This document shows, piece by piece, positions 1 through 64,000 of a stretch of 64,000 bases of DNA. The DNA is taken from assembly GCA_022511225.1 (NCBI GenBank), contig JAFLRZ010000011.1, forward strand, positions 1 to 64,000, read 5' to 3'. The notes beneath the pieces were generated by a model. That model was given only the letters and a program-made list of their open reading frames with translations, did not search any database and had not been told where the DNA came from. Position 1 is the first letter of the stretch. The number at the start of each line of letters is the position of its first letter. The stretch comes from Eubacterium sp. Its GTDB lineage: Bacteria > Bacillota > Clostridia > Oscillospirales > Acutalibacteraceae. The translations under genes were made by a program, and so were the position numbers.

Positions 1-51
1 CCTTAAATGACGGAGTCAGAGTCCGGAGTGTTACCGTTACACTATACCTCT
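1..51 (-). tRNA. tRNA-Gln (anticodon CTG), truncated by the window edge (3' half missing)
   Basis: Reverse complement AGAGGTATAGTGTAACGGTAACACTCCGGACTCTGACTCCGTCATTTAAGG: D-arm GTGT-AACGGTA-ACAC, anticodon stem CCGGA/TCCGT, 7-nt loop CTCTGAC giving anticodon CTG. Confidence 0.85.
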
Positions 52-145
52 ATATATATTCAGCAACAAGAATGAGCTGTCATTGCTTATTGCTGAATAA
101 TATTATCATAAATTATTAAATATGTCAATAGTATATGCGGATTTT

Positions 146-1426
146 TTATTGAATTAACAATTCAACGCTTTCTTCGATAAGGTCGAAGAATTTTTCTATT
201 ATTCTTTTATCCTCATCATTACCGCGGCAGCACATTGAAATAGTAAGCTCCTTACGAACGGATGTTACTGAAAGCAGAGCATAAGGCTTATACTTTACGG
301 CTCCGCTCATAAAGCCATCAGTCGGCTCATTGCCTGCAAGTGCGAGCTTATCGACCTCAAGAATACCTATATTACTCATTGCGAGAAGCGGATTTGCATA
401 GCCGATTTTTATAACCTCCTCAGAAGCTGCGAGAGGCATAATCCTATATCCCAAGGAAAGAAGCGGCAAACCGTGAAGGCCGATAAACCTGTCCTCTTTA
501 AACTGATTTGAGGAAAAGACAACGTAATTCAGAGTATCAAAAATTGTTTTGCCTCTCTGCGGAACACGGCACTGCATCCAAGCCGTATGATTTGTAACGC
601 CTTGACCGTCCGTACCCTTAAGATGTCTTCTTAAGTCAACAGCACAGGAAATTGAAACGCTTTCGCTATTGTCAAAATCTGCAAGCTCGTAAAGTGCATA
701 AAAATACGCAGTAAGCATCATATCGTTGATAGTAGCGCCGTATTTCTTGCCTGCCTTACGAAGCAAATCGAACTTTTCGGCAGAAATTTTGCGTTTTGCA
801 ATAAATGACTTATCCGTAATACTGTCCGGTGAAAACGGAAAGCCGTGGTTGTCCTTAGTATTAACATTCTTATAAAGGCTTTTTGCCATTCGCTTTTCGC
901 CTGATGAGAAATCCTCATATACAGATTCAAAAGAACGTGTACCCGTACGAAGGTCAATAGGGCTGACGTTGCTCTCAACGAAGTCGCTATAGTTTTTGCA
1001 AAGTGCCTTCATAAAATATTTAAGGTCGCCGCCGTCCATACACATATGATTTTCAACAATACAGAGTACGGATTCGCCCTCGCATCTGAATACTGCGACC
1101 TGCATCTGAATCTTTGCATCAGGCGGAATGTACTGAACGAGGAAGGTGTTAATCTCGCTATCAAGCTCTTCCCTTGTGACGTCCTTAACAGTCAGAATAT
1201 CGTCAACATCGTAGTCATTAATTGTCCAGTACGGCTCAATTCTGTTATCTGTAAATGAAGAATGAAGCACCGGTGCCTTTTCAAAAAAGCATACAAGTAC
1301 TGTCTTAAGCGCTTCAATATCAATTTCGTAATCGTAGCGAAGCTCTACGTGAACCATTCGGTCATTGTAATCACGAAAAAGATAGTGCATTTTATCCCAA
1401 AGCTCTGCGTTTAGCTTTCTTTCCAT
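146..1426 (-). CDS. Stand-alone condensation / alcohol-acetyltransferase-like acyltransferase
   Basis: 426 aa ORF; motif ENHMCMDGGD resembles the HHxxxDG motif of condensation/WES-acyltransferase folds; no NRPS modules nearby. Confidence 0.6.
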   Translation of the reverse strand: MERKLNAELWDKMHYLFRDYNDRMVHVELRYDYEIDIEALKTVLVCFFEKAPVLHSSFTDNRIEPYWTINDYDVDDILTVKDVTREELDSEINTFLVQYIPPDAKIQMQVAVFRCEGESVLCIVENHMCMDGGDLKYFMKALCKNYSDFVESNVSPIDLRTGTRSFESVYEDFSSGEKRMAKSLYKNVNTKDNHGFPFSPDSITDKSFIAKRKISAEKFDLLRKAGKKYGATINDMMLTAYFYALYELADFDNSESVSISCAVDLRRHLKGTDGQGVTNHTAWMQCRVPQRGKTIFDTLNYVVFSSNQFKEDRFIGLHGLPLLSLGYRIMPLAASEEVIKIGYANPLLAMSNIGILEVDKLALAGNEPTDGFMSGAVKYKPYALLSVTSVRKELTISMCCRGNDEDKRIIEKFFDLIEESVELLIQ

Positions 1427-2217
1427 GTATCAATAACCTCCATCTTATGTTTGTTGTTATTGTAGAGTGCTGCTAAGATAATAACAAAATCAAGAATAAG
1501 TGAGAAAATAATTAAAAGCCATCCTGTATTCCACGCAATAATTGCGCCTGCTGAAAGAATAATATAAAGCATTATCGTTACAACAGGGATATATACAAGT
1601 ACGTTTATGATTGCAAGCTTTCGCTTTGTTGCAACAGCAAATACTGCATCACCTATAAACATAGATGCAACACCTGCAATAAGAATCAGCCAGCCTAACG
1701 GATTGTCTAATAATATGCGGACAACAAGGAATATCGCAACTGATAATACCATAATGCCGCCTGCCAAAAACATTCGTGCAAAAATGTGAAAAATCTTTTT
1801 GAGAGTAAGAATTTTTCTTATTGCGATATGAAAAAGATATATTACCCACAAAAGTATTCCGTCAACTACGATAAGCCATGTCTCTGACCATTTTTGCGTT
1901 AAAAAGCTTATGCCGAGAAAGGCAATCAAAAGGCAAAGTATATAGATAATTGAGCCGGCAAAATTCAGAATCAGTCTTCTTTTCGTTCTGTCATGCGCAG
2001 TTTGCTCAACCTTGAATTTCTTAAAATCAGCCTCAAGATTAGGATATTCACTTATAACAAGATCTGTGATAACTTTTGTATTTGTTATACCTCGCTTCAT
2101 AACCTCGCTATAGCGTGAATTCATTTCCTCAAGAACGTGACGCTTGAATTTATAGAGAAGCTCGTTATTCTTCTGCGGTGGTAATTCGCTGTCAATATAC
2201 TTTATGAATTGCTCCAT
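1411..2217 (-). CDS. Multi-pass membrane protein with HAAS/DUF1700-like N-terminal domain
   Basis: Internal ATG (MEQFIKYIDSELPPQ...) preceded by GGAGGA at 2221-2226 is a better start than the listed 2280; soluble N-domain then several hydrophobic helices. Confidence 0.6.
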   Translation of the reverse strand: MEQFIKYIDSELPPQKNNELLYKFKRHVLEEMNSRYSEVMKRGITNTKVITDLVISEYPNLEADFKKFKVEQTAHDRTKRRLILNFAGSIIYILCLLIAFLGISFLTQKWSETWLIVVDGILLWVIYLFHIAIRKILTLKKIFHIFARMFLAGGIMVLSVAIFLVVRILLDNPLGWLILIAGVASMFIGDAVFAVATKRKLAIINVLVYIPVVTIMLYIILSAGAIIAWNTGWLLIIFSLILDFVIILAALYNNNKHKMEVIDTWKES

Positions 2218-2318
2218 AATTCCTCCAAGATAATTAATAATGTGCAAGGGTAGTTTAACATATTTACGGTAATAAAACAATACAGAGTGTGTTAAATAAA
2301 TGTTAAATAAATGTAATA

Positions 2319-5300
2319 TCAGCCCTCTGATTTTGCCTGCTGCATAATTTTAAGAACTTCTGACATCGTTTCAAGATTTGAAAGCTCTAATCCAAGCTTA
2401 ACGGCAATATACGGACGCTTGCCTGCCGAAAGGGTTACTTTGCCCTTCATAAAGGCATTTAGTATTGCAACTGTTCTGAGGTCAGGCTCAGGCATATAAA
2501 AGAGAAGTGAGCCGTTTCGCTGAACTATATCCGTAATGCCAAGGCTTACTGCCTGATTGCGAAGCAGTGCAATCTCCACAAGTCCCCATACTGCTGCAGG
2601 AGGCTTGCCGAAGCGGTCATTAAGCTCGTCGAGAACGTCATTTGCATCAGCATCATTTTTAATATTTGCAATTCGCTTATATACTTCAAGGCGCTGAGAG
2701 GTTGACTGAATATACTCATCTGAAATGTGAGCATCAATCGCAATATCAATAAGACATTCTTTTTCCTTTTCAAGCTCCTCGTCAGTGATTTCCCCTCGCT
2801 CAAGCGCAACTGCCTCTTCAAGAATTTTAAGGTACATATCATAGCCGACAGCCTCCATATGGCCGTGCTGTCTGTTGCCAAGAAGAGATCCTGCACCACG
2901 GATTTCGAGATCTCGCATTGCAATTTTAAATCCTGACCCGAACTCGGTATACTCCCTGATAGCCTCAAGCCTACGCGAAGCAATATCCGTAAGCTCCTTA
3001 CCTCGTGTAAAGGTGAAATATGCATACGCTCTTCTTGAGGAACGCCCCACTCTGCCACGAATCTGATGAAGCTGAGCAAGTCCGAGCCTGTCGGCATTTT
3101 CAATGATAAGAGTATTGCAGTTAGGCACGTCAACACCGGTTTCAATAATAGTCGTGCACACAAGTACATCAAGCTCGCCGTCAAGAAGCTGTTTCCACAC
3201 CTTTGAAAGCTGTTGCTCTGTCATCTGACCGTGTGCAATTCCTACAGTGGCATCAGGCAGCGATTTCTTTATCTGCAAAGCCTTGTGCTCGATGGTTTCA
3301 ACACTGTTATGAAGATAATAGCACTGACCTCCTCTGTTAATCTCCCTTTCCATAGCCTCGATAACTATCTCGTTATCGTACTCAACTACGTAGGTCTGTA
3401 CGGGATATCTCTCGCCCGGTGCTTCCTCGATAAGGCTCATATCTCTGATACCGCTCATCGCCATATTAAGCGTTCTCGGAATAGGTGTTGCAGACAGGGT
3501 GAGCACGTCGATTTTCGGAAATTTCTCCTTGATTTTTTCCTTTTGTGCAACACCGAAGCGCTGTTCCTCGTCAACAATCAGAAGTCCGAGATCCTTGAAG
3601 TGAATATCCTTTCCGAGAAGCTTATGAGTGCCAACAAGCAAGTCAACGTTACCGTCAGCAAGTCTTTTGATAATCTCCTTCTGCTTTGAAGCATGAACAA
3701 AGCGCGAAAGCATTTCAACGTTTACAGGATAAGGTTCTAACCTTTTCAGAGCCGTCTGGAAGTGCTGCATAGCAAGAACAGTAGTCGGCACAAGAATTGC
3801 ACACTGCTTGCCGTCTCCTATACACTTGAACACTGCGCGCATTGCTACTTCGGTTTTGCCGAAGCCGACGTCACCACAGAGAAGTCTGTCCATTGGTGAC
3901 GGCTTTTCCATATCCTTTTTTATTTCTTCACTGCAGCGAAGCTGGTCGTCTGTTTCCTCATATTCAAAGCGAAGTTCAAAATCACGCTGTAAATCCGTAT
4001 CTTCACTGAAGGCATAGCCCTTTGTGCTCATTCGTTTTGCGTAAAGAGCGATAAGCTCCTTAGCCATATCCTTAACTGCCGCACGAACCTTTGCTTTAGT
4101 CTTTTTCCATTCGCCTGAGCCGAGTCGGTTAATCTTAACCCTTGTATCCTCTTTAGGACCGATATATTTTGAAATCAAATCAAGCTGTGTTACGGGAACG
4201 TAAAGAGTGTCACCCTTAGCATAGCTTATTTTAATATAATCCTTTTTTACCTTGTCAAGCTCAAGATTATGAATACCCTCAAAAATTCCGATTCCGTGAA
4301 CGTTGTGAACAACATAGTCGCCCACATAAAGCTCGTCAAGAGAGTGAATTGCATTTTCACGCTTAACCTTTTTAGGCTTTTTGCTTGCCTGAGAGGTTTT
4401 TGAATGGGTAATTACTGCAAGCTTTATTTCGGAAAACTGAAATCCTGCAGGAAGCGTACCGCAGATTACGTTTATCATCTTAGGCTGAAATGATGCAGGA
4501 CGCTTTTCAAACATCACGGCATCATAGCCCATTTCAATAATATCATTGCAGAGAGCCTTTGCGCCTCTTACCGTACCTGCCATAATGCAGACGGTATATC
4601 CGCCCTTAACAAGACCGAACAGATCCTCCTTAAGCTGCGTGAGCGTACCAGTCCACGCGTTAAAGCTCTGAACGGCAAAATTTGCAAGATGCCTTACGGG
4701 AGTGTCGAAGCTTCCCCTTGGCAGAGAATCCATATATATAGCACATTTTTTGTCATATATATCTGTCAGCTCATCAAATGAAAGGCTGAATTTATCAAGT
4801 CCTTTGCAGAGAGTACCGTCCTCCACAAACCATTTAAGGTCCTCGAGGTTGAGCCGCTCCTGCTTTTTGACCTTTTCCTTAACTCTTGCGCTTTCAACGA
4901 CAAAAAGTCTGCCGTCAAAATAATCAAACACACCGTTTGAGTCATAGCACAGGGGCATATACTTATCAAGGCAGTTGATATGCTGACCCTGTCTGAGCTT
5001 ATCTGAATCCGCATAAAGCTTTTCTCTCGCCTTTATTGCCTTGCCCTTAAGCGATTTTGCAACCTTGTCAATCAAGTCTGCAAGCTTATTTCTGTCATCA
5101 ACAAGCATCTCTGTTGCCGGTGTAATTTTTATGCTGTCGGTCTGTGTAGTTCGCCTTTGAGTGTATAAGTCAAAGGAGCTGATTGTGTCAACAGTATCTC
5201 CCCAAAGCTCAATTCTTACCGGCTCATCAAGGTATGGCGGGAAGATGTCAATAATACCGCCGCGAACGGCAAACTGGCTCGTACCGTCAACCTGATCAAA

Positions 5301-5783
5301 TCTTGAATAGCCTGCTGCGACAAGTCTGTTTTCAAGCTTTGAAACGTCTATCTCGTCATCCTTTTTGATAGAAAAGCTATATTCCGTCAGCTTTTCAGGC
5401 GGCATAGTATACTGGCACGCTGCGTTTGCAGACATAACTACGGCGCTGTAGTCACCCTGAAGAATACGCGACAGCACACCGAGCCTTATATGCTCATACT
5501 CACGGCTTACACCTGCAACCTCAACAAAGGTAAATTCCCTTGACGGATAGAGGAGCACACCGTCCTGAAGCTCTGAAAGAGTTTCGTGTATTTTTACTGC
5601 TGACGCTTCGTCAGGCGTTATTACAAAAGCTTTTTCTCCTCTTTCGCAGATAGTGTGAATCAAAAAGCATTTTGTAATATCGGAAAGACCTATAGCCCCA
5701 ACAGGAGCGGATAGGGTATCTATACTCCTGATGAGGCCTTTTAATGCATTACTCTTATTAAATTCATTTGAAAAGCAGGACAT
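2319..5783 (-). CDS. mfd: Transcription-repair coupling factor Mfd
   Basis: 1154 aa; CarD-like RID (LYVGDYVVHNVHGIGIFEGI), SF2 helicase motifs (GDVGFGKTEVAMRA, DEEQRFGV, SATPIPRT, QIRGRVGRS), TRCF C-domain. Confidence 0.98.
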   Translation of the reverse strand: MSCFSNEFNKSNALKGLIRSIDTLSAPVGAIGLSDITKCFLIHTICERGEKAFVITPDEASAVKIHETLSELQDGVLLYPSREFTFVEVAGVSREYEHIRLGVLSRILQGDYSAVVMSANAACQYTMPPEKLTEYSFSIKKDDEIDVSKLENRLVAAGYSRFDQVDGTSQFAVRGGIIDIFPPYLDEPVRIELWGDTVDTISSFDLYTQRRTTQTDSIKITPATEMLVDDRNKLADLIDKVAKSLKGKAIKAREKLYADSDKLRQGQHINCLDKYMPLCYDSNGVFDYFDGRLFVVESARVKEKVKKQERLNLEDLKWFVEDGTLCKGLDKFSLSFDELTDIYDKKCAIYMDSLPRGSFDTPVRHLANFAVQSFNAWTGTLTQLKEDLFGLVKGGYTVCIMAGTVRGAKALCNDIIEMGYDAVMFEKRPASFQPKMINVICGTLPAGFQFSEIKLAVITHSKTSQASKKPKKVKRENAIHSLDELYVGDYVVHNVHGIGIFEGIHNLELDKVKKDYIKISYAKGDTLYVPVTQLDLISKYIGPKEDTRVKINRLGSGEWKKTKAKVRAAVKDMAKELIALYAKRMSTKGYAFSEDTDLQRDFELRFEYEETDDQLRCSEEIKKDMEKPSPMDRLLCGDVGFGKTEVAMRAVFKCIGDGKQCAILVPTTVLAMQHFQTALKRLEPYPVNVEMLSRFVHASKQKEIIKRLADGNVDLLVGTHKLLGKDIHFKDLGLLIVDEEQRFGVAQKEKIKEKFPKIDVLTLSATPIPRTLNMAMSGIRDMSLIEEAPGERYPVQTYVVEYDNEIVIEAMEREINRGGQCYYLHNSVETIEHKALQIKKSLPDATVGIAHGQMTEQQLSKVWKQLLDGELDVLVCTTIIETGVDVPNCNTLIIENADRLGLAQLHQIRGRVGRSSRRAYAYFTFTRGKELTDIASRRLEAIREYTEFGSGFKIAMRDLEIRGAGSLLGNRQHGHMEAVGYDMYLKILEEAVALERGEITDEELEKEKECLIDIAIDAHISDEYIQSTSQRLEVYKRIANIKNDADANDVLDELNDRFGKPPAAVWGLVEIALLRNQAVSLGITDIVQRNGSLLFYMPEPDLRTVAILNAFMKGKVTLSAGKRPYIAVKLGLELSNLETMSEVLKIMQQAKSEG

Positions 5784-5798
5784 AAATTATCTGCCCCC

Positions 5799-6395
5799 TT
5801 ACGAGTTAAAAAGGTTCATTGCCCTGTCAATATCATCATCTGCAATAAGGCGAACTGCCTTTGTAGTGTTTTCAAGTGCTGTCTTTAAAGCTCCTTGCTC
5901 GTCCTTAGGGAATTTACCAAGCACCCAGCTTACAAGGTCGTATTCCGGAGTCGGCTTCTTGCCAACACCGATTTTTACTCTCGGGAAATTTTCGCTTCCA
6001 AGATGTGATATTATACTCTTGATTCCGTTATGACCGCCTGCTGAGCCTTTTCTGCGAATTCGTATCTGCCCGACGTCAAGCGAAATATCGTCAAATACTA
6101 TTATAACGTTTTCAGCAGGAATTTTATAAAACTTTGCGGCTTCGGCAACTGCTTCACCGCTGTTATTCATCATTGTCTGCGGCTTCATAATAAGACAACG
6201 CTTGCCTGCAATAGTAACATCGCTGATAAGGGAATGAAACTTAAGCTTTTTGATATTCACGTTTTCCTCTATTGCAAACAAATCCATAGCAAGAAAGCCT
6301 GCATTGTGCCTCGTCATTTCGTACTTTGCACCGGGATTTCCGAGCCCTGCGATAATATAATCGTAGGCAGAATTACTTTTCTTCAAGTGAAACAT
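5799..6395 (-). CDS. pth: Peptidyl-tRNA hydrolase
   Basis: IAGLGNPGAKYEMTRHNAGFLAMD, FDDISLDVGQIRIRRKGSAGGHNGIKSI motifs. Confidence 0.97.
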   Translation of the reverse strand: MFHLKKSNSAYDYIIAGLGNPGAKYEMTRHNAGFLAMDLFAIEENVNIKKLKFHSLISDVTIAGKRCLIMKPQTMMNNSGEAVAEAAKFYKIPAENVIIVFDDISLDVGQIRIRRKGSAGGHNGIKSIISHLGSENFPRVKIGVGKKPTPEYDLVSWVLGKFPKDEQGALKTALENTTKAVRLIADDDIDRAMNLFNS

Positions 6396-7644
6396 TGCTT
6401 TTATCCTTAACTGTTATTTTTATATCCTGTGCCCTTCTGCCGTCAACTGTCAGCACAAGAGCCGTGAACTCGTCGGTTTCAAAATAATCGTCAACCTCGG
6501 GGATTTTATCAATATTCTGCATTACCCAGCCGTTGACTGTGGAAATTTCCTTTTCTTCCTTATAGATTTTGAAATAATCATAAAAATCGTAAATCGAGGT
6601 ACTGCCCTGAACGATAAACTCATTGGCACCTGATTTTACAATATCGTGCTCTACAACGTCATGCTCGTCCCAGATTTCTCCTACAAGCTCCTCCAATATA
6701 TCCTCAAGTGTAACTATTCCCTCTGTACCGCCGAATTCGTCAATTACGACGGCAAGGTGGGTTTTATTTTTTTGAAACAGCCTTAAAAGCTTTGAAATTT
6801 TTGTATCGGGCGACACAAACGGAACAGGCTTTAAAACTGTTCGTATTGATTTGAGATGCCTCTTCTTTGCAGACTGAAAGTCTCTTTCGTGAATTACACC
6901 AACTATATTGTCTATATCGCCTATATAAACAGGCAGACGGCTGAAGTTTGTTCTGTTGAACACTCTTTCTATCTCGCTTAAAGGTGCATATTTGTCTATA
7001 GCCTCGACGTCAACCCTCGGTACGAGAATATCACTTACGTCTATATCATCAAATTCTATTGAAGAGTGAATAAGCTCGCTTTCGTTTTCATCAATTTCAC
7101 CGCCGGTATGAGCCTCGTCAACGTACGTTTTAAGCTCCTCTTCCGTCACGGTGTCCGCTCCGCCTGTCTTAAAAACCTTATTCATCAGAAGCTTCCAACC
7201 CTTGAAAACCATATTGAGCGGAGAAAAAATAATGATGAAAAATTTAATAATCGGAGAAATAACAATTACTACACTTTCAGCCTTTTCCTTGGCAAAATTC
7301 TTTGGCGTAATTTCGCCGAAAATCAGCACAACTACGGTCATTACGACAGTTGATACGGTAGCACCCAAGTCACTGTTGTCGCCGAGTATGCCTGTAAAAA
7401 ACAGCGTTGCAATTGACGTGCAGGCGATGTTTACGATATTGTTGCCTATAAGCACTGTTGAAAGCACAACGTCATATTTTTCCGACAGCTCAAGTGCTCT
7501 TTCGATGCCCTTGTTTGACTTGCCATCGCGTTTCATCGCCTTAAGCTTTACTCGGTTAAGCGAAGAAAACGCAGTTTCTGCACCAGAAAAAAAGGCACTG
7601 AACAAGACGAGTATTATCATTACCATAAGTAATGGTGTGTTCAT
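6373..7644 (-). CDS. CNNM/HlyC-CorC family transporter-like protein with CBS pair
   Basis: N-terminal DUF21 TM region (FFSGAETAFSSLNRVKLK), CBS domains, C-terminal transporter-associated domain (EISTVNGWVMQ). Confidence 0.92.
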   Translation of the reverse strand: MNTPLLMVMIILVLFSAFFSGAETAFSSLNRVKLKAMKRDGKSNKGIERALELSEKYDVVLSTVLIGNNIVNIACTSIATLFFTGILGDNSDLGATVSTVVMTVVVLIFGEITPKNFAKEKAESVVIVISPIIKFFIIIFSPLNMVFKGWKLLMNKVFKTGGADTVTEEELKTYVDEAHTGGEIDENESELIHSSIEFDDIDVSDILVPRVDVEAIDKYAPLSEIERVFNRTNFSRLPVYIGDIDNIVGVIHERDFQSAKKRHLKSIRTVLKPVPFVSPDTKISKLLRLFQKNKTHLAVVIDEFGGTEGIVTLEDILEELVGEIWDEHDVVEHDIVKSGANEFIVQGSTSIYDFYDYFKIYKEEKEISTVNGWVMQNIDKIPEVDDYFETDEFTALVLTVDGRRAQDIKITVKDKSNVSLEEK

Positions 7645-7688
7645 AACATCCTCCGAGATTTTGAATTAACAAGAACTGAATACTAAGA

Positions 7689-7712
7689 AAGGCTGTCCGA
7701 AAGGGCAGCCTT
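7689..7712 (-). terminator. Hairpin downstream of radical SAM gene
   Basis: AAGGCTGTCC GAAA GGGCAGCCTT near-perfect inverted repeat. Confidence 0.6.
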
Positions 7713-7728
7713 CATTCATAATATATTA

Positions 7729-9159
7729 TTACTCACCGGTTTTTTCAAACTCGGAAAATTCTCTTTCCTCGTCCGGCTTTTCGTAATTATACATATTTTC
7801 GTCCTTAACGTGCTTCGTGATGTACTCGTTTCTGTCAAACAGCTCATCAGCCTTGACCTTCCAAGCCTTTGCTGCGCTGATGGTTTTGTCGAAAAGATCG
7901 TTAGCAGATTCAGGATGCTGCATTTCTGTTGAATATGCACCTGTCTCGTTTACCATCTTGCTGATAGCACCTGGGTTATCAAGAACAGGACACGGACGAA
8001 GCATATTGTTAGAAAACGGCTGATTTCTCTTATATGCCATAAAGAGAGGGCTCTGAAGCGCGTCAAGCACTGAGCACTCCTTGATATTAACGTTTGAGTA
8101 ATGAACGAATGCACATGGCTCACAGTCACCGTTTGAGTTGATGTGGAAATAGTGGCGTCCGCCTGCGATACATCCCTGAACGTACTCGCCGTCATTCCAG
8201 AAATCAAGAGCGAATATAGCCTTAGTCTTTCTCCACTCGTGCATTTTTTTGTACATAGTTGCTCTTTGCTCAGGGCTTACCATAAGCTCGGTAACAGCTC
8301 CGTTACCTGTTGGCATATATGTAAAGAACCATGCAAACTTAACGCCCTGTTCAATAAGCCAATCCATATATTCATCTGATGAGAGAACGTCTGTATTTTT
8401 GCTTGTATAGCAAAGAGATGCACCAAACGGAATACCTCTGTCCTTAAGGCGTTTCATTGCCGCAGTACACTTGCTGAAGGTGCCTTCGCCTCTTCTGAAG
8501 TCGTTATCCTCCTCATATCCCTCGATTGAGAATGCAGGCAGGAAGTTGCCGACCTCGCCGATTTCATCAGCAAAGCTGTCATCAATAAGCGTACCGTTTG
8601 TAAAGCTCATAAATACGCAATCCGGATTCTCTCTGCAAAGGCGCATAAGGTCTGCCCTTCTGATTGTAGGCTCGCCGCCGGTGTAGAGATACATATACGT
8701 GCCAAGCTCCTTACCCTGACGGATGATTCTTGCAAGGTCATCATATGAAAGTGAGCTTTCGTGGCCGTATTCTGCTGCCCAGCATCCCTTGCACTTAAGG
8801 TTGCACGCAGCAGTAGGGTCCATAAGAATTGCCCACGGAACGTTACAGCCGTACTGTTCAATGCTCTTCATTCTTACTGAATAGCTGTTAATGGCAACGT
8901 TCATCATAGGTGGAATGAGCTTGTTGAGGACGTCCTCATTAATATCTTCAACAAGGCTTCTTGCAAACTGCATCCAGTTATTATCAGGATCATCCATTAC
9001 CTTATGAAGCCCTGCATATGTACTTCTGTTTACTCTTTTTACGTCAGCCTTTTCGAGCAGGCTTAAAATTTTTGGTGCGTTTTTGGTAAAATCTTTTCTT
9101 GCATATTTAACTGCGTGCTTAACAGCGATTGCAGAAATAGTGGCTTTTATAGATTTCAT
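7729..9159 (-). CDS. Radical SAM protein with Cys-rich C-terminal (SPASM-like) segment
   Basis: CNLKCKGCW radical SAM motif; later Cys in GDCEPCAFVHYSNVNIKEC and RPCP; MKSI start preferred over 9180 because GAGAGGACTTTCT precedes it. Confidence 0.85.
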   Translation of the reverse strand: MKSIKATISAIAVKHAVKYARKDFTKNAPKILSLLEKADVKRVNRSTYAGLHKVMDDPDNNWMQFARSLVEDINEDVLNKLIPPMMNVAINSYSVRMKSIEQYGCNVPWAILMDPTAACNLKCKGCWAAEYGHESSLSYDDLARIIRQGKELGTYMYLYTGGEPTIRRADLMRLCRENPDCVFMSFTNGTLIDDSFADEIGEVGNFLPAFSIEGYEEDNDFRRGEGTFSKCTAAMKRLKDRGIPFGASLCYTSKNTDVLSSDEYMDWLIEQGVKFAWFFTYMPTGNGAVTELMVSPEQRATMYKKMHEWRKTKAIFALDFWNDGEYVQGCIAGGRHYFHINSNGDCEPCAFVHYSNVNIKECSVLDALQSPLFMAYKRNQPFSNNMLRPCPVLDNPGAISKMVNETGAYSTEMQHPESANDLFDKTISAAKAWKVKADELFDRNEYITKHVKDENMYNYEKPDEEREFSEFEKTGE

Positions 9160-9289
9160 AGAAAGTCCTCTCTTACTCATCGTGCTAATATAAAACTATG
9201 TGACTTATAGCAAGATAAAATATATTACTTTTATATTAAAATGTCAAGTTAAATTTATTTTAACAACGGACTGCAGTTTTGCTGCGCTC

Positions 9290-13044
<3,755 letters not shown>

Positions 13045-13251
13045 TAGAGAATTACGAATAAAAGCTTATTACTCCCCATAATGACGTTTAATTATATCAT
13101 AGATATTATAATTATGCAATACAAATTATCTTATATGCTTTAAGGATAAAATAGCTGACATAATTTACAATTATTTTATATATTAGTATTGCCAAATTGA
13201 ATTAGATTATATATAATATATAGTCAATGGTTAATATTTGGAGGATTTTAT

Positions 13252-13848
13252 ATGAAGAAAATTGTTTCACTGTTTCTTTGTCTTGTTCTTATATCAACTT
13301 TCTTTGCAGGTTGTTCAAAAACCAGCAATGAATTAACGGAAGAAAACATTACGGCTACTGTTGAAGAAGCTGTAAATGCTCTTAAAGAGTTTGATACCAA
13401 AGCTCTCAGAAAATACGTTGAATCTCCGATGCTTCAGATTATCGTGGGCTATGCTGAGAAAAAACAACAGTTTGCTGATTTAGGTAAGGCAATGTTTGCT
13501 GACCTCTCTCTCGAGGTAGAAAGCATTGATATTGAAAACAAAACTGTAACCGTTACTGCTTACAACAAGGATCTGAGTGACATCGCCACAATTTTTGCAG
13601 CCAGCCTGAGGAGTGAGTACGGCACATTCCAGCTTTTGCAGAAACTTTCGGATGACGAATTTCTTGATGAAAAGCTCGCAGAGCTTACAACAAATATCTC
13701 TGCAGCTCGGATGCAGGAGGAAAAGACAACTATTACTCTTGGTATCAGGCAGGATAACGAAAATCTTGTAGTCTGCTTTGATGAAGATGACGAAAATACC
13801 GTTTCAGGCGGAGCATTAAACGCAATCAAATCAATCTATTCTAAATAA
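13252..13848 (+). CDS. Small putative lipoprotein of unknown function
   Basis: Signal peptide with lipobox MKKIVSLFLCLVLISTFFAGCSK; RBS TTGGAGG upstream. Confidence 0.75.
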   Translation: MKKIVSLFLCLVLISTFFAGCSKTSNELTEENITATVEEAVNALKEFDTKALRKYVESPMLQIIVGYAEKKQQFADLGKAMFADLSLEVESIDIENKTVTVTAYNKDLSDIATIFAASLRSEYGTFQLLQKLSDDEFLDEKLAELTTNISAARMQEEKTTITLGIRQDNENLVVCFDEDDENTVSGGALNAIKSIYSK

Positions 13849-13905
13849 TAACAACACACAAATTTGTGTTAATGTATACATTCAATCTAACGAGGTGTTA
13901 AATTT

Positions 13906-16647
13906 ATGGCTAATAAATTTCTTACTGCCCTTTTCGGAGATTACTCAAAAAAGGAAGTAAAAAAAGTAAGCAAAATTGCCGATAAGGTACTTGAGCTTGA
14001 AAAAAAGTATCAGCCTATGGAAGACAAGGAGCTTGCTAAACAGACTGAATTATTCAAGGAAAGACTTGCAAACGGCGAAACTCTTGATGATATTTTGCCT
14101 GACGCATTTGCCGTCTGCCGCGAGGCTGCTTGGCGAGTTCTCGGAATGAAGCACTTTAGGGTGCAGATTATAGGCGGTATAATTCTTCATCAGGGCAGAA
14201 TTGCCGAAATGAAAACCGGTGAAGGTAAAACTCTTGTAGCTACCCTGCCGGCATACCTTAACGGTCTTTCAGGTAACGGTGTTCATATCGTTACGGTAAA
14301 CGATTACCTTGCAAAGCGTGACTCTGAATGGATGGGCAAGCTTTACAGATTTTTAGGACTTACCGTAGGTCTTATCATTCACTCAAAGGATAACGCTGAG
14401 CGAAGAGAAGCATACAATGCCGACATCACTTACGGCACAAATAACGAAATGGGCTTTGACTATCTTCGTGACAATATGGTGCAGTACAAGGAGCAAAAGG
14501 TGCAGAGAGGCCACTCCTTTGCTATTGTCGATGAGGTTGACTCAATCCTTATAGACGAGGCAAGAACTCCGCTTATCATCAGCGGTAAGGGCGACAAGTC
14601 TACAGACCTTTATTCAAGAGCCAACTCCTTTGCACGCTCACTTAAAATGATTAAGGTTGCAAAGATGGACGAGAAAGAGGATACCGACCTTGCATACGAT
14701 TCAGACTACGTAGTTGACGAAAAGGCAAAAACTGCTACGCTTACACAGTCAGGTGTAAAGAAGGCTGAGGCGTTCTTTGGTGTAGAAAACCTTATGGATA
14801 TAGACAATACTACTCTTCTTCACCACATCAATCAGGCTATCAAGGCTAACGGTGTTATGAGAAGGGATATTGACTACGTTGTAGCAGACGGACAGGTTAA
14901 AATCGTTGACGAGTTTACAGGTCGTATTATGGAGGGCCGCCGATATAACGAGGGTCTGCATCAGGCTATCGAGGCAAAAGAAGGTGTAAAGATTGAAAAC
15001 GAGAGCAAAACTCTTGCTACAATCACCTTCCAGAACTACTTCCGTCTATACAAAAAGCTTTCAGGTATGACAGGTACAGCTTCAACCGAAGCACCTGAAT
15101 TTTCTGAAATCTATAATCTTGACGTTGTTGAAATTCCGACAAACAAAGAGCTTGCAAGAATTGATAATCCTGACGTAATTTTCCAGACTGAAAGAGGAAA
15201 ATTCAATAACGTTATTGAAAAGATAAAGGAATGTCACGAAAAGGGACAGCCTGTTCTTGTCGGTACAATCAGCATTGAAAAGAGCGAATATCTTTCAAAA
15301 CTCCTTAAAAAAGCAAGAATTCCTCACAACGTACTCAATGCAAAGAATCACGAAAAGGAAGCAGAAATCATTGCTCAGGCAGGTAAGCTCGGCACCGTTA
15401 CAATCGCAACGAATATGGCAGGCCGTGGTACTGATATTATGCTTGGCGGTAATGCCGAATATCTCGCTAAGGCAGAGATGAAGAGAATGCAGTTTACAGA
15501 CGAGCTCATTGCCGAAGCAACAGGCTTTGCTGAAACTGATGACGAGGAAATCCTCAATGCAAGAGAAACCTTCCGTACTCTTGAGGCAAAGTATAAGGAG
15601 GAAATCAAGGAGGAGGCTGACAAGGTCAGAGAGGTCGGCGGTCTGTTTATTCTTGGTACAGAGCGTCACGATTCCCGCCGTATCGACAATCAGCTTCGCG
15701 GTCGTGCAGGCCGTCAGGGCGATCCGGGTGAAAGCCAATTCTTTATCTCCTGCGAGGACGACCTTATGCGTCTTTTCGGCGGTGAAAGAATGCAGATGGT
15801 AATGAACAGACTCACTGATGATGAAAACGTTCCTATTCCAAGCAAGATGATTTCAAGAACTGTTGAATCCTCACAGAAGAAGATTGAGGGCAACCACTTC
15901 GGTATTCGTAAGAACGTGCTTCAGTACGATGACGTTATGAACAGGCAGAGAGAGCTTATTTATGAACAGAGAAATCAGGTGCTTGACGGCATTGACCTTA
16001 CGGATAAGATTATCTCAATGCTTGAAACAAATATTAATGAAAACGTTAAATTCTTCCTTTCAGGTGAAAACAAGTCCGATTGGAACGTAACGGGACTTAA
16101 AGAAAAATACAAGGGCTGGCTCACCAAGGAGGATGACTTTGAGGATATTGATACGCTTTCTCCGGAAGAGGTTATCGATATTCTCACAGAGAGAGGAAAG
16201 ACAATTCTCGAAGAAAAGAAAGCAATCCTCGGTGACGAGATGTTTGCAGATTTTGAAAGAATGGTACTTCTTCGTAACGTTGATATGCTCTGGATGGATC
16301 ATATTGACGCAATGGATGATCTCAAGCAGGGTATCCACCTTCGCTCTTATGCACAGCAGGATCCTGTAGTTGCATTCAGAATCGAATCCTACGATATGTT
16401 TGACGAAATGACTGCTTCAATCAGAGAAAATACAGTCAAGGATCTTCTCATCTATATGCCGAGAAGAGAGTCAGACGTTGAGCGAAAGGCAATTGTAAAG
16501 GTTACTGCTACGTCAACAGGCGGTGACGATACTGTTAAGGCAGAACCTGTACGCAAGGGCAAAAAGATAGGTCCTAACGATCCATGCCCATGCGGAAGCG
16601 GCAAAAAGTATAAGAAATGCTGCGGTGCACCGGGTGCAGAGAAGTAG
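13906..16647 (+). CDS. secA: Preprotein translocase ATPase SecA
   Basis: [54 protein letters not shown]-terminal zinc site [14 protein letters not shown]. Confidence 0.98.
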
Positions 16648-16732
16648 AAAACAATATCAAAAACAGTGAAAAGCACAACATAATATGCTGCTTATTATGA
16701 ATAAAAAGCTTTTGTAAAACGCATAAACGCAC

Positions 16733-16766
16733 AAAAAAGAAGGAACTTGATTGTTCCTTCTTTTTT
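16733..16766 (+). terminator. Intrinsic terminator after secA (symmetrical, possibly bidirectional)
   Basis: AAAAAAGAAGGAAC ttgatt GTTCCTTCTTTTTT perfect inverted repeat. Confidence 0.85.
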
Positions 16767-16846
16767 CTTGATATAAATATAAGATGCTTCACAAACGCCA
16801 AGTACAATTTTGGCGCAATTTTGCACTTTTTCGAAATCCTTAATCC

Positions 16847-17686
16847 TTATAAATGGTATACTATATCATCACTCTTCTTGTTGAAGAACCATACTCCGAT
16901 AAAGAGAGTTATGAGCGATACCACGGTAGAATAAAGAAGCAGCTTCCAGCTCAACATCTGCCCATACAGTACGCAATGCCTGAACATCTCTATCATAGAG
17001 TACAGCGGATTTAACTTAATTACGAGTCTTATCCACGGTCTTTTTATTGTGCTGAAATGATAAATGATAGGCACCATATAGAAAAGAAGCTGTGTAAAAA
17101 CGTCCCAAATATACTCAACGTCTCTAAAATATACGCTTACAACTGAAAGAATAAGACCTACACCCGTGCAGAATATAAGAAGTATTAGCATAGGTACCCA
17201 GCAAAGCAGCATATACGGAGTAGCTGTTAATCCGTGTCCGCCCTGAAATCCTGTTACCTTAAAGAAAATCCATACGCATATAAAGCATATGATTGAAATT
17301 GCAAACGTTACAAAGTTGCTGAGAATCGCCGAAAGAGGATACATATATTTAGGCACGTATACCTTTTTTATAATAGCCTGATTTCGCCTGAAGGAGGTCA
17401 TCGCCTGCTTTGATGAGCCTTTGAAGAAGCTGAACAAGAGCCTTCCTGTAAAAATATAGACAGGGTAGCAGACAATCAGATTGCTCTTTCTGCCGAGGAG
17501 ATTTCCGAACACAACAGACAGCACTATCATATGAAGCAACGGTTGAATGAAACTCCAGAGAATGCCCAGCCAAGAATTTCTGTATTTAAGCTTAACGTTT
17601 TTAACTGTCAGCTCTCTGAGAAGATTTTTGTACTTCTTGAACGTTTCGACAGTGTGATTAAGCTCCTTTTCTGTTTCAGTACTCAT
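16847..17686 (-). CDS. ABC-2 type polysaccharide/teichoic-acid export permease
   Basis: KNVKLKYRNSWLGILWSFIQPLLHMIVLSVVFG motif, TM segments; MSTE start preceded by GAGGTG. Confidence 0.85.
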   Translation of the reverse strand: MSTETEKELNHTVETFKKYKNLLRELTVKNVKLKYRNSWLGILWSFIQPLLHMIVLSVVFGNLLGRKSNLIVCYPVYIFTGRLLFSFFKGSSKQAMTSFRRNQAIIKKVYVPKYMYPLSAILSNFVTFAISIICFICVWIFFKVTGFQGGHGLTATPYMLLCWVPMLILLIFCTGVGLILSVVSVYFRDVEYIWDVFTQLLFYMVPIIYHFSTIKRPWIRLVIKLNPLYSMIEMFRHCVLYGQMLSWKLLLYSTVVSLITLFIGVWFFNKKSDDIVYHL

Positions 17687-17760
17687 TATGCACCTCACAA
17701 TTTAAGCTTCGGTATGAGTCATTATATCACAACACATATTATTTTTCAACTCTAATATTT

Positions 17761-18252
17761 TCATCTGAAAATCTCTGCAATATCCATAGCCGTTTTCCTT
17801 GCAGACATATCGCCGTCCACAACGTAATCTGCCGCCGCAAGATATTTTGATTTTCGCTCATCATAAAGCGCCCTTGCTTTTTCACGGTCCTGAAAAAGAG
17901 GTCTTGTCTTTGAGTTGCCTATTCTTTCGCAGATAACCTCAAAGCTGGCATCAAGAAATACGATTTTTCCGCCCGTTCTGAGTGCATCAACGTTACGCTG
18001 AAATGTGAGTGCGCCCCCTCCGGTTGACACTATGCAGTTTTTCATATCCGAAACGTTTTTACAACATTCATATTCAAGCTCTCGGAAATAGTCCTCTCCG
18101 TGGGCCGCAAAGATTGCCTTTATCGCAATGCCCTGCTCCTTTTCTATCAGCTCGTCTGTGTCTACAAATTTTCTGCCCATAATTTTTGCAAGCTCCATAC
18201 CGATAGTGGTTTTACCACTGCCCATAAAGCCGCAAAGGATGATATTGTTCAT
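17761..18252 (-). CDS. aroK: Shikimate kinase
   Basis: NIILCGFMGSGKTTIGMELAKIMGRKFVDTDELIE; STGGGAL. Confidence 0.95.
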   Translation of the reverse strand: MNNIILCGFMGSGKTTIGMELAKIMGRKFVDTDELIEKEQGIAIKAIFAAHGEDYFRELEYECCKNVSDMKNCIVSTGGGALTFQRNVDALRTGGKIVFLDASFEVICERIGNSKTRPLFQDREKARALYDERKSKYLAAADYVVDGDMSARKTAMDIAEIFR

Positions 18253-19079
18253 TATTTTTTAAGCTCTCTTTCAGTAATTTCTATAACAGGCTTGATCTGG
18301 TCGGCAGTAAAGCTGACACCGAGCCATATCTCCTGTGCAACTGCCGCCTGCCACACAAGCATAGGAAGTCCGTTTGAATACTTCAGTCCGCCCTCTTTTG
18401 CATATCTGATAAGCATTGTTTCAAGCGGATTATATACCGCATCAAACACAGCCTTGCAGGAAAGCACCTTTTCCCTCGGAAGCACACAGGAATTAACGCT
18501 CGGGTACATTCCGACAGGCGTACCGTTTATGAGTAAATCGTATTTGCCGTCAACCTCGTCAAGAGTAATGACCTCGCAGGACTTACCAAGCTTATCGGCA
18601 ATCTCCTGCTTAATCTGATTTGCCATAGGCACGTCATCATTTCTTACGGCAATTGTAAGCTCGGCGCCTGCAAGTATACTCTCAAAGGCAAACATTCTCG
18701 ATACTCCACCGCTGCCGCAAAGAAGCACCTTTCCGCCAAGCTCAATATCTGCCATCTCAAGTGCACGCAAAAAACCGTGGCAGTCTGTATTATGACCAAT
18801 GAGCCTTCCGTCCTTAATCTCAACTGTATTAACTGCACCGAAAAGCCTTGCTCTTTCCGAAAGCTCCTGAAGATATGGAATAATTCCCGTTTTATGCGGG
18901 ATTGTAACGTTATATCCGCAAAAGTCTTTTAACTCCTTAATCCCCTCCTCAAAGCAGTCGGGATTAATTTCATTAAGAGAGTAATCGCCTTCTATATTAT
19001 TAAGCTTAAACAGCTCCTTATGAATTAACGGTGACATTGAATGACCGAGCGGATAGCCGATAAGACCAAACTTTTTCAT
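18252..19079 (-). CDS. aroE: Shikimate dehydrogenase
   Basis: GLIGYPLGHSMSPLIHKELF; YNVTIPHKTGIIPYLQ; NTDCHGFLRAL; LINGTPVGMYP. Confidence 0.96.
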   Translation of the reverse strand: MKKFGLIGYPLGHSMSPLIHKELFKLNNIEGDYSLNEINPDCFEEGIKELKDFCGYNVTIPHKTGIIPYLQELSERARLFGAVNTVEIKDGRLIGHNTDCHGFLRALEMADIELGGKVLLCGSGGVSRMFAFESILAGAELTIAVRNDDVPMANQIKQEIADKLGKSCEVITLDEVDGKYDLLINGTPVGMYPSVNSCVLPREKVLSCKAVFDAVYNPLETMLIRYAKEGGLKYSNGLPMLVWQAAVAQEIWLGVSFTADQIKPVIEITERELKK

Positions 19080-19107
19080 AAAATTATACCTCTGACATAA
19101 AATTATA

Positions 19108-19136
19108 TTGACAATTTATTATGAATTTTATAATAT
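19108..19136 (+). promoter_or_regulatory. Sigma-A type promoter upstream of acpP
   Basis: TTGACA at 19108-19113, 17-nt spacer, TAATAT at 19131-19136. Confidence 0.7.
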
Positions 19137-19188
19137 GATAATAACATATCTAATTAACATTAACAACTACTTTTCGAGGTGAATAATT

Positions 19189-19416
19189 ATGGTATTTGAA
19201 AAAATTAAGGCAATTCTCTCTGAACAGCTTGATATATCTGAAGATGAAATCACGGTTGAGAGCCTTCTTGTAGAGGATTTGGGTGCTGACAGCCTTGATG
19301 CCATTGATATTGTTATGTCTGTTGAGGATGAATTTGGTATTGAAGTACCGGACGAGATTGTTGAAAATATGGAAAGTGTAAATGATATAGTTACATTTAT
19401 AGAAAATAATATATAA
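19189..19416 (+). CDS. acpP: Acyl carrier protein
   Basis: 75 aa acidic, phosphopantetheine site DLGADSLDAIDIVMSVEDEFGIEVPD. Confidence 0.97.
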   Translation: MVFEKIKAILSEQLDISEDEITVESLLVEDLGADSLDAIDIVMSVEDEFGIEVPDEIVENMESVNDIVTFIENNI

Positions 19417-19467
19417 CAAAATTGACATATAGTGTTGTTGACAATAAAATCCAAATAAAGTAAAATA

Positions 19468-19497
19468 AAAGCAGGCTTATGTCTGCTTTATTTTTTT
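19468..19497 (+). terminator. Terminator after acpP
   Basis: AAAGCAGGCTTATGTCTGCTTTATTTTTTT hairpin plus T-run. Confidence 0.7.
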
Positions 19498-19527
19498 GTG
19501 AATTCAATTTAAGAGAGGGGCAACGAT

Positions 19528-21030
19528 ATGGCAGATAAATACGTTATGGCGCTCGATCAGGGTACAACCTCCTCGAGAGCAATAATTTTTGACAAAAAGG
19601 GTAATATTATTGCTAAGGCACAAAATGAATTTCCTCAGTATTATCCGCAGCACGGCTGGGTTGAGCATGACCCTATGGAGATTCTTTTTTCTCAGGTAAG
19701 CGCAATTCTTGCTTGCCTCAGGCTTGAAAAGGTTGATCCGAAGGATATTGTTTCAATCGGTATAACTAACCAGCGAGAAACGACTATAGTATGGGATAAG
19801 AACACAGGTAAGCCCATTTACAACGCTATAGTATGGCAGTGCAGACGAACTGCCGATTTATGCGAGGAGCTCAAGGCGCAGGGACTTAATGATTATATTA
19901 AGGACACCACAGGCTTGCTTATTGACGCATATTTCAGCGCAACAAAAATCAAATGGATTCTTGATAACGTTGAAGGCGCAAAGGAAAAAGCTGAAAACGG
20001 CGATCTTCTTTTCGGCACTGTTGATACTTGGCTGATATGGAATCTCACAGGAGGCAAGGTTCACGTTACTGACTACTCAAATGCGTGCAGAACTATGCTT
20101 TTTGATATCAACAAGCTTTGCTGGGATTCCTTCCTCTGCGAAAAGCTCGATATTCCGATGTGTATGCTCCCTGAGGTTAAGCCGTCAAGCTATGTCTACG
20201 GTGAAACAGCGAAGATTACAGGTATTGAGGATATTGCAGGCGTACCGATTGCAGGTGCTATCGGTGATCAGCCGGGTGCACTTTTCGGTCAGGGCTGTTT
20301 TGAGGAAGGACAGGCGAAAAACACCTACGGCACAGGCTGCTTCCTGCTTATGAACACGGGTGACAAAAAGGTAAACAGCCGTTCAAATCTGCTTTCAGGC
20401 ATTGCGTGGGGTGTTGGTGACAAAATCACTTATTCGCTTGAAGGCTCTGCATTTAACGCCGGCTCGGTAATAAAATGGCTTCGTGACGAGCTTGAGCTTA
20501 TTCATTCTGCTCCGGAGTGTGACGAGCTTGCTATGGAGGTTGAGGATTCAAACGGCTTATACTTCGTTCCTGCGTTTACCGGACTCGGTGCTCCTTATTG
20601 GGATATGTACGCAAGAGGTGTAATGATAGGACTTACACGCGGTGTAAACAGAAAGCATATCTGCCGTGCCGTTCTTGAAAGCATTACGTATCAGATGACT
20701 GATTTGCTTGAAGCTATGATGAAGGACAGCGACATAGTTCTTAAAGACCTTCGTGTTGACGGCGGTGCTTCGGTATCTGACATTATGATGCAGATTCAGG
20801 CAGATATGACAGGCGTTAAGGTAAACAGACCTAAGAACGTTGAAACAACTGCTCTCGGTGCTGCTTACTGCGCAGGACTTGCAACGGGAGTATGGGAATC
20901 CACAGATGAAATCGAGGCTAACCGTGAGGTTGACAAGATATTTATTCCATCTATGGAGATTGGATTAAGAAATAAAAAGTATTCAGACTGGAAGCGTGCA
21001 GTTGAACGCTCACGCAACTGGGAAAGATAA
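19528..21030 (+). CDS. glpK: Glycerol kinase
   Basis: [69 protein letters not shown]. Confidence 0.97.
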
Positions 21031-21066
21031 ATCACAACAATATATAATAAAGGAGAAATAAAAATT

Positions 21067-22176
21067 ATGGGTAAGGTAGTTTGTCCCTGGGGATTATTAA
21101 CTGATTTTGTAACTGATGCATTCATCGGCTACGGTATTCCCGAGGAGGATGCAAAAATCTGCACAGATGTTTTGCTCGAGTCAGACAGAAGAGGTATCGA
21201 AAGCCACGGCTGTAACAGATTCAAGCCTATCTATCTTGACAGAATCAAGGCAGGTATTCAGCAGCCGATTACTAATTTTGAGATAATCAAGGAAACACCT
21301 TGTACTGCAGTTGTTGACGGTCACGACGGTATGGGTCAGGTCATCGGCTACAAGTCAATGCAGATGGCTATTGACAAGGCAAAGCAGTACGGTCTTGGTA
21401 TGGTTGCAGTTCGTAATTCCTGCCACTACGGTATTGCCGGCTATTATGCAACAATGGCTACAAAGCAAGGCTGTATAGGTATGACAGGTACTAACGCAAG
21501 ACCTTCTGTTGCTCCTACCTTTGGTGTTGAGGGTATGTTTGGTACTAACCCTCTTACAGTCGGTATTCCTACTGACGAGGAATTTGATTTTGTCATCGAC
21601 TGCGCAACATCTATTACGCAAAACGGCAAAATTGAATATTATGAGAGAATCGGTGAGGACGTTCATCCCGGTACTATAATAGGACTTGACGGCAAAGAGG
21701 TTTCAGGCGACTCGGGTGAGGCTCTTAAAAAAATCCGTTCAGGCGAAGCTGCACTCACTACACTCGGCGGTATCGGTGAGGCTCTCGGCGGATACAAGGG
21801 CTACGGCTATGCTATGATTATCGAGCTTCTTTCAGCAGCTCTTCAGGACGGTGCTTACGGAAAGGACCTTGACGGAAAGGATGAAAACGGAAACATCAGA
21901 CCATATCATCTCGGTCACTTCTTTATTGCTATTGATACCGAGCACTTCCTTGGTGAAGAGGAAACGAGAAAGAAGGCAGGAGAAATTCTCCGTACAATCC
22001 GTGCTTCAAAGAAAGCACCGGACCAAGACAGAATTTACACAGCAGGCGAAAAGGAATATCTTATCTGGCAGGAAAGAAAGGACAGCGGTGTTCCTATCAA
22101 CGAGTCTGTTCAGGCAGAGATGAATGCAGTTCGTGACGAACTTGGTCTTACACAATATAAGTTCCCTTGGGAATAA
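21067..22176 (+). CDS. Ldh-2 family malate/L-lactate dehydrogenase
   Basis: ESDRRGIESHGCNRF; RNSCHYGIAGYYATMA; FGTNPLTVGIPT motifs. Confidence 0.9.
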   Translation: MGKVVCPWGLLTDFVTDAFIGYGIPEEDAKICTDVLLESDRRGIESHGCNRFKPIYLDRIKAGIQQPITNFEIIKETPCTAVVDGHDGMGQVIGYKSMQMAIDKAKQYGLGMVAVRNSCHYGIAGYYATMATKQGCIGMTGTNARPSVAPTFGVEGMFGTNPLTVGIPTDEEFDFVIDCATSITQNGKIEYYERIGEDVHPGTIIGLDGKEVSGDSGEALKKIRSGEAALTTLGGIGEALGGYKGYGYAMIIELLSAALQDGAYGKDLDGKDENGNIRPYHLGHFFIAIDTEHFLGEEETRKKAGEILRTIRASKKAPDQDRIYTAGEKEYLIWQERKDSGVPINESVQAEMNAVRDELGLTQYKFPWE

Positions 22177-22196
22177 TTAAAAGAGGTAAATAAATT

Positions 22197-23366
22197 ATGG
22201 ATTATCGTAAAGAATCATTAAAGCTTCACGGCGAATGGAAGGGAAAGCTTGAGGTAACTGCAAGAGCAAAGGTTGATAACAAGGATGCTCTTTCGCTCGC
22301 TTATACTCCCGGTGTTGCAGAGCCGTGTATTGCAATTCAGGAGGATTACAACAAGAGCTGGGAGCTCACAAGACGCTGGAATATGGTAGCCGTTATTACA
22401 GACGGCACTGCCGTACTGGGTCTTGGAGATATCGGACCCGAGGCAGGTATGCCCGTTATGGAGGGCAAGTGCGTGCTCTTCAAGGAATTCGGTGATGTTG
22501 ATGCGTTCCCTCTTTGTGTTCGCTCAAAGGACGTTGATGAAATTGTTGAAACGATTTACAATATCAGCGGATCATTCGGCGGCATTAACCTTGAGGATAT
22601 TGCCGCTCCGCGTTGCTTTGAAATCGAGGAAAAGCTTAAGGCTAAGTGCGATATACCGATTTTCCACGACGATCAGCACGGTACAGCAGTAGTTGTATCT
22701 GCCGCTCTTATCAACGCAACTAAGCTTACAGGCAAGGCTCTTGGTGACTGCAAGGCTGTAATCAACGGCTCAGGCGCTGCAGGAATTGCTATTGCAAAGC
22801 TTCTTATGACTCTCGGTCTGCGCGACGTAATTCTTTGCGACAGAACAGGCGCTATCTATGAGGGCAGAGAAAATCTCAACGCATCAAAAGCTGCTATTGC
22901 AAAGGTAACTAACAGAGAAATGACGAAGGGCTCACTCGTTGATGCCGTTAAGGGTACAGATATTTTCATCGGCGTATCTGCACCGGGTGTACTCACTCAG
23001 GATATGATTAAGACTATGAACGCTGACCCTATCGTGCTTGCTATGGCTAATCCTACACCTGAAATTATGCCTGATGAGGCAAAGGCAGCAGGTGCTAAGA
23101 TTGTCGGCACGGGTCGTTCCGACTTCCCGAATCAGATTAACAACGTCGTTGCTTTCCCCGGTATTTTCCGCGGTGCACTCGACGTAAGAGCAAGCGATAT
23201 TACAGAGAATATGAAGATAGCTGCTGCATACGCTATTGCTTCTCTCGCAGAAGATCAGCTCACACCTGACTACATTCTTCCTTATGCTTTCGACGAAAGA
23301 ATTAAGGACACGGTTGCAAAGGCAGTTGCCGAAGCAGCAATCAAAGACGGTGTAGCCAGAATATAA
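22197..23366 (+). CDS. NAD(P)-dependent malic enzyme
   Basis: LAYTPGVAEPC; TDGTAVLGLGDIGPEAGMPVMEGK; FHDDQHGTAVVVSAAL. Confidence 0.95.
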   Translation: MDYRKESLKLHGEWKGKLEVTARAKVDNKDALSLAYTPGVAEPCIAIQEDYNKSWELTRRWNMVAVITDGTAVLGLGDIGPEAGMPVMEGKCVLFKEFGDVDAFPLCVRSKDVDEIVETIYNISGSFGGINLEDIAAPRCFEIEEKLKAKCDIPIFHDDQHGTAVVVSAALINATKLTGKALGDCKAVINGSGAAGIAIAKLLMTLGLRDVILCDRTGAIYEGRENLNASKAAIAKVTNREMTKGSLVDAVKGTDIFIGVSAPGVLTQDMIKTMNADPIVLAMANPTPEIMPDEAKAAGAKIVGTGRSDFPNQINNVVAFPGIFRGALDVRASDITENMKIAAAYAIASLAEDQLTPDYILPYAFDERIKDTVAKAVAEAAIKDGVARI

Positions 23367-23392
23367 ATTATTTCTTCACTGTCAAATATTAT

Positions 23393-23445
23393 AAAACCCC
23401 ACTATAATATCTTTCGTTTTGAAAGTATTACAGTGGGGTTTTTAA
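23393..23445. terminator. Bidirectional terminator between convergent genes
   Basis: AAAACCCCACTATAATATCTTTC gtttt GAAAGTATTACAGTGGGGTTTTT inverted repeat. Confidence 0.8.
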
Positions 23446-23811
23446 TTATCGTTTCCTCTTTATTGTGCTTATTATCTTACAGACAACCAAAATTATAAAA
23501 AACACAATTAATGAGCCAATGAAGAGATACTTCGACAGTTGTTCAAAATGCTCTGTATTAATTAAAATAAGACTTAAAACATTTAGCAATAAAATAAAGT
23601 GTGCATATATCTCGGTTATTATATAAAATAATTCCAGCTTAACATATTTTCCTTTTCTTCTCGCAATGTTGAAGCTAATCGGTGTGATATACTTGTTTGG
23701 TCTTACTTTCTTAATTTCCAACTCATTATGCTCTATATACCAATCATAACCAATCATAAAGAAATAAAAGAAAATCACATTAACGACTTTCGAGATAATT
23801 ATACCTTTCAT
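23446..23811 (-). CDS. Hypothetical membrane protein
   Basis: 121 aa ORF with three hydrophobic segments ending next to a terminator. Confidence 0.5.
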   Translation of the reverse strand: MKGIIISKVVNVIFFYFFMIGYDWYIEHNELEIKKVRPNKYITPISFNIARRKGKYVKLELFYIITEIYAHFILLLNVLSLILINTEHFEQLSKYLFIGSLIVFFIILVVCKIISTIKRKR

Positions 23812-23851
23812 TTATGAACTGCATCTCCATATTGACAATGGTTGCTTGCTG

Positions 23852-24703
23852 TTACACACCCGAATATGCATTAAAGCCGCCGTCTACAGGAATGTTTACA
23901 CCTGTGATAAAGCCTGAATAATCCTCATCGCAAAGGAAGAGAAGTGTTCCTGAAAGCTCATCAGGCTCGCCGAATCTGTCCATAGGTGTTGCTGCAAGGA
24001 TTTTGCCCGTTCTCTCAGTAGGAGAGCCGTCCTCATTCCACAAGAGAGCCGCATTCTGCTTTGTTGAGAAAAAGCCGGGTGCGATAGCATTTACTCTGAT
24101 ACCGAGAGGTGCAAAGTGAACAGCCATCCACTCAGTAAAGTTTTTAACGGCAGCCTTTGCGGCACTGTATGCAGGAATACGTGTAAGCGGTCTAAAGGCA
24201 TTCATTGACGTTACCATAACGATGGTGCCCTTTTCCTTTTCAGCCATATCCTTTGCAAACACCTGTGTAGGGATAAGAGTGCCTAAGAAATTAAGGTTAA
24301 ACACAAAGCTGATTCCGTTTGCATCAAGATCAAAAAAGGTTTTGATATTCTCGTCCTTTTGAACAAGGTCAATCTTTTCAAGCGTATCCTTAGTTGTAGT
24401 GCCCTTTGGATTGTTACCGCCTGCACCGTTAAGAAGAATATCGCACGTGCCAAGCTTTTCATTTATAATCTGCCTTGCATTTTCCATTGACTCCTGCTCT
24501 AAAACGTTACAGCCTACTGCAATAGCCTGTCCGCCTGATGCATTGATTTCGTCTGCACACTGCTGAGCCGCAGCCTCGTTAAGATCAAGAACGGCAACCT
24601 TACAGCCCTGCTCGGCAAGAGTCTTTGCAAATGCACCGCAGAGAACTCCGCCGCCACCTGTTACAACGGCAACCTTGCCTTTTAAACTTTCGTGCTTAAA
24701 CAT
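23852..24703 (-). CDS. SDR-family oxidoreductase, D-mannonate (fructuronate) oxidoreductase-like
   Basis: Rossmann GKVAVVTGGGGVLCGAFAKTLAEQG, YSAAKAAVKNF; immediately downstream of uxuA. Confidence 0.88.
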   Translation of the reverse strand: MFKHESLKGKVAVVTGGGGVLCGAFAKTLAEQGCKVAVLDLNEAAAQQCADEINASGGQAIAVGCNVLEQESMENARQIINEKLGTCDILLNGAGGNNPKGTTTKDTLEKIDLVQKDENIKTFFDLDANGISFVFNLNFLGTLIPTQVFAKDMAEKEKGTIVMVTSMNAFRPLTRIPAYSAAKAAVKNFTEWMAVHFAPLGIRVNAIAPGFFSTKQNAALLWNEDGSPTERTGKILAATPMDRFGEPDELSGTLLFLCDEDYSGFITGVNIPVDGGFNAYSGV

Positions 24704-24705
24704 AA

Positions 24706-25776
24706 TTATTTTTCCTTTCTGCTTTTCTCTACTGCTTCCCAGAGTCCGTTGAGATAGCTTACACCGAGTGCCCTGTCAAAAAGACCGTAACCCGGACGGG
24801 CGACCTCTCCCCAAATCATTCTGCCGTGGTCAGGGCGAACGTAGCCGTCAAATCCAACCTCCTGAAGAGCCTTTACGATGTCGTACATATCGAGTGAGCC
24901 CGATGCACTTTCGTGAGCAGTTTCGTTAAACCACTGATTGTTGATAGAAACGTTTCTCAGGTGAGCAAAGTAAATTCTTTCTCCTGCCGTTTTGATAATC
25001 TCAACCATATCGTTATCAGGGCTTGCGCCGAGTGAGCCTGTGCAAAGTGTGATACCGTTATACTTGCTCGGCACCATATTAAGAAGCTTCTCAATAGCTT
25101 CCTTGCCCGTAATAATTCTCGGCAGACCGAAGATAGGCCATGGCGGATCATCGGGGTGAATAGCCATTTTGACGTCACATTCCTCGCAGACAGGCATAAT
25201 TGCTTCAAGGAAGTACTTAAGATTTGCCCATAAATCATCTGCAGTGATGCCCTTGTACTTTTCAAAAAGCTCCTTAATCTCACCCATTCGCTCAGTTTCC
25301 CAACCGGGCATAGCATAGCCGTTTGAGTTATCGTCAATCTCTCTGAACATATCCTCAGGCGACTTGCCTTCTACCTGCTTGCCGTCGTAGCAAAGGCAGG
25401 TTGAGCCATCAGGAAGCGGCATATAAAGGTCAGTTCTTGTCCAGTCAAAAACAGGCATAAAGTTGTAGCATATAACCTTTACTCCCACCTTGGCAAGATT
25501 TCTGATAGATTTTTTGTAATTCTCAATAAGCTTGTCACGGCTCGGCAGTCCAAGCTTAATATCCTCGTGAACGTTTACACTTTCGATACATTCCATTGTA
25601 AGTCCTGCGGCAGTGATTTCGTCGTACATTTTCTGCACGTCCTCCATCTCCCACGCTTCGCCTGCCGGAAGATAGTGAAGTGCAGGCACAACGCCTACTA
25701 CACCGGGAATCTGCTTGATTTGCTCCAGAGAAACAGTGTCCTTCTCTGCGCCAAACCAACGGAAAGTCATTTGCAT
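24706..25776 (-). CDS. uxuA: Mannonate dehydratase
   Basis: MQMTFRWFGAEKDTVSLEQIKQIPGVVGVV; MAIHPDDPPWPIFGLPRI; FAHLRNV; RPDHGRMIWGE. Confidence 0.97.
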   Translation of the reverse strand: MQMTFRWFGAEKDTVSLEQIKQIPGVVGVVPALHYLPAGEAWEMEDVQKMYDEITAAGLTMECIESVNVHEDIKLGLPSRDKLIENYKKSIRNLAKVGVKVICYNFMPVFDWTRTDLYMPLPDGSTCLCYDGKQVEGKSPEDMFREIDDNSNGYAMPGWETERMGEIKELFEKYKGITADDLWANLKYFLEAIMPVCEECDVKMAIHPDDPPWPIFGLPRIITGKEAIEKLLNMVPSKYNGITLCTGSLGASPDNDMVEIIKTAGERIYFAHLRNVSINNQWFNETAHESASGSLDMYDIVKALQEVGFDGYVRPDHGRMIWGEVARPGYGLFDRALGVSYLNGLWEAVEKSRKEK

Positions 25777-25845
25777 AGCAATACCTCCTCATTTTTAATA
25801 TTCATATTCTACCATAACGCAAACGTTCTTTCAAGGTGCAAAGCA

Positions 25846-26814
25846 TTATTTTCTGCGAATAATATAACAGGCATTGAGAGTGCATATATTCTCATCAATA
25901 TCAAATTTTTCTGATTTATTTACGATTTCATAATCATAAAATTCCTGCTCCTCGCTGACCTTTAGCTGTTTTTTTGCAAGGGCTTTTAGCTGACTGTCTG
26001 AAATCTCCTTGTTTGAGTAGTCAAAATATTTTTCCTCGATAGTTTCAATTCCGACAGGAAGCTCCACATCCTTGACTGTCAGATATTTTGTGCTCGTGCT
26101 TGAAATGTTACCTTTGCTGTAATTAATATAAAGAGGTATATCAATTCCGAAAAAATGAAGACGATTATATTTTTCTATTGAATTCAGGTATATAGAGCTC
26201 TGCTTTCTGTTTATCACAACGGTCAGCTCCCTGTGAAAAACGTTTATACCCTTTAGCTTATCATCGTCTGCCTCAGGTGCCGGAGTGTTTTCGAGAATTT
26301 CTACACGCGCAACTGCACCGTCCTTATTAACGTGTGCCCACGAAAGTTGTTCAAATTCAGCCATCATCTCAAAATACAGCTTATCTCTGTCAACACTGCT
26401 CCAGAGAGTTCCGCTTTTAAGATTATTCTGCTCCAGAAAGTCAAGAATGGACGTTTCGCTTACAGTATTGTTGCCTACGACCTCAACCTTCCATACGAAA
26501 GAGTTGAGGAGTGCCACTATCATAACGAAAGCAAGTGCACCTGCCGCCAAACCTGCACGATGCCTGAGGGGATATGCAATAAACGGCAAGCCGTGCTTTT
26601 TTATAATTCTCAGCCTTCCGCCCTCTTCAAAAGCAATGTGATGAAGCTTTTTATAAACAGATGCCCTGCAAGACGCTTTTATTCCGTTTTCAATATTTGA
26701 AATGCTCCGTATCTCGATACCCTTGGCATAACACTTTGTTATAAAATTTTCCTTAAAACCGCCTGTAAACGTAAACTCAACCCAACCGAGCAAAAATCTG
26801 AAAATAAATATCAC
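25846..26814 (-). CDS. yqfD: Sporulation protein YqfD
   Basis: 322 aa, N-term NFITKCYAKGIEIRSI, single TM, POTRA-like middle; pairs with upstream YqfC-like ORF. Confidence 0.85.
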   Translation of the reverse strand: MIFIFRFLLGWVEFTFTGGFKENFITKCYAKGIEIRSISNIENGIKASCRASVYKKLHHIAFEEGGRLRIIKKHGLPFIAYPLRHRAGLAAGALAFVMIVALLNSFVWKVEVVGNNTVSETSILDFLEQNNLKSGTLWSSVDRDKLYFEMMAEFEQLSWAHVNKDGAVARVEILENTPAPEADDDKLKGINVFHRELTVVINRKQSSIYLNSIEKYNRLHFFGIDIPLYINYSKGNISSTSTKYLTVKDVELPVGIETIEEKYFDYSNKEISDSQLKALAKKQLKVSEEQEFYDYEIVNKSEKFDIDENICTLNACYIIRRK

Positions 26815-27062
26815 TGCGAAAACTCCATTGACAAAATATTCCCCTCAACAATTATTCCCTCACGAGTGTACGAATTTATGTGCAACTCATCGCCGTAAAA
26901 CGTAATAAGCTGTGAGCCGAGGCTGACGGAAATCTTCGTATCGGAATATTCGATTATACTCTGCAATCCGTCGATTGTACATTCGCTTCCCACAAGCTGT
27001 ATTCTCGGCTGACCGAAAATCATATCACGTGGGTTAATAGAGAGCTTATCCTTAATTTTCAT
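26811..27062 (-). CDS. yqfC: YabP/YqfC family sporulation protein
   Basis: 83 aa beta-rich protein (QPRIQLVGSECTIDGLQSIIEYSDTKISVSLGSQLITFYGDEL), overlaps yqfD start. Confidence 0.82.
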   Translation of the reverse strand: MKIKDKLSINPRDMIFGQPRIQLVGSECTIDGLQSIIEYSDTKISVSLGSQLITFYGDELHINSYTREGIIVEGNILSMEFSQ

Positions 27063-27162
27063 ATTATCACCTTTTAATAATATGCAGGGTGAGGATAATT
27101 TTTGACTGCAAAAAATAAAACGGTTTGCAGAGAGAATTGTATCATTCTTTTGAGGGGATAAT

Positions 27163-27300
27163 ATGGCAGTGAAAGATGTAGTGGCAAAGCATTTTCAGAC
27201 GCTATGCCGGGGAGAGGGGTATAAAACCAAATTAGCCGGCTACGTTGGCAGGCGTTACACCGTCAACTGTGTACAGTATGATGGATACGAAAAGAAAAAC
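27163..27300 (+). pseudogene. Frameshifted and truncated small HTH (Xre-type) regulator
   Basis: ATG with GAGGGG RBS; frame 0 reads MAVKDVVAKHFQTLCR, then frame +1 reads ERGIKPN*PATLAGVTPSTVYSMMDTKRKT. The frame change lies at the CGGGGAG run (~27209-27213); in-frame TAG at 27233. Confidence 0.7.
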
Positions 27301-27303
27301 GAC

Positions 27304-27336
27304 AAAAAATCAGAAACTCAATGTTTCTGATTTTTT
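27304..27336 (+). terminator. Terminator-like hairpin at the start of dispersed element copy A
   Basis: AAAAAATCAGAAAC tcaat GTTTCTGATTTTTT perfect inverted repeat. Confidence 0.8.
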
Positions 27337-27432
27337 CTTAACATTATGCTTCTCACGCGCAGCGATGTACTCATCGCTCCATACGGAAGTTTTATTCAAT
27401 ACAATTTCGGCGTATTTGTACACTTTTCGACA
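27304..27432. repeat. Dispersed intergenic element, copy A (hairpin plus conserved ~95-nt tail)
   Basis: Tail CATCGCTCCATACGGAAGTTTTATTCAATACAATTTCGGCG matches 34 of 41 positions by hand alignment with the tail at 61.84 kb; both tails follow a terminator-like hairpin ending TTTTTTCTTA. Confidence 0.7.
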
Positions 27433-27434
27433 AC

Positions 27435-27462
27435 AAAAAAGGACTTGCAAGAGCAAGTCCTT
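27435..27462 (-). terminator. Terminator after rplL
   Basis: Minus strand AAAGGACTTGCTCTTGCAAGTCCTTTTTT hairpin plus T-run. Confidence 0.85.
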
Positions 27463-27489
27463 TGATTTGTTAAATTAAGCTTATTTAAC

Positions 27490-27882
27490 TTACTTAAGCT
27501 CAACCTTTGCGCCAGCCTCTTCAAGAGCTGCCTTAAGAGCCTCAGCGTCTGCTGTTGGAACAGCTTCCTTAACTGTTGCAGGAGCACCGTCAGCGATAGC
27601 CTTAGCTTCCTTAAGACCAAGACCGGTAGCCTCACGGATAGCCTTGATAACCTGAATCTTTGTTGCACCTACGTCTGTAAGAACAACGTCGAACTCTGTC
27701 TTCTCTTCAGCTGCTGCTGCGCCGCCTTCTACAGGTGCTGCTACTGCTACTGCTGCTGCAGCGCTTACACCAAATTCTTCTTCTACTGCTGATACGAGCT
27801 CTGAAAGCTCAAGAACTGTGAGAGTCTTAAGCTCTTCAACAATTGCTGTAACTTTTTCTGATGCCATTTTAGTTTCCTCCAA
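27490..27882 (-). CDS. rplL: 50S ribosomal protein L7/L12
   Basis: [42 protein letters not shown]. Confidence 0.98.
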
Positions 27883-27920
27883 TTAATAAAATTTAGTTAA
27901 AATGTTGATTTTGAATTTAA

Positions 27921-28523
27921 TTATTCAGCTGTTTCTTCAGCCGGTGCTTCTGCAGGAGCTGCTTCCTCTGCAGGAGCCTCTTCGGCAGCTGCTTCCTCTG
28001 CCGGTGCTGCATCACTTAAGCAAGCTTCAACGCCACCCTTGTCAACGATAGCCTGAACGCCACGTGCAAATGCTGCGATTGGTGCATTGAATACGCTGCA
28101 AACTGTAGCAAGGAGAACTTCTCTTGAAGGAAGCTTTGCAAGAGCAATAAGCTTCTCCATTGAGATAACCTCGCCGTCAAGATAACCGCTCTTAAGTGAG
28201 AAGTTATTGTGAGTGTCAGCGTACTTTTGAAGAATACGAGCTGATGCAACGTAATCATCGGTTGATGTTGCGATTGCTGTTGTGCCCTCAAGAACTGCAT
28301 CAAGACCCTCAAGACCTGCATCCTGAGCTGCTCTGCCGAGGATTGAATTCTTAACTACTGTGTACTCAACGCCTGCTTCACGAAGCTCTTTACGAAGCTT
28401 TGTGTCGTCCTCAACGTTGATGCCCTTATAGTCAACAATTACACCTGCGCAAGATGCCTTGATTCTTTCTGAAAGGTCAGCAACCATTTGCTTTTTCTTT
28501 TCAAGAACTGCTGTACTTGGCAT
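27921..28523 (-). CDS. rplJ: 50S ribosomal protein L10 with Ala/Glu/Pro-rich C-terminal tail
   Basis: Start MPSTAVLEKKKQMVADLSERIKAS at 28523 with RBS; listed upstream start lies inside the leader. Confidence 0.95.
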   Translation of the reverse strand: MPSTAVLEKKKQMVADLSERIKASCAGVIVDYKGINVEDDTKLRKELREAGVEYTVVKNSILGRAAQDAGLEGLDAVLEGTTAIATSTDDYVASARILQKYADTHNNFSLKSGYLDGEVISMEKLIALAKLPSREVLLATVCSVFNAPIAAFARGVQAIVDKGGVEACLSDAAPAEEAAAEEAPAEEAAPAEAPAEETAE

Positions 28524-28554
28524 AATCTTACCTCCATAAATATTTGCCACCGAG

Positions 28555-28722
28555 GTGGACTTAATCGGGGATAACCCCAGAGGCTGTTTAGCAAAAATAA
28601 AGTGCATTCCAAAAGAGGAATGCACGTAACATTACAAAATAACAATAAGTTATCAGAATGTTCATTCCTCGGTAGGCGATAAACTTACACCTTAGCGGTA
28701 CCTACTGTCTTTGGCTGAACAG
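28555..28722 (-). ncRNA. Ribosomal protein L10 leader (rplJL attenuator)
   Basis: Minus strand TTCAGCCAAAGACAGTAGGTACCGC...GCCTACCGAGG matches the L10-leader consensus as I know it, directly upstream of rplJ; contains a terminator hairpin GTGCATTCCTCTTTTGGAATGCAC-TTTATTTTT (28592-28625). Confidence 0.85.
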
Positions 28723-28786
28723 CAAATGTATTTTACCACAAGGATTACTCCTTGTCAATACCATAAGTTGGCGATAGTCGGAATAA

Positions 28787-29494
28787 TTACTCAGCTGTAG
28801 CGGCGCTGCCAACCTTGTTAGGATTAATCTTAACGCCAGGGCCCATAGTAGAAGCAACTGCTACTGACTTGATATACTGACCCTTTGCTGCTGCAGGCTT
28901 AGCCTTGATGATAGCATCAAGAAGAGCATTGAAGTTTTCAAGAAGCTTCTCAACTCCGAATGAAGCCTTGCCGATTGGGCAGTGAATAATGTTTGTCTTA
29001 TCAAGACGGTACTCAATCTTACCTGCCTTAGCCTCCTGAACAGCCTTAGCTACGTCCATAGTAACTGTACCTGCCTTTGGTGACGGCATAAGACCACGAG
29101 GGCCGAGAACCTTACCAAGACGACCAACGAAGCCCATCATATCAGGTGATGCGATAGCAACGTCGAAATCCATCCAGCCGCCCTGAATCTTTGTAACGAG
29201 GTCAGCATCGCCTACAACGTCTGCGCCTGCCTCCTCAGCAGCCTTTGCAAGATCACCCTTTGCAAATACAGCAACTCTTACGTCCTTACCTGTACCGTTT
29301 GGAAGAACTACTGCGCCACGTACCTGCTGGTCTGCGTGACGAGAGTCAACACCAAGTCTGATGTGTGCTTCGATTGTTTCATCGAATTTAGCTGTTGCTG
29401 TCTTAACAGAAAGCTCAAGAGCTTCTGCTGAATCATATAAATTTGAACGGTCAATTAATTTTGCACCGTCTGTATATTTCTTTCCGTGTTTCAT
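28787..29494 (-). CDS. rplA: 50S ribosomal protein L1
   Basis: [56 protein letters not shown]. Confidence 0.98.
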
Positions 29495-29508
29495 TTAAAT
29501 TACCTCCA

Positions 29509-29535
29509 GTGGTTAAATCGGATACTTCCTCCCAC
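29509..29535 (-). promoter_or_regulatory. Candidate L1 autoregulatory mRNA site upstream of rplA
   Basis: Minus strand GTGGGAGGAAGTATCCGATTTAACCAC, resembling the known L1 operator in rplK-rplA mRNAs. Confidence 0.6.
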
Positions 29536-29542
29536 AAGGGAA

Positions 29543-29968
29543 TTAGTCTTCTACTACAATACCCATGCTACGTGCTGTACCTGCGATCATTGACATAGCT
29601 GCCTCAAGTGTTGCTGCGTTAAGGTCAGGCATCTTTGTTTCAGCAATCTTCTGAATGTCTGCCTTTGAAATTGTTGCAACCTTGTTCTTGTTAGGAACAC
29701 CTGATGCTGTTTCAATGCCGCAAGCCTTCTTGATAAGAACAGCTGCAGGCGGTGTCTTTGTTACAAATGTAAATGAACGATCCTCATATACTGTAATTAC
29801 TACAGGAATGATAAGACCAACGTCATTCTTGGTTCTCTCGTTGAACTCTTTTGTGAATGACATAATGTTTACACCGTGCTGACCGAGAGCCGGACCAACA
29901 GGTGGTGCCGGAGTAGCTTTGCCGGCAGGAATCTGAAGTTTAATTAAACCTGCTACCTTCTGTGCCAT
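29543..29968 (-). CDS. rplK: 50S ribosomal protein L11
   Basis: [43 protein letters not shown]. Confidence 0.98.
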
Positions 29969-29989
29969 AATAAATTTCCTCCTAATAAT

Positions 29990-30020
29990 GTGGTAATTGG
30001 CGAGATAAAATCTCTCCCAC
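29990..30020 (-). promoter_or_regulatory. Candidate L1 autoregulatory mRNA site upstream of rplK
   Basis: Minus strand GTGGGAGAGATTTTATCTCGCCAATTACCAC shares the GTGGGAG...ACCAC frame with the site upstream of rplA. Confidence 0.6.
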
Positions 30021-30086
30021 CATTATGGTCAGGCAGGCACGCCTTTCCACAATGATAATAAGCAGATATACTGCGAATTACTAAAA

Positions 30087-30611
30087 TTATTCACTAACCT
30101 TTTCAAGCTGGTTAAGCTCAAATTCAACAGAATTTTCTCTGCCGAACATAGAAACCGTAACCTGAACGCTGTTGTTTTCAACGTCAATTTCATCGACTGT
30201 ACCCGAGAAGCCTTCAAGCGGACCGTCGATAACGTTAACAAGATCACCAACCTCATAAGCGACCTGAACGCTGATTTTCTCAACGCCGAGATTCTTTACT
30301 TCCTCGTCAGTCAACGGCTCAGGCTTGCTTTCAGGGCCTACAAAGCCTGTGCAGCCACGGGTGTTTCGTACAACGTACCAGCTGTCATCAGTCATTACCA
30401 TTTTAACGAACACGTATCCGGGCATCAGCTTGCGCTGATATTCCTTCTCTGTGCCGTCCTTCTTAACTTCAACAACTGTTTCGGTAGGAATTGCAACCTC
30501 ATGGATAAGGTCCTGTAAATTTCTGTTTTCTACAACAGTTAAAATATTACTGGCTACCTTGTTTTCATAGCCGGAAAAAGTGTGGGCTACATACCATTTT
30601 GCCTCTTCCAT
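30087..30611 (-). CDS. nusG: Transcription termination/antitermination protein NusG
   Basis: EAKWYVAHTFSGYENKVASNI; LMPGYVFVKMVMTDDSWYVVRNTRGCTGFVG; KOW GDLVNVIDGPLEGFSGTVDEID. Confidence 0.97.
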   Translation of the reverse strand: MEEAKWYVAHTFSGYENKVASNILTVVENRNLQDLIHEVAIPTETVVEVKKDGTEKEYQRKLMPGYVFVKMVMTDDSWYVVRNTRGCTGFVGPESKPEPLTDEEVKNLGVEKISVQVAYEVGDLVNVIDGPLEGFSGTVDEIDVENNSVQVTVSMFGRENSVEFELNQLEKVSE

Positions 30612-30660
30612 AATAAAAGCCTCCTAACTTAATTACATCAAATTACGCTTTACGCTGTGC

Positions 30661-31056
30661 TTATTCAGCGTCCTTATCTGATGTATCGTCAGTGCTTTTC
30701 TCTGCGTCATCGGCTTCTGCCTCAGCCTTCTCGGCATCAGCTTCGTCATCTGCAACAGTTTCTGAAACTGTAGTGTCCTCCTTGGCTGCAGACTTTTTGA
30801 GAGCTCCCATGCCCTGGGTCAAAGCAGTATCAACAGCAAAAATAGCAAGACCGGCAATAACACAAACGATAAGTACAACGATTGTGTTTTTGAGCACATC
30901 CTTGCCCTTTGCCCAAGTTACCTTCTTGCCCTCGGATTTAACACTCTTAAAGAAAGACGCAATGGATTTAAAAGGATTCTTCCTTGACTTCTTCTTTGCA
31001 GCTTTCTCTGTCTTTTCAGGTTCAGCCTTCTTTGAAGTCTTCTTTTCTTCAGCCAT
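30661..31056 (-). CDS. secE: Preprotein translocase SecE subunit with Lys-rich N-term and acidic C-terminal tail
   Basis: FFKSVKSEGKKVTWAKGKDVLKNTIVVLIVCVIAGLAIFAVDTALTQGM; position between rpmG and nusG. Confidence 0.93.
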   Translation of the reverse strand: MAEEKKTSKKAEPEKTEKAAKKKSRKNPFKSIASFFKSVKSEGKKVTWAKGKDVLKNTIVVLIVCVIAGLAIFAVDTALTQGMGALKKSAAKEDTTVSETVADDEADAEKAEAEADDAEKSTDDTSDKDAE

Positions 31057-31071
31057 TTTTGTCCTCCTACG

Positions 31072-31221
31072 TTACTTTGTTTCTCTGTGAAGCGTATGCT
31101 TCTTGCAGAATGGGCAATACTTGTTCATCTCAAGTCTGTCCGGTGTGTTCTTCTTGTTTTTCATTGTGTTGTAATTGCGCTGTTTGCATTCAGTGCAAGC
31201 TAAGGTAATCTTAACTCTCAT
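31072..31221 (-). CDS. rpmG: 50S ribosomal protein L33
   Basis: [49 protein letters not shown]; start at 31221, not 31278. Confidence 0.97.
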
Positions 31222-31433
31222 AAATAGCACCTCCATAAAATTTCGATAAATAATCTCCCTCGATGCCACGCAAAGCAAAAGCAGGCAAAAAAATAAAGCC
31301 TATCGGCAATGGATGAAACCTACTTATCGAGGTATGACTACTATAGCACAGTGTCAATGCTTAGTCAAGGCTTTTTTGAAAAAAGTTTGCATTTATAATA
31401 GTTTTATATTATTATAGTAGCGATATAAACTAT

Positions 31434-32561
31434 ATGTTGAGTGAGAGTACACGTATGACCACAATTATAATCGGTGCAGGAGCTTCGGGTCTTGCCTGCG
31501 CCATAAGATTAAAAATGAATAATCAGCAAAATGATGTTATCATACTTGAACGCTTAAATCAAGTCGGAAAAAAGCTTCTTGCGACAGGAAACGGCAGATG
31601 CAACCTGACGAATACTGCTTCTGAATATTATGATACCGTCAAAGAGTTTTTCTCCTCAGTCGGACTTATGATGCGGGCTGATGACGAGGGCAGAGTTTAT
31701 CCGTATTCCAATCAGGCTTCAACCGTTGTCGAAATACTTGAGGAAAAATGCCGTGCGCTCGGCATAGAAATAGTAACGGACTGCTCTGTTTACGGAATTG
31801 ACGACGACCTGACGGTTGAAAGCAGTAACGGAATATTTATGGCTGATCGCGTTGTGATTGCTACAGGCGGAAAGGCGCAGAAGAGCCTTGGCTCTGACGG
31901 AAGCGGATATGATATACTCAAAAAGCTTGGGCACACGATTACTCCGCTTTCGCCTGCTCTTGTTCAGCTCATTTCATCAAGCAAATACCCAAGAGCGTTA
32001 AAGGGAAGCAGAGTTAAGTGCAATATGACAATTGAGCTTGATGACGAGATTGCAGGCAGTGAATACGGCGAGGTTCTTTTTGCCGATTACGGATTGTCGG
32101 GAATCGTTACTATGAATCTGTCGGAAATTGTCGGCAGAAATTTCACTGAAAATGAGCCTAAAAAATGCCGTGCAGTGCTTGATCTTATCCCCGAAATGAG
32201 CAGGGAGAGCCTGAAAAGCTATCTTGAGAAGTTTAAATCGCTCAGGGGTATTTTAGGCACTAAGCTTGCCGACATTATAGAAAAGCAGGCAGAAGGCAGC
32301 ATTGACAAAATGATTGCCTGTGCAAAAAGCTGGAAGCTGATTATAACAGGTACCAAAGGATATGATTTTGCACAGATTACTTCAGGCGGTGCAGAGCTTA
32401 ACGAATTTGACGGCTTTGAGTCAAAGCTTGTAAAAGGTCTTTATGCCTGCGGTGAGGTGCTTGACAAGCAGTTTGAATGCGGCGGCTTCAACCTCAGCTT
32501 TGCGTGGTACAGCGGAATTACGGCTGCCGATAACATTTGCAACAAATATACTACAAGGTAA
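31434..32561 (+). CDS. NAD(P)/FAD-dependent oxidoreductase, HI0933/BaiN-like family
   Basis: TIIIGAGASGLACAIRLK; VGKKLLATGNGRCNLTN; FAQITSGGAELNEF; CGGFNLSFAWYSGITAA. Start may be MTT at 31455. Confidence 0.9.
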   Translation: MLSESTRMTTIIIGAGASGLACAIRLKMNNQQNDVIILERLNQVGKKLLATGNGRCNLTNTASEYYDTVKEFFSSVGLMMRADDEGRVYPYSNQASTVVEILEEKCRALGIEIVTDCSVYGIDDDLTVESSNGIFMADRVVIATGGKAQKSLGSDGSGYDILKKLGHTITPLSPALVQLISSSKYPRALKGSRVKCNMTIELDDEIAGSEYGEVLFADYGLSGIVTMNLSEIVGRNFTENEPKKCRAVLDLIPEMSRESLKSYLEKFKSLRGILGTKLADIIEKQAEGSIDKMIACAKSWKLIITGTKGYDFAQITSGGAELNEFDGFESKLVKGLYACGEVLDKQFECGGFNLSFAWYSGITAADNICNKYTTR

Positions 32562-32565
32562 GAAT

Positions 32566-34161
32566 ATGATAAGAATAAATGAAATCAGACTGTCGCTTGA
32601 CGAGGAGGAAATCACTCTAAGACAAAAGGCAGCAAAAATACTGAAAATTAACGAAAAATACATAGAAAGCTTAACGATATACAAAAAAAGCGTTGATGCA
32701 AGAAAAAAGGATGACGTGCATTTTACGTATTCCGTTGACGTTATTATTACTCTTGACGAGATACAGATTACAAAAAAATGCAAATCAAACAAGGTGCAGA
32801 TAGTTGAGCCGTACAAATATGAGCTTCCCGAAAATAAAAGGGTGAGTGATTACAGACCTGTCGTTGTAGGCTTCGGCCCTGCAGGAATGTTTGCAGGACT
32901 TATTCTTGCGCAATCCGGCTTAAGGCCGATTATTCTCGAAAGAGGCAAGGATGTTGATTCAAGGACAAGGGACGTCAACCGCTTCTGGCAGACCCGCGAG
33001 CTTAACGAGGAGTCAAACGTACAGTTCGGTGAAGGCGGTGCAGGCACGTTTTCGGACGGAAAGCTGACAACGGGAATCAAAAGTCCTTTTATCAAAAAGA
33101 TTTTACAGGAGCTCTATGAAGCAGGTGCTCCCGAGGAGATACTCTATTCCTCAAAGCCTCATATAGGAACAGACAGGCTTGCGATAGTTGTTAAAAATAT
33201 ACGCAAAAAAATAGAATCGCTCGGCGGTGAGGTAAGACTTGAATGCAAGCTTGAAAAGCTAATAGCCGCAAACGGCTTTATTCACGGAATTACTTATTCT
33301 CATAAAAATGAGATAATTGACCTTGAAGCCGACAGCGTTATTATGGCAATCGGCCACAGTGCGCGAGATACCGTTGAAATGCTTTACAATATGGGTGTAG
33401 AAATTATGCAGAAGCCGTTTTCGGTCGGTGCAAGAATTGAGCATCCTCAGAAGCTGATAAACGAAGCACAGTACGGTAAATTTGCAGGGCACAAAAAGCT
33501 TGGTGCCGCTGACTACAAGCTTGCCTGCCATGGACTGCACGAAAGAGGCGCATATACGTTTTGTATGTGCCCCGGAGGAACGGTTGTGGCTGCGGCAAGC
33601 GAAAAGGAATGTGTTATTGTAAACGGAATGAGCTCGCTTGCAAGAGATGGCGAAAATGCGAACTCTGCTCTGCTTGTCGGAATTGAGCCGAAGGATTTTC
33701 CGAGCAGTCATCCGCTTGCAGGAATATATTATCAGCGTGAGATTGAGCACAAGGCTTACGAGCTTGCAGGCAGTAACTACAACGCACCTGCTCAGCTTGT
33801 AGGGGATTTTCTTAAGGGGATTGAGAGCAAGGCACTCGGCAATGTAAATCCTACCTGCCCTACGGGTGTAAGCCTTACAAATCTTGACTACTGCCTGCCT
33901 CAAAGAGTTTCTGCGACTATGAAATCTGCAATTGTGGAAATGGACAAAAAGCTTAACGGCTTTAATCTGTATGATGCCGTGCTCACCGCCCCCGAAACGA
34001 GATCGTCAAGCTCCGTCAGAATACTTCGTGACGATTTACTGCAGTGCAACATAAGAGGTGTTTACCCTTGCGGTGAGGGTGCAGGCTACGCAGGCGGCAT
34101 TATTTCTGCTGCAGTTGACGGAGTAAAGTGCGCGCACGCTGTTCTCGGCGACGAGCATTAA
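32566..34161 (+). CDS. FAD-dependent dehydrogenase, YtfP-like (FAD-utilising)
   Basis: RPVVVGFGPAGMFAGLILAQSGLRPIILERGKDVD; GEGGAGTFSDGKLTTG; PCGEGAGYAGGI. Start moved to MIRINEIRL at 32566. Confidence 0.9.
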   Translation: MIRINEIRLSLDEEEITLRQKAAKILKINEKYIESLTIYKKSVDARKKDDVHFTYSVDVIITLDEIQITKKCKSNKVQIVEPYKYELPENKRVSDYRPVVVGFGPAGMFAGLILAQSGLRPIILERGKDVDSRTRDVNRFWQTRELNEESNVQFGEGGAGTFSDGKLTTGIKSPFIKKILQELYEAGAPEEILYSSKPHIGTDRLAIVVKNIRKKIESLGGEVRLECKLEKLIAANGFIHGITYSHKNEIIDLEADSVIMAIGHSARDTVEMLYNMGVEIMQKPFSVGARIEHPQKLINEAQYGKFAGHKKLGAADYKLACHGLHERGAYTFCMCPGGTVVAAASEKECVIVNGMSSLARDGENANSALLVGIEPKDFPSSHPLAGIYYQREIEHKAYELAGSNYNAPAQLVGDFLKGIESKALGNVNPTCPTGVSLTNLDYCLPQRVSATMKSAIVEMDKKLNGFNLYDAVLTAPETRSSSSVRILRDDLLQCNIRGVYPCGEGAGYAGGIISAAVDGVKCAHAVLGDEH

Positions 34162-34189
34162 TTCACAAGAGTACACTCGGAGAACGATT

Positions 34190-34861
34190 ATGAGAATGAA
34201 AAGAAAGAAAAACCTTGATGAAAGAATAAACGCATCAGGTGACTACCTTACTATAATGAAAAATGACAGCCTTGATTTTAACGATGCGGTCAATGAAAAC
34301 CACGTTATAGATTTCAAAAAGCTTTTCGGCAATGACAATATGGTGTATCTGGAAATAGGAAGCGGAAAAGGTCAGTTCGGCTGTACGTTTGCAAAGCAAA
34401 ATCCTGACAAGAACATTCTGTGTGTTGAGAAAAACAGAAACGTTATGATACTTGCAATTGATATGGCAAGAGCTATGGGACTTAAGAACATACGCTTTAT
34501 GTGCGGTGCTGCCGAATATCTGCCGTCATACGTAGAAAAAGAGAGCATAGAAGAAATTTATCTCAATTTCTCCTGTCCGTTTCCAAAGCACAAGCATATT
34601 GCTCACCGTCTGACTAATCCCCGATTTCTTAATATATACAAGCAGATTTTGAAGCCTTACGGTGTTATTTGTCAGAAAACTGACAATATGCACTTTTTTG
34701 AATATTCTATTGAACAGTTTTCGCAGTGCGGATTCAAGCTCAGCAACATTTCGCTTGATTTGCATAACAGCGATTTTGAAGGAAACATCGTTACCGAATA
34801 TGAGTACAAATTTTCTTCGCAGGGACTTCCTATTTACAGGCTCGAAGCAAGACTTAACTGA
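34190..34861 (+). CDS. trmB: tRNA (guanine-N7)-methyltransferase
   Basis: LEIGSGKGQFGCTFAKQNPDKNILCVEKNRNV; YLNFSCPFPKHKHIAHRLTNPRFL. Confidence 0.93.
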   Translation: MRMKRKKNLDERINASGDYLTIMKNDSLDFNDAVNENHVIDFKKLFGNDNMVYLEIGSGKGQFGCTFAKQNPDKNILCVEKNRNVMILAIDMARAMGLKNIRFMCGAAEYLPSYVEKESIEEIYLNFSCPFPKHKHIAHRLTNPRFLNIYKQILKPYGVICQKTDNMHFFEYSIEQFSQCGFKLSNISLDLHNSDFEGNIVTEYEYKFSSQGLPIYRLEARLN

Positions 34862-34880
34862 TTTACAAAGGAGTTAACGT

Positions 34881-36965
34881 ATGGAAAACTTACTTTACTA
34901 CAAAAAGAAAGCACGGTATTTTGAGCAGGCACTTCCCGTCGGCAACGGCAGAATCGGCGGAATGGTCTACGGCAATCTCAAAAAAGAGCGTATTGCGCTT
35001 AATGAAGATTCATTATGGTCGGGCTATCCGAAAGCACTCGACAAAGAGGATGCTCACGAATATCTTGACGATTTGCGCAAAGCCGTTTTCAGCAAGGATT
35101 ATAAAAAAGCAGAGGATATACTCAACAAGAATATGCACGGTCACTGGTCTGAATCTTATCTGCCATTCGGTGACGTCGAAATCGAATACCACGCAAGAGA
35201 GGGTCTCGGCTACAAGAGAAGTCTTGACTTGGAAAAGGGCATTGCAACAGCCGAAAACAGTATGCTTAAAGAAACCGTATTCGTCAGTCACCCTGCTCAG
35301 CTTATGGTAATTAACATCAAAAGTGAAGTTCCTTTAAGCTACACGATTCGCTTTAAATCTCAGCTTGAGCACAAATGCTACACCGAGGAGGATGCTCTGT
35401 TTATCGAGGGTCAGGCACCTGAAGTATGTATGCCTCCGTATTACCACACAGGCAAAAGCATTGTTCAGGGTGACAAGGGTATGCGTTTTTGCGGCGGTAT
35501 GAAAATCCTTGGCAGCGGATATTTTGAAAAGGACTGCATCAAGGTACAACTTCAATATGAAACCACCGTTATCGTATCTCTTGCAACCTCATATATTGAT
35601 TACAAAAGTATGCCGACTGCAGATGCAAAGGCAAGGGTGCTCGGATATTTTGATAACGTCAAGCCGTACAAGGTGATGCTGAGTGACCATATTGCAGATT
35701 TTTCATCACTTTATAATCGAGTTCATTTTGAGTTAGAGGGCTCAAGAAGTGATTTGCCGACAGATAAAAGAATAAAGAATATGAACAAAAAAGGTGATGA
35801 CTACGGACTTGTTGCTCTGCTTTTCAACTACGGCAGATACCTCACAATCTCTGCATCAAGAGCAGGAACGCAGGCTATGAATCTGCAGGGTATATGGAAC
35901 ACTCATATGAGAGCACCTTGGTCGTCAAATTATACTACTAATATCAACACAGAGATGAACTACTGGTGCACGGACATAACAAACCTCAGTGAATGCTTCG
36001 AGCCGCTTGTTGATTTTGTAAAAAAGCTTGATGAAAACGGAAAAGTTACTGCAAAGGCTTACTACAACTGCAACGGCAGCTGCGCTCACCATAACAGCGA
36101 TATATGGGGAATGTCCCGTCCTGCAGGCGATCCGCTCGGAGAAGCTCATGCGACAAGCTATGCTCCGTGGAATACAGGACTTATCTGGCTTCTCAATCAG
36201 CTTTATGAGCATTATCTTTACACGCTTGATGAGGCTTTTAAGACAGAGCTTATAGAAATGTATAAAAATTCGCTTGCGTTTTTGAACGATTATCTGATTG
36301 AGCATAACGGCGAGCTTGTAAGCTGTCCGTCAATAAGCCCTGAAAACACATTTGCTGACAACGGTGTAAGGTCAAGTGTTACTTATATGAGCTCTATGGA
36401 CAGAGAGCTTATTTATGAATTTTTCGTCAACTGCCGTCAGCTCGGACTTGAAGCGCCTGAAATTAATCAGGTAAATGTTGCTGATGACGGCAGAATACCC
36501 GAGTGGAGCGAGGATTTTGAAGAAACAGAAAAAGAGCACAGGCACGTAAGTCACCTTTACTGCATCTATCCTTCAAGATTTATACAAAGTGAAGAGCTTA
36601 ACAACGCCTGCAAAAAGTCACTTGAAGTAAGAGGATTTGGAGGAACAGGCTGGTCGCTCGGCTGGAAAGTATGCCTTTGGGCAAGGCTTCATGACGGTGA
36701 CAATGCTTTTCGTCTTATAAAGCAACAGTTAAGATATATTTCTCCGGTGGTAAGAGGCGGACAGGGCGGAGGCTCATATCCTAATTTGTTTGACGCTCAT
36801 CCACCATTTCAGATTGACGGCAATTTCGGTGTGTGTGCAGGCATTGCCGAAATGCTCAGAAACGGAGCTCTGCCAAGCGAATGGTCAGGCTCAATCAGCG
36901 GACTGAGAGATTACGGCGGAAAGGATATTTCTTACACCTTCAAAAACGGAACAAGAATAAAATAG
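34881..36965 (+). CDS. Glycoside hydrolase family 95 (alpha-L-fucosidase-like), no signal peptide
   Basis: [76 protein letters not shown]. Confidence 0.93.
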
Positions 36966-36967
36966 TT

Positions 36968-36995
36968 AAAAGCCGAGAGATAAAACTCTCGGCTT
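36968..36995 (+). terminator. Terminator between convergent genes
   Basis: AAAGCCGAGAG ataaaa CTCTCGGCTTT. Confidence 0.75.
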
Positions 36996-37004
36996 TGCCA
37001 TTTA

Positions 37005-39074
37005 TTATTTAGTTGGTAATTTTACCTTTGCTTTGAACAAATCACCGTCGATTGTAATTTCAAGATTTCCGTTCTGAAGCTTTGCAAGCTCCTTTGCTAT
37101 TGAGAGTCCGAGACCGTTGCCCTCCTGATTTCGTGACTTGTCACCGCGGACAAAGCGCTCGGTAAGCTCGTCTGCCGATATATCAAGCGGCTGCGCAGAA
37201 ACGTTCTTTATTTCAAATACGCCAAAGCCGTTCTCGTTGTAAACGTCAACGTATACTCGTGATGCCTTTGCACTGTACTTTCTTGCATTTGAAAGCAGAT
37301 TCCCTATAATTCTATACGTCTTTGAACCATCGGCAATTACGATATGAGGCTCGTTTTGGGGCTTAACAACAAGGCTGAGTCCTGCCTTATTAAACTCATC
37401 CTGCTCCTCAACAGTTGCCTGCAAACAAAGCTCGGAAAGATTTATCGGCGCAAGGTTTACCGTAACGTTACCGCTCGTAACCTTTGACGCTTCAATCAAA
37501 TCCTCAATAAGTCTTTTCAGCTTTGCGCTCTTGTCCTCAAGCACGCCTAAATAATTTTTTGCCTTATCGTCCTGAATGTCGCATTTTGAAAGGAGATCGA
37601 CATAGTTGATAATTGAGGTAAGCGGTGTCTTTAAATCGTGCGATACGTTTGTCACAAGCTCTGTTCTGAGGCGCTCGTCCTTTACTGCCTGAGCAACTGC
37701 ATTTCTTAGCTCTTCATTCGTAAACTGCATACTCTTAACAAGCTCTTTTAGCATCGGCGGAAGAGAATCAATATCCCCCTCAAAATCCTTATGCTCAATC
37801 ATATGATCGGCAACATCGTCAAGATTTTCAATGTATTTCATCGAAAGGATAACTGCCGCCGTGTTGAAGGCGATAAATAAAAGCATTGCAATAAAGAGAG
37901 GTATACCGTTCCATTCAAACATAAACGAAATACCAAAGGCTATAAATAAAAGCAGAATAAAATTAATGAAGAAATATCCTATAAGAAGAATTATCGTATT
38001 TCTTCTGACAGCTTTGGGTCTGTATCTTAATGCTCTTACAAGGCGTTTACCGTTCTTTTTTATGCGTTTGAATATCAGCTTGTTAAGCTTGATATATGGA
38101 TAAACAATCCAAAAGGTAAGGAGGAATTTATAGAATTTTCTGTCACTTCTTATGCTTCTGACAACTGATGCTGACAGCTCCATAAGGAGTAACCAGACTA
38201 CAGCGGCGAACAGAAGAATTACTTTTATGCCATACCACGCAGGGAAGGTAAATTCATCGAATGCAATGACCATAAGACATCCTGCACCGAAGCCGAGTCC
38301 GCCCGATATAGCGAGATGAAGTCCCAACGGAACGTAATCAATAAACGCAAGCTTTGCCTTATCGTAACTATTCTTCTTTCCTGTTACAGTAAGATAGGCA
38401 ATTCCAAAAACAAAGGTCAGTACAAACAGAATGACTGCAAACACGATATAAGTATTAATTCCGTCATAATAATTTACTGCCGTATCATAATAATTTCTGG
38501 CTGCGATATAATCGTCGTAAGTCTCCAGCTTTTCTATAATATTCCCGTTATCATATACGGAAAAATCAAAGTAAACATAAAGCACGTCAAACTCATTAAA
38601 CCAGCTATAATCCTTGAGGTAGGAAATGAAATTATCACTGAAGCCGCTTGAAGAAAGCTTACCTTTTTCAATAACAAGATAAACATCATGCTCCTTTGCC
38701 GCTTGTGAAGTAAAGCTTACGTTTTCATAATGAGAATAAACGTCATAAACGTATTCTTTACTGCTCACACCATCCATCTCTGCATAAACCTTTATGCTTT
38801 TACAGAAAAGAGATTCTTGAAAATAGTCTTCTTCCCCGTTTTGCGCTTTCAAGTTCCCATAAATAGTATTTATATCTCTTACAAAAGACCATCTGAAAGC
38901 ACTGCTGTCTGTAAATGAGGCGCTCTTTTCACGACTGTTTTCCATAAAATAGTCGTAGCTTGCAAACATATTTACCACTAAGTTTACACACGACAGCATC
39001 GTTATAAAGCAAAGCGCAAGACAAATAAACTTGCCTATTTTAGAATACTTAAAGCTTTTCACATTTGTATCCAA
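37005..39074 (-). CDS. Membrane sensor histidine kinase
   Basis: Extracytoplasmic N-domain, multiple TMs, HisKA VTNVSHDLKTPLTSIINYVDLL, HATPase GNLLSNARKYS...EGNGLGLSIAKELA. Confidence 0.95.
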   Translation of the reverse strand: MDTNVKSFKYSKIGKFICLALCFITMLSCVNLVVNMFASYDYFMENSREKSASFTDSSAFRWSFVRDINTIYGNLKAQNGEEDYFQESLFCKSIKVYAEMDGVSSKEYVYDVYSHYENVSFTSQAAKEHDVYLVIEKGKLSSSGFSDNFISYLKDYSWFNEFDVLYVYFDFSVYDNGNIIEKLETYDDYIAARNYYDTAVNYYDGINTYIVFAVILFVLTFVFGIAYLTVTGKKNSYDKAKLAFIDYVPLGLHLAISGGLGFGAGCLMVIAFDEFTFPAWYGIKVILLFAAVVWLLLMELSASVVRSIRSDRKFYKFLLTFWIVYPYIKLNKLIFKRIKKNGKRLVRALRYRPKAVRRNTIILLIGYFFINFILLLFIAFGISFMFEWNGIPLFIAMLLFIAFNTAAVILSMKYIENLDDVADHMIEHKDFEGDIDSLPPMLKELVKSMQFTNEELRNAVAQAVKDERLRTELVTNVSHDLKTPLTSIINYVDLLSKCDIQDDKAKNYLGVLEDKSAKLKRLIEDLIEASKVTSGNVTVNLAPINLSELCLQATVEEQDEFNKAGLSLVVKPQNEPHIVIADGSKTYRIIGNLLSNARKYSAKASRVYVDVYNENGFGVFEIKNVSAQPLDISADELTERFVRGDKSRNQEGNGLGLSIAKELAKLQNGNLEITIDGDLFKAKVKLPTK

Positions 39075-39738
39075 GTCCGTATACCACCTTAATATATTTC
39101 GGATCCTTTGGGTTGATTTCTATTTTTTCACGGAGATTTCTGATATGAACCGTAACAGTTTTTTCGCTTGAATACGAAGGCTCATTCCATACTGCCTCGT
39201 AAATCTGGGAGGAAGAGAGAACTCTGCCCATATTTTTCATAAGATATTCGAGTATCTTGTATTCCATAGCAGTAAGTCTGACACTCTCACCGTCAACAGT
39301 AACGCCCTTTGTGTCTGTATCAAGGACTATTCCGCCTGTTACAAGCTGGCTTGCCTTAATTTCAAAGCTTCCGAGGGTAACGTACCGCCTTATCTGCGAA
39401 TTGACTCTTGCCACAAGCTCAAGAGGATTAAAGGGCTTTGTTACGTAATCATCGGCGCCGAAGCCAAGCCCTGCAATTTTGTCTGTATCCTCACTCTTTG
39501 CCGAGAGAAGTATGATAGGAAAATTATACTTCTCTCTTATTTTGAGCGTAGTTTTAAGTCCGTCAAGTTGAGGCATCATAATGTCAAGCACTACACAGTG
39601 AATTTCGTTTGACTCGATTTTTTTAAGTGCGTCAATTCCGTCAACGGCAGTTATGACGTTATAGCCTGCATTGTCAAGATAGATACGAAGTGACTCGAGG
39701 ATAGCCTCGTCATCATCGCAAACCAAAACTGTTTTCAT
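39049..39738 (-). CDS. OmpR-family response regulator
   Basis: VLVCDDDEAILESL receiver, VLDIMMPQLDGL, winged HTH C-domain; overlaps the HK start. Confidence 0.96.
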   Translation of the reverse strand: MKTVLVCDDDEAILESLRIYLDNAGYNVITAVDGIDALKKIESNEIHCVVLDIMMPQLDGLKTTLKIREKYNFPIILLSAKSEDTDKIAGLGFGADDYVTKPFNPLELVARVNSQIRRYVTLGSFEIKASQLVTGGIVLDTDTKGVTVDGESVRLTAMEYKILEYLMKNMGRVLSSSQIYEAVWNEPSYSSEKTVTVHIRNLREKIEINPKDPKYIKVVYGLGYKCEKL

Positions 39739-39827
39739 AAAAAATCTCCTAACCCTTTATCCGATATACACATTAAAGCATATCTTGTCAAATACAAAAT
39801 CAAGAAAAAGTAAAAACAAAATAAAGA

Positions 39828-40400
39828 TTATATCTCAATACCCAGCTCTTCTATTTTTTCTCTCACCTTCAGCCAGTCACCGAAGGCAAGCTCCTTGTTA
39901 TTAGGATTGCGCAAAATTGCCGCAGGATGATACGTGCCCATAAACAGAGTGCCGTTTTTATCAATAAATTCACCGTGCTGCTTAGTAACCCTGAAATCCT
40001 TGTCGATAAGCCTCTGAGCAGAAATTCTGCCGACGCAGATAACAATTTTTGGACGTATAATCTTAAACTGCTCACGAAGCCACTTTATACATAAGTCCTG
40101 CTCCTCAGGCTTAGGATCTCTGTTCTTCGGCGGACGGCACTTAACCATATTGGCAATATAAACATTTTTATCCCTTGAAAGGTCTATGCTTGCAAGGAAT
40201 TTGTCAAGAAGCTGTCCCGATCTGCCGACAAACGGCTGACCCTGCAAGTCCTCATTTTCTCCCGGTCCTTCGCCGATAAGCATAATATCGGCATCCTTTT
40301 TTCCTATACCGAAAACTACGTTCGTTCTGCCCTCACAAAGCTCGCAGGCAGTACAGTCTTTGCATTTCATTTCAAGTTCATCTAAAGTCATTTTCATCAC
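39828..40400 (-). CDS. Family 4 type uracil-DNA glycosylase (Fe-S)
   Basis: CTACELCEGRTNVVFGIG; GEGPGENEDLQGQPFVGRSGQLLD; NMVKCRPPKNRDP; GTYHPAAILRN. Confidence 0.93.
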   Translation of the reverse strand: MMKMTLDELEMKCKDCTACELCEGRTNVVFGIGKKDADIMLIGEGPGENEDLQGQPFVGRSGQLLDKFLASIDLSRDKNVYIANMVKCRPPKNRDPKPEEQDLCIKWLREQFKIIRPKIVICVGRISAQRLIDKDFRVTKQHGEFIDKNGTLFMGTYHPAAILRNPNNKELAFGDWLKVREKIEELGIEI

Positions 40401-40512
40401 CCTTTATAAATATTAAAAACATTATATCAAATTAGGTGTTGAAATACAAACAAATATGGTATAAAATATCTGCGTAACATTTAATTTATACTAATTATTA
40501 AGGAGAAGAATT

Positions 40513-41094
40513 ATGGAAAATCAGGTTTTAGTAGAAATTTCAGCAAGACACGTTCACGTGTCAAAGGAAGATCTTGAAACTCTCTTCGGCGCAGGCTATG
40601 AGCTTACGGTTAAAAAGGAGCTTTCACAGCCGGGTCAGTATGCTTGCGAGGAAAGGGTTAAGGTTGTAGGAACAAAGGGTGAATTCCCTGCTGTTTCAAT
40701 TCTCGGCCCTTGCAGAAACGCAACTCAGGTTGAGCTTTCTCTCACAGATGCCCGTTCAATCGGTGTTCAGGCTCCTGTTCGTGAGAGCGGTGATATTGCC
40801 GGCTCAGGTGCGTGCAAGCTTGTCGGTCCTGCAGGCGAGGTTGAGCTTACTGAGGGTGTAATCGCAGCAAAAAGACATATTCACGCAACTACTGCTGATG
40901 CTGAGAAGATGGGACTTGAAAACGGCGAAATCGTATGCGTTGAGATTCCGACAGCAAACGGCAGAAGCCTCACCTTTGGCGACGTTGTAGTTCGTGTATC
41001 AGACAGCTATGCACTTGCTATGCACATTGATACCGACGAGGCAAATGCTGCAGGCATGGCTCCGAATTCAATGGGTACGGTAATTAAGAAGTAA
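40513..41094 (+). CDS. Phosphate propanoyltransferase-like protein (PduL family)
   Basis: VEISARHVHVSKEDLETLFG; ILGPCRNATQVELSLTDAR; VIAAKRHIHATTADAEKMG; ALAMHIDTDEANAAG. Confidence 0.92.
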   Translation: MENQVLVEISARHVHVSKEDLETLFGAGYELTVKKELSQPGQYACEERVKVVGTKGEFPAVSILGPCRNATQVELSLTDARSIGVQAPVRESGDIAGSGACKLVGPAGEVELTEGVIAAKRHIHATTADAEKMGLENGEIVCVEIPTANGRSLTFGDVVVRVSDSYALAMHIDTDEANAAGMAPNSMGTVIKK

Positions 41095-41113
41095 TAAATA
41101 TACACTACAGAAA

Positions 41114-41206
41114 TCAGAACGGGAGGATAATATCCTCCCCTACAAGCAAACAATAACACTTTTGTTATATCGTAGGGGAGGCAATCTGCCTCCCGCAATA
41201 ATTGTG
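41114..41206. repeat. GGGAGG/CCTCCC palindromic intergenic repeat cluster
   Basis: AACGGGAGGATAATATCCTCCCCTACAA ... GTAGGGGAGGCAATCTGCCTCCCGC; highly similar at 50.27-50.34 kb. Confidence 0.8.
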
Positions 41207-41221
41207 ATAAAAATAATTACA

Positions 41222-41247
41222 GGCAGTCCTGAAAATTCAGGACTGCC
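41222..41247. terminator. Hairpin between pduL-like gene and gdhA
   Basis: GGCAGTCCTGAAAATTCAGGACTGCC perfect palindrome followed by CGTTTTAATTTTA. Confidence 0.7.
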
Positions 41248-41277
41248 CGTTTTAATTTTATATTTGCTTATTATGAA

Positions 41278-42621
<1,344 letters not shown>

Positions 42622-42828
42622 CTAATTAATATAGTTTGTAATAACATCAGCAAAAATGCACCCTCTTATGAAACAAGATGCATTTAAGCTGTGGGTAATT
42701 ATAACACCACAAGATTATATTGTCAACACTTGTTGTATATATATTCGTATTTAGTGTATTAATATGCATAATAACGTATATTTTAAAAAAATATACAGGA
42801 GGCAGATAGCCTCCCGTTAAAATTTCTA

Positions 42829-43548
42829 TTACATATTATCTGTAAGAAGCATAATTGCCGTTAAAGCCGCAACCGGCGCCGTTTGTGTACGCAGTATTCT
42901 TGCACCAAGGCTTGCAACAACACCACCGTTATTCTTAATCAGCTCAACCTCCGACTCTTCAAATCCGCCTTCCGGACCAATATAAATCGAAACGCTGTCA
43001 ACGTCACTCGGAATTACTGTATTCAGACTTTCGCCGCCGCCCTCATAAAAAAGGATTTTGAGCACAGCCGTATCATTCTTTACTGCGTTTTCAAGCGAGG
43101 TCATATTATTTATTGCAGGCACGATTCCTCTGCCGCTCTGCTGAGCCGCCTCAAGCGCAATCTTCTGATACCTTGCGTTTTTCTTTTTGGCAGATTTTTC
43201 GTCAGGTCGGCTGACACTTCTGTGAGTAAGCGTAGGCGTTATCTCATAAATACCGAGCTCGGTACACTTCTGGATAATATCCTCCATCTTGTCGCCCTTC
43301 GGCACTCCCTGATAAAGACTGACTTTAACGCTCGGCTCGCAGTTGCTTGCCTGCTTATAGCATACGGTGAGGATGACTGACTCGGCATCTATCTCATCAA
43401 TCATACAGCCGTAGTCAAAGCCGTCACCGCACGCAAGAGTGAGCATATCGCCGACTCTCATTCTAAGCGACTTCGCAATATGACGCGACTGCTCCTTGTC
43501 AAGAACTATTCTGTTTTCAGGTATAAAATCAACAAAAAGCTTCTGCAT
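42829..43548 (-). CDS. rsmE: 16S rRNA (uracil1498-N3)-methyltransferase
   Basis: QSRHIAKSLRMRVGD; YIGPEGGFEESEVELIKNNGGVVASLGARILRTQTAPVAAL. Confidence 0.94.
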   Translation of the reverse strand: MQKLFVDFIPENRIVLDKEQSRHIAKSLRMRVGDMLTLACGDGFDYGCMIDEIDAESVILTVCYKQASNCEPSVKVSLYQGVPKGDKMEDIIQKCTELGIYEITPTLTHRSVSRPDEKSAKKKNARYQKIALEAAQQSGRGIVPAINNMTSLENAVKNDTAVLKILFYEGGGESLNTVIPSDVDSVSIYIGPEGGFEESEVELIKNNGGVVASLGARILRTQTAPVAALTAIMLLTDNM

Positions 43549-43671
43549 AATTACTTAGTTTAATACCTTTCCAATTTTGCCACAAGTGAGTTCAACAGCA
43601 TTTACTGCAGTATGCAAATCTTTCGAAATAACATTTGCATAAGTAAAATTAGTTATCTAATGTACTATCAA

Positions 43672-44112
43672 TTAAAATCCATTCCTTATCACAAAATATA
43701 TTCCGATAACAAACAAAATAAGTATCGTGAGTAAAAACAATTTAGGTAGTAATTTTTTATTATCTTTTATATTTATTGATAGCTTAGAAATAAGTGCAAA
43801 TAATGCTGTAATAATTAATGCTATTATTAAAAAAGCACCAATAAAATTTTCAAAATATGTATTCTTTAACGCTATATTAATAAAAAAACCTACGATTCCC
43901 AAAAAAGAAATAATGATATTAACAAAGTTAAATATCCATAAAAATTTATTTGAAATGGAAAACGAATCTAAAAATAGTAACCTAACAAAAAAATTTTTAT
44001 TTTTATTTCGTTTTTCGTGATTAGTCAGTTTTTCATCAATATATTTCAAATTATAGATATGGAATGAAGCAAAATTACAAAAGAACAATAAAATCGAAAC
44101 AATTAAAAGCAT
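43672..44112 (-). CDS. Hypothetical membrane protein
   Basis: 146 aa, four hydrophobic segments; AT-rich. Confidence 0.45.
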   Translation of the reverse strand: MLLIVSILLFFCNFASFHIYNLKYIDEKLTNHEKRNKNKNFFVRLLFLDSFSISNKFLWIFNFVNIIISFLGIVGFFINIALKNTYFENFIGAFLIIALIITALFALISKLSINIKDNKKLLPKLFLLTILILFVIGIYFVIRNGF

Positions 44113-44215
44113 TGCCTAAGCACCTAATTTTGTGTTTTTTAATTCAAACGATACAGCAAACTGTACAAAGAAACAAAGCATGAGACAGGGGCTACACCCT
44201 GTCCCATATATCGTA

Positions 44216-44632
44216 TTAAATCAAATATGGCACAATATCTAATATAAAAACAACAACTGAAACAAATATAGCTAAAATATAACGAGCCTTTTTATATTTT
44301 GTTATCTTTTCTTCTTCAACTTTGCCCGTTGTTAAATAATGATTAAACCAAAGATACAATGCTATTCCTATTGCTAACACTAAAGAAAGTAAAATTATTG
44401 TTGTAGCAAAAACTATATTACTCTTAAACCATACTGCTGAAGCTACAAAGCAAAGAACGATAAAACATGTCAACAAGCCTATATAGTGGAATTTGAATTT
44501 TATTGCCCACGCTCCTTCGCTATAATAATTCTTTTTAATACATATAGCTTTGTATACCATCAATATAACCCATAAAACGGATATTAATATTGATAATATA
44601 CAAATTGAATTGTTTAACATATTTTCAGCCAT
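44216..44632 (-). CDS. Hypothetical membrane protein
   Basis: 138 aa, four predicted TM segments. Confidence 0.5.
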   Translation of the reverse strand: MAENMLNNSICILSILISVLWVILMVYKAICIKKNYYSEGAWAIKFKFHYIGLLTCFIVLCFVASAVWFKSNIVFATTIILLSLVLAIGIALYLWFNHYLTTGKVEEEKITKYKKARYILAIFVSVVVFILDIVPYLI

Positions 44633-44673
44633 AGTTTATATCCATTTACGCTACGATTTTCTTAAGTGAAATT

Positions 44674-46080
44674 TTACTTAGTAAAAAACGTTGTGAATGC
44701 CTTGTACGCCATATACGTGTCAATCTTGCTGACAATCTCATAAGGAGCGTGCATTGAAAGCACAGGCACACCTACGTCAATAACGTCAACGTCAAGGTTT
44801 GCAATGTACATAGCAACCGTTCCGCCGCCGCCTGCATCAACCTTACCGAGCTCACCGCTCTGCCACAATACGCCGTTATTCTCCAACATTGCCTTAACAA
44901 AACTTACGTATTCGGCAGAAGCATCACTTGTGCCTGATTTACCTCTTGAGCCTGTGAATTTTGTAACGACAACACCCTCGTTAATGAAAGAAGCGTTGTT
45001 CTTTTCGAACTGAGTAGGCCAAGTCGGGTCAAAAGCAGCATTTACGTCGGCAGAAAGACATTTTGAATTTGAAAGAACATCTCTGCCCTCAAAGCCTTCA
45101 AGTCTTGCAAGATCCTCGATGAAATACTTAAGATAGCTTGAATTAAGACCTGTGTTGCCGTCTGAGCCGATTTCCTCTTTATCCGTAAGAACGGTGATAG
45201 CCGTATACTCAGGTGCTTCGTCAATGCTGAAGATTGCCTGCATTGCAGGGTATGAGCAAACACGGTCATCGTGGCCGTAGCCGCCGATAAGGCTTCTGTC
45301 AAAGCCGATATCGTCAACAGTAAATGCAGGAACAAGCTCAAGCTCTGCAGAAAGGAAATCTCTTTCAACAATGCCATACTTCTTATAGAGAAGATTGAGG
45401 ATATTGAGCTTGATTCTTTCGCTCTCCTTATCGTCCTTAAAAGGTCTTGAGCCTATAACAACGTTAAGCTCCTCACCTCTTACAATTTCGTTTGCCTTAC
45501 GGCTCATCTGCTCAGCGCCGAGATGAGGTAAAATATCTGTAATGCAAAACTTAGGCTCGCCTGCCTCTTCACCAAGCTTTATGTCTACGAAGCTACCGTC
45601 ATTTTTGCAAATTCTGCCGTGAAGCGAAAGCGGAATTGCAGTCCACTGATATTTTTTTATACCGCCGTAATAGTGAGTTTTGAAAAATCCGAGATTTCCG
45701 TCTTCATAGACAGGGCACTGCTTGAGGTCAATTCTCGGTGAGTCAATATGCGCAGCCGCAATTCTTACACCGTCTGCAATGCTCCTTTTGCCCTTTACGC
45801 AAAGGATTATCGCCTTTCCTCTGTTGAAGCTGTAAACCTTTGAGCCTGCTGCAAGAGAATCACCGAATTTATCAAACTTAGTAAAGCCGTTAGCAATAGC
45901 AAGCTCAAGAGCAGAGGTGGCAAATTCTCTTTCCGTCTTATTTTCAAAGAGAAACTGCTTGTAGCCCTCGCAGAATTCGTCGCACACGGCAAGCTCCTCG
46001 TCGCTGAGAAAATCAACGCCGTTTTCTTTTTTGTTAAACAGCAGTTCTTTTAACTGCTGTGCTTCTGTTTTTTCGCTCAT
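44674..46080 (-). CDS. M18 family aminopeptidase
   Basis: AAHIDSPRIDLKQCPVYED; GGYGHDDRVCSYPAMQAI; TDKEEIGSDGNTGLNS. Confidence 0.95.
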   Translation of the reverse strand: MSEKTEAQQLKELLFNKKENGVDFLSDEELAVCDEFCEGYKQFLFENKTEREFATSALELAIANGFTKFDKFGDSLAAGSKVYSFNRGKAIILCVKGKRSIADGVRIAAAHIDSPRIDLKQCPVYEDGNLGFFKTHYYGGIKKYQWTAIPLSLHGRICKNDGSFVDIKLGEEAGEPKFCITDILPHLGAEQMSRKANEIVRGEELNVVIGSRPFKDDKESERIKLNILNLLYKKYGIVERDFLSAELELVPAFTVDDIGFDRSLIGGYGHDDRVCSYPAMQAIFSIDEAPEYTAITVLTDKEEIGSDGNTGLNSSYLKYFIEDLARLEGFEGRDVLSNSKCLSADVNAAFDPTWPTQFEKNNASFINEGVVVTKFTGSRGKSGTSDASAEYVSFVKAMLENNGVLWQSGELGKVDAGGGGTVAMYIANLDVDVIDVGVPVLSMHAPYEIVSKIDTYMAYKAFTTFFTK

Positions 46081-47645
46081 AGTATTTCCTCCAATATATT
46101 TTCAATTTGTATTTCAACGTTTTCTCCGTTGTTATAAATAACAAAATCGGAATTGTTTATATAGTATTCTTCATCAAGCTGTGCACTGATTCTTGCATCA
46201 GCCTGTTCACGGGTTAAGCTGTCACGAGCCATAATTCTTTCAAGCCTTGTTTTATACGGTGCGACAACGCTTATCACTTTGTAGCATTTTTCCTCTGCAC
46301 CTGCTTCAAAAAGCTGGGGAGCATCAAGAACCGTCAGTCCTGACGCATTCTCCTCGCAAAGCCTGATAACCTCCGGGTGAACGATAGAATTAAGTCTTTC
46401 TCTTTTTTCATCAGATGAAAATGCGATTTCGGCAAGCCTTTTTCTGTTCAGGGTACTGCCGTCAAAAATACCGTCGCCAAATTCCGTTGCAAGCCTGCTA
46501 AGAAGCTCGGGATTGTTGTCATATATATTCTTAACAATTTTATCACTGTCTAATACGTTGAAACCGAGAGAGGAGAGATAACGGCTGACGTATCCCTTGC
46601 CTGCCCCTGTAGGGCCTGTAAGTCCGATGAAGAACGGCTTTTTCAGGTCTATAACGTTAAAGGCGGCAGCTCTGATAAGCCTGTTATACACTGCCATTCC
46701 GACTCCTGTGGTATTCGGAATTCTTGCATAAACCTTTTTTGCGCCCATTTCGTCAATTTGCCTGAGAGCATCAAAAAGCTCTCTTGCCTGCGACTCGTCA
46801 TCATTCTCTCTGCCGAAGGTCAGCTTCGGTATATTAACCTCGTCACCCTCAAAACAAAGAGCAAAAGCATTTTTCCGTGTATTGACAAAATCTTCATACG
46901 CTTTTTTGTCTGCGTCAACGATTATTACTTTCGCTTTGGGTGCATAATGCTTATATTTCATACCGGGGGAAGCCGCAACCTCGTCATTCTTCATCCCCTC
47001 AAGCACTGCCCGAGAAATTTCGGTTTTTCCGATGACGGCTTCAATCATTTCTTTTGTAACTGCACCGGGGCGGAGAATTGTAGGCACTTCGGTTGCAAGC
47101 GTGATAACTGTTGACTCAACTCCGTATTCGCAGTCGCCGCCGTCAATAATTGCATCAATTTTGCCGTTCATATCGTCGATGACGTATTTTGCCTTTGTAG
47201 GTGACGGCAGACCGCTTGTGTTTGCGCTCGGTGCAGCTATCGGACAATGTGCGGCGGCAATAACCTTTTGTGCTATTTCGTTCTTTGGCATACGGATAGC
47301 AACCGTATCAAGTCCGCCGCTGACTGTACTGTTTATAATTTCGCTTTTCGGCAGAATAATTGTCAGCGCATCGGGGAAAAAAGCATCAATGAGCGCCTGA
47401 GCCTTTGGCGTAATCTCCTTTACTAACGGAGCAATATCGGACTTGTCTGCAACGTGAACGATAAGAGGATTGTCACTCGGTCTGCCCTTTGCCTTGTAAA
47501 TATTTTTTACTGCATTTTCATCAAGCGCATTTGCGCCTAAACCATACACGGTTTCGGTAGGGAATGCAACGAGCCCCCCGCCTGCAAGAATTTCACCCGC
47601 AAGCTCTATGTCATATTCACTTGTGGATAAAATATTTGTGTTCAT
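46077..47645 (-). CDS. Fusion: L-threonylcarbamoyladenylate synthase (TsaC/Sua5) plus dephospho-CoA kinase (CoaE)
   Basis: Residues 1-334 TsaC/Sua5 (GGLVAFPTETVYGLGANALDENAVKNIYKAKGRPSDNPLIVHV; Sua5 C-domain); residues 335-522 CoaE (FFIGLTGPTGAGKGYVSRYLSSLGFNVLDSDKIVKNIY; IVHPEVI; DAPQLFEAG). Confidence 0.93.
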   Translation of the reverse strand: MNTNILSTSEYDIELAGEILAGGGLVAFPTETVYGLGANALDENAVKNIYKAKGRPSDNPLIVHVADKSDIAPLVKEITPKAQALIDAFFPDALTIILPKSEIINSTVSGGLDTVAIRMPKNEIAQKVIAAAHCPIAAPSANTSGLPSPTKAKYVIDDMNGKIDAIIDGGDCEYGVESTVITLATEVPTILRPGAVTKEMIEAVIGKTEISRAVLEGMKNDEVAASPGMKYKHYAPKAKVIIVDADKKAYEDFVNTRKNAFALCFEGDEVNIPKLTFGRENDDESQARELFDALRQIDEMGAKKVYARIPNTTGVGMAVYNRLIRAAAFNVIDLKKPFFIGLTGPTGAGKGYVSRYLSSLGFNVLDSDKIVKNIYDNNPELLSRLATEFGDGIFDGSTLNRKRLAEIAFSSDEKRERLNSIVHPEVIRLCEENASGLTVLDAPQLFEAGAEEKCYKVISVVAPYKTRLERIMARDSLTREQADARISAQLDEEYYINNSDFVIYNNGENVEIQIENILEEIL

Positions 47646-47655
47646 AGAATTATAC

Positions 47656-47686
47656 CTATTTGCCCCCCTTGTTAGAGGGAGGCAGG
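47656..47686. repeat. CCTCCC/GGGAGG-type short intergenic palindrome
   Basis: tatttgCCCCCCTTGTTAGAGGGAGGCAgg; related to TGCCTCCCTTGTTAAAGGGA near 52.73 kb. Confidence 0.5.
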
Positions 47687-47690
47687 AATG

Positions 47691-48095
47691 TTATTCGCCC
47701 GATGATTTAATTCTTAACGCAATTTGCGCTATTAATTCTTCAAAGCTTTTTTGTGCTTCAAGGAAAGTTGATTCGTCTATCTTTCCGTGCTCATACTTTT
47801 TCTGTATCTTTTCAAATTTTTTCTTCCTTTTATTATAAAGCTCTTTAACATAGCTTCCATTTGTATATCCTTTGAAAGAACCAAAATGAATTTTTATATT
47901 AACGTAAAGAGTAATCATTATAATCGCAGCTGCAGTATATCCGACATAAGTGCCATACTCTTTGTCCATATTATATAAAGCGAATATCAAAATTGCCAAA
48001 ACAACTACATCGACGATTATCATACTGATAAAGAATTTTTTGAATTTTTTTGAATATTCCTGAATGAAGCTTTCAACAAATTCCTTGCTGTACAT
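47691..48095 (-). CDS. Hypothetical two-TM protein with charged helical C-terminus
   Basis: 134 aa; TM pair then KRKKKFEKIQKKYEHGKIDESTFLEAQKSFEELI; between prfA and tsaC-coaE. Confidence 0.6.
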   Translation of the reverse strand: MYSKEFVESFIQEYSKKFKKFFISMIIVDVVVLAILIFALYNMDKEYGTYVGYTAAAIIMITLYVNIKIHFGSFKGYTNGSYVKELYNKRKKKFEKIQKKYEHGKIDESTFLEAQKSFEELIAQIALRIKSSGE

Positions 48096-48098
48096 TAA

Positions 48099-49175
48099 TT
48101 ATTCCTCTCCCTGAGCCTTTAGCTTTTCGGCTGTGTCGGCTGTAATGAGTGCATCAATCATTTCATCAAGATCGCCGTTAAGAAACTGCTCAAGCTTATA
48201 AATTGTAAGTCCGATTCTGTGGTCGGACACTCTGCCCTGAGGATAGTTGTACGTTCTGATTCGCTCGCTTCGGTCGCCTGTACCGACCTGTGATTTTCTT
48301 TCGCCTGCAATTTCGGCATCGTGCTTTGCCTTTTCAGCTTCATAAAGACGGGAGCGCAGTACCTTGAGCGCCTTTTCCTTATTCTTGTGCTGACTTCTTT
48401 CATCCTGACATTCAACAACAGTACCTGTAGGAAGATGTGTAATTCGGATTGCTGAGGAGGTCTTGTTGATATGCTGACCGCCTGCGCCTGATGAACGGAA
48501 GGTGTCTATCTGCAAATCCTTTGGATTGATTTCAAAATCCACGTCCTCTGCCTCAGGAAGAACTGCTACGGTAGTTGTTGAGGTGTGTATTCTGCCCTGA
48601 CTTTCCGTTTCAGGAACACGCTGAACTCGGTGAACACCGCTTTCAAACTTAAAGCGTGAATACGCTCCGTCACCCTCAACGGAAAAGCTGATTTCCTTAA
48701 AACCGCCGAGACCTGTTTCATTAAGATTAATTACCTCTGTTTTAAATCCCTTTGACTCGGCATACATTGTGTACATTCTGTAAAGCACACCTGCAAACAG
48801 TGCCGATTCCTCACCGCCTGCACCGCCTCGGATTTCGATGATAACGTTCTTGTCATCATTAGGGTCGCGCGGAAGAAGAAGCACTTTGAGCTCCTCGCTG
48901 ATGCGTTCAATGTCATCACGGCTCTGCTCAAACTCCTCTTTAACCATCTGCGCAAAATCGGCATCCATTCCGCCCTCTTCAAGCATCATTTTTGACTCCT
49001 CAAAGGAGTCCTTCGCCTTTTTATACTCTCTGAATTTTTCTACAACGGGTGTAAGATGCTTAAGCTCCTTCATAAGCTTTGTGTATTTCTCCTGATCAGA
49101 TACAATATCAGGATTGCACACAAGCTCGTTCACCTCATCGTATCTTTTTTCAACTTCTATAAGTTTGTCAATCAT
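48099..49175 (-). CDS. prfA: Peptide chain release factor 1
   Basis: [75 protein letters not shown]. Confidence 0.98.
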
Positions 49176-49951
49176 ATTTGTTCCTCTCTGAGCAATCTGA
49201 AAAATCTTTCCTTCTTTTGCTCTCTTGCTTCTTCACTTTCCGAAGTGTCTATAAAATCAATTGTGCAGCCGTCCTGCCTGTCGCTGAGCAGGTCGTTTTC
49301 CTCTAAAATATATTTAAGCCTTGTGCTTATCCCCTTTGAGCCGTCAAAGAAGTTCACATCTCCGAGCACGTCGCATATCTCTTTTTTTGCAAGAGGGTAA
49401 TGCGTGCATCCGAGAACAACGTTCTGTGCCTTGCCCTTGTACGCACCAAGGTGCTCGTTGAGATAATCCCTTAGTTCCTGCTTTTTGTCCTGCTCGATTA
49501 AATCGGCAAGTCCCACGCAGGTAAGCAGACTTGTTTTGTGATTATAGTAGGAGTAGTAGAGCCGTCTGAATTTCTCGCTTTGTATCGTGCCTTTAGTTGC
49601 CATTATTAACGTGAATCCAAGCGGATTATTGTCGTGTACCATTTTGTATGCAGGCTCAATTGCAAGAATCGGTGTACTGCTGTATTTTTCTCTGAGTGAT
49701 TTTACTGCCTTGGCAGATGCAGTGTTGCAGGCGATAATTATTGCCTTACACCCTTTTTCGTTTATGAGCATATTGACGATTTCATCACATCTTGAAATAA
49801 TTTCTTCGTCGCTCTTGTCGCCGTACGGATTATTTATAGAATCGCTGAAAAATACGTATTCCTCATTCGGAAGGAGCTTCACCGCCTCACGAAGAACGGT
49901 TACACCGCCTATGCCTGAATCAAAAAGTCCTATCTTTGCGTTACTACTCAT
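49172..49951 (-). CDS. murI: Glutamate racemase
   Basis: [61 protein letters not shown]. Confidence 0.96.
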
Positions 49952-50129
49952 TTGGTGCTTTAAGTCCTTTTATACTTTTTTCTGCCTTGATTCGCGGAAT
50001 CATAACCTCTCGGCCGCAATTACAGCATTTAAGCTTATAGTCAACACCGAGGCGTGTAAGCTCAAATTCTTTGCAGCCGCAGGGATGAGGCTTTTTCATT
50101 ATCACAATGTCGCCAAGCTGATACTGCAT
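49944..50129 (-). CDS. DUF951 family protein
   Basis: 61 aa: YQLGDIVIMKKPHPCGCKEFELTRLGVDYKLKCCNCGREVMIPR. Confidence 0.9.
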   Translation of the reverse strand: MQYQLGDIVIMKKPHPCGCKEFELTRLGVDYKLKCCNCGREVMIPRIKAEKSIKGLKAPNE

Positions 50130-50217
50130 ACTATCACCCTTATATTATAATCTTTATTATTATACCATTATATCCATTATTTTACAAGGTAAAGAAAAAA
50201 TTTCGGATAAACTACAA

Positions 50218-50251
50218 AATCAGCTTGAATTAAATGTTCAAGCTGATTTTT
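50218..50251 (+). terminator. Hairpin terminator
   Basis: AATCAGCTTGAA ttaaatg TTCAAGCTGATTTTT. Confidence 0.7.
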
Positions 50252-50267
50252 ATTCGTATGAATATTT

Positions 50268-50342
50268 ACAGGAGGATAATATCTTCCCCTACAAACAATA
50301 ATGTCCCTGTAACAATGTGGGGGAGGCAATCTGCCTCCCGCT
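50268..50342. repeat. GGGAGG/CCTCCC palindromic intergenic repeat, second copy
   Basis: ACAGGAGGATAATATCTTCCCCTACAAACAATAA...GGGGGAGGCAATCTGCCTCCCGC parallels 41.11-41.21 kb. Confidence 0.8.
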
Positions 50343-50352
50343 TTTTATCCGG

Positions 50353-51747
50353 CTAATAATTCTTTGACTTTTTCTCATTTTTTAAGCTCCTGTTTAAGAA
50401 CAGCCACATAACGATACTCATTACTACGCAGACGTAATCGGCTGTGGCCTGACACCAGATAACACCGTTAAGTCCTATAAATTTATTCATTATGAAGAGC
50501 AGCGGGATGTAAACAAGACCTTGTCTGCCGAGCGAAAGGAGCATGCTCTGCTTGCCCTTGCCCATTCCCTGAAATGAGAAATTGAGAACGAACATTATGC
50601 CTATTACAGGTCCGGGAGTCATAAACGCAATCAGCATTTTTACGCCAAGCTCAACTACCTGTGCATTGTCAATGAACATACTGATAACGTTTTGCTTGAA
50701 GATTATGTAAAACAGCGTCATAACGCTTCCTATTACCACATTGCAAGCTATGCTGAAGCGCAGACAGCTTTTCATTCTCTTGTAATTTTTTGCGCCGTAG
50801 CAGTATGCAATAAGAGGCTGAACGCCCTGCGACAAACCGAGCTGAAGCATTACAACGAGCATATTTGCCTTCATTGCAACACCCATACCTGCAATTGCAT
50901 CATCTCCGTACCCTGCGAGAACGATATTTACAATAATATTGCTAAAGCTCATCAAAAGACTGTTTACGCTCGCAGGCATTCCTACCGTTACAACTCCTCG
51001 TGCAATACCCTGCTTCATTCTGTATCTTCCGGGAGTAATACTGAGAATACTCTTGCCCCTCAAAAAGTAGATTAAGAAGAACAAAACCGAAACAACGTTG
51101 CCGAGAACAGTTGCAATAGCTGCACCGGAAACACCCATATTAAAGCCAAACGGAAGTGTTATTCCAAAAAGCTTATCTCCGCTTTTAAGAATAAAAATCG
51201 GATCAAGTACAATATTTACAATCTGACCCAAGACCATACCTATCATTGAAGTCTTTGCAGCACCTTCACCGCGAACAAGGTTACCGAACGTCATTGCCGC
51301 AACTATAAACGGTGAGCCGTACGAAATCCATTTCAGATAATCAATTGCAAAGTCAATGGTTTCATTACTTGCACCGACAAGAAATAATATCTGCTTTCTG
51401 AAGAATAGATAAAAAATGCCGAGAATTATACCTATTACTATCGAACTGTAAAGGCAGAATGAGCTGATAGTCTTAACTCTGTCTTTTCTGCCCTCGCCAA
51501 GACTTCTGCTGACAAAGGCACATCCGCCGACACCGAAAAGGTTTCCTACTGCAATAAACAGCATAAAGAGCGGCATACTTACACTAACGGCGGCAACCTG
51601 ATTTTTGTCACCCGTCTGTCCGACAAAAAACGTGTCGGCAAGATTATATACTATATTAATTAACATACCCAGCATACTCGGTATCGCCATTGCCGCAACT
51701 GCTCGGGGTACTTTGTAATTTTCAAAAATCCGTGTGTTATCTCTCAA
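50353..51747 (-). CDS. MATE family efflux transporter
   Basis: 12-TM pattern; IPSMLGMLINIVYNLADTFFVGQTGDKNQVAAVSVSMP. Confidence 0.94.
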   Translation of the reverse strand: MRDNTRIFENYKVPRAVAAMAIPSMLGMLINIVYNLADTFFVGQTGDKNQVAAVSVSMPLFMLFIAVGNLFGVGGCAFVSRSLGEGRKDRVKTISSFCLYSSIVIGIILGIFYLFFRKQILFLVGASNETIDFAIDYLKWISYGSPFIVAAMTFGNLVRGEGAAKTSMIGMVLGQIVNIVLDPIFILKSGDKLFGITLPFGFNMGVSGAAIATVLGNVVSVLFFLIYFLRGKSILSITPGRYRMKQGIARGVVTVGMPASVNSLLMSFSNIIVNIVLAGYGDDAIAGMGVAMKANMLVVMLQLGLSQGVQPLIAYCYGAKNYKRMKSCLRFSIACNVVIGSVMTLFYIIFKQNVISMFIDNAQVVELGVKMLIAFMTPGPVIGIMFVLNFSFQGMGKGKQSMLLSLGRQGLVYIPLLFIMNKFIGLNGVIWCQATADYVCVVMSIVMWLFLNRSLKNEKKSKNY

Positions 51748-51771
51748 CTATAGTTCCTCTTTCCATAAATT

Positions 51772-52620
51772 TCAAAGCTCTTCGGCAATGCTGATAAAAT
51801 CATTCATAGTAAGCTTTTCGGCTCTTATGTTTCTGTCAATACCGAGGCTGTCAAACACTTCAAATATTCTGTCCTTTGACACTCCCATAGTGTTTGAAAT
51901 ACTGTTTGCGGCAGTCTTTCTCCTTTGAGAAAAGGCGCACTTCACAACAGTAAAAAGTCTTTTTTCGTTACTAACCTTATACTTATTCTCCTTGCGGATT
52001 GCAAGTCTGATTACCACACTGTCAACCTTAGGACTCGGCATAAACGACTCTCTGCCGACGTCAAAAAGTATCTCGCTGTCTGCATAATAATTTACCGCGG
52101 CAGTAACTGCGCCGGCTTCTCTCGTGCCTACCTCTGCGCAAAGCCTTTCGCCTGCCTCCTTTTGCACCATAACGACTATTTCATCAATCGGAAGTCTGCT
52201 TTCAAGAAGCATCATTATGATAGGCGAAGTTATATAATACGGCAGATTTGCACATATTTTTACAGAATTACACGAAGAAAATTTTTCTTCAATAAGCTGA
52301 TGAAGATTAAGCTTCATCACGTCGTCATTAAGCACCTCGACGTTGTCAAATTCATCAAGCGTTTCACCAAGAATAGGGATAAGCCTCTTGTCAAGCTCGA
52401 TTGCCACAACCCTGCCTGCTCTCAGACAAAGCTCCCTTGTCAGCACACCGACTCCGGGACCGATTTCAATAACCCCTGTTTTATCGTCTGCATTAAGGCT
52501 TTCTGCCATTGCCGGACACACCTCGGGATTAACAAGAAAATTCTGCCCGAGAGCCTTTGAAAAGGTAAAACCGTGTTTTGACAGTATTTTTTTCAGCGTA
52601 TTATAGTCACATAAGTTCAA
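51772..52620 (-). CDS. rsmA: 16S rRNA (adenine1518/1519-N6)-dimethyltransferase
   Basis: KALGQNFLVNPEVC; VIEIGPGVGVLTRELC; ANLPYYITSPIIMMLLE. Confidence 0.96.
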   Translation of the reverse strand: MNLCDYNTLKKILSKHGFTFSKALGQNFLVNPEVCPAMAESLNADDKTGVIEIGPGVGVLTRELCLRAGRVVAIELDKRLIPILGETLDEFDNVEVLNDDVMKLNLHQLIEEKFSSCNSVKICANLPYYITSPIIMMLLESRLPIDEIVVMVQKEAGERLCAEVGTREAGAVTAAVNYYADSEILFDVGRESFMPSPKVDSVVIRLAIRKENKYKVSNEKRLFTVVKCAFSQRRKTAANSISNTMGVSKDRIFEVFDSLGIDRNIRAEKLTMNDFISIAEEL

Positions 52621-52656
52621 CAGCGTTACCTCCTGTACTAAAATTAAATGTCACTA

Positions 52657-52766
52657 TGGCAATCAGAACGGACGAGTAATTCCCGCCCTACAGGAATCCT
52701 CCCTTACGCTCGTGCCGAGCTCTCTCCCGTAATGCCTCCCTTGTTAAAGGGATTCGTTTGCAGTTA
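52657..52766. repeat. Intergenic repeat cluster related to the GGGAGG/CCTCCC family
   Basis: CAATCAGAACGGACGAGTAATTCCCGCCCTACAGG and GCCTCCCTTGTTAAAGGG; AATCAGAACGG also begins the 41.1 kb copy. Confidence 0.55.
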
Positions 52767-52809
52767 AAGGGTATTTTAGCACATTAATAGTTAGTTTACA
52801 ATATTTATC

Positions 52810-52867
52810 TTGACAAAAATTTTTATTATGCTAAAATACGTTTAGCCGACTAACGTTAGTTGACTAA
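52810..52867 (+). promoter_or_regulatory. Promoter with two tandem MarR-type operators upstream of marR-ABC-ABC
   Basis: TTGACA (52810-52815), 16-nt spacer, TAAAAT (52832-52837), then TTAGCCGACTAA (52842-52853) and TTAGTTGACTAA (52856-52867). Confidence 0.7.
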
Positions 52868-52893
52868 CAATCAGCAAAAAGGGAGTACAGCTA

Positions 52894-53355
52894 TTGAAAA
52901 AGCATAGATGCGGACCACCGCCGAGAGGGATGATAGGTCCGAGAGTTGATTACCTTTCAAGACTTGTAAAGAAAAGCTTTAATGAAGCAGTGGCTCAGCA
53001 GGGACTTTTTTCAGGTCAGCAGGATATTCTGCTTGCAATCGTTGAAAACGAGGGAATAACTCAAAGCCGGCTTGCAGCGCAGATGAACGTTGCTCCTGCT
53101 ACAATCAGCGTTTCAGTAAAGCGAATGGAGAAAAACGGCTTTATAGTAAAAAAGCCTGATGAACTCGATGCAAGAATTATCCGTCTGTATCCTACCGAGA
53201 AGGCTCTGCTTGCGCCTGAACGAATAAGAGAGCATATGCACACTCTTGAAAAAAGCATATGCAAGGGTATGACGGAGGAGCAGATTCGTGAATTATCCGA
53301 TTTGCTCGATTTAGCAATAGATAATCTGAAGAAAGGAAGTGAGTCCGATGATTAA
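52894..53355 (+). CDS. MarR family transcriptional regulator (TTG start)
   Basis: LFSGQQDILLAIVENEGITQSRLAAQMNVAPATISVSVKRMEKNGFIVKKPDELDARIIRLYPTEKA. Confidence 0.93.
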   Translation: MKKHRCGPPPRGMIGPRVDYLSRLVKKSFNEAVAQQGLFSGQQDILLAIVENEGITQSRLAAQMNVAPATISVSVKRMEKNGFIVKKPDELDARIIRLYPTEKALLAPERIREHMHTLEKSICKGMTEEQIRELSDLLDLAIDNLKKGSESDD

Positions 53356-55084
53356 AAAGCTTGCAAAATATATGAAAGGTCTGTGGGGGCTTGCACTGAT
53401 AAGCGCCTCGGGTATGATTATTGAAGCAATATGCGAGCTTGCCATGCCGTCGCTTGCAAGTGCAATTTATGAAAGCGTAAATTCAGGAGAAGCTACAAAC
53501 GGCAGTTTACTCAAGATGGGTGCTTTTATGCTGGGCCTTGCCGTTATAGGTCTTTGCGGAGGTCTTGGCACAATGAAAAGCTCGGCAGTTGCCAGCCAGC
53601 GTTTTTCGTTCAGGCTTCGTAATGACGTGTACAGAAAAATCAGTAATTTTTCTTTCAAGAATATTGATACTTTTTCTACAGCATCACTTACGACGAGAAT
53701 GACAAACGATATAACAATGCTTCAAAACGTTGTTATGATGGGACTTCGTATTCTTGTAAGAGGTCCTGCACTGCTCGTTGTTTCCGCAGTTTTTGCAATC
53801 AAGATTAATCCGAGAATGTCATTGATACTTCTTGCAATGCTTCCGATTGTTATAATCATAATAGTTATTGCTCTTAAGTTTGGATTCCCGATGTTCCAGA
53901 AAATGCAGAAAAAGGTTGACAACGTAAACAGAGTTGTTCAGGAAAACCTTATCGGCATAAGAGTAGTAAAGGCGTTCGTGCGTGAGGAGCACGAAAAGAA
54001 GAAGTTTCACGGTGTGTCCGACGATTTAGCTGCACAGGGCGCAAAGGCATCAGGTATGATTGTAACCGTTATGCCTATTCTTATGCTTATGTTCAATGCC
54101 GTCGTTGTTTTCATCTATTACAAAGGTGCTCACAGTGCATATAACGGCGATATGGACGTAAGCGAGATTTCCATTTTTGCTTCATATATAACACAGATTG
54201 TTATGAATCTTATGATGATTTCGATGATGTTTCTTATGCTTGCAAGAGGTAAGGCATGCGGTGACCGTGTTGTTGAGGTTATCGACACAGAGATTGACAT
54301 TACAAACGGCGAAAATCCGTACGTTCCGCAGTCACCAATGGGCAAGGTTGAATTCAGAAACGTAAGCTTCAGATATTCAGCCGACACTCACGGCGATAAC
54401 ATTCTCGAAAATATTTCATTTACCGCCGAGGCAGGACAGAAAATAGGTATCGTAGGCGGTACGGGAAGCGGTAAATCGAGCCTTGTAAATCTTATTCCAA
54501 GACTGTATGATGCATCGGCAGGTCAGGTGCTTGTTGATGACGTTGACGTAAAGGAATACGACCTTGTGGCACTCAGAGATATGATTGGAGTTGTGCTTCA
54601 GAAGAACGTACTTTTCAGCGGTACGATAAAAGAAAATATCCGCTGGGGTAAGCAGGATGCTACGGAAGACGACATAATCTCAGCGTGCAAGGCAGCGCAG
54701 GCACACGATTTCATCACGGCTCAGCCTGACGGCTACGACACAAATCTTGCACAGGGCGGACTCAACCTCTCAGGCGGTCAGAAGCAGAGGCTCTGCATCG
54801 CAAGAGCTATGATTAAAAAGCCTAAAATTCTTATTCTTGATGACTCGACAAGTGCTGTAGATACCGATACAGAGGCTAAAATCAGAGAAAGCTTCAACAC
54901 CTCTCTTTCCGGCACGACTGTATTTATAATCGCGCAGAGAATTTCATCAGTTATGGATGCGGACAAAATTCTTGTAATTGATGACGGCGAAATTAAGGGT
55001 ATCGGAAATCACGAAGAGCTTATGCAAAGCAATGAGATTTATCAGGAAATTTACAATACTCAGCAGAAAGGGGTGCTTGAATAA
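53348..55084 (+). CDS. ABC transporter, fused TM-ATPase (half 1 of probable heterodimer)
   Basis: Walker A VGGTGSGKSSLVNLIPRLYDA; LSGGQKQRLCIARAMIKKPKILILDDSTSAVD. Confidence 0.95.
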   Translation: MIKKLAKYMKGLWGLALISASGMIIEAICELAMPSLASAIYESVNSGEATNGSLLKMGAFMLGLAVIGLCGGLGTMKSSAVASQRFSFRLRNDVYRKISNFSFKNIDTFSTASLTTRMTNDITMLQNVVMMGLRILVRGPALLVVSAVFAIKINPRMSLILLAMLPIVIIIIVIALKFGFPMFQKMQKKVDNVNRVVQENLIGIRVVKAFVREEHEKKKFHGVSDDLAAQGAKASGMIVTVMPILMLMFNAVVVFIYYKGAHSAYNGDMDVSEISIFASYITQIVMNLMMISMMFLMLARGKACGDRVVEVIDTEIDITNGENPYVPQSPMGKVEFRNVSFRYSADTHGDNILENISFTAEAGQKIGIVGGTGSGKSSLVNLIPRLYDASAGQVLVDDVDVKEYDLVALRDMIGVVLQKNVLFSGTIKENIRWGKQDATEDDIISACKAAQAHDFITAQPDGYDTNLAQGGLNLSGGQKQRLCIARAMIKKPKILILDDSTSAVDTDTEAKIRESFNTSLSGTTVFIIAQRISSVMDADKILVIDDGEIKGIGNHEELMQSNEIYQEIYNTQQKGVLE

Positions 55085-56940
55085 TGCCGCCAATGGGACC
55101 TCCGGGCAGAAAATTAGGACCGTCAAAGCCAAAAAATGCAAAAAAAACCTTTGGCAGAGTTCTTGGATATATGGGCAGAAGCAAATTCCTGCTTATCATA
55201 GTATTCGTAACGCTTATACTGAGCACCTTCTGCTCAATCCGTGCTTCATACTACATAAAGCCTGTGCTGAATATAGTTGAGCAGACTATCAAAAACGGTA
55301 CGTTTCTCGACGAGGGTGTGCCGCAGCTTATAAAAAAGCTCATTACAGTTTCGGTATTTTTTATCGGTACGGCAATCTTTTCATTTATCCAAAGTAAGAT
55401 TATGGTAAAAATCGCGTACAAGACGACTAACCTTGTGCGTAAGGATTTATTTGACCATATGCAGACCCTGCCGCTGAGATATTTTGACTCAGAAACGCAC
55501 GGCGAAATAATGAGCCGATTTACAAACGATGTGGACAATATGCAGATGATGCTTGAACAGTCTATGGTACAGCTTGTATCGTCAATCTGCACATTCATCG
55601 GTATTGTAATTGCTATGGTAAGCCTTAGTCCGATACTTTTCGGTATTGCACTTATATTCCTTGCTATTATGGTAATTGCAGTTACAAACATAGGCAAGAA
55701 GTCGAGAAAATATTTCCGTGCCCAGCAGAACAAGTTAGGTATAATGAACGGAAATATTGAGGAGTCTATCGAGGGACTTAAGGTTATAAAGGTATTCAAC
55801 CACGAGAAACAGGCAATAGAGGAATTTGAACAGACGAACGAGGATTTCCGCAAGGTTGCCACGAATGCAAACTTCTTCTCGGGTATGATGGGACCGTGCT
55901 CTACGGGTATTAATAATGCAAGCTATGCAACTGTCGCAATGGTAGGCGGAGTGCTTGCACTTACCGGCAGAATCGATATCGGTACGTATTTCGCATTTTT
56001 AGGATATTCAAAGCAGTTCACACAGCCTATCAATCAGATTGCAAACCAGATGAACGTTATTTTTTCTGCTCTTGCAGGTGCAGAAAGAGTTTTTGCAATT
56101 ATGGATATGCAAAGTGAAATTGACGAGGGTACTGTTACCCTTGTTGAGGAAAAAACGGATAACGGCAAAAAGTGGTACTGGATTGACGGTGAAGAGCGTA
56201 TTGCCGTTGAGGGCAACGTTATATTTAAGGACGTGGATTTCAGCTACGTTCCTGAAAAGCAGGTACTTAAAAACATAAACCTCTGGGCGAATGCAGGGCA
56301 GAAAATTGCTTTCGTCGGCTCAACGGGTGCAGGCAAGACGACTATCACAAACCTCATAAACAGATTTTACGATATTCAGAGCGGTACTATCACTTATGAC
56401 GGTATCGACATAAAGAGAATAAAAAAGAATGACCTCAGAAGAAGCCTTGCAATAGTTTTGCAGGACACTCATATGTTTACAGGTACTATTCTCGACAATA
56501 TCCGCTACGGACGGCTTGATGCTACGGACGAGGAATGTATTGAAGCGGCAAAGCTTGCTTCGGCTCACTCATTTATCCGCAGACTGCCTGAGGGATATAA
56601 CACTGAAATCACGGGTGACGGCGGTAATCTTTCTCAGGGACAGAGGCAGCTTCTTGCAATTGCAAGAGCCGCAGTTGCCGGTCCTCCCGTTATGATACTT
56701 GACGAAGCGACTTCTTCTATCGACACTCGTACAGAGCTTCATATTGAGCACGGTATGGATAGGCTTATGATAGGCAGAACCGTATTTGTCATTGCTCACA
56801 GGCTTTCAACCGTACGAAACGCAAACGCTATTATGGTGCTTGAAAACGGCGAAATCATCGAGCGAGGCGATCACGAGGCTCTCCTTGCGCTCAAGGGCAG
56901 ATACTACGCACTTTGCACAGGAAAGGCAAAGCTGAGTTAA
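55084..56940 (+). CDS. ABC transporter, fused TM-ATPase (half 2 of probable heterodimer)
   Basis: Walker A VGSTGAGKTTITNLINRFYD; LSQGQRQLLAIARAAVAGPPVMILDEATSSID; 1-nt junction with half 1. Confidence 0.95.
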   Translation: MPPMGPPGRKLGPSKPKNAKKTFGRVLGYMGRSKFLLIIVFVTLILSTFCSIRASYYIKPVLNIVEQTIKNGTFLDEGVPQLIKKLITVSVFFIGTAIFSFIQSKIMVKIAYKTTNLVRKDLFDHMQTLPLRYFDSETHGEIMSRFTNDVDNMQMMLEQSMVQLVSSICTFIGIVIAMVSLSPILFGIALIFLAIMVIAVTNIGKKSRKYFRAQQNKLGIMNGNIEESIEGLKVIKVFNHEKQAIEEFEQTNEDFRKVATNANFFSGMMGPCSTGINNASYATVAMVGGVLALTGRIDIGTYFAFLGYSKQFTQPINQIANQMNVIFSALAGAERVFAIMDMQSEIDEGTVTLVEEKTDNGKKWYWIDGEERIAVEGNVIFKDVDFSYVPEKQVLKNINLWANAGQKIAFVGSTGAGKTTITNLINRFYDIQSGTITYDGIDIKRIKKNDLRRSLAIVLQDTHMFTGTILDNIRYGRLDATDEECIEAAKLASAHSFIRRLPEGYNTEITGDGGNLSQGQRQLLAIARAAVAGPPVMILDEATSSIDTRTELHIEHGMDRLMIGRTVFVIAHRLSTVRNANAIMVLENGEIIERGDHEALLALKGRYYALCTGKAKLS

Positions 56941-57136
56941 GTACAGGCAAATATTTAAACATTTTATTTTGTGTTTTTTAGTATCACAGGTCAAAAAAAG
57001 TACAATACTTTGTGGTTTGTAAAAATTTTCCATAATAAGAAAAATATTATTTTAAAAAAACTCTTTACTTTATCAATACTCAGTGATATAATTTAGCTAT
57101 ATGATTATGTAAATTTATTGATAGAGGTGTTTATCT

Positions 57137-57694
57137 ATGAAAAAACTTATCGTAATGGTTCTTTCTCTTGTTATGGTATTAACTACTATGGCTGTATACA
57201 CTGTTCCTGCGATGGCAAAGGATGCTGTTATCAGCCCTACCGCTACTACTGCAACCGAAAAGAAAAAGCCTTCTCTTCACGTTAACGGCTCAAACGCAGA
57301 TGGAGATATCACTTTCACTGAAGATCCTAACAACCCCAACAGAGTAACATTTGAGTATACCGGTGACGGTACTGTTAAAGATTGGGAAGACAACCTTGCT
57401 GACGAGCTTGGATTCATTGAGGGTACTGACTATACAGCAGTTATTAATGACGATATGACATATACAATCACCTTTATTTCCGAAGATGCTATTGCTGCTT
57501 GGAATAACGGTCTTGTATGGGTTAATGCTATCGTTGAGTATGACGATGATACAACTTCAACAACCGGCAAGAAGGATCATTCAAACAAGTCACCAAGCAC
57601 TGGTGCACCAACATCAGCAATCGCTGCTACTGTAGCTGTAGCAGGTGCAGGCTTCGCAGTTCTTGCTGCTACAAAGAAGAGAGACGCTGAGTAA
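57137..57694 (+). CDS. Small secreted protein with SPSTG sorting-signal-like C-terminus; candidate sortase substrate
   Basis: Signal peptide MKKLIVMVLSLVMVLTTMAVYTVPAMAKDA; C-term SPSTGAPTSAIAATVAVAGAGFAVLAATKKRDAE (motif, hydrophobic stretch, basic tail). Confidence 0.75.
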   Translation: MKKLIVMVLSLVMVLTTMAVYTVPAMAKDAVISPTATTATEKKKPSLHVNGSNADGDITFTEDPNNPNRVTFEYTGDGTVKDWEDNLADELGFIEGTDYTAVINDDMTYTITFISEDAIAAWNNGLVWVNAIVEYDDDTTSTTGKKDHSNKSPSTGAPTSAIAATVAVAGAGFAVLAATKKRDAE

Positions 57695-57709
57695 TTATAA
57701 AATAAGATT

Positions 57710-57753
57710 AAGCCTGTTTACTGCTTATTTTTAGTTAGTAAACAGGCTTTTTT
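57710..57753 (+). terminator. Hairpin between candidate substrate and sortase
   Basis: AAGCCTGTTTACT gcttatttttagt TAGTAAACAGGCTTTTTT. Confidence 0.8.
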
Positions 57754-57779
57754 AATTGGATAGCACAGAGGTGATAACG

Positions 57780-58589
57780 TTGAACGAAAATGATAATGAG
57801 CTTCAGCAGAATAATGCTGAAAATAAAGATAACAAAAAAAAGCTAAAGCTGATTCTTTTATTTATAATAGTATTTGTTGTCGTTTTCTGCGGTGTATATT
57901 ATGGTATACAGCTCTACTATAATAACAGCAGTAAGCCTGAAATCACTACGACGACTGCTCCGAGTACAACTCAAGGAGCTCAGGAGCTTGCAGAAAATCC
58001 TATCGACTTCAAGTCACTTCAAAAGGAAAATTCCGATATTTACGCATGGATTAAGGTTGACGGCACGAAGATTGACTATCCGATTGTTCAGAGCTTGGAG
58101 GATGACAGCTTTTATCTTAAGCACGATGCTTATACAAAGGAATGGCTCGACAAGGGTGCAGTTTATACCGAAATGATTAATCACAAATCATTTAACGATG
58201 CTATCACCGTGATTTACGGCCATAACGGTTACGGAGATACGATGTTTACAACCCTGCATTATTTTGAAAAAAAGGACTTCTTTGATAAGCATAGTGAATT
58301 CGTTATATATACCAAGGGCAGAAAGCTTACGTATCAGATAATATCCGCCTTCAAATATGATGACAGGCATATTATGAACAGCTTTGATTTTGCAGATATG
58401 TCAGTAGTTGAGGAGTTTCAGTCATTTATTCAGAATCCTGACTCTGCCGTAAAAAACGTAAGAAAGGCTCTTGATACTACTGTTGACAGAAACAGCAATA
58501 TAGTTATACTTTCAACTTGTATAACAAATCAAAAGAGCAACAGATATTTGGTATGTGGAGTATTAGTAAAAGATGAAAAAACCAATTGA
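57780..58589 (+). CDS. Class B-like sortase
   Basis: TTG start with AGAGGTG RBS; N-terminal TM; NPIDFKSLQKENSDIYAWIKVDGTKIDYPIVQ; TVIYGHNGYGDTMFTTLHYF (His); NIVILSTC (Cys); NRYLVCG (Arg). Confidence 0.9.
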   Translation: MNENDNELQQNNAENKDNKKKLKLILLFIIVFVVVFCGVYYGIQLYYNNSSKPEITTTTAPSTTQGAQELAENPIDFKSLQKENSDIYAWIKVDGTKIDYPIVQSLEDDSFYLKHDAYTKEWLDKGAVYTEMINHKSFNDAITVIYGHNGYGDTMFTTLHYFEKKDFFDKHSEFVIYTKGRKLTYQIISAFKYDDRHIMNSFDFADMSVVEEFQSFIQNPDSAVKNVRKALDTTVDRNSNIVILSTCITNQKSNRYLVCGVLVKDEKTN

Positions 58590-59904
58590 TCCAAATCTTA
58601 ATAATTTCGCTGACGGCTTAGAGGATATACTTGATGACGGCAGCTTTAAGTTAAACGATAACGAGAGTGATCAAAGGAAAAGCAACGGAGAGCTTGAAAT
58701 AAAAATCAAGGAAAATCACTATTCAGGTGCTGAGCATCATCACCATTCTTCCCACTCGCACAGTGATCACCACAGTTCACACGAGCACCATTCTTCTCAC
58801 TCACACGGTGAGCATCGCTCCTCGTCACACCATCATTCCTCGCACGAAAGTCACAGTTCGTCATCAAAAAGCAAGAGCAAAAAAGAAAAGAAAAAGCTTC
58901 CTATTGCGGCACGCATTGCAATAGCTATACTTATTATAATATTATTTCTTATTTTTTCGGTCATAGGTTCATTCTTCATTCTCGAGCATATGGGTAAAAG
59001 CGATTTGAAGAACGTCACTACCGAAACAGATTTTAAGGAAACACTTGAATACAACGGCCACACGTATTCATATAACGATGATATGATGGCGGTTGCTTTT
59101 CTCGGTATTGATAAGCGTGATCTTGGAACGGTTGACGGTGCAATCGGTACGGGAGGTCAGTCAGATACAAATATCGTGCTTGCCATTGATTCAAACACAG
59201 GTAAGACGACTGCAATAGCAATCCCCAGAGATACTATTGCCGAGGTTGACCTTTATTCTAACAGCGGATTGTTTTTGCGTTCTGAGGAAATGCAGCTTTG
59301 TCTTAGCTACGCATACGGCGACGGTAAAGCATCCTCTGCGGCTAACACGGTAACTTCTATCAGCCGTGTTCTCGGCAATGTACCTATCAGCAAGTATTTC
59401 TCGCTCGACCTTGACGGTATTGCCGCACTTAATGATGCAATCGGCGGTGTTACGCTTGAGTCACTTTATGATTTCGATAATCTCGGTATTCATAAGGGCG
59501 ACACTATTCACCTTGAGGGTGATATGACGGAAACGTACGTGCGCCAAAGAAGTCTTGATGATATAAATGCTTCTCTTAACAGAACCGAAAGGCAGATTCA
59601 GTATATCAGGGCATTTGCAGGTCAGCTTATTCCGGCAGCGATTGATGATTTCAGCGTTGTGTCAAGACTATATAACACTGCTACTAATTACAGTTCAACC
59701 GACGTTACACTTTCTAACACAACGTACCTTGCTTCTCTCATTCTTTCAAAGAATATCAGAGATTTCGACACTATTACCCTTAAGGGCGAAATGAAGCCGA
59801 GTGACAGAGTTGACGAAAACGGAAACGTCTATGCAGAATTTCATCCTGACAAGGATGCACTTATGGAAACAATTATAAGCGTATTCTATACTCAGGTGGA
59901 TTAA
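58573..59904 (+). CDS. LytR-CpsA-Psr (LCP) family protein with His/Ser-rich N-terminal segment
   Basis: TM LPIAARIAIAILIIILFLIFSVIGSFFIL; LCP core GQSDTNIVLAIDSNTGKTTAIAIPRDT, LEGDMTETYVRQRSLDDINASLNRTERQIQYIRAF; 19 His in residues 55-94. Confidence 0.9.
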   Translation: MKKPIDPNLNNFADGLEDILDDGSFKLNDNESDQRKSNGELEIKIKENHYSGAEHHHHSSHSHSDHHSSHEHHSSHSHGEHRSSSHHHSSHESHSSSSKSKSKKEKKKLPIAARIAIAILIIILFLIFSVIGSFFILEHMGKSDLKNVTTETDFKETLEYNGHTYSYNDDMMAVAFLGIDKRDLGTVDGAIGTGGQSDTNIVLAIDSNTGKTTAIAIPRDTIAEVDLYSNSGLFLRSEEMQLCLSYAYGDGKASSAANTVTSISRVLGNVPISKYFSLDLDGIAALNDAIGGVTLESLYDFDNLGIHKGDTIHLEGDMTETYVRQRSLDDINASLNRTERQIQYIRAFAGQLIPAAIDDFSVVSRLYNTATNYSSTDVTLSNTTYLASLILSKNIRDFDTITLKGEMKPSDRVDENGNVYAEFHPDKDALMETIISVFYTQVD

Positions 59905-59922
59905 TATTTCAAGGAGATAAAT

Positions 59923-60768
59923 ATGAACGATTCAACATTAAAAAAGCTTAATGCTTATGCCACTAAAATCAGAATGGGCATCATTGAGGGTACCTACGGT
60001 GCCAAGGCAGGTCATCCGGGCGGAAGCCTGTCAGCAGCAGATTTGCTTGCTTATCTTTATGAGGAGGAAATGAATATTGACCCTGCCAATCCAAAGGCAG
60101 AGGATCGCGACCGCTTTGTTCTTTCCAAGGGTCACGCTGCTCCGGCACTTTACAGTGCGCTTGCTTACAAGGGCTTCTTCCCTGTTGAAGATTTGCCTAC
60201 ACTCCGTCACATTGACTCATATCTTCAGGGCCATCCGAATATGAACACCGTGCCCGGCATCGATATGTCAACAGGCTCACTCGGTCAGGGCATCAGCGCC
60301 GCAGTAGGTATGGCAAAGGGTGCAAAATATCTCGGCAAGGACAACATCAGAGTTTACACTCTTCTTGGTGACGGCGAAATCGAAGAGGGTCAGGTATGGG
60401 AGGCAATGATGTTTGCCGCTCAGTATAAGCTTGATAATCTTTGTGTTTTCATTGACTGCAACGGACTTCAGATTGACGGTGCGTGCGAAGAGGTTATGAG
60501 CGCAGAGCCTATTGACAAGAAGCTTGAAGCTTTCGGTTTTGAAGTAATGGTTATCGACGGCAACAGTTTTGAAGATATTGAAAAGGCTCTTGACGGCTTC
60601 CACAATGCTGACAAGCCTTTCGGTGTTGTTATGAAAACCGTAAAGGGCAAGGGCGTATCATATATGGAAAACGAAGTCGGCTGGCACGGAAAAGCACCGA
60701 ACGACGAAGAATATAAAATTGCAATGGCTGAGCTTAATGCAAAGCTTGCAGAGATTGAGGAGGCGTAA
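59923..60768 (+). CDS. Transketolase, N-terminal subunit
   Basis: AGHPGGSLSAADLLAYLY; DRFVLSKGHAAPALYSALA; GDGEIEEGQVWEA (TPP). Confidence 0.96.
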   Translation: MNDSTLKKLNAYATKIRMGIIEGTYGAKAGHPGGSLSAADLLAYLYEEEMNIDPANPKAEDRDRFVLSKGHAAPALYSALAYKGFFPVEDLPTLRHIDSYLQGHPNMNTVPGIDMSTGSLGQGISAAVGMAKGAKYLGKDNIRVYTLLGDGEIEEGQVWEAMMFAAQYKLDNLCVFIDCNGLQIDGACEEVMSAEPIDKKLEAFGFEVMVIDGNSFEDIEKALDGFHNADKPFGVVMKTVKGKGVSYMENEVGWHGKAPNDEEYKIAMAELNAKLAEIEEA

Positions 60769-60770
60769 TT

Positions 60771-61712
60771 ATGGCTGATATTAAAAAAATAGCAACCCGT
60801 GACAGCTACGGCAATGCCCTTAAGGAGCTTGCACAGGAGGGTGCAGATAAATTAGTTGTTCTTGACGCTGACCTTTCTGCAGCAACAAAAACCGGAATTT
60901 TCAAAAAGGAATTTCCTGAGCGTCATATCAACTGCGGTATTGCAGAGAGCAATATGCTTTCTGTAGCGGCGGGCTTAAGCACTATGGGACTTGTTCCTTT
61001 TGCTTCAAGCTTTGCAATGTTTGCCGCAGGCAGAGCATTTGAGCAGGTAAGAAATTCTATCGGCTATCCTCAGCTTAACGTTAAAATCGGTGCAACACAC
61101 GCAGGTATCTCTGTAGGCGAGGACGGTGCGTCACATCAGTGCTGCGAGGACTTTGCTCTTATGAGATCTATTCCGGGTATGGTAGTTATCTGCCCTGCTG
61201 ATGACGTTGAAGCAAAGCAGGCAGTAAAGGCTGCTTACAAGCATCAGGGACCTGTTTACCTCAGATTCGGCAGACTTGCCGTTCCTGTATTCCACAATGA
61301 CGACTACAAGTTTGAAATCGGCAAGGGTGAGGTTATCAGCGAAGGTAATGACGTAACAATCATTGCAAACGGACTTATGGTAGCCGAAGCAATCGAGGCA
61401 GGCAAGGCACTTGCAGATAAGGGCATCAGTGCAGAAATCATCAACATTTCAACAATAAAGCCTCTTGACGAGGAGCTTGTGCTTGCTTCAGCAAAGAAAA
61501 CAGGCAAGGTAATCACTGTCGAGGAGCACAGCATTATCGGCGGTCTCGGTGAGGCTGTATGCGCACTCCTTTCCGAAAAGCACCCTGTACCTGTAAAGCG
61601 TATAGGCGTTAATGACGAGTTTGGTCACTCGGGCCCTGCTCTCGACCTTCTCAAGCAGTTTGGTCTTTCAGCCGAAAACATCACCAAGGTTGCAGAGGAG
61701 TTTGTGAAATAA
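60771..61712 (+). CDS. Transketolase, C-terminal subunit
   Basis: ATRDSYGNALKELA; LDADLSAATKTG; NCGIAESNMLSVAAGL; EDGASHQCCEDFALMRSIPGM. Confidence 0.96.
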   Translation: MADIKKIATRDSYGNALKELAQEGADKLVVLDADLSAATKTGIFKKEFPERHINCGIAESNMLSVAAGLSTMGLVPFASSFAMFAAGRAFEQVRNSIGYPQLNVKIGATHAGISVGEDGASHQCCEDFALMRSIPGMVVICPADDVEAKQAVKAAYKHQGPVYLRFGRLAVPVFHNDDYKFEIGKGEVISEGNDVTIIANGLMVAEAIEAGKALADKGISAEIINISTIKPLDEELVLASAKKTGKVITVEEHSIIGGLGEAVCALLSEKHPVPVKRIGVNDEFGHSGPALDLLKQFGLSAENITKVAEEFVK

Positions 61713-61764
61713 TAGAGCAAATATTATATGAATTGGCAGACTTTTAAAAAAGACAGAAAGCGCC

Positions 61765-61799
61765 AAAAAATGCGAGAACGTCGAGTTCTCGCATTTTTT
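61765..61799 (+). terminator. Terminator-like hairpin at the start of dispersed element copy B
   Basis: AAAAAATGCGAGAAC gtcga GTTCTCGCATTTTTT perfect inverted repeat. Confidence 0.85.
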
Positions 61800-61905
61800 C
61801 TTAGCATTTATACAAGACGCTTTACGCGCGGAGCGGTGTGGTCATCGCTCCCTACAGAAATTCCATTCAATAGAACTTCGGCGCGGTTATGCGCTTTTTC
61901 AGAAG
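61765..61905. repeat. Dispersed intergenic element, copy B
   Basis: Hairpin then CTTAGCATT...GCGCGGAGCGGTGTGGTCATCGCTCCCTACAGAAATTCCATTCAATAGAACTTCGGCG; matches copy A at 27.3-27.4 kb. Confidence 0.7.
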
Positions 61906-61910
61906 GCTGT

Positions 61911-62447
61911 TTAATAGTTCTCTGCCTTGATTTCGAAATATGCCTGTGGATGAGCGCATACAGGGCAGATTGCAGGTGCTGCTGTGCCAACAATGATATG
62001 ACCGCAGTTTCTGCACTCCCAAACCTTTACACTGCTCTTCTCAAAAACTTCTGAGTTTTTGATGTTGTTGATAAGAGCACGGTAACGCTCCTCGTGCTGC
62101 TTCTCAATTTCAGCAACCTGACGGAATTTGTGTGCAAGCTCTAAGAAGCCTTCTTCCTCTGCATCCTTTGCAAAGCCTTCATACATATCTGTCCACTCAT
62201 AATTTTCACCTGAAGCAGCAGATTCAAGGTTTGTAAGCGTATCGCTGATACCCTCTAATTCCTTGAACCAAAGCTTTGCGTGCTCCTTTTCGTTGTTTGC
62301 TGTAAGAAGAAACAGCTCGGAAATCTGCTCGAATCCCTCTTTCTTTGCTACTGAAGCAAAATAAGTGTACTTGTTTCTTGCCTCTGACTCGCCCGAAAAA
62401 GCAGCCATAAGGTTCTTTTGTGTTTTTGTGCCATCATACTTACTCAT
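61911..62447 (-). CDS. Rubrerythrin
   Basis: [28 protein letters not shown]; rubredoxin-like [29 protein letters not shown]. Confidence 0.96.
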
Positions 62448-62470
62448 AAAAATTTCCTCCTAAAATAATT

Positions 62471-63130
62471 TTATTTTGAAGCCATTTCAGCTCTTGCTTC
62501 CTTAATTCTCTGAACAAAAAGCTTACCCGTTTCGGTAATCTTGTCATAATCGCCTGTTTTTGCTCCTGCAATAAGGGATGAGCCTGCGCCGCAAGCAATT
62601 GCGCCTGCCTTAATCCAGTCCTTAACGTTGTCAACGTCAACACCGCCTGACGGCATCATAACTGCATTCGGAATAGGACCGTGAATATCCTTGATAAATG
62701 CAGGGCCTGCAATATCACCCGGAAATACCTTAAGCACGTCTGCACCACATTCCATAGCGCGTACTGCCTCTGTAGGAGTGTAGATACCGGGCATTGACGG
62801 AACGCCGTAGCGGTTACAAGTTCTTACCGTTTCCTCATCAAAGTACGGTGAAACGATGTACTCTGCACCTGCAAGAATTGCGATACGAGCCGTTGCGGCA
62901 TCCATAACCGTGCCTGCGCCGATAATGATTTCACCGCTGTTATACTTAGCCTTCATTGCTTCGATGAGCTTGTCAGCGTGAGGAACAGTAAATGTAAGCT
63001 CAATAGCGGCAACTCCGCCTGCGATACAAGCATCTGTAATCTTTTCAGCCTGCTCAATAGAGGTTGCACGAACTACTGCAACAATGCCGACCTCCTGAAT
63101 TTTTGCCAATGTTTCAATCTTATTAGCCAT
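62471..63130 (-). CDS. eda: KDPG/KHG aldolase (2-keto-3-deoxygluconate-6-phosphate aldolase)
   Basis: GIVAVVRATSIEQAEKITDACIAGGVAAIELTF; IIIGAGTVMDAATARIAILAGAEYIVSPYFD; PGIYTPTEAVRAMECGADVLKVFP. Confidence 0.95.
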   Translation of the reverse strand: MANKIETLAKIQEVGIVAVVRATSIEQAEKITDACIAGGVAAIELTFTVPHADKLIEAMKAKYNSGEIIIGAGTVMDAATARIAILAGAEYIVSPYFDEETVRTCNRYGVPSMPGIYTPTEAVRAMECGADVLKVFPGDIAGPAFIKDIHGPIPNAVMMPSGGVDVDNVKDWIKAGAIACGAGSSLIAGAKTGDYDKITETGKLFVQRIKEARAEMASK

Positions 63131-63245
63131 AATTATTATCTCCTAAATTTTTCAATTAATACTAAAAATTAGTGTGCTTTTTGTGTTTGTATGTGACCGA
63201 GTGGAGTTTTATCAGTAACATAACATAACGGAAAAATACGCAATT

Positions 63246-64000
63246 TTACCTTTGTACTCTTGCGCCTGCGCCATTAACCTTTGCTTCTACTTCTTTTAAT
63301 GAAGCCATAGACGTATCGCCAGGCGTTGTCATAGCAAGTGCACCGTGAACTACGCCGTAGTTAACAGCTTTCTGTGCATCCTCATAAGTCATAAGTCCGT
63401 AGATAAGACCTGATGCAAAGCTGTCGCCGCCTCCTACTCTGTCGAGGATTTCAAGAGCAGGAAATTCGATAGAATTATAAATTTTGCCGTCTGCCCAGCA
63501 GATAGCCTTCCAGTCATTGACTGTAGCAGTTTTAACTGTACGAAGAGTCGTAGCAATAACCTTGAAATTAGGATATGCCTTTGTAACGGTTTCAATCATC
63601 TTGTAGTAGCCGTCCATATTAAGCTCTTTGAGGTCGGCATCATTACCCTCAACCTCAAAGCCGAGAGATGCAGTGAAATCCTCCTCGTTACCAATCATAA
63701 CGTCAACGTACTTTGCAATTTCCTTGTTGACCTCCTGAGCCTTAGCCTGACCGCCGATACCCTTCCAGAGTGACGGACGGTAGTTGAGGTCGTAAGAAAC
63801 AATAGTGCCGTATTCCTTTGCCTTCTTAACGGCAGTAATAACTGTTTCGGCTGCCGTTTCGGAAAGAGCTGCGTAGATACCGCCTGTGTGGAGCCAGCGT
63901 ACACCGAGAGTACCGAAAATGTAATCCCAGTCAATATCATCAGCCTTGAGCTGAGATGCGGCAGTGTTGCCTCTGTCTGACGCACCGACAGCACCGCGGA
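63246..64000 (-). CDS. PfkB-family sugar kinase (2-keto-3-deoxygluconate kinase-like), N-terminus beyond window
   Basis: Frame is open to the window edge: RGAVGASDRGNTAASQLKADDIDWDYIFGTLGVRWLHTGGIYAAL...YDLNYRPSLWKGIGG...VDVMIGNEEDFTASLG; DRVGGGDSFASGLIYGLM. The listed start at 63698 is internal. Confidence 0.9.
   Translation of the reverse strand, partial: RGAVGASDRGNTAASQLKADDIDWDYIFGTLGVRWLHTGGIYAALSETAAETVITAVKKAKEYGTIVSYDLNYRPSLWKGIGGQAKAQEVNKEIAKYVDVMIGNEEDFTASLGFEVEGNDADLKELNMDGYYKMIETVTKAYPNFKVIATTLRTVKTATVNDWKAICWADGKIYNSIEFPALEILDRVGGGDSFASGLIYGLMTYEDAQKAVNYGVVHGALAMTTPGDTSMASLKEVEAKVNGAGARVQR

Follow-up and report, generated by a model that had tools for sequence, protein, structure and literature searches.

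A conserved SUB-sortase-LCP gene trio in gut Clostridia as a possible module for attaching glycopolymer to the cell wall

Results

The window analyzed here, a 64,000-nucleotide stretch of a Eubacterium sp. contig, carries three intact open reading frames on the forward strand in the order SUB (a small secreted protein), sortase, and LCP (Table 1). This layout, obtained by ORF calling, agrees in gene content and order with a first-pass annotation made from the letters of the DNA alone, as does the overlap of the last two genes, in which the LCP ATG sits 17 nt within the sortase gene. The mechanically called sortase frame begins at 57756. However, the TTG at 57780 is preceded by a good ribosome-binding site (GAGGTGA) and is therefore the likely start, giving a protein of 269 aa.

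Table 1. Features of the SUB-sortase-LCP locus in the window
Feature	Position	Strand	Basis
Candidate SUB promoter	57064..57092	+	TTTACT-17-TATAAT with extended -10 TG; consensus scan, 10/12 matches, a consensus match only
SUB gene	57137..57694	+	ORF; 185-aa precursor
Ser33-Pro34 codons, just after the SUB signal peptide	57233..57238	+	SP counts near the cleavage site
SPSTG sorting motif, SUB residues 152-156	57590..57604	+	[SAP]PxT-type motif common to the complete SUBs examined
Intrinsic terminator (hairpin plus T tract) separating SUB and sortase	57710..57755	+	Hairpin z -4.3; 40/45 relatives
Class B sortase gene	57780..58589	+	TIGR03064, PF04203, invariant residues
LCP gene	58573..59904	+	PF03816 and TIGR00350 over cut-offs

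The annotation did not include the terminator that separates SUB from the two enzyme genes. Its hairpin (57710-57749, -21.2 kcal/mol) is strong and has an equivalent 3' of SUB in 40 of the 45 relatives compared, where shuffled sequences would give 0.3. Because this terminator follows SUB and is kept in relatives, SUB is probably transcribed separately, with limited read-through. The terminator together with the promoter-like site upstream of SUB further suggests that SUB is probably produced in excess, and the sortase and LCP protein would be expressed by read-through past the terminator. The hairpin sequence itself is recurrent in those 40 relatives (CCTGTTTRCC...GGTAAACAGG), and its arms co-vary in several of them, for example as CCCGTAAC/GTTATGGG.

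The SUB precursor consists of a Sec-type signal peptide, an N-terminal ISPTA motif, a beta-rich domain of about 100 aa, the SPSTG motif, a hydrophobic stretch, and a KKRDAE tail, so that the secreted SPSTG protein recognized in the first-pass annotation has all of the parts described there. Both the signal peptide and the tripartite sorting signal that characterize sortase substrates are evident from the sequence and the alignment. An alignment of 40 SUB sequences has invariant S33, W83, P153, T155, and G156, and every complete SUB examined carries a [SAP]PxT-type sorting signal at its C-terminal end. The N terminus is also distinctive: of 59 SUBs, 46 have an SP dipeptide no more than 12 residues away from the predicted cleavage site. 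Among 114 other secreted proteins encoded at these loci, 6 do, and 4 of the 6 are themselves SUB-like. The Ser is retained in most SUBs that lack SP. Scores of SUB against Rumino_NPXTG and the other NCBIfam tail models all fell under cut-off. When a full-length SUB profile was run across the family, the weak matches were mostly to the signal peptide alone and were discarded.

The central domain is predicted with high confidence (pLDDT 93, pTM 0.83), but searches of the PDB by fold, with full-length and domain-only models, returned no match at E <= 0.001, and we therefore claim no function for SUB on the basis of its fold. A PDB sequence search with the domain profile likewise gave nothing useful. 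The first-pass annotation did not recognize the mature domain as a named family. The window protein has no match to the PF18998 HMM (Divergent InlB B-repeat), but trio substrates of more distant relatives do match it. The substrate of the L119 trio scores 27.2 bits against this model as a full protein (cut-off, 23.6), and that of L118 is slightly below the cut-off when scored as a full protein and slightly above it when scored as a domain. Profile comparison ties these distant substrates to the window SUB domain (probability 78%, P 1.9e-5), and they have an F..W core in common with the InlB B-repeat family (PF18998, PF09479). Although the window domain falls short by HMM, so that its relation to the family is a profile link at that probability, it is probably an InlB B-repeat-like domain that has diverged.

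Among the SUBs of other loci, the central part varies widely while the sorting signal and, usually, the N-terminal SP persist. It is absent from L046 (86 residues) and L052 (82 residues), both of which retain the N-terminal SP and the sorting signal; it is low-complexity sequence in L129 and L133; in L018 (5092-5913) the mature domain is duplicated in tandem; and it is replaced by a different, unrelated domain in the SUB versions of capsule operons. With a dispensable central domain and constant termini, SUB is better suited to be a tether or acceptor than an adhesin, and the loss of the domain in L046 and L052 with both ends kept is what would be expected of the former. Three further observations concern SUB-like proteins. 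The capsule-operon substrates of L163, L168, L172, L173, L190, and L193 appear to have another domain in common, with W(E)VV...SLSPVAVVV as its approximate C-terminal pattern. A SUB paralogue at a separate locus (L111, 5734-6441; G034 contig C47) has the mature domain and a tail without [SA]PxTG. Finally, a SUB-like SPKTG protein with an N-terminal SP (L117, 6491-6985; G092 contig C7) has no sortase or LCP gene within the 13 kb fetched.

Judged by its sequence, the window sortase is a divergent class B enzyme. It matches the class B model TIGR03064 with an E value of 5.5e-45 and 153.5 bits, just short of the cut-off of 153.75, and exceeds the cut-off of the Pfam Sortase model PF04203 (42.7 bits). 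Its nearest solved chains are those of sortase B. The catalytic residues, noted in the first-pass annotation as His/Cys/Arg motifs of a class-B-like enzyme, are His148, Cys247, and Arg255, and they are invariant among 17 relatives.

The LCP protein (443 aa) has a cytoplasmic N terminus rich in His and Ser, as had been noted before, followed by one transmembrane segment and an extracellular LCP domain at about residues 197-351. It scores 69.7 bits against PF03816, above cut-off, and TagU and TagV are related solved structures. Residues D180, D198, R219, R326, R337, and R340 are conserved in 54 of 54 trio LCP proteins. The N-terminal region (58573-58950) has a conserved start, M(K/R)(K/R)PIDPNL, followed in most close relatives by variable His/Ser-rich repeats, which are missing from L064 and L065. 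We considered a metal-handling or catalytic role for the His-rich tract and set it aside, as the tract is predicted to be cytoplasmic and is missing in distant trio LCP proteins.

Scanning named genomes with the sortase yielded 53 relatives, mostly Eubacterium coprostanoligenes-like bacteria and other gut Clostridia, and nearly all have the gene order ABC-ABC-SUB-sortase-LCP-transketolase. E. coprostanoligenes ATCC 51222 has the module at locus L049. Further searches, with SUB across the family and with the sortase across the order and class, found the trio in other genera and families, where the genes that flank it are quite different. We then counted sortase neighbours in 67 loci found by sortase or SUB similarity, each with at least 1.2 kb of flank upstream and 1.3 kb downstream. 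SUB and LCP genes both accompany the sortase in 58 loci, an LCP gene only in 4, SUB only in 0, and neither in 5, where the 67 loci share descent, are partly similarity-selected, and are not independent samples. The SUB-sortase-LCP trio is an evolutionary unit; neighbourhood conservation, which the first-pass annotation had proposed to check, reaches far beyond the genus.

The loci with an LCP gene only are L050, L161, L170, and L173. An SPQTG frame is seen in L173; the other three are LCP-sortase pairs with no visible SUB and count against a model in which SUB and the LCP protein together hold a glycopolymer at the wall, as does L191 at the level of the class, where a sortase and an SPxTG protein occur with no LCP gene in the stretch fetched. 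Neither SUB nor LCP lies beside the sortase in L054, L056, L162, L165, and L174, and in the first two both genes are gone from between the ABC and transketolase genes while the sortase is kept.

These patterns bear on a rival account, in which SUB is a surface protein of the ordinary sortase-anchored kind, either a wall protein or an InlB-repeat-like adhesin, the LCP protein separately attaches a glycopolymer to peptidoglycan, and the genes are linked through envelope co-regulation only. Most SUBs do have a folded domain, duplicated in L018; the terminator stands between SUB and the enzymes; and joining glycopolymer to peptidoglycan is the standard LCP activity (PMC7831098). Yet the linkage persists where the domain is absent, of low complexity, or unrelated, and SUB and LCP have been lost jointly while the sortase stayed. 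We regard this account as a real possibility, though its chances are appreciably below even.

Sortase phylogeny gave further evidence of the association with LCP genes. In a tree of 58 rows, a single clade of 46 rows (support 100/100) takes in every one of the 38 LCP-adjacent sortases, and 0 of 12 rows outside it are LCP-adjacent. This clade splits into a 15-row part with the capsule-operon loci and a 31-row part with the window sortase. Genes of the CpsB, CpsC, or CpsD type lie near sortase and LCP genes in ten loci (L065, L163, L167, L168, L170, L172, L173, L190, L192, and L193), with the order CpsC-sortase-LCP-SUB-CpsB-CpsD in L193. For representatives in L163, L168, L170, and L172, we checked these identities against NCBIfam: the CpsD model TIGR01007 was above cut-off, whereas NF041488 and TIGR01006 gave strong E values at scores well under their curated cut-offs. 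The representatives from L163 also include a sugar transferase by NCBIfam. The link between the LCP protein and a glycopolymer that the first-pass annotation had drawn is strengthened by the placement of these related trios within capsule operons.

The capsule-operon trios belong to families other than that of the window genome, and we found no CpsB/C/D-type genes near the sortases of the 31-row part, which includes the window. Beside the window trio itself there are no polysaccharide genes, but ABC transporter and transketolase genes instead. The genome does contain CpsB/C/D-type genes and a gene for a TagH-like exporter on contig C34, apart from the trio and the LCP genes. The trio could conceivably act in trans on a polymer made by the contig C34 genes.

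The genome encodes four LCP proteins, that of the trio and three others, and seven sortase-like genes in all. One of the latter, on contig C19, encodes another class B sortase, whose score of 207.9 bits is well beyond the family cut-off. Sorting tails of the SPxTG type found in SUB occur three times in the genome: in SUB itself and in two unlinked proteins, one of 387 residues (contig C12) and the other, on C44, read from a frame of 1,724 residues that has SpaA domains. These genes leave the dedicated one-substrate unit that the first-pass annotation had proposed without support. The opposite arrangement it had named as a refuting case, many unlinked SPSTG proteins sharing one housekeeping sortase, is partly matched. 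Contig C12 (L103, C12:1-20000) also has a pilus-like locus, where three sortase genes lie in a stretch of less than 8 kb together with genes for large proteins of the LPxTG type and for an EPHTG protein.

The window sortase could instead be the general SPxTG sortase of the cell, with SUB and the two unlinked proteins as its clients. That the genome has exactly two further tails of the same type fits this role, and for SrtB of Clostridioides difficile several (S/P)PxTG proteins are predicted as substrates (PMC4371152). On the other hand, the contig C19 sortase could serve the two unlinked proteins, and Mediterraneibacter gnavus, as described in a 2026 study, divides such roles between SrtB3 and SrtB4 (PMC13121745). 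A general role, which we put at a little short of an even chance, would be compatible with a function of the trio in wall attachment.

Discussion

The results above led us to consider how the three proteins might work together. SUB would leave the cell through the Sec pathway. The class B sortase would then cut SPST|G and join the Thr to peptidoglycan; its target there is probably the mDAP side chain, the one used by C. difficile SrtB. A polyprenyl-linked glycopolymer would be the substrate of the LCP protein, which would work with SUB so that the polymer would be held at the wall; SUB itself would most likely serve as acceptor or tether, the part played by GspA in relation to LcpA of Actinomyces oris. 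Knowledge of the protein families makes it quite probable that SUB is sorted by the window sortase, and the same knowledge suggests phosphotransfer as the activity of the LCP protein. We infer that the glycopolymer may be joined to, or held by, SUB. Taken as a whole, a wall-attachment module in which the sortase anchors SUB, and SUB and the LCP protein hold a glycopolymer at the wall, is in our estimate about evenly balanced between right and wrong. That the LCP protein directly glycosylates SUB is possible but somewhat doubtful. More tentative still, and on balance unlikely, is the specific version in which SUB is a dedicated polysaccharide carrier, with the LCP protein ligating the polymer, the N-terminal Ser-Pro as candidate acceptor, and the sortase fixing the resulting glycoprotein to peptidoglycan. 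The LCP protein could also link the polymer straight to peptidoglycan, independently of SUB.

One experimental precedent is the GspA-LcpA-SrtA system of A. oris, in which LcpA glycosylates the sortase substrate GspA, encoded adjacent to it, before anchoring (PMC6381275). In both systems the LCP gene is near that of the sorted protein, one gene (the sortase) apart in the window, and in both genomes there are three other LCP proteins. They differ in that A. oris uses the housekeeping SrtA and the glycosylation of GspA is shown by experiment, whereas in the window a class B sortase gene overlaps the LCP gene and glycosylation of SUB is hypothetical. For the pairing of a class B sortase with an SPxTG-type motif, the parallel is C. 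difficile SrtB, whose substrates have (S/P)PxTG motifs (PMC4371152, PMC4591827). In contrast to the trio enzyme, however, SrtB is the sole intact sortase of its cell and serves putative adhesins, and the available sections of these reports describe no LCP partnership.

Class B sortases take part in pilus assembly in some streptococci, and we therefore considered whether the module builds a SUB homopolymer with the sortase as polymerase. SUB is small, however, and sometimes lacks any domain; the mature part of its alignment has no invariant Lys; and the locus has neither a second pilin nor a second sortase. Having found no pilin motif and no second pilin, we rejected the pilus hypothesis, which appears highly improbable.

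A further experimental precedent comes from M. gnavus. There, capsule display depends on srtB4 as well as on an LCP gene that shares its CPS cluster, and the text of the 2026 study consulted here does not name the protein whose sorting underlies the effect of SrtB4 (PMC13121745). The cluster described there combines a SrtB-type sortase and an LCP gene, as in the trio, with a phosphatase/kinase pair, and candidate sorted proteins are reported near the sortases. The srtB4 gene lies within a capsule locus, unlike the window trio. The order of genes in L193 fits the partial M. gnavus gene order, a comparison of gene order and not of sequence (PMC13121745).

If the wall-attachment module proposed here is correct, capsules of gut Clostridia could be anchored via a protein bridge, beyond direct transfer to peptidoglycan by LCP proteins. 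The conserved trio supplies a candidate for the sorted protein of M. gnavus, namely a small SPxTG protein encoded next to the sortase and the LCP protein, and SUB as a carrier, if true, would explain why capsule display in that organism needs a sortase. The minimal SUBs of 82 to 86 residues make the question of the acceptor testable on a very short protein.
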